Positions 1 to 22,816 of a stretch of DNA of 22,816 bases are shown here, piece by piece. The notes under the pieces were generated by a model. That model worked only from the letters and a program-made list of their open reading frames with translations. It made no database searches and was not told the origin of the DNA. Each line of letters opens with the position of its first letter. The first letter of the stretch is position 1. The stretch comes from Candidatus Neomicrothrix sp. UBA881. GTDB taxonomy: Bacteria; Actinomycetota; Acidimicrobiia; Acidimicrobiales; MedAcidi-G1. A program made the translations under genes and the position numbers. The stretch covers positions 12,861 through 35,676 of the forward strand of contig DBFL01000040.1 of NCBI GenBank assembly GCA_002294285.1. Reading direction: 5' to 3'.

Positions 1-309
1 ATCCATGGGTATTCTTCAGACCTTAATTTCGATATTTCTTCTTTTTCTCTTTTTCAACAAAAAGTTTGGAATCGGTGTTCCCAAATACCTTTAGGGGAAA
101 CATCCACTTACTCAGAAATAGCCATCTCAATAAACCACCCTAAAGCTCAACGCGCGGTTGGATCTGCTCTGGGAGCAAATCCAGTGCCAGTCTTAATTCC
201 ATGCCATCGCGTTCTTAGAAACGATGGAGGTCTAGGCGGGTACGCTTACGGGAGCAGACTAAAAGAACTCCTACTAGCACGCGAAAACTACGCTAAAGTT
301 CTTGACTAA
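1..309 (+). CDS. ogt: Methylated-DNA--protein-cysteine S-methyltransferase, C-terminal part (5' end outside window)
   Basis: Frame 1 is open from the first base to a TAA at 307-309, giving 102 residues of the C-terminal DNA-binding domain. The enzyme moves the alkyl group from O6-alkylguanine in DNA onto its own cysteine, a single-turnover repair reaction. The active-site motif PCHRV is visible, with the acceptor Cys codon at 202-204. It is preceded by the winged-helix segment with T-Y-S-E-I-A and the A-V-G-S-A-L-G-A-N-P stretch typical of Ogt/AdaB/MGMT. The motif G-G-L-G-G-Y follows and the protein ends in K-E-L-L-L-A-R-E. The N-terminal domain and the start lie upstream of the window. The crotonase gene begins 22 bases after the stop on the same strand, so the two may be cotranscribed. 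The family call is secure; Ogt versus Ada C-terminal domain cannot be separated here. Confidence 0.93.
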   Translation: MHGYSSDLNFDISSFSLFQQKVWNRCSQIPLGETSTYSEIAISINHPKAQRAVGSALGANPVPVLIPCHRVLRNDGGLGGYAYGSRLKELLLARENYAKVLD

Positions 310-331
310 ATGACTAAAAAAGGTTTCCAAA

Positions 332-1123
332 ATGTCTGAGAGTAATACCGAGGGTGGAATTTCGTTAGAAGTGAAGGACCGAATCCTTTTGATGGGAATT
401 AACAGGCCTTCAAAAATGAATGGGTTCACACCTGAAATGATCGATGAGTTGACTGATGCCTACACGAGACTTGATGACGATCCTGAGCTTTGGTGTGGTG
501 TTCTTTTCGCTCACGGTGACCATTTCACCGCAGGTCTTGACCTGCCTAGATTCCGTGAAAGGATGCAGAAAGGTGAAAGGGGTCGCGGTAAGGGAAAAGT
601 GGATCCAACCGCTTTGGGTCGTAAGTGCACGAAACCAATTGTTTCCGCCGTAAAGGGCGTGACTTACACGCTTGGAATCGAACTTATGCTTGCGGGAGAC
701 ATAGTTGTCGCTGCGGATAACTGCAGGTTCTCACAATTAGAACCCTTAAGGGGCATTCATGCTACCGGTGGTGCAACAATCAGATTTGTTCAACGTTGCG
801 GTTGGGGTAATGCCATGTACCACCTACTGACCTCTGACATTTTCGACTCAGAGGAAGCTTACCGTATTGGACTTGTTCAGGAAGTTGTTCCTTTGGGTTC
901 TGAACTTGGAAGAGCTATTGAAATCGCAGAAGTTATTTGTGAAGGGGCACCTTTGGCAGTTCAGGCAACCAAACGTTCTTCAATGCGTTATGTCACAGAT
1001 GGAGAACAGGTAGCTATTAGTGCAATGGGTGCTGATCAAGCTGCACTCGCTGAAACAGAAGATGCGGAAGAAGGGGTTAGGGCTTTCGTCGAAAGAAGAA
1101 AGGGTAACTTCAAAGGCCGCTAA
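332..1123 (+). CDS. Enoyl-CoA hydratase/isomerase family protein (crotonase)
   Basis: 263-residue crotonase-fold protein, normal length for the family. It probably hydrates a trans-2-enoyl-CoA in cytoplasmic beta-oxidation. The oxyanion-hole segment H-F-T-A-G-L-D is at about 64-70. Both acid/base glutamates of true hydratases are present: E117 in G-I-E-L and E137 in Q-L-E, 20 residues apart, matching E144 and E164 of rat mitochondrial enoyl-CoA hydratase. A conserved G-I-H-A-T-G-G segment follows. This argues for hydratase activity rather than a catalytically altered crotonase. The ATG at 332 has only a weak purine-rich upstream stretch (AAAAAAGG). The gene ends exactly where the convergent acyl-CoA synthetase ends, stop codon against stop codon. 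The acyl substrate is unknown. Confidence 0.9.
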   Translation: MSESNTEGGISLEVKDRILLMGINRPSKMNGFTPEMIDELTDAYTRLDDDPELWCGVLFAHGDHFTAGLDLPRFRERMQKGERGRGKGKVDPTALGRKCTKPIVSAVKGVTYTLGIELMLAGDIVVAADNCRFSQLEPLRGIHATGGATIRFVQRCGWGNAMYHLLTSDIFDSEEAYRIGLVQEVVPLGSELGRAIEIAEVICEGAPLAVQATKRSSMRYVTDGEQVAISAMGADQAALAETEDAEEGVRAFVERRKGNFKGR

Positions 1124-2683
1124 CTAAGGCCAATCAATTTTCGCTATCTCATCCCTCAGCTGATATTTAAGTATCTTTAAAGTCGGGTTCCTAGGTAAAG
1201 AACCCTGATAGTTAATTAGTTGCTCTGGAATTTTTTGTTTCATCAGTCCTTCACCTTCACAAATTTCCACCATTTCTTGAAAATCTAATGGTTCTCTACC
1301 TTCAGCTAGTTCCACAACTGCACAGACTCTCTCTCCTCTTTCTTTATCCGGAATACCTACAACTGCTACAGCTTCAACTTTTTGATGGGTGTACAAAATG
1401 TCTTCTATTTCTTTAGCTGAAATATTTTCTCCTTTTCTAATGATGATGTCTTTGACGCGACCGGTGAGTGAAACATGCCCATCTTCCCTCATTACTCCCA
1501 AATCTCCTGTAAGGAATCTTCCAAGAGAGTCAAAGGCTTCCTTGTTTAAGTCTGGGTCTTTGTAGCCTTTGAAGAGTTGAGGCCCTGCTACTACTACTTG
1601 TCCTTCTTCTCCAGGGTCGCAGGTTGAGCCATCAGATCTAACAATCGTTACTTCAGCCGCGAAGACTGGTTTTCCTTCAGTATGGGCTAGTTGATCTGGG
1701 CTGTCGGAGGGTGAACCCTGACAGATCATGGGACTTTCAGTCATCCCATACCCATGAGCAACTGGGATTCCCATCTCTTCTAAGACTTCATGATATATCT
1801 CAGGTGGTTTTGGGGCGCCTCCACCGGAGAGCAATCTAAGGCTTGGTATCAAGGGTTCTTCGGGTTGCTGACGTTGGGCACCTAAGAACATGGAATAAAA
1901 AGCTGTACTGCCTCCTGCCATAGTCACACCATGACGTTTGTAAGTTTCGATAGTTGACTGAAGGTCAAATTTTTCTATCAATACTGCCGGAAAACCATTA
2001 GCAAGCATGCAGACGAGATAGTCCGGACCTCCTATATGAGCGTAAGGAAAAGCTATGGAACCTATATCTTTTTCTCCCATGTTTAAAGCTTTTGCTAGAC
2101 CTACTCCACCTGCCATCAAAGTGGAATCTGTGTGCATCGCTCCTTTGGGGTCTGAGGTGGTACCTGATGTGTAATAGATCCATTTGATGGTTTCGTTTGT
2201 AGCCACATCAATTTCTTCAGGTAGTTCTGTACCTTCAGCTTCTGGGAGACTGTCGTATATCTCAATTATTTCCGGAGGGTTGTCCATGTCAACTGTTGAG
2301 TTTTTGACCATTTCCTGATAGTTGAAACCGTTCCATTCACCGGGGACTAAAACTATCTCTGCGTTGGTTTGACGGATGCAAAAACCTACTTCTTTTTCTC
2401 GGTAGATATGGATAATCGGGTTTTGAACTGCACCCAGCCGTGACAGGGCTAAAGAGGTAACTATTGTTTCTATGCGTGTTGGTAGAACCCATGTGACCGG
2501 GGTTCCTTCTCTAACCCCGAGCTCCTCTAACCCTGCGGCTGTTTTTTCGGCTTTTTCTTTAACTTCTGAGAAAGTCAGTGAACGGTCAGAATCGTCGATA
2601 AGCATTTTTTTGTCCGCACTGAGTTCAACCCGTCTTTCAAGCAACTCCCAGAAAGTTCGAGCATCGTAAATTGGTTCGTTCAT
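1124..2683 (-). CDS. AMP-dependent acyl-CoA synthetase/ligase
   Basis: About 519 residues of the ANL superfamily (acyl-CoA synthetase class). These enzymes activate a carboxylic acid with ATP to an acyl-adenylate and then form the acyl-CoA thioester. The P-loop Y-T-S-G-T-T-S-D-P-K-G is at about 172-182. The G-Y-G-M-T-E-S adenine/acyl motif is near 312-318. The T-G-D-L-G segment and the hinge G-R-V-K-D-I-I near 409-415 follow, then K-G-E-N-I-S. The C-terminal catalytic lysine lies in P-T-L-K-I-L-K (K504 counted from the GTG). It starts either at GTG 2686 or at the adjacent ATG 2683; neither has a clear Shine-Dalgarno, and I chose ATG. It is convergent with the crotonase at 332 and divergent from tRNA-Pro. 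The chain length or type of the acid substrate cannot be read from sequence. Confidence 0.92.
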   Translation of the reverse strand: MNEPIYDARTFWELLERRVELSADKKMLIDDSDRSLTFSEVKEKAEKTAAGLEELGVREGTPVTWVLPTRIETIVTSLALSRLGAVQNPIIHIYREKEVGFCIRQTNAEIVLVPGEWNGFNYQEMVKNSTVDMDNPPEIIEIYDSLPEAEGTELPEEIDVATNETIKWIYYTSGTTSDPKGAMHTDSTLMAGGVGLAKALNMGEKDIGSIAFPYAHIGGPDYLVCMLANGFPAVLIEKFDLQSTIETYKRHGVTMAGGSTAFYSMFLGAQRQQPEEPLIPSLRLLSGGGAPKPPEIYHEVLEEMGIPVAHGYGMTESPMICQGSPSDSPDQLAHTEGKPVFAAEVTIVRSDGSTCDPGEEGQVVVAGPQLFKGYKDPDLNKEAFDSLGRFLTGDLGVMREDGHVSLTGRVKDIIIRKGENISAKEIEDILYTHQKVEAVAVVGIPDKERGERVCAVVELAEGREPLDFQEMVEICEGEGLMKQKIPEQLINYQGSLPRNPTLKILKYQLRDEIAKIDWP

Positions 2684-2762
2684 CACTTAGAAAATAACCG
2701 CTTAAAACAGTTTTTATGTACTCGCGGACACATTGCCTGGATCTAGAACGCAAATGTTCCTC

Positions 2763-2768
2763 TACACT
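2763..2768 (+). promoter_or_regulatory. Possible -10 element upstream of tRNA-Pro
   Basis: TACACT lies 8 bases before the first base of tRNA-Pro, a reasonable place for a -10 hexamer. No convincing -35 is seen at 16-18 bp spacing; the only TTGCCT (2733-2738) is 24 bp away. Tentative. Confidence 0.3.
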
Positions 2769-2776
2769 TGTCTTTA

Positions 2777-2850
2777 CGGGATGTGGCGCAGTCTGGCAGC
2801 GCACCTGCTTTGGGAGCAGGGGGTCGGGAGTTCAAATCTCCCCATCCCGA
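2777..2850 (+). tRNA. tRNA-Pro (anticodon TGG)
   Basis: 74-nt cloverleaf. The acceptor arm CGGGATG (2777-2783) pairs with CATCCCG (2843-2849), followed by discriminator A. The anticodon stem CCTGC/GCAGG encloses loop TTTGGGA, giving anticodon TGG. The T arm contains GTTCAAATC. The 3' CCA is not encoded. The PPOX gene starts 32 nt downstream with no terminator between them, so transcription may read through. Confidence 0.96.
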
Positions 2851-2882
2851 CAAAAATCAAAAAACAAGGAGTGGCATAACTT

Positions 2883-3284
2883 ATGAGTTTTATTCCCGAA
2901 AGTCACCTGGATCTGTTTGATTTACCCGCTGTATGGCATGTTGCCACTATTGGTCCAAATGGAGAACCACATGTGTCGCCTGTGTGGGCTGATTTTGATG
3001 GAACTTATATTAGGTTCCCACATAAATTGGGCCGTCAGAAATGGAAAAACCTCAATATTGACGATCGGATTTCTCTGTCAGCTACTGATCCGGAAAATCC
3101 AGAACGTTACCTTGAACTTAGAGGAAAAGTTGTTCGTTGGGAAGCAGAAGGAGCGCTGGAATTTCTCGACCAAATGGCAAAAAAGTACAGAGACGAGGAA
3201 CAATTCCCCCGTGAGCATGCAGCTCCCATAGAAGATCGCGTCACCGCTATTGTCCTTCCAGAAAAATTTACAAAAATGGGTTAA
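2883..3284 (+). CDS. PPOX-class F420-dependent oxidoreductase-like protein
   Basis: 133 residues with the split-barrel flavin/F420-binding fold of the pyridoxamine-5'-phosphate-oxidase-like superfamily. The N-terminal H-V-A-T-I-G-P-N-G-E-P-H-V-S-P-V-W segment (about 19-35) is typical of short F420-binding actinobacterial members such as the Rv1155 group. So is R-Q-K-W-K-N-L-N-I-D-D-R at 51-62. Such proteins bind coenzyme F420 or a flavin and reduce unknown substrates in the cytoplasm. A good ribosome site AAGGAG (2866-2871) lies 11 nt before the ATG. It is followed after 7 nt by the sucrase/ferredoxin-like gene, likely the same transcript. The exact cofactor is inferred from the family. Confidence 0.85.
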   Translation: MSFIPESHLDLFDLPAVWHVATIGPNGEPHVSPVWADFDGTYIRFPHKLGRQKWKNLNIDDRISLSATDPENPERYLELRGKVVRWEAEGALEFLDQMAKKYRDEEQFPREHAAPIEDRVTAIVLPEKFTKMG

Positions 3285-3291
3285 AGATTAG

Positions 3292-4233
3292 ATGATGGAA
3301 ACACCACTTACTGGAGCAGTTTCACTTTTGCCTTCGGTTGAAGAAACCCCAATGTGCTCTCAATACAGCAAAGAGATCGGTTTAGACCCTCGTGGTACTG
3401 CTTTGAATATTGATGCGGTTCTCTTAGTAGAGGTACCACTACCATGGCCTAAACCTGTTTTTGACCACCCTTATCTAAATGGTCTTGAACCTTTAATTCA
3501 GACTTCTATGGGGATGACAAGAGTCTTGGCCTCACAGCCACGTGAAGGAAACAAGAGCGTCTCAGCCACTATCTTTCATAAAGAAGAAACCATTACTAGG
3601 TGGGATTTTCCTTTAGACAAAGAAAATTCTTTAACTCAATTAGTAGAAAATTTAATCACCTCTAATCCAAAGTCATTAGATTCAAAAAAATCCACTCAGA
3701 ACAAAGAAGCAATTTTGCTTTGCACCCAAGGAAGCCACGACATCTGCTGCGGCAGCAAAGGAACTCGTCTAGCGGAACTAATAGAGGCACATGACAATGA
3801 CATAGAGCTGTTCAAGGTTAGCCATCTAGGCGGTCACCGCTTCTCCCCCACAGCAATGACCATGCCAGATGGGCGAATGTGGGCAGGATTAGATTTAGAA
3901 ACCATTTTCTCTATCATTGAGAAAAAGATTGAAGTAGAAAAAGTGGCAAAACTCTGCAGAGGTTGGATAGGAGCAGCAAAAGGTCCTGAACAAATTGCAG
4001 AAATTGAGATTTTCAAACAAACAGGTTGGAAACTAGACAAGCAAAACCGTGAAATTATCACAAGGGCTTCTGATAATAAATGGTCTATTGAAATTGCTGT
4101 TGAAGACAAAAAATGGTTGGTCTGCATAAACAAAGGTAGAGAAGTGCCTACAATCACTTGCAGGTCGGAAGGTGGTTTGCCTTTCACTACTGCAAACGAA
4201 TACATAGTCGAATCAGTGGAAAAAATAACCTGA
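3292..4233 (+). CDS. Sucrase/ferredoxin-like family protein (thioredoxin-like ferredoxin fold)
   Basis: 313 residues. The central C-T-Q-G-S-H-D-I-C-C-G motif has cysteines at 144, 152 and 153 and matches the Suc_Fer-like family (C-T-x-G-x-H-D-x-C-C). K-V-S-H-L-G-G-H-R-F-S-P-T-A at about 175-188 and M-P-D-G-R-M-W-A-G-L after it are the second family signature. An additional Cys is at 22 near the N terminus. The fold resembles thioredoxin-like [2Fe-2S] ferredoxins, so a redox role is possible; the sucrase part of the name is historical and not supported here. Start is ATGATG at 3292/3295 with no clear Shine-Dalgarno; tight 7-nt spacing to the PPOX gene suggests cotranscription. Function unknown. 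Confidence 0.85.
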   Translation: MMETPLTGAVSLLPSVEETPMCSQYSKEIGLDPRGTALNIDAVLLVEVPLPWPKPVFDHPYLNGLEPLIQTSMGMTRVLASQPREGNKSVSATIFHKEETITRWDFPLDKENSLTQLVENLITSNPKSLDSKKSTQNKEAILLCTQGSHDICCGSKGTRLAELIEAHDNDIELFKVSHLGGHRFSPTAMTMPDGRMWAGLDLETIFSIIEKKIEVEKVAKLCRGWIGAAKGPEQIAEIEIFKQTGWKLDKQNREIITRASDNKWSIEIAVEDKKWLVCINKGREVPTITCRSEGGLPFTTANEYIVESVEKIT

Positions 4234-4283
4234 CACTGACCCCTTTCTCGCAGGTAATAAGACTGACTACTTTGAATTAGAAT

Positions 4284-4305
4284 ATTTCTTGACTAAGAAA
4301 TGAGG
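4284..4305 (+). promoter_or_regulatory. Perfect 7-bp inverted repeat abutting the ribosome binding site of the DapA-family gene
   Basis: ATTTCTT (4284-4290) and AAGAAAT (4295-4301) are perfect inverse complements around a 4-nt loop GACT. The right arm touches the GAGG ribosome site (4302-4305), which sits only 4 nt before the ATG at 4310. It could be a small mRNA hairpin or a dyad operator. The A/T-rich stem is weak, so this is a candidate only. Confidence 0.4.
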
Positions 4306-4309
4306 AAAA

Positions 4310-5269
4310 ATGGATACAAGCGCTTTCCGAGGTGGAATCCCCGCTCTGATGACTCCATGCAACAAAGACCGGTCTCCTGATTTTGACTCGCTCATTGAAA
4401 AAGCAACAGAACTAATCACAACAGGAATGAACAGTGTTGTTTACTGTGGATCTATGGGAGATTGGCCTCTTCTTACAGATGAACAACGTCGCGAAGGGGT
4501 AACTCGTTTATGTGAAGCTGGGATACCTGTAATAGTCGGCACAGGCGCTCAAAATTCCGCTGCCGCCGCTGGACACGCTTCCCACGCACAGTCTGTAGGC
4601 GCTAAGGGCCTTATGGTTATTCCCCGTGTTTTATCACGTGGAAGCTCCTCTTCAGCTCAGAGAAATCATTTTGCTGACATTCTTTCTTCAGCCCCAGAAG
4701 TCCCAGCGGTTATCTACAACAGCCCTTACTACGGTTTTGAAACACGCTCAGACCTCTTTTTTGATTTGCTTGAAGAGTTTCCTAATTTGGTTGGTTTTAA
4801 AGAATTTGGCGGTGCTAAATCTCTAAGCTATGCAGCTGAAAACATCACTAATCAGTCAGAGTCACTTTTACTGATGGTTGGAGTCGATACCCAAGTTTTT
4901 CACGGTTACGTTAACTGTGGTGCTGAAGGAGCTATCACCGGAATCGGGAATGTGCTCCCGAACGAAGTTCTAACTCTTCTATCACTTTGCTCTCTTGCAA
5001 AATCAGGAGATCCTAAGGCAAGACAATATGCTCTGGAACTTGACGATGCCTTGCATGTGCTATCCACTTTTGATGAAGGACCTGATCTTGTTCTTTTCTA
5101 CAAATATCTACTGGTGCTAAAAGGTGACTCAAAATACGATTTGCATTTCAATGAATCTGATGCACTAACCCATAGCCAAGCAAAATACGCCGAAGAGCAA
5201 CTAAAACTTTTTGAAAACTGGTGGGATTCTTGGGATGGGAAGGATTTCGTAGCTCAAAACAATGAGTAA
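4310..5269 (+). CDS. Dihydrodipicolinate synthase/N-acetylneuraminate lyase (DapA) family protein, probably not a true DapA
   Basis: 319-residue class I aldolase-type TIM barrel. The Schiff-base lysine is K164 in V-G-F-K-E-F-G-G and the catalytic tyrosine is Y136 in V-I-Y-N-S-P. The usual DapA G-T-T-G-E loop is replaced by G-S-M-G-D-W (about 47-52). The arginine that binds aspartate semialdehyde in E. coli DapA (R138, Y-N-V-P-S-R) is replaced by tyrosine (Y-N-S-P-Y-Y, Y141). These changes argue against lysine biosynthesis and for cleavage or condensation of another 2-oxo acid. A GAGG ribosome site lies 4 nt before the ATG. The DUF983 gene overlaps its end by 8 nt, implying translational coupling. 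Family assignment is firm; substrate unknown. Confidence 0.88.
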   Translation: MDTSAFRGGIPALMTPCNKDRSPDFDSLIEKATELITTGMNSVVYCGSMGDWPLLTDEQRREGVTRLCEAGIPVIVGTGAQNSAAAAGHASHAQSVGAKGLMVIPRVLSRGSSSSAQRNHFADILSSAPEVPAVIYNSPYYGFETRSDLFFDLLEEFPNLVGFKEFGGAKSLSYAAENITNQSESLLLMVGVDTQVFHGYVNCGAEGAITGIGNVLPNEVLTLLSLCSLAKSGDPKARQYALELDDALHVLSTFDEGPDLVLFYKYLLVLKGDSKYDLHFNESDALTHSQAKYAEEQLKLFENWWDSWDGKDFVAQNNE

Positions 5270-5630
5270 ACCGTCTAAGTCTGAACTGGCAACTCTTCTA
5301 AGAGGTGCTACTGGTTCATGCCCTGCATGTGGGTCTCGAGGAATTTTCAAAACCGGAATGCGTCTCGAACTTAAATGTCCCTCATGTGAAATTAGTTTTG
5401 ATCGTTCGCCCGGTCACTGGGTAGGAGCTGTAGGAATAAATACCATTGTCTCCATGTTGGCACTTCTATCAACAATTGTTCTCTCGACACTTCTACTTTG
5501 GCCCGATCTGAAAGTTTTACCCATGCTCTTACCTGCTTTAATTGTAGGTTTTGTTTCACCTATAGCTTTTTACCCGATATCTCAAACCCTTTGGACTGCA
5601 ATAGATCTAATCATTCGTAAAGACAAATAA
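5262..5630 (+). CDS. DUF983 family membrane protein with two CxxC motifs
   Basis: 122 residues. The N terminus carries C-P-A-C (C20, C23) and C-P-S-C (C39, C42), a rubredoxin-like or zinc-ribbon knuckle. It is followed by S-P-G-H-W-V-G-A and two hydrophobic segments at about 53-79 and 87-107, which would place the knuckle on one side of the membrane. This arrangement is the signature of the DUF983 family, whose function is unknown. It starts inside the preceding DapA-family gene (8-nt overlap in a different frame), so it is probably translationally coupled. It converges with the EamA transporter with a 2-nt gap. Confidence 0.85.
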   Translation: MSKPSKSELATLLRGATGSCPACGSRGIFKTGMRLELKCPSCEISFDRSPGHWVGAVGINTIVSMLALLSTIVLSTLLLWPDLKVLPMLLPALIVGFVSPIAFYPISQTLWTAIDLIIRKDK

Positions 5631-5632
5631 TT

Positions 5633-6490
5633 TCAACTTCCAAGAGCAAACATGATGATGGTGACTACGCCAAAAACCCCTCCCACCATCTGTAGTAACG
5701 CAACTTTTTCTTTAAGTAATTTCCATGCGATAAAAATAGAAACACCGGGACACAAGCAAATCAAAGCGGTTATTACCGCCGCCGAACCCCTCTGGTAAGC
5801 GACCGCCGCCAACATAAATGCCGTAGAACTTGTAAAACCCAGCAGAAGCCCATGTCTTATAACTACAGAGTCTGGTTTAATGTTGCCTGATGTAAAAACA
5901 GAAACAATCGGCAAAACTACAGCTCCTACCAGAAGAGTAATAAAAGCTGGAAAAACACCCGCCCCGTCATCCACAAAAGATTGGCATAACCCCGCAACCC
6001 CTATACAAGTTCCTACCACCACAGCCATTCCTAAAACTGGACTTCTTACTACTTCGCTCAACCTTGGAACACGTCCTTCGCCTGAAAGAAGAACAACAGC
6101 AGGAACAGCTGCTACTAGACCAAAAACTTCGTACATTGTTGGATTTTGATCTACCAAGGGGCCGATCAAAGTTGGCACAACTATAGCTACAAGGGCAAAA
6201 GACGGAGAAAAAACAGAAATGGGTCCTCGTGCCATACCTAGGTACAAAAGCGGTCGGGTAGCTGACATTGACAAGCCCGCTAAAACAGACCACCAAAAGT
6301 CAGAGGCGCTTATCGAATCAGGAGGCACCAAAAGCATATACAGGCCAATAAGCACTGTTCCGACGATAGTAGCGACAATAGCTAGTGATACTGGAGCGCC
6401 AGGCCGTCCCGACTTTCTGACTCCTACCCCACCGACCAAATCACCAATACCAAAAAATATGGCAGCTAAACCCCCTAGTAAAACTGTCAT
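5633..6490 (-). CDS. EamA/DMT-family transporter
   Basis: 285 residues made almost wholly of hydrophobic segments, about ten predicted membrane helices in two EamA-like halves. The N terminus has G-G-L-A-A-I-F-F-G-I-G-D-L and the C-terminal half ends in K-E-K-V-A-L-L-Q-M-V-G-G, the usual drug/metabolite transporter pattern. Such proteins export or import small metabolites across the cytoplasmic membrane. The ATG at 6490 is preceded by GAGGTG at good spacing on the minus strand. It is divergent from the DUF5654 gene, and the shared intergenic region holds an inverted repeat. Substrate unknown. Confidence 0.85.
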   Translation of the reverse strand: MTVLLGGLAAIFFGIGDLVGGVGVRKSGRPGAPVSLAIVATIVGTVLIGLYMLLVPPDSISASDFWWSVLAGLSMSATRPLLYLGMARGPISVFSPSFALVAIVVPTLIGPLVDQNPTMYEVFGLVAAVPAVVLLSGEGRVPRLSEVVRSPVLGMAVVVGTCIGVAGLCQSFVDDGAGVFPAFITLLVGAVVLPIVSVFTSGNIKPDSVVIRHGLLLGFTSSTAFMLAAVAYQRGSAAVITALICLCPGVSIFIAWKLLKEKVALLQMVGGVFGVVTIIMFALGS

Positions 6491-6525
6491 ATCTTCACCT
6501 CACACTAAAACACCCTGCAATTAAG

Positions 6526-6568
6526 AATGTGCTAGCAAATTAAAGAACCCCTAAATTGCTAGCACATT
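6526..6568. repeat. 13-bp inverted repeat in the divergent promoter region (candidate operator)
   Basis: AATGTGCTAGCAA (6526-6538) and TTGCTAGCACATT (6556-6568) are exact inverse complements separated by 17 nt. Each arm contains the self-palindromic core TGCTAGCA, and the two cores are 27 bp apart centre to centre. Because the flanking genes are divergent, it cannot serve as a terminator for either. A paired operator for a dimeric regulator is the simplest reading. Confidence 0.55.
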
Positions 6569-6614
6569 TAAACTAATTCCGTAAGAATGGCAGAAACATA
6601 CCTAGGAGTTGAAA

Positions 6615-6902
6615 ATGAGTGACTTTAAAGAAAATATCGAAAAACTTAATATTCGAGGAATCATAATGTCATCTGTAATGACTGCTTTCGGCCTTGTGGT
6701 CGCTCTCAGTTGGAAAGATGCAATCAATGAACTTGTAAATTCAATAATCCCGAATAGTGATAACCGCTCCATGCTAGGCATGTTCATAACTGCTTTAGCT
6801 GTAACTCTTCTAGTCAGTGCTTTGGCCACTTTTGCTCTCAAATTCAACAAAAGACTTGAGCAACAACTCGATCGGGTCAACGATCTTTTTGATAGGGACT
6901 AG
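6615..6902 (+). CDS. Small two-helix membrane protein, DUF5654-like
   Basis: 95 residues from the ATG at 6615, which has AGGAG at 6604-6608 with 6-nt spacing. A TTG two codons earlier is too close to that site to be the start. Two hydrophobic helices lie at about 15-33 (with G-L-V-V-A-L-S-W-K-D-A-I at its end) and 54-74, followed by a charged C-terminal tail that could form a coiled coil. The G-L-V-x-A-L-x-W-x-D-A-I segment resembles the DUF5654 family of short membrane proteins, recalled from memory and not searched. Function unknown. It is followed by the pentapeptide-repeat gene on the same strand. Confidence 0.7.
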   Translation: MSDFKENIEKLNIRGIIMSSVMTAFGLVVALSWKDAINELVNSIIPNSDNRSMLGMFITALAVTLLVSALATFALKFNKRLEQQLDRVNDLFDRD

Positions 6903-6943
6903 CCACTTATATCAAACAGACAATATTCGCCTAACCTTTGAAC

Positions 6944-7639
6944 GTGGACATAAACGGTCTTTCTATAACTCCAGGTGCTGACCTTTCTGGAGCTGATCTC
7001 TCTGATACTTCTCTCATTTCAACTGACCTGACTAAGGCAAGGATGGCAGGAATCGCTTTAACCGGCTCCGATCTAACTGAAGCGAGCCTTGTGGGTGCCG
7101 ACCTTCGGTACTCAATATGCCATAAAGCAATCTTTGACAAAGCTGACCTGCATCATGCGAACCTATGGAATATAGATCTAAGAGGGGCTAGTGCAAAAGG
7201 AACTATTTTCTGCAAATGCTGGTTAGGCAACTCAAACTTGATTGAAGCTGACCTTCGAGGAGCGGACTTTAGCGGAGCTTGGTTAACAGCGGCAGACTTA
7301 TCCAATTCACTACTTTCGGCAAGCACATTGGCAGGAGTTTCATTAGCTAGGGCTTGCATGAGAGAAGTTGATCTAACTGGAGCTTTCGCTGTTGGTGCTG
7401 ATTTTCGGAGTGCTATTCTAAACGGTGCAATAATCAGAGCAGCTAATTTAAGCGGTGCTAATTTGCGTGAAGCTTCCTTAATTGACGCTGATCTGAGTCT
7501 TGCCGATCTAGTGGGAGCTGATCTACGAGGCGCTCAACTCGATGGAGCAGTATTAAACGGTAGTCGACACGATTCAACAACACGCTGGCCAGAAGGCTTT
7601 AGACCTCTTACTTCAGGGGCAATAGAATCTCACGAGTAA
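6944..7639 (+). CDS. Pentapeptide-repeat protein
   Basis: About 231 residues, nearly all of them tandem A-(D/N)-L-x-x pentapeptides from residue 10 to about 210, for example G-A-D-L-S-G-A-D-L-S and G-A-D-L-R-G-A-Q-L-D. They are expected to fold as a right-handed quadrilateral beta-helix. The C terminus T-R-W-P-E-G-F is a common cap in this family. No ATG is available near the 5' end; the frame opens after a TAA at 6932-6934, and either TTG 6938 or GTG 6944 must be used, without an obvious Shine-Dalgarno. Pentapeptide proteins can bind gyrase or act as scaffolds, but nothing here decides between these roles. No signal peptide or membrane helix is seen. Confidence 0.85.
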   Translation: MDINGLSITPGADLSGADLSDTSLISTDLTKARMAGIALTGSDLTEASLVGADLRYSICHKAIFDKADLHHANLWNIDLRGASAKGTIFCKCWLGNSNLIEADLRGADFSGAWLTAADLSNSLLSASTLAGVSLARACMREVDLTGAFAVGADFRSAILNGAIIRAANLSGANLREASLIDADLSLADLVGADLRGAQLDGAVLNGSRHDSTTRWPEGFRPLTSGAIESHE

Positions 7640-7685
7640 TTAACGTTTCTTCAACTAAACTCATTTGTAATCGAGGGGGAAAGTC

Positions 7686-9956
7686 TTGAAGGAAAATGAT
7701 CCGAAAGAAACTTGGCACAAAACTGCTTGTGTTCTCTGCTCTAGCAACTGCGGACTCGAAGTTAAATTAGACGGAAAAGAAATAACCAGAGTTCGAGGCA
7801 ATAAGTCACATGTGGGTTCAAAAGGCTACACATGTGAGAAAGCTCTACGGGTAAACTTTTACCAAAATTTTCACGGCCGTATAACTACTCCCTTAAAAAG
7901 ACTTCCAGATGGCACTCATATAGAAGTCGATTGGGATACTGCGATTTCAGAAGTAGCAGAAGGTTTCAAAAAAGTTAATGAAACATATGGAGATGGCAAA
8001 ATTCTCTATTATGGCGGTGGTGGACAAGGCAATCACCTTGGAGTTGGATACTCGCTTGCGACAAGAAACGCTCTAAAGATTACTCGACGTTCCAATGCTC
8101 TAGCTCAAGAAAAAACTGGTGAAGCATGGGTGGAAGGCAGAATGTTCGGAGCCCACACCCATGGCAATTTCCATGAAACAGAAGTGGCTGTTTTCTTAGG
8201 AAAGAACCCTTGGCATTCTCACGGATTCGATGAAGCACGAAGAGTCCTTAAGGAAATCTCTGCAGACCCAAATCGTTCTATGGTTGTCATAGACCCACGT
8301 CGAACTGAAACAGCTGATTTGGCTGACTTCTGGCTACCAGTTAAACCAGGTTCAGATGCATTTCTTCTCGCTGCAATAATTTCTGTAATATTCGAGGAAA
8401 ACCTTTCAGCGAAATCTTGGCTTGCGGAAAACACAGTTGGATTGAATGAGATTACCCAAGCTTTCTCTAATCTACCTGTTGGTAATTTTGCCTCTAGGTG
8501 TGGCATACCTGAGGAACAGATACGCACTGTAGCCAGACGGCTCGCCAAAGCTAAAAGTGTGGCATTTTATGAAGATCTAGGAATTGAAATGGGTCCCCAT
8601 TCAACGCTTGTCTCGTATCTTCAAAGAGTCGTATGGGTCCTATTAGGAAACTACGGAAATTACGGAGGAATGTCCGTTCACTCATATGCTGCGCCTCTCT
8701 TCAACTACAAAGCTTCAGGCTCTGAACCTACTGACCCTGTTACTGGAAGTTTAATAATCTCCGACTTCTTCGCTTGCAATGAAATAGCTGATGGAATATT
8801 GAGTGACCATCCAGAAAGAAACAGAGCCCTGCTGATAGAAAGCACAAACCCCGTTCACTCGCTGGCGGAATCTGAGAAGTTTAGGCAGGCTATGCGAGCT
8901 GTTGACTTTTCTGTCGTTGTTGATGTAGCTCTTACAGAGACTGCACGGGAAGCGAGCTATTTTCTTCCAGCGGCTACACAGTATGAAAAAGTTGAAACCA
9001 CGTTTTTCAGCGCTGGTTTTCCAGATAACTGGATATGCGTCAGACCTCCTATTTTGAAACCTCCAGAGGGCGTTTTAACCGAACCAGAGATACATACTCG
9101 AATAATTAGAGAACTGGGCCTTACGAAAGACGTGGACTTTTTGCCTTTGCGAGAACTAGCTAAGAAAGGACTCGATGAGTTCAGCGAAGGTTTTATGGAG
9201 TTTTCGATTAACAATCCTGAGGTTGCCGCTTTGGGGGCAGTAGCTCTATATGAAACATTAGGTGCTGTTCTTCCCGATGGAATGGAGGGTGCAGCCGTGC
9301 TTTGGTTTACTGCTCAACAAACAGCTCTAAAATATCCTTCGCAAGTAAAAGCTGCAGGTCATAAAGGTGAAGGGCCATCTCTTGGAAATTCACTGTTTGA
9401 AGCGATGATTTCTAATCCAGACGGTGTAATTTTTACTCGCCATGAACAGGAGCAGTCATGGGATCTATTAAATACGGTTGACTCGAAAATAAATCTTGCT
9501 ATCCCTGAAATGTTGAAAGAAGTCAAAGGTCTCGCGGACTCTCCTACTCAATACACAAGTGATGAATTTCCTTTTGTGCTTGCAGCAGGAGAAAGAAGAA
9601 GTTTCACGGCTAATACTATTATGCGTAATCCTGAGTGGAGAAAACGAGATCAAGAAGGCACTCTGCGGCTTAGCTTAGAGGATGCAAAAAAATTGGGTAT
9701 CGACAATGGTGCTCGAGTTAGAATTACAACACCAGGAGGGACAGCTGTTGCAGTTGCTGAAATTAACGAAACGATGATGCAAGGCCACGTTTCTCTGCCT
9801 AACGGTCATGGTTTGAGTTATTCTCCAGCTGGTGGAGAGCCTGAGATATTTGGAGTACCCACGAATGAACTAACTTCTACAGACTGGTGCGATCCGATTG
9901 CAAAAACCCCTTGGCACAAGCATGTGCCGGCTCAACTCGAAGTGGTTAATCCTTAA
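7686..9956 (+). CDS. Molybdopterin-dependent oxidoreductase (formate dehydrogenase/BisC-like catalytic subunit)
   Basis: 756 residues of the DMSO reductase superfamily. An N-terminal [4Fe-4S] site uses C15-x2-C18-x3-C22 and C50, with the K52-containing C-E-K that often relays electrons. Molybdopterin-binding segments follow, including V-V-I-D-P-R-R-T-E-T-A and the C-terminal beta-barrel with R-N-P-E-W and P-N-G-H-G. The place where Cys, Sec or Ser normally ligates the metal reads S-N-A-L-A-Q-E-K-T-G-E (about 136-146), with no Cys or Sec. TTG at 7686 is the chosen start because GAGGGGG (7673-7679) sits 6 nt upstream and no Met follows for over 100 residues. No electron-transfer subunit, chaperone or Tat signal is seen, so it is likely cytoplasmic with a soluble partner elsewhere. 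Substrate unknown. Confidence 0.88.
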   Translation: MKENDPKETWHKTACVLCSSNCGLEVKLDGKEITRVRGNKSHVGSKGYTCEKALRVNFYQNFHGRITTPLKRLPDGTHIEVDWDTAISEVAEGFKKVNETYGDGKILYYGGGGQGNHLGVGYSLATRNALKITRRSNALAQEKTGEAWVEGRMFGAHTHGNFHETEVAVFLGKNPWHSHGFDEARRVLKEISADPNRSMVVIDPRRTETADLADFWLPVKPGSDAFLLAAIISVIFEENLSAKSWLAENTVGLNEITQAFSNLPVGNFASRCGIPEEQIRTVARRLAKAKSVAFYEDLGIEMGPHSTLVSYLQRVVWVLLGNYGNYGGMSVHSYAAPLFNYKASGSEPTDPVTGSLIISDFFACNEIADGILSDHPERNRALLIESTNPVHSLAESEKFRQAMRAVDFSVVVDVALTETAREASYFLPAATQYEKVETTFFSAGFPDNWICVRPPILKPPEGVLTEPEIHTRIIRELGLTKDVDFLPLRELAKKGLDEFSEGFMEFSINNPEVAALGAVALYETLGAVLPDGMEGAAVLWFTAQQTALKYPSQVKAAGHKGEGPSLGNSLFEAMISNPDGVIFTRHEQEQSWDLLNTVDSKINLAIPEMLKEVKGLADSPTQYTSDEFPFVLAAGERRSFTANTIMRNPEWRKRDQEGTLRLSLEDAKKLGIDNGARVRITTPGGTAVAVAEINETMMQGHVSLPNGHGLSYSPAGGEPEIFGVPTNELTSTDWCDPIAKTPWHKHVPAQLEVVNP

Positions 9957-9983
9957 GTAGATTCAGTTTGAGGAAGTTTTAAT

Positions 9984-10583
9984 ATGGAATTACTTGTTAT
10001 AAGACATGCACGACCAGTTGCTGAAATGCGCTCTGAAGGGGAAGGGCCAGCTGACCCTCCTCTCTCCTCTTTGGGATTAAAGCAGGCTGAAGCAACTGCA
10101 AATTTCCTGAAAAGTCAAGAGGTGCAGCATGTAGTATCCAGCACGATGCTTAGAGCTATTCAGACTGCTGAACCATTTGCGATGCAAACTGGATTAGAAA
10201 TTGAAATTATAGACGATCTCAAAGAAGCTGATTTTGATCGCAATTCTTACACACCCATCGAGGAAATGGATTCGGATCACCCTTTCATCAAAGAGTACCT
10301 TGAAAACCCCGACTCAATTTTCGGCGGTGATCCTGAAGGCTTTAGAGAAAGAACTACGAATGCTTTCAACTACTTGATAGAAAAATATAAAGGTTCCACT
10401 GTTGCCGTCTTCTGCCATGGAATGGTTATGGGGGTTTACCTGCAAAGCATTTTGGATCACAAGGATCCTGTGGCACTGCAACCTGACTATTGTGGTATTA
10501 CTAGAATCACCGCATCATCATCAGGGTTACGATCTGTCAGATCTGTTAATGAAACAGGCCATGTAAGACATTTACTTGATTGA
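9984..10583 (+). CDS. Histidine phosphatase superfamily protein (phosphoglycerate mutase-like)
   Basis: 199 residues, normal for the branch. The N-terminal R-H-A motif supplies the phosphorylated histidine (R7, H8). The second phosphate-binding arginine is R57 in T-M-L-R-A, the acidic proton donor is probably E81, and the second histidine is H145 in F-C-H-G-M. These complete the usual catalytic set for a phosphomonoesterase or mutase. A ribosome site GAGGAAG lies before the ATG. It sits 27 nt after the molybdopterin oxidoreductase on the same strand and may share its transcript. Substrate cannot be deduced; calling it a glycolytic mutase would be unsafe. Confidence 0.88.
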   Translation: MELLVIRHARPVAEMRSEGEGPADPPLSSLGLKQAEATANFLKSQEVQHVVSSTMLRAIQTAEPFAMQTGLEIEIIDDLKEADFDRNSYTPIEEMDSDHPFIKEYLENPDSIFGGDPEGFRERTTNAFNYLIEKYKGSTVAVFCHGMVMGVYLQSILDHKDPVALQPDYCGITRITASSSGLRSVRSVNETGHVRHLLD

Positions 10584-10596
10584 ACCTTTGAATATG

Positions 10597-10669
10597 TACC
10601 CCGTACGGGATTCGAACCCGTGTTACCAGGTTGAGAACCTGGCGTCCTAGGCCACTAGACGAACGGGGC
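10597..10669 (-). tRNA. tRNA-Glu (anticodon CTC)
   Basis: 73-nt cloverleaf on the minus strand. Acceptor GCCCCGT pairs with ACGGGGT (first pair G-T) with discriminator A. Anticodon stem CCAGG/CCTGG encloses TTCTCAA, giving CTC. The T arm has GGGTTCGAATCCC. CCA is not encoded. It lies 45 nt downstream of tRNA-Gln and converges with the histidine phosphatase gene. Confidence 0.95.
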
Positions 10670-10714
10670 CAGACTTTACGCTTTACTAAAACTATTATCT
10701 TAAAATATGCTGTG

Positions 10715-10786
10715 CTCGGGGGGGAGGACTTGAACCCCCAACGACTGGACCAGAACCAGCTGTGTTGCCAATTACACCACCCCCGA
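10715..10786 (-). tRNA. tRNA-Gln (anticodon CTG)
   Basis: 72-nt cloverleaf on the minus strand. Acceptor TCGGGGG pairs with CCCCCGA, discriminator G. Anticodon stem GCTGG/CCAGT (one G-T pair) encloses TTCTGGT, giving CTG. The D arm TGGTGTAATTGGCAACA is typical of tRNA-Gln. CCA is not encoded. It lies just downstream of gltX on the same strand. Confidence 0.94.
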
Positions 10787-10855
10787 AAGTGACCAATAAA
10801 GGCAAGTGTAAGCGTAACGCCTTGTTGTTTGTGAGAGTTCTATATTGACAAAAAG

Positions 10856-12196
10856 TTAAAGGCTTTTCCGAGCTTCGGAAATACGCTTTAGAACCTCCTC
10901 TCGAGTCATACAACATGCCATTGTTTCAAAGAGGGGTGGTCCAACCGTTCTGCCGGTAACAGCGACCCTCAGAGGCGCTTGGGCTTTCCCGAGTTTTAGG
11001 TCAACCTTTTCCCCTGCTTTAGTGACTAAATCCTTTAAAACATCTGTCTCCCAAACGCAATCTTCGAAAAATTCAGCCACGAATCCGAGCAAAGAATCTG
11101 CTACTTGTGGATCCTTCATTGTCTTTTTCCACGAATTTTCGTCAATGTCAGGTGCATCCAGGAACAGAAAGTCCACGAAACGCGGGGCATCGCTTAACGT
11201 TCTTAATTTCTCTTGTATTAGGTCCGCCATAATTGAAAACTTTTGGGAATCAAATTTTTCTTCAGACCATGGCGCACCACTTCCTATCCATGGCTCCACC
11301 CTCCCAATAAAATCTTCTTTAGAAAGGTTTCTTAGATATGAGGAATTAATGTGTTCAAATTTTTGGATGTCAAAAAATGCTGCGGCCTTATTCACATCTT
11401 CAATGCTGAAAATTTCAACTATTTCTGATAAGGAACGTATTTCTACCCCATCAGGTGGACCCCATCCGAGCAAAGCGAGATAATTCACCATGGCTTCTGG
11501 CAGGAACCCTTTTTCTCTGTAGTCACCAACTGCTACATCATCTCTACGTTTAGAAAGTTTTTTCCTTTGTTCATTTACAAGCAGTGGCAGGTGAGCGTAC
11601 GTCGGATGCTCAACTCCCATTGCATCTAAAAGTAGAAGTACTTTAGGTACGCCTGAGAGCAAGTCTTCACCGCGAATCGCATGTGTGATTCCCATATCAG
11701 CATCGTCAACAGCGTTCGCTAAAAGAAACATGGGGCTTCCATTTGACCGCCAAATCACGAAATCTTCTAAATCATCTGTGTTGAAAGCCACCTCACCCCG
11801 AACTAAGTCAGTGAAGGAAATTGTTTTATTCTGTGGCATGCGAAACCTGACAGCCAAACCATCTGTTAAGCCAGTTCCTTCAACTTCACGATTTTCATCA
11901 TCGCAAAGATATGCGTAACCATTCTCTAAAAATGTCTCTACGACCTCCCGATGTCTTTCTTTTTTTTCCGATTGATAAATGGGCCCCTCATCCCAATCAA
12001 GACCAAGCCAATCGAGTTCCTGAAGAAGCTGTTCAGTCAATTCTGGACGGTTTCGTTCTTGATCCGTGTCTTCGATACGGAGGACATAGGTGCCACCTGT
12101 AGCTCTGGCATAAAGCCAGTTGAACAAAGCGGTGCGAGCGCTCCCTACATGCAAAAATCCTGTCGGGGAAGGTGCGAAGCGAACTCGTGGTTTCAT
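10856..12196 (-). CDS. gltX: Glutamate--tRNA ligase
   Basis: 446-residue class I aminoacyl-tRNA synthetase that charges tRNA-Glu, and probably tRNA-Gln if the organism uses the transamidation route. The HIGH-type motif is H-V-G-S (16-19) after F-A-P-S-P-T-G. The KMSKS-type motif is K-L-S-K-R (213-217). It is shorter than the usual 465-490 residues. Much of the difference is near residues 97-115, where the cysteine-containing insertion that often follows the first half of the catalytic core is reduced to a few residues. Transcription continues toward tRNA-Gln and tRNA-Glu. ATG at 12196 has no strong Shine-Dalgarno. The upstream CoA-transferase ends 61 nt before it on the same strand. Confidence 0.95.
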   Translation of the reverse strand: MKPRVRFAPSPTGFLHVGSARTALFNWLYARATGGTYVLRIEDTDQERNRPELTEQLLQELDWLGLDWDEGPIYQSEKKERHREVVETFLENGYAYLCDDENREVEGTGLTDGLAVRFRMPQNKTISFTDLVRGEVAFNTDDLEDFVIWRSNGSPMFLLANAVDDADMGITHAIRGEDLLSGVPKVLLLLDAMGVEHPTYAHLPLLVNEQRKKLSKRRDDVAVGDYREKGFLPEAMVNYLALLGWGPPDGVEIRSLSEIVEIFSIEDVNKAAAFFDIQKFEHINSSYLRNLSKEDFIGRVEPWIGSGAPWSEEKFDSQKFSIMADLIQEKLRTLSDAPRFVDFLFLDAPDIDENSWKKTMKDPQVADSLLGFVAEFFEDCVWETDVLKDLVTKAGEKVDLKLGKAQAPLRVAVTGRTVGPPLFETMACCMTREEVLKRISEARKSL

Positions 12197-12257
12197 TAAC
12201 AGAACGCTAACGGAAATAGAAGTAAGAAAGTCAGATGCGGACCAGAGAATCCTGATG

Positions 12258-13493
12258 TTATGAAAATTCGTTTTTTAAATGACTGTTGTGTTTTCCAAGC
12301 GATGGAGCCGCAGTTTCAATTTTTCTAGCGTATGGTTCTGCAACTTTATTTTCTTTTATTTCTTCTGGGATTTCCCCTGTTCCTATCATCCATTTTGCAA
12401 CCCTAGAAAGAGCTACATCTAGCATCCATCCTTTTCGAGACTCTAATGCAGACATAGCAAGAGTCGCAGAAAAAAGACCTGCCGATGGGTCCGCTACCGC
12501 ATCCGCTATAAAACCCAAGGGCTCTCTCAGGAATAAGTCTCCTGAAACAGCTGCATCATCTCCGAAAGCTACACCTTCTGCTCGAAATCCTGTTCTTCCA
12601 TATCCGGTGATAGAAACCCAAACACTTCCGTTTTCGACTTCTTTTTCAGCGTCTATACCTAAATGTCTTAAAGCTCTAGGTCTACTCCCTTCAATGATCA
12701 CATCAGCTTCGTTTACGATTTTCAATAGCATCTCCAACGAGCTTTTGTCATTGAAATCAACTGCTAATGATTCCTTTCCACCGTTAAGGAGGTCAAAAAA
12801 ACCTGCAGGGCCTCTTCTAGCCCCGTCTGGTCGTGTCAAACTTTCTACTTTTATGACACGGCAACCAAACCTTCTTAGCAGATCGCCACACAAGGGACCT
12901 GCCCACAAAGAACCAAATTCGAGGACTAGCGGTTTCTGTGAATCACCCTTCGTCGGACCTCCTTCGGTTAGCACTACAGGTGTTTCATGTCCTGCTGTGC
13001 CAGGAACCCCCAATGGAATACCTAGCAAATCAGCCTGTCGCATTAAATCTTGACTTTGAGATTTACCTATGATGGACAGAACCTTTCTGTGATCATGTGG
13101 ATCAATTCTTTTTTTAAGCCATGCAGGTATTAAAAGCAGATCATCAGGTCTGGCAAAATTTATACAAATGGGTGTGTCAGCAGCTTCAACAATCTTCGCA
13201 TAACCTCCGACAGACCTATTTCCCTGCCTCGTAAATCCAGATATGGCAGCTCTCTCCCCTAACAAACCGAGTCCATCTACTGGAAATCCGGTTAATTTCG
13301 TTAGAATTTCTGACAGTTGTCCAATTTTGGAAGAAACTCCAACAGGAACTTGTCTCGATACCCCTGAAGGCTCGCCTGTAATTGACATAGCTCCTGAACT
13401 CGCCCATCGTGAAGCGGCTTCTGCTGTATTTCCACTTATCTCTTCACAAAGTTTAAGAAGGAGCGTTTGAGGGTCGTTTAATCCTTGATTCAT
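12258..13493 (-). CDS. Family III (CaiB/BaiF) CoA-transferase with permuted domain order
   Basis: 411 residues. The canonical N-terminal family III signature appears only at about 188-217: L-V-L-E-F-G-S-L-W-A-G-P, then R-V-I-K-V-E-S. It is followed by the Rossmann half and a candidate catalytic aspartate in F-G-D-D (312/313). Residues 28-165 instead look like the part that normally follows the catalytic Asp: W-A-S-S-G-A-M-S-I-T-G, then a small domain with G-L-L-G-E-R-A and C-I-N-F-A-R-P-D-D. The order is therefore rotated relative to the CoA-transferase at 19560-20780. Such enzymes move CoA between acyl groups during acid activation. ATG at 13493; no clear Shine-Dalgarno. It is divergent from the small cysteine protein at 13609. 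Substrate unknown. Confidence 0.8.
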   Translation of the reverse strand: MNQGLNDPQTLLLKLCEEISGNTAEAASRWASSGAMSITGEPSGVSRQVPVGVSSKIGQLSEILTKLTGFPVDGLGLLGERAAISGFTRQGNRSVGGYAKIVEAADTPICINFARPDDLLLIPAWLKKRIDPHDHRKVLSIIGKSQSQDLMRQADLLGIPLGVPGTAGHETPVVLTEGGPTKGDSQKPLVLEFGSLWAGPLCGDLLRRFGCRVIKVESLTRPDGARRGPAGFFDLLNGGKESLAVDFNDKSSLEMLLKIVNEADVIIEGSRPRALRHLGIDAEKEVENGSVWVSITGYGRTGFRAEGVAFGDDAAVSGDLFLREPLGFIADAVADPSAGLFSATLAMSALESRKGWMLDVALSRVAKWMIGTGEIPEEIKENKVAEPYARKIETAAPSLGKHNSHLKNEFS

Positions 13494-13519
13494 TAATCTT
13501 AAAATCGTACTGCAATATT

Positions 13520-13570
13520 AATTATCTTGCCTCAGAGTGGTGCTTAACCCTAGTTTCATCAATTATCTTG
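13520..13570. repeat. Two direct copies of AATTATCTTG in a divergent intergenic region
   Basis: AATTATCTTG occurs at 13520-13529 and again at 13561-13570, 41 bp apart, about four helical turns. They lie between the divergent CoA-transferase (start 13493) and small cysteine protein (start 13609). They may be regulator sites, but two 10-mers in A/T-rich DNA can arise by chance. Confidence 0.3.
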
Positions 13571-13608
13571 ATTGTTAGGACTATTAATGAAAACGAGGAG
13601 GAAATCCT

Positions 13609-13914
13609 ATGGCGCTACTTAAGGCTGGAGGAAGATGGTCTAGCAGTGTGTGTGATACTGAAGTGATCGTTGTAAAAGGACCTGAAAATGAAGTATCTCT
13701 TACATGCGGAGGCGTGGAAATGGTTGAAGCAGGTGGAGATCCTGTTTCTGGAGAATTAGACGATAGCGGAGATGGCACTCAGTTGGGCAAAAGATACGTG
13801 GATGAAGAAGACACGATCGAAGTTCTCTGCACTAAACCAGGTTCAGGTTCTTTAGGGGTAGATGGAAATGCGCTTGAGTTGAAGGACGCTAAACCTCTAC
13901 CGGCTTCTGACTGA
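13609..13914 (+). CDS. Conserved small hypothetical protein with three cysteines
   Basis: 101 residues, acidic, no signal peptide or membrane segment. Cysteines are at 15, 33 and 74 in V-C-D-T, L-T-C-G-G and V-L-C-T-K-P-G-S-G-S-L. The protein ends in A-K-P-L-P-A-S-D. The Shine-Dalgarno is very strong (GAGGAGG at 13595-13601, 7 nt before ATG), suggesting high expression. I recall similar short proteins next to acyl-CoA synthetase genes in other actinobacteria, but this is memory rather than a search. It is followed 21 nt later by an acyl-CoA synthetase and then a crotonase, so it probably serves the same acyl-CoA pathway. Function unknown; metal or redox binding by the cysteines is a guess. 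Confidence 0.75.
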   Translation: MALLKAGGRWSSSVCDTEVIVVKGPENEVSLTCGGVEMVEAGGDPVSGELDDSGDGTQLGKRYVDEEDTIEVLCTKPGSGSLGVDGNALELKDAKPLPASD

Positions 13915-13935
13915 ACTCCAAAGTTAGGTTAAATC

Positions 13936-15456
13936 GTGAACTTGATGATGCTTCTTGAAATGGCCGCTGGGGGCTTTGGCGACCGTATCGCGGTTGGCTC
14001 TTTAGATGATGGTTTGACAGTTAAACAGATTTTCGAGAAATCGGGAGCAGCTGCTAAACGGTTTAGGGACTCGAATGTTGAGAATGTAGCGATGATCGAT
14101 ATCACATCACCTGCATTACCAATATGTCTTTTTGGCGCCTCTTGGGCTGGTCTTCCTTTTGTTCCTCTGAATTACCGACTGAACAACCAAGAAATAGATG
14201 TATTACTTGAGCGAATCTCACCTTCAATTGCTTTAATGCAAACCGAGACACAAGAAAGAATCTCACTAACCTCAAACACCCATGCAATTACTCGCGATGA
14301 TCTGCTTGGGGTCATTGAAATGGAAGAAATGCCTACCGATTGGAACATGGATGGAGAAGATACAGCGATTTTGCTCTTCACGAGTGGCACTACCGGAGAA
14401 CCCAAAGCTGCGGTTCTACGCCAACGTCACCTAGTTTCATACATCCTTGGATCTGTTGAATTTATGAGCGCAGGCGAAGAGGAAGCTGCCTTAATAAGTG
14501 TTCCTCCTTATCATATTGCTGGTATAGCAGCTACTCTCTCAAACCTTTATGCAGGTCGACGTGTAGTTCAACTACCTGAATTCGATGCCAAAAAATGGGT
14601 TGACCTGGTGCGCTCTGAGTCAATTACTAGTGCGATGGTCGTTCCTACAATGCTCTCACGTGTAGTTGATCATCTCCTATCAGAAGGCTCTGATTCAGCT
14701 GGTCTTCCTACTCTGAGGGCTATTTCATACGGTGGTGGGAAAATGCCTCAGCCGACTATTGAGGCTGCGTTAGAACTTTTACCAAATACAAATTTTGTTA
14801 ATGCCTATGGCTTAACAGAAACAAGCTCAACTGTCTCTCTGCTCGGACCTGAAGAACATAGGGAAGCTTTTGCAAGCGATGATGAACAAGTTCGCAGAAG
14901 AATTAGTTCTGTCGGCAAACCTCTACCTTCTATTGAGGTCTCCATTCGAGATGAAAACGGTAGCGAACTTTCACCTAATGAATCAGGTGAAATATGGGTA
15001 AGGGGTGAGCAGGTTTCAGGAGAATATAAAGGAATGGAGATAACTCTTACTGAAGAAGGATGGTTCCCGACTAATGATGGTGGATGGCTGGACGGAGAAG
15101 GTTACCTTTTTGTAACTGGGAGAATTGACGATGTGATTGTCAAAGGCGGACAAAACATTTCACCAGGTGAAATAGAAGAAGTCCTTCTTAGGCATCCTTC
15201 AGTAGCCGATGCGGCTGCCATAGGTGTTCCCGATCAGCAATGGGGAGAAAAGATTGCAGCAGCTGTAGTACTCCACACAGGAACAGAAGTCGATGAAAAA
15301 GAATTAAAGGATTCAGTAAAAAATGTTCTACGTTCCAATAGAACACCCGATGAAATCGTCTTCTTGAATGAGCTCCCATATAACGAAACAGGAAAACTTT
15401 TAAGAAGAGTTTTGAAAGAAAATCTGGTTGATTTAGGTGATGGTTCAACTGTCTGA
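13936..15456 (+). CDS. AMP-dependent acyl-CoA synthetase
   Basis: 506-residue ANL-superfamily enzyme that adenylates a carboxylic acid and forms its CoA thioester. The P-loop F-T-S-G-T-T-G-E-P-K is at 148-157 and Y-G-L-T-E-T-S at 291-297. The ribose-binding aspartate segment reads F-P-T-N-D-G-G-W-L, with N-D in place of the commoner G-D. The hinge G-R-I-D-D-V-I-V-K-G-G is at 396-406 and the C-terminal lysine is K487 in N-E-T-G-K-L-L-R-R. GTG at 13936 is the only suitable start, with a weak AGG upstream. The downstream crotonase begins inside its last codons, so the two are translationally coupled. Substrate unknown; it is distinct from the synthetase at 1124-2683. Confidence 0.92.
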   Translation: MNLMMLLEMAAGGFGDRIAVGSLDDGLTVKQIFEKSGAAAKRFRDSNVENVAMIDITSPALPICLFGASWAGLPFVPLNYRLNNQEIDVLLERISPSIALMQTETQERISLTSNTHAITRDDLLGVIEMEEMPTDWNMDGEDTAILLFTSGTTGEPKAAVLRQRHLVSYILGSVEFMSAGEEEAALISVPPYHIAGIAATLSNLYAGRRVVQLPEFDAKKWVDLVRSESITSAMVVPTMLSRVVDHLLSEGSDSAGLPTLRAISYGGGKMPQPTIEAALELLPNTNFVNAYGLTETSSTVSLLGPEEHREAFASDDEQVRRRISSVGKPLPSIEVSIRDENGSELSPNESGEIWVRGEQVSGEYKGMEITLTEEGWFPTNDGGWLDGEGYLFVTGRIDDVIVKGGQNISPGEIEEVLLRHPSVADAAAIGVPDQQWGEKIAAAVVLHTGTEVDEKELKDSVKNVLRSNRTPDEIVFLNELPYNETGKLLRRVLKENLVDLGDGSTV

Positions 15457-16465
15457 ACAGAATGAAAAAAAGTCCTTAAGGGAATCTCTAGTTGTTTGGG
15501 AAGCAGATGACATTTCGGATGCCTTAATTAATAGAACTGCTGATTTAAGATTTGATTGGAGGAAAGAGCTGCCTGTATTGGCGATTAATGAACCCCACAA
15601 ATTATCCAAAGAATGTATTAAATCTCTTGTAAGTCAAGCGGTTGTTCTGATTGGAGTATCTGTTGAAGGCGCTAACGAATCCTGTGTAGACGTAGTAGCC
15701 AATTCAGAGGAAGATCTAGAAAAATTTCTGGACTGTATTTCCTCGAACCCCGTGGCTTCAGTTGCTTGTTGTCAGGTTTTAAGAAATAACGAAAACGCTT
15801 CAACTGAACTTGGGCTTTTACTTGAATCAGTCACATACGGAACCTTGCAAAGTGGAGATGAATTCAAAAACTGGTTAGACGCCAGAGGGCGCAGGGTTAG
15901 ACCTGAAGAATCAGAACCTCCCGTACTAGTTAATATAGGAATCGAGGAAGTCGAACTGCAGTTGAATCGTCCTAGGCTAAAAAATGCTTTTTCAGCTGCC
16001 ATGAGAGACTCATTAGTCGAAGCTCTTAGAGGTCTAGCGACTGAAGGTGACGACCGCCCGATTTTAATAACTGGAAATGGTTCTACTTTTTGCATTGGAG
16101 GTGATCCGGCTGAATTTGGAAGTGTTGAAAATTCTGCTACTGCTCACATGATCAGGTCAGTAGCTAATGCGGCACCTTGGCTGGATCTACTTTCTGAACG
16201 AATCACAGTTCGAATAAATGGGGCTGCAATAGGAGCAGGAATTGAACTCGCTGCTTTTGCAGGGCGAATCGAAGCAAGTGAACAAGCATGGTTCTCGCTA
16301 CCTGAAGTGAGAATGGGTTTGATTCCTGGAGCAGGAGGAACAGTAAGTATTAGTAGAAGAATTGGGAGGCAACTTACAGCAAGAATGTGCTTATCTGGAG
16401 AACGTGTTGACGCCGAAACTGCCCTCAATTGGGGCTTAATCGATGGACTTGTTGACTGCTCCTAA
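15440..16465 (+). CDS. Enoyl-CoA hydratase family protein with about 165-residue N-terminal extension
   Basis: About 341 residues. The crotonase fold starts near residue 165: the oxyanion segment F-C-I-G-G-D-P at 218-224, then E270 in G-A-G-I-E-L and E290 in S-L-P-E, numbered from the GTG. The glutamates are 20 residues apart, as in active hydratases, followed by G-L-I-P-G-A-G-G. The N-terminal part has no recognised catalytic motif. Its end (G-L-L-L-E-S-V-T-Y-G-T-L-Q-S-G and F-K-N-W-L) resembles the C-terminal helices of a degenerate second crotonase, so a two-lobe protein is possible. The start is GTG 15437 or ATG 15440, both inside the preceding acyl-CoA synthetase. The stop overlaps the stop of the convergent thiolase. 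Likely role: hydration in acyl-CoA breakdown. Confidence 0.85.
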   Translation: MVQLSEQNEKKSLRESLVVWEADDISDALINRTADLRFDWRKELPVLAINEPHKLSKECIKSLVSQAVVLIGVSVEGANESCVDVVANSEEDLEKFLDCISSNPVASVACCQVLRNNENASTELGLLLESVTYGTLQSGDEFKNWLDARGRRVRPEESEPPVLVNIGIEEVELQLNRPRLKNAFSAAMRDSLVEALRGLATEGDDRPILITGNGSTFCIGGDPAEFGSVENSATAHMIRSVANAAPWLDLLSERITVRINGAAIGAGIELAAFAGRIEASEQAWFSLPEVRMGLIPGAGGTVSISRRIGRQLTARMCLSGERVDAETALNWGLIDGLVDCS

Positions 16466-17616
16466 TTCAGACTTTCGATAATTGTAACGTTTGCCTGACC
16501 GCCACCTTCACACATTGTCTGCAAACCCCAACGTCCCCCACTTCTTTCAAGTTCGTTTAACAAAGTTGTCATTAACTTTGATCCAGAAGACCCCAACGGG
16601 TGACCAAGAGAAATAGCTCCTCCGTTTACATTCACTTTTTCCTGGGGCACTTGCAGTTCCTTCATCCATGCGAGAGGCACAGGAGCAAACGCTTCATTGC
16701 ATTCAAAGAGGTCGAACTCATCAATTGACATGCCTGTTTTTTCTAATGCATATGCAGTTGCAGGTATTGGTCCTGTAAGCATAAATACAGGGTCATCTCC
16801 ACGAACACTCACATGATGGATTCTCGCTCTGGGAGTCAAATCGAATTCCTTCAGAGCTCTCTCTGAAGCTATCAGTAAAGCAGAGGCGCCATCGCTGATC
16901 TGGCTTGCGAGAGCTGCAGTGAGCCTTCCCTCTTCTACAAGTGGATTCAAAGCACTCATCCGCTCCATGGAAATGTCGCGCCTAGGACCTTCGTCCATTT
17001 CGATTTGTCCGATTGGCGCTATTTCGTTATCGAAACGACCCTCATCTATAGCAGTTAGAGCTTTTTGATGACTTTCAAATGCGAATCGTTCCATCTCTTC
17101 TCTAGTGATATCCCATTTTTCAGCTATCATTTCAGCTCCTCTGAATTGTGATATTTCTTGTGTTCCGTAACGCTCTACCCAACCCTTGGAACCTGAAAAA
17201 GGATCGTCATGGCCTAATGGAGCTGCTGCTTCAAGAGCCATTCCTATTGGCACCATGCTCATATTTTGCACGCCACCTGCTACAACCAAGTCCTGAACTC
17301 CGGCCCAAACACCCATTGCAGCGAAACTAACAGCCTGCTGTCCGGAACCACATTGACGATCAACAGTAGTTCCAGGAACAGACTCCGGAAGTCCTGCCGC
17401 TAACCATGCTGTTCTTGCTATATCGCCTGCTTGTGGACCTAACGTGTCAACACAACCGAAAATCACATCCTCAACTAGGGCAGGGTCTACAGCATTTCGC
17501 TCTAAAAGGGAACTTATGACATGCGCCCCTAAGTCAGCCGGGTGGACTTCTGATAGCCCACCGCCTTTACGACCAGTCGGGGTTCGAATTGCATCTACTA
17601 TATAAGCGTCATTCAT
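16462..17616 (-). CDS. Thiolase (acetyl-CoA C-acyltransferase)
   Basis: 384 residues, standard for a degradative thiolase, which cleaves 3-oxoacyl-CoA with CoA to acetyl-CoA and a shortened acyl-CoA. The nucleophile is C89 in D-R-Q-C-G-S-G. N-E-A-F-A is at 307-311, H339 in G-H-P-L-G-S-S-G, and the second active-site cysteine C369 in T-M-C-E-G-G-G. All four thiolase blocks are intact. The ATG at 17616 is chosen over an upstream TTG at 17634 because GGAGAGG lies immediately before it. Transcription follows the acyl-CoA dehydrogenase gene (17660-18880) after a 43-nt gap. The stop overlaps that of the convergent crotonase by 4 nt. Confidence 0.94.
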   Translation of the reverse strand: MNDAYIVDAIRTPTGRKGGGLSEVHPADLGAHVISSLLERNAVDPALVEDVIFGCVDTLGPQAGDIARTAWLAAGLPESVPGTTVDRQCGSGQQAVSFAAMGVWAGVQDLVVAGGVQNMSMVPIGMALEAAAPLGHDDPFSGSKGWVERYGTQEISQFRGAEMIAEKWDITREEMERFAFESHQKALTAIDEGRFDNEIAPIGQIEMDEGPRRDISMERMSALNPLVEEGRLTAALASQISDGASALLIASERALKEFDLTPRARIHHVSVRGDDPVFMLTGPIPATAYALEKTGMSIDEFDLFECNEAFAPVPLAWMKELQVPQEKVNVNGGAISLGHPLGSSGSKLMTTLLNELERSGGRWGLQTMCEGGGQANVTIIESLN

Positions 17617-17659
17617 TACCTCTCCTAACTTCAAACTTCAGAATATCTTCTAAGTAGCT

Positions 17660-18880
17660 TCAATCAGAACCCCTTGGCTCCCGAGGTAAACCCAATACCC
17701 TCTCGCCAATAATATTTCTTTGGATTTGGTTGGAGCCAGCATAAATAGTGTGGGCCCGACTGTACAGGAAAGTTCGTTGCAGAGCGTCCAATAGGTATCC
17801 ATGTCCGAGGGGATTTTCTAAAGGTGGCGTCGGATCCATGCCTATCATCCCAGAAGCACCTCTGATGTTTAGAGCTAGTTCTCCTAGGCGTCGATGCCAG
17901 GAAGCCCAGTACAGTTTTCCTATCGACATCTCTGGTCCGGGCACTCCGCCTCTGTCCAGGGAAGAGAGCATGCGCATTTGGTTGTAACGCATTATCTGTA
18001 ATTCGGAAAAAATTTTCATCAGCTTCTGGCGGATAACGGGCTCTTCTATGACCCCTAACTGTTTGGCTAGCTGGAGTAATTCATCCAGCTCTTGACTAAA
18101 TGAAGTTTGTTGTCCGAGAGTTGAAGCACCTCGCTCGAAAGCGAGTGTACCCATAGCTACTGACCAGCCTCCTCCTGGTTCTCCTACTGCTAAATTTCTG
18201 TCCGTTTTAGCATTGTTGAAAAAAACTTCATTGAATTCAGAACCACCTGTAATTTGAACTATTGGACGTATCTCTATTTCTTCCTGTTTCATCGGAACAA
18301 GCAGATACGACAACCCTTGATGACGTGTATCTTCTGCACTTGTTCTACACAAAACAAATATCCAATCAGAGTATTGCGCAAGAGAAGTCCAAATTTTTTG
18401 ACCATTTACAACCCAATGATCCCCTTCGCTTGAAGCTCGTGTTGTGATATTGGCCAAATCTGAACCTGCGTCTGGTTCTGAGTAGCCCTGACACCAGAAT
18501 TCACTTCCGTTGAGTATCTCTGGAATAAACCTTTCTTGCTGTTCATTTGTTCCGTAGGCAACAAGGGTTGGGGCCAGAAGCGTAACACCTATATTTGGTA
18601 TTCGACCAGGTGCTCTGGACTCAACATAAGTTTGGTGAAAAATAACCTGTTCAAATAGTGAACAATTTCGTCCTCCTAGTTCTTCTGGAAAATCAAGCCC
18701 TAGCCAGCCTCCTGTAGCTAGTTCTTTTTCCCATTCCAAAAGAATCTCTACAGGAATATCTTCTTGTCCAGTTCCTCCACGGTTTCGTAAATCTGAGAAC
18801 TCGCCGACTAGGTGCTCCTCAAGCCAAGTCCTTACCTCTTCAGCAAAACTTTCTTCTTGACTGTTTCTAGAGAACTCCAC
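17660..18880 (-). CDS. Acyl-CoA dehydrogenase
   Basis: 406-residue flavoprotein of the ACAD family, oxidising an acyl-CoA to the 2-enoyl-CoA and passing electrons to ETF. The FAD/substrate signature Q-G-Y-S-E-P-D-A-G-S-D-L is at 131-142, followed by G-Q-K-I-W-T-S. The usual base in I-Y-E-G-T-x-Q (E376 of human MCAD) is alanine here (I-Y-A-G-S-N-Q, A381). A glutamate in A-F-E-R-G (E249) lies where isovaleryl- and long-chain ACADs carry their base. Bulky or branched substrates are therefore plausible. The C terminus G-E-R-V-L-G-L-P-R-E-P-R is typical of actinobacterial FadE proteins. GTG start at 18880 without a clear Shine-Dalgarno, supported by the standard ACAD N terminus. It lies between the phosphatase and the thiolase on the same strand. 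Confidence 0.92.
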   Translation of the reverse strand: MEFSRNSQEESFAEEVRTWLEEHLVGEFSDLRNRGGTGQEDIPVEILLEWEKELATGGWLGLDFPEELGGRNCSLFEQVIFHQTYVESRAPGRIPNIGVTLLAPTLVAYGTNEQQERFIPEILNGSEFWCQGYSEPDAGSDLANITTRASSEGDHWVVNGQKIWTSLAQYSDWIFVLCRTSAEDTRHQGLSYLLVPMKQEEIEIRPIVQITGGSEFNEVFFNNAKTDRNLAVGEPGGGWSVAMGTLAFERGASTLGQQTSFSQELDELLQLAKQLGVIEEPVIRQKLMKIFSELQIMRYNQMRMLSSLDRGGVPGPEMSIGKLYWASWHRRLGELALNIRGASGMIGMDPTPPLENPLGHGYLLDALQRTFLYSRAHTIYAGSNQIQRNIIGERVLGLPREPRGSD

Positions 18881-18906
18881 GATAAAACGGTAGCGCCTGA
18901 AGGCTT

Positions 18907-19464
18907 CTAAGGGTTTTTATTTACTTCAGAAGTCAAAAGTTTGGATAGAAATCCACATATTTCATTAAGCCTCTTGGCCACTTTCTCATACTCTTCAAAA
19001 GATTCACCTAATGGGTCATGTATCTCGTCTGCTGATCTACCCGATGTCATATATCCACCTCTTGCTGAATGAAGTTCTTCAACCCACATTTTTAAAAGAG
19101 GCAATTTTTCTAATTTGGAAACCAAGGAACCTAGCCTCACAATTTCCCCAGCCAAAAAAGTTCGGCTACGTGCTTGTTGTTGAATTTTTGATACCGACAA
19201 TTCATGAGGTCTAGTCATCACGATTATCAATTCTGCTTTAGTAACCATGTCGTTATTCAACAATCGAGCTTTGTGCCCTGATAGGTCAATATTGAAAGTT
19301 TGCATCACTTTTTTAGCTTCTTCAGAGGCACTTTCATCACTCTTCGCACTTATCCCAGCGGAAAAAACTTCTATTTCTGAAGATGCCTGTACAAGTTGAT
19401 CCTTTAAAAAGGCTTCTGCCATAGGTGAACGACATGTATTTCCTGTGCATACGAAAAGAATCAC
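18907..19464 (-). CDS. Low-molecular-weight protein tyrosine phosphatase family protein
   Basis: 185 residues. The P-loop C6-T-G-N-T-C-R12-S is at the extreme N terminus after a beta strand (I-L-F-V), as in LMW phosphatases and related arsenate reductases. The general acid is probably D150 in H-D-P-L-G-E-S. These cytosolic enzymes hydrolyse phosphotyrosine or phosphoarginine; actinobacterial arsenate reductases share the fold, so the substrate is open. It is about 30 residues longer than the common 150-residue form, mainly in a loop before D150. GTG start at 19464. It is divergent from the CoA-transferase at 19560 and upstream of the acyl-CoA dehydrogenase by 26 nt. Confidence 0.87.
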   Translation of the reverse strand: MILFVCTGNTCRSPMAEAFLKDQLVQASSEIEVFSAGISAKSDESASEEAKKVMQTFNIDLSGHKARLLNNDMVTKAELIIVMTRPHELSVSKIQQQARSRTFLAGEIVRLGSLVSKLEKLPLLKMWVEELHSARGGYMTSGRSADEIHDPLGESFEEYEKVAKRLNEICGFLSKLLTSEVNKNP

Positions 19465-19559
19465 ACATAGACCGTAGCTAAATTTCTCCGCATCTCCGAA
19501 ATCGCAATATCAGCAAAAACCACCTAGCGTCTTTGTTAGAGATTCGAAAGGAAGAGAAT

Positions 19560-20780
19560 ATGGCTGGTCCTATGGATGGAGTTAAAGTCGTAGAGCTTGG
19601 CATTTGGGTAGCTGGACCTGCGACTGCAGGGATACTAGCGGAGTGGGGTGCTGATGTAACAAAGATTGAGCCGACAAAAGGTGATCCCTCCAGAATTTTT
19701 CAATTTTTACTAGGTGGCGATATGCCCACTAATCCGGTTTTTGAGATGGATAATCGTTCGAAACGCGGAATGGCTATTGACCTTTCTCATCCTGAAGGTT
19801 TGCAAATACTCTTTGATTTATTAGATGACGCTGATGTTTTTATTACTAATCTTCGACCAGGAGGACTCAAACGACTGGGGATAGATTTTGAATCAATAGA
19901 AGAGCGTTTTCCGAAACTTGTCTACTGCCACATAACAGCTTACGGACGAGAAGGAAAAAGCGCAGACCTTCCATCTTTTGATGTGGGTGCCTTTTGGGCT
20001 CGTTCTGGAATAGCCAGTCTACTGACTACCGAGGATTCCGATCCTCCTTTTCAGCGCGGAGGTATGGGCGACCATTCGGTGGCTATGTCCGCTGCAGCAG
20101 CTATTTCGGCTGCTCTTTTTGAAAGGGAAAAATCTTCTAAAGGACAATTAGTGGAAGCATCTCTTATAAGACAAGGTGCTTACACGATCAGCTTTGACTT
20201 AAATGCCTTATTGATGTGGGGTCGTACAATCGCCCTCGGTTCTCGTTCGGGTATGGGTAATCCGGCCATGAACAACTACAAAGCTTCTTGTGGTAGACGA
20301 TTTTGGCTTGTGGGCATAGAACCGTTTAGACATTGGCCACCATTAGCAAGAGCGGTTGGTCATCCTGAATGGATCGAGGATGAAAGATTCTCAGACCCCG
20401 GGTCACGTGCGAAAAATGCTGAAGAGTTGATAGGAGAGCTGGATAAAATTTTTGCAACACGTACTCTGGATGAGTGGGCTGAGATTTTTAACTCTGAACC
20501 AGATCTTTTTTGGGCACCTGTAAATTCACCGGATGACCTATTAGCGGATCAAACTTTCAGCGGATCAGGAGCTTTGCTTGATGTTCCTGATGGTTCAACA
20601 GGCACACTAATGATCTCGACTCCGGTAGATTTTCATGGCACTCCTGCAGAGCCAAGATCTTTAGCCCCCAAATTGGGTGAACATACTGCAGAAATTCTCA
20701 AAGAGTTGGGTCTGAGTGAATCTGAAATTGATTCAATGCATTCTTCTGGAATTGTCATAGATGGCTCTAAAACCGAATAA
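19560..20780 (+). CDS. Family III (CaiB/BaiF) CoA-transferase
   Basis: 406 residues with the canonical order of this family. The N-terminal Rossmann segment V-V-E-L-G-I-W-V-A-G-P is at 10-20, T-K-I-E-P at 34-38, R-P-G-G-L-K-R-L-G at 99-107, and the candidate catalytic aspartate D141 in S-F-D-V-G. The enzyme transfers CoA between acyl groups through an aspartyl-CoA anhydride. A TTG at 19533 would add nine residues, but AAAGGAAGAG sits right before the ATG at 19560, so the ATG is preferred. It converges with the alpha/beta hydrolase, 6 nt apart. Substrate unknown; related to formyl-CoA and carnitine CoA-transferases only at family level. Confidence 0.92.
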   Translation: MAGPMDGVKVVELGIWVAGPATAGILAEWGADVTKIEPTKGDPSRIFQFLLGGDMPTNPVFEMDNRSKRGMAIDLSHPEGLQILFDLLDDADVFITNLRPGGLKRLGIDFESIEERFPKLVYCHITAYGREGKSADLPSFDVGAFWARSGIASLLTTEDSDPPFQRGGMGDHSVAMSAAAAISAALFEREKSSKGQLVEASLIRQGAYTISFDLNALLMWGRTIALGSRSGMGNPAMNNYKASCGRRFWLVGIEPFRHWPPLARAVGHPEWIEDERFSDPGSRAKNAEELIGELDKIFATRTLDEWAEIFNSEPDLFWAPVNSPDDLLADQTFSGSGALLDVPDGSTGTLMISTPVDFHGTPAEPRSLAPKLGEHTAEILKELGLSESEIDSMHSSGIVIDGSKTE

Positions 20781-20786
20781 TGTTCC

Positions 20787-21716
20787 TCAAATATTTTCGG
20801 CTAGTCGAACACATGCCGCTTCCATCGCTTCTCTAGCTGCTGGAACGAACTCGAAGAAAACTAAGAAGGCATGAGGGAGTGACGATATGCACTCGTAATG
20901 AGTTTCCACACCTGCTTCATTCAGAGCCTTTGCGTACGCTTCTCCTTCATCCCGAAGAGGATCTAGTTCAGCGGTAATAACCTGTGCGGGTGGTAAACCT
21001 GATAGATCCTCTGAACGTAGCGGACTCGCATAGGGTTCTTCGATGAAATTCTCGGAACCTACATAATGTCGGTAAAACCAGCGCATCATATCCATTGGGA
21101 GGATTGGGTCTGAGCTTTCCTTATGCGAAGGCCATCCATAGGTGTCAATGTCAAAACAACCGTAAAAAAGCGTCTGATATTTGATATTTGGGCCATTTCT
21201 GTCTCTAGCCATTTGACAAACTACGGTTGCCAAGTTTGCTCCGGCACTATCGCCAACTACTGCGAGTCGTTCAGGATCTATCCCGTAATCATCTGCGTTT
21301 TCTACTATTTGACTAAGTGCGGAGTAACAGTCTTCTGGTGGGACTGGGAAGGGATGTTCAGGTGCTTTTCTGTAATCAACCGCAATAATTACCATGCCGG
21401 AACTGTTAGCCAAGCCTCGACACTGACCGTCATGACTGTTTATGTTGCCAACCACCCAACCACCTCCATGGAAAAAAATTGCTGCGGGTGACTTACTGGG
21501 TGACCCTTCTGGTCGATAAATCCTGATGGACATATCTCCCCCGTCAGAATCTAATAAATTCAAGTCCTCTATCGTCTCAACGTTTTCTCCGCCACCTTCT
21601 GAATAGTCACCATTTATCACCCTGAACTCTTCTGGGGTCAGTACATCGAAATTCATTTCGGGTGCATCTTCAGCTGCGCCTTCAAGTATTGAGCTGAGTG
21701 TTTCATCAAGTGGCAT
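20787..21716 (-). CDS. Alpha/beta hydrolase, hormone-sensitive lipase (HSL) family
   Basis: 309 residues, normal for bacterial HSL-type esterases. The oxyanion motif H-G-G-G-W is at 83-87 and the nucleophile S157 in G-D-S-A-G. The acid D252 in A-E-L-D-P-L-R-D-E-G and H282 in L-P-H-A-F complete the triad. No signal peptide is seen, so it is likely cytoplasmic, hydrolysing short or medium acyl esters. A GGGAGA ribosome site precedes the ATG at 21716, and the gene starts 2 nt after the stop of the GrdB-like selenoprotein. The two are almost certainly one transcript and may act on related compounds. Confidence 0.92.
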   Translation of the reverse strand: MPLDETLSSILEGAAEDAPEMNFDVLTPEEFRVINGDYSEGGGENVETIEDLNLLDSDGGDMSIRIYRPEGSPSKSPAAIFFHGGGWVVGNINSHDGQCRGLANSSGMVIIAVDYRKAPEHPFPVPPEDCYSALSQIVENADDYGIDPERLAVVGDSAGANLATVVCQMARDRNGPNIKYQTLFYGCFDIDTYGWPSHKESSDPILPMDMMRWFYRHYVGSENFIEEPYASPLRSEDLSGLPPAQVITAELDPLRDEGEAYAKALNEAGVETHYECISSLPHAFLVFFEFVPAAREAMEAACVRLAENI

Positions 21717-21718
21717 TT

Positions 21719-22636
21719 TTATTTCTCCCTTCCGGTATTGTTTTCCGCTGCGACTCTATCTTCTTCATACTGATACTGGGGTTCGCTTAATCGAGGTTGT
21801 CTACTATCACCTTCTGCAGAATTAACCCCATTGTTTAATCCACTTGTTGCCTTGTCTTTCCAAGATTCACCTTCAGACCAAGAAATGTCTAAATCAACTA
21901 TTGACCCAGGTATTTCTATCTCTTCCACGGCCGTAAAAACCTTACGCAGTAAATCCTTTTGAAATTCGGGTTCATGAGGGCGACCAGCCGTATAACCCAA
22001 CGGCATGTCAACAAATGCCGCTCTTGGAGGGTTTACCGATTCAGTAATGCTTCTCGCAGCTGTCAAACATATTGTTGGAAATCCTGCTTCTTCCAAAGTT
22101 CTCGCTACCAGACCCACGGTCTGGTGACACACAGGTCAAACAGGAACCAGTAAAACCAAATCGACTGGCGGACCAGGCATGTTGGAAACAGAATCAAGGA
22201 TCGATGGAGCTAACTCCTCTTCAGCGCGTCTAGCTGAATAGATTCCTCCCATGCAAGCAATGGAATTTGTTGCCAAACTCCCAATAGTTTTTTCCTCAAC
22301 TAACTCACGGAGTCTGTCGGTAGGGAAAACTATGTTTGGATCTTCTCTAGCAGGCTCTAAGTCATAAGCGAAATGAGTTACTCGAACATCACTAGCAGGT
22401 TCTCCCGAGGGAATCAGACGAACTCCGGTGTCATCTTCCCAGTGAAATGCAACCTGTCCTTTGGTGTAAGCACCTCCTGAAGCAACTAGGGCAACATTGG
22501 ATTCTGCAACCGGTTTCGTGATAGGGGCCCACGGTGGAGTTTCTTTTCTTTCAGCCCACCTGTAATCGTCGTAGCCGAGGCGAGCGTACTGCTCTCGAGT
22601 TCTTTGTATGTAGTCAACTGGACCATTTGCAGACAT
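21719..22636 (-). CDS. GrdB-family selenoprotein (glycine/sarcosine/betaine reductase selenoprotein B-like) with in-frame TGA
   Basis: A 305-residue protein if the TGA at 22136-22138 is read as selenocysteine at residue 167. Both sides stay in one frame: the upstream part ends L-V-L-L-V-P-V and the downstream part continues P-V-C-H-Q-T-V-G-L-V-A, giving a U-P-V-C (UxxC) redox motif. Upstream landmarks are A-L-V-A-S-G-G-A-Y, R-L-I-P-S-G, V-T-H-F-A-Y-D-L and M-G-G-I-Y-S-A-R-R; downstream V-N-P-P-R-A-A-F-V-D. These match short GrdB-like proteins known from non-clostridial bacteria, recalled without a search. True GrdB is about 430 residues and needs GrdA/GrdC/GrdD, none of which is here. AGGAG lies 7 nt before the ATG. 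A SECIS-like hairpin follows the TGA. The acidic, Gln/Asn-rich C-terminal 50 residues look flexible. A thiol/selenol reductase role is inferred; substrate unknown. Confidence 0.87.
22107..22138 (-). promoter_or_regulatory. UGA(Sec) codon and bacterial SECIS element
   Basis: On the coding strand the TGA (22138-22136) is followed by 10 nt. Then come stem arm ACCAGAC (22125-22119), loop CGTGG (22118-22114) and arm GTCTGGT (22113-22107), a perfect 7-bp stem. The loop begins 18 nt after the UGA and has G as its second base. This agrees with the bacterial SECIS rules as I know them: small apical loop, G among its first two bases, and 16-37 nt from UGA. It would recruit SelB-Sec-tRNA during translation. 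Confidence 0.85.
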
Positions 22637-22674
22637 TTAATTTCTCCTATTTATCTAACAATAGCCTTATTTAG

Positions 22675-22680
22675 AGTCAA
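22675..22680 (-). promoter_or_regulatory. Possible -35 for the selenoprotein operon
   Basis: TTGACT on the minus strand (22680-22675) is followed after 17 bp by TAGATA (22657-22652), a weak -10. The predicted transcript would start very close to the AGGAG site, leaving a leader of only about ten bases, which weakens the call. Confidence 0.3.
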
Positions 22681-22695
22681 ATTTATTGAGAGTTG

Positions 22696-22717
22696 TTACT
22701 CTTAGAGTAATTACTCT
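22696..22717. promoter_or_regulatory. Overlapping palindromes, candidate MerR-family operator
   Basis: TTACTC-TTA-GAGTAA (22696-22710) is a perfect dyad. It overlaps AGAGTAATTACTCT (22704-22717), a perfect 14-bp palindrome; together they repeat TTACTCTTA twice, 15 bp apart. They lie between the divergent MerR-family gene and the selenoprotein operon. They fall within the plausible promoter of the regulator (TTGAGA 22686-22691, TAATTA 22708-22713), where MerR-type proteins bind. Confidence 0.6.
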
Positions 22718-22735
22718 TAAAATTTTGGTGAAAAT

Positions 22736-22816
22736 ATGAACTTGCAAAATGCATACAGTGTTGAGGATCTCGCTTTAAAAGCAGGAATCAGTGTAGACAC
22801 AATCCGCTACTATCAA
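22736..22816 (+). CDS. MerR-family transcriptional regulator, N-terminal fragment (3' end outside window)
   Basis: 27 codons from ATG 22736 to the window edge. The residues Y-S-V-E-D-L-A-L-K-A-G-I-S-V-D-T-I-R-Y-Y are the first half of a MerR winged helix-turn-helix, with the diagnostic T-I-R-Y-Y. The effector-binding part is missing, so the inducer is unknown. It faces away from the selenoprotein operon across about 99 bp containing overlapping palindromes. It may therefore regulate itself and that operon; MerR proteins also commonly control acyl-CoA pathway genes in related bacteria. Confidence 0.88.
   Translation, partial: MNLQNAYSVEDLALKAGISVDTIRYYQ

Follow-up and report, generated by a model that had tools for sequence, protein, structure and literature searches.

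A PrdB-related selenoprotein gene of the Acidimicrobiia that appears to lack a PrdA-type partner

The reductase subunits most similar to the protein described here have well-defined partners: PrdB, of D-proline reductase, is partnered by the product of the pyruvoyl-bearing proprotein PrdA, and GrdB is partnered by GrdE and GrdA. Relatives of GrdB have been proposed to cleave C–N bonds, and farB to act on C–F bonds (PMC10838667); as far as the accessible text of that paper goes, FarB points to a wider substrate range for the superfamily, C–F bonds included. Marine sequences have carried the name PrdB for some time. The Sargasso Sea survey of 2005 counted 42 genes of "Proline reductase (PrdB)", with a UXXC motif, as the third most abundant selenoprotein family (PMC1088965). 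In the 2008 survey of the GOS data, PrdB (pfam07355, UxxC) is listed as one of the most abundant selenoprotein families, with 235 selenocysteine (Sec) and 110 Cys sequences (PMC2398784), and in a later marine survey proline reductase accounts for 6.4% of selenoprotein genes (PMC9402790). These figures, and the absence of any discussion of PrdA from the first two surveys, refer to the portions of the papers available to us. We likewise found no discussion of PrdB without PrdA in marine bacteria in the open-access literature searched, itself accessible in part.

The window, that is, the whole stretch of 22 816 nucleotides analysed here, contains a prdB-like frame of 305 codons at 21719..22636 with a single in-frame TGA at 22136..22138. 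These coordinates, first given in a first-pass annotation that did not state the strand, are correct; the gene lies on the minus strand, and reading the plus strand gives several stops. On the minus strand the TGA is codon 167 and is followed by Pro-Val-Cys, as that annotation had it, and we read it as selenocysteine at the first position of a U-P-V-C motif whose second active residue would be Cys170 (codon at 22127..22129, minus strand). A Shine-Dalgarno-like AGGAG (22644..22648, minus strand) stands 7 bases upstream of the ATG. The mechanical list of open reading frames divides the gene into two pieces, 22136-22636 (166 aa) and 21719-22132 (137 aa).

The codon aligned to residue 167 is TGA in all 101 loci that cover this column, namely the 80 best-candidate loci (80 of 80), the window itself and 20 further loci that partly repeat the same genes; 19 other loci (L001-L018 and an E. 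coli test stretch) gave no match and stand outside the count. Because the 80 loci are the best of 399 candidates, the count is biased towards close relatives, but such conservation of the codon across loci excludes a chance in-frame TGA. A wider sample is provided by 120 listed database proteins from the 330 homologues found. Ninety of the 120 end no more than two residues from the position preceding U. At column 167, Cys is present in 22, Thr in five and Trp in one (P0044), and two do not cover the column. The active site is therefore hidden in most of the listed database entries by a cut at the UGA, the truncation that had been foreseen for gene callers. The accompanying expectation that homologues would have U or C in this column holds for the 90 proteins that stop there and the 22 with Cys, and fails for the five with Thr and the one with Trp.

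For closer comparison, 51 rows were chosen by hand (32 Sec, 14 Cys and five Thr), and in all 51 of them Cys170 is invariant. On a tree of these rows, whose root is arbitrary, the labels U, C and T require three, three and one changes, respectively, the single change for T being weakly supported (65/18). The rows bear the labels Actinomycetota, Myxococcota, Pseudomonadota, Binatota, Chloroflexota, Tectimicrobiota, Spirochaetota and Thermodesulfobacteriota; as most of them are metagenome bins, single phylum labels may be wrong. Five T-P-V-C homologues (P0003, P0007, P0013, P0014 and P0022) have Thr at the first motif position and keep Cys170. Since Thr occurs in five of the 120 listed homologues, some branches do without a selenol or thiol at this position; residue 167 is replaceable there, and the Sec reading of the window gene is unaffected. 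The Thr forms either catalyze a different reaction or let Cys170 carry the chemistry. Together, the Sec, Cys and Thr forms with their conserved Cys170 make up a natural set of variants for probing the role of the selenol.

A bacterial SECIS-type hairpin is predicted immediately 3' of the UGA (22103..22129, minus strand) from fold predictions and a comparative count of pairing. It would pair 22129-22127 with 22105-22103 and 22125-22118 with 22114-22107 around a loop at 22117-22115. In an alignment of 81 sequences (74 distinct), in which the stem occupies columns 10-12/34-36 and 14-21/25-32, 93.6% of the stem cells are paired, compared with 23.2–37.6% after one side has been shifted by 1 to 3 columns, and 64 cells are changed on both sides of the stem, compared with a mean of 28.6 after shuffling. 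None of 500 shuffles matched the stem in percentage paired, in double-change cells or in covariation score. Two other measures did not exceed the shuffles: the number of stem pairs with a double change (3 versus 2.4; 245 of 500 shuffles as high) and the number of further pair types (8 versus 7.5; 265 of 500 as high). Double changes occur at columns 15/31, 18/28 and 19/27, and at 19/27 the alignment couples a Thr-to-Ser codon change to a silent change in a Gly codon; pair 10/36 is broken in 23 of the 74 distinct rows. Fold predictions agree on the position of the apical loop in 75 of the 81 sequences, with three bases in 66 and five in nine. As the single-sequence fold of 56 nt is unremarkable (z -0.86), the case for the hairpin rests on the comparative count.

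The first-pass annotation had also proposed looking for sel genes in the same genome, and they are all present. SelA (331.6 bits) and SelB (307.8 bits) are adjacent on contig C42, SelD is on contig C13 (G000:C13:10625-11548, locus L018), and a tRNA-Sec with anticodon tca is on contig C86 (66.1 bits against a gathering score of 47). SelD, too, has an in-frame TGA, in the motif UGC, and so counts as a selenoprotein; the frame upstream of it resembles, by eye, an aminotransferase-V-type cysteine desulfurase or selenocysteine lyase. Elsewhere, SelA was found in 44 of 45 other genomes that bear the prdB-like gene, and was not found in the remaining one. TGA also serves as an ordinary stop in six of 21 window genes hand-picked from the list of open reading frames. 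From the conservation of the TGA, the covarying hairpin, the Sec machinery and the use of TGA as an ordinary stop elsewhere, codon 167 is almost certainly decoded as selenocysteine, and the original claim of a selenoprotein is borne out. The chance that the TGA is instead a sequencing error, marks a pseudogene, or is read as Trp or some other residue in an alternative code is negligible, because the Trp of P0044, which would suit recoding, is set against a TGA at the same codon in every one of the best 80 loci and against the three other lines of evidence.

Judged by its sequence, the window protein is a member of the GrdB/PrdB superfamily, nearest to PrdB and passing neither equivalog test. 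The PrdB model (TIGR04483, NCBIfam) matches residues 34-250 with 138.2 bits and does not reach its equivalog cut-off of 300. The models for GrdF (36.7 bits), GrdH (35.3) and GrdB (28.9) all remain below cut-offs of 602–800 (602.2 for GrdB), and the general selenoprotein B model of NCBIfam (29.4 bits) remains below 65.45. Pfam GRDB (PF07355) is passed over part of the model, with 28.8 bits against a gathering score of 22. One Cys and one Thr homologue give the same picture, with 147.5 and 149.6 bits to the PrdB model. The earlier label "GrdB-like" should thus give way to PrdB-like, in view of 138.2 bits to the PrdB model versus 28.9 to 36.7 to the GrdB-type models. The same genome encodes a second PrdB-like selenoprotein (G000:C18:3240-3899; locus L121, frame 1207-2340, plus strand) with the motif UPLC, 36% identity to the window protein and 116.1 bits to the PrdB model. 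A second match of this kind, 31–43% identical, is present in 28 of 37 family-level genomes (own genome included), 27 of them with an in-frame TGA.

We searched for the partners on which the known reductases depend. PF09338 (the GrdE/GrdG family), GrdA (PF04723) and PrdA (TIGR04480) all gave no match in the genome of the window, which is weak evidence alone because this genome is only 79.88% complete. PF09338 is present in four of 61 relatives (own genome counted) and in five of 45 gene-bearing genomes of other groups, and GrdA in the same four relatives. One might suppose that the window protein nevertheless belongs, as a GrdB-type subunit, to a reductase of the glycine/sarcosine/betaine or fluoroacetate type, with GrdE/FarE and GrdA supplied from another locus: it passes the Pfam GRDB gathering score, its relatives have the proposed C–N and C–F activities noted above (PMC10838667, from the text accessible to us), and a few Acidimicrobiia do carry GrdA together with PF09338. 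This is highly improbable. The GrdB, GrdF, GrdH and family models all fall far short of their cut-offs, PF09338 was not found in 57 of the 61 relatives and 40 of the 45 other gene-bearing genomes, and across these 61 and 45 genomes the gene mainly occurs independently of GrdA and GrdE. Moreover, a distinct GRDB frame (357–449 bits) adjoins PF09338 at both places checked (L125 and L130), and it is therefore a separate reductase that is encoded there. In L090 and L092, whose records have one-chromosome titles, PF09338 lies hundreds of kilobases from the prdB-like gene, provided that contig C1 is that record.

Four of the 61 relatives (G020, G024, G045 and G057; loci L122-L129) carry a GrdA with an in-frame TGA together with PF09338, and perhaps possess a glycine- or sarcosine-type reductase.

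It is also very unlikely that the window gene encodes PrdB of a genuine D-proline reductase whose PrdA is encoded elsewhere in the genome. PrdB does provide the best family model, and the reviews describe a UxxC motif for PrdB too, as far as their available text shows, but the score lies well below the PrdB cut-off, and PrdA exceeded its own cut-off in none of the 80 gene-bearing genomes. Weak PrdA matches were seen in four of the 80 (five places, 19.7–31.2 bits), all of them overlapping PF09338 matches, and the four PF09338 proteins that were scanned, that of L125 among them, score best with a sarcosine-reductase GrdG model. Three genomes (L096, L108 and L113) have the gene and showed no PF09338 or PrdA match; since their records are titled as one chromosome, incompleteness is an unlikely explanation there. 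The earlier view that the Grd and Prd partners are missing and that the protein stands alone is upheld by these searches, and a PrdA- or GrdE-type partner is very probably lacking, though an unrelated protein could replace PrdA. We accordingly consider it likely that the gene encodes a Sec protein of a PrdB-related branch that works without PrdA/GrdE and GrdA, and is hence neither a D-proline reductase nor a glycine/sarcosine/betaine reductase.

An AlphaFold model of the protein (mean pLDDT 91, pTM 0.92) places U167 between a strand (160-165) and a helix (168-183), a position that would be usual for an activated thiol or selenol. Fold searches gave no convincing match to a solved fold; the matches were weak, and no thioredoxin chain was among those listed. 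In the 51 rows the invariant polar or charged residues include D69, R85, H88, Y133, S134 and C170; H171, Q172, R179, W253, W259 and R282 are invariant as well, and R136 and R205 nearly so. SelB presumably delivers Sec-tRNA to UGA167. A possible course of the reaction is as follows. Sec167, where the predicted helix 168-183 begins, would attack a small substrate at an activated carbon or heteroatom; this substrate is probably acidic and would be gripped by Arg and His residues (R85, H88 and R179, with the nearly invariant R136 and R205). After departure of the leaving group, Cys170 would resolve the intermediate bound to Se, giving a selenenyl sulfide that a thioredoxin-like donor would then reduce. 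This scheme as a whole is tentative and somewhat less likely than not; the nucleophile, the acidic nature of the substrate and the reductant are all conjectural, and naming any one substrate would be a guess with little chance of being right.

The alternative that survives best accepts a stand-alone Sec protein and differs only over the chemistry, carbon–heteroatom bond cleavage in our scheme: the protein might be a thioredoxin-dependent redox or repair oxidoreductase acting on disulfides, peroxides or S-conjugates. We regard this as possible but rather unlikely. In its favour, many marine redox selenoproteins share the UxxC motif, according to the accessible text of the surveys (PMC1088965, PMC2398784), and the genome has cytochrome oxidase genes. 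The lack of a thioredoxin chain among the listed fold matches counts weakly against it. Also against it stand the numerous polar residues that are invariant yet remote from the motif, which suggest a specific substrate pocket, and the Thr at 167 in some homologues.

The next gene downstream, an alpha/beta-hydrolase of the hormone-sensitive-lipase type (Abhydrolase_3; 20787..21716, minus strand), starts 2 bases past the prdB-like stop on the same strand. Upstream, the window end cuts a divergent MerR-type regulator shortly after its start (22736..22816, plus strand); this part is 93% identical to the MerR-type protein of locus L040, which scores 57.3 bits with MerR_1. Further genes, given as context, are a CoA-transferase of family III (19533..20780, plus strand), a low-molecular-weight protein tyrosine phosphatase (18907..19464, minus strand) and an acyl-CoA dehydrogenase (17660..18880, minus strand). 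The window also has a molybdopterin oxidoreductase of 756 aa (7686..9956, plus strand) without an in-frame TGA.

Seven named neighbours were sought by tblastn around 80 loci, contig ends being counted as missing. In the 35 close loci (L040-L074) the most frequent neighbours were MerR and MenF (34 loci each), followed by MenD (33), the phosphatase (29), the esterase (27), the acyl-CoA dehydrogenase (20) and the CoA-transferase (19). The remaining 45 loci (L075-L119), of which 41 are outside the Acidimicrobiia and four are titled as Acidimicrobiia or Acidimicrobiales relatives, yielded no match to MerR, MenF, MenD, phosphatase or esterase. The CoA-transferase in eight and the acyl-CoA dehydrogenase in seven of the 41 outside loci (24–40% identity, up to 9 kb away) carry no inference, because these families are large. 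Among the genes listed, neither the seven queries nor the cluster list revealed a neighbour common to all lineages. The acyl-CoA neighbourhood, to which the first-pass annotation had drawn attention, is thus a poor clue to function, as the neighbours change outside one group of Acidimicrobiia. Given that MenD, MenF, MerR and the phosphatase occur in 29 to 34 of the 35 close loci and in none of the 45 others, the acyl-CoA genes look like part of the local gene order of this lineage.

In 33-34 of the 35 close loci the prdB-like gene lies opposite the MerR-type regulator, which menF and menD follow (L040:4118-7897); this regulator may control the menaquinone genes, the selenoprotein gene, or both. 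The closest of the best 80 of 399 loci (89% identity) is from an Actinomycetota bacterium, and the next are from Candidatus Microthrix sp., Acidimicrobiales or Acidimicrobiaceae, one of them titled "marine actinobacterium"; the source organism is probably a marine member of an Acidimicrobiia-type group. As its genome has two genes of the COX1 family (518 and 159 bits), respiration with oxygen is likely.

The family itself is already known, having been counted as marine UxxC "PrdB" in 2005 and 2008 (PMC1088965, PMC2398784, both accessible to us in part), and the genomes that carry it bear the labels of at least seven phyla. We infer that the survey sequences and the window protein belong together, equating them by motif, Pfam family and habitat. 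What the present analysis adds is the missing PrdA partner, which makes the name proline reductase doubtful; an abundant marine family may have been misnamed and be a stand-alone selenol enzyme. We see roughly even chances that the marine "proline reductase" is such an enzyme, carrying out reductive cleavage or conjugation without a pyruvoyl subunit, a chemistry that would be new to the superfamily within the accessible literature searched. If the genes do go without PrdA, their presence in ocean data is no ground for inferring D-proline reduction, and a selenium-dependent reaction that is widespread among marine bacteria awaits assignment.

Set beside the described systems, the window protein resembles PrdB of the Clostridium D-proline reductase in the match over residues 34-250 and in the UxxC motif. 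It is longer, however (305 residues against 238 model positions), has a conserved C-terminal part past the match (W253, W259 and R282), scores below the PrdB cut-off, and belongs to a host with cytochrome oxidase genes and no PrdA match. With GrdB, GrdF and GrdH it shares residues 34-139, which align to GRDB positions 215-324, whereas the first 214 GRDB positions are unmatched, and the PF09338 partner and GrdA of those systems were not found in its genome. The fluoroacetate reductase FarB/FarE belongs to the same superfamily and is an example of another substrate having been proposed for a selenoprotein of the B type; in the accessible text it is an anaerobic system in which FarB is partnered by FarE and transfer to GrdA is predicted (PMC10838667). 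To the "PrdB" of the marine surveys, finally, the window protein is alike in the Sec of its UxxC motif, and that family is abundant in the ocean, has Cys homologues and was placed in pfam07355 in the GOS survey (PMC1088965, PMC2398784); according to the portion of the 2005 paper available, its function was taken over from clostridial PrdB.
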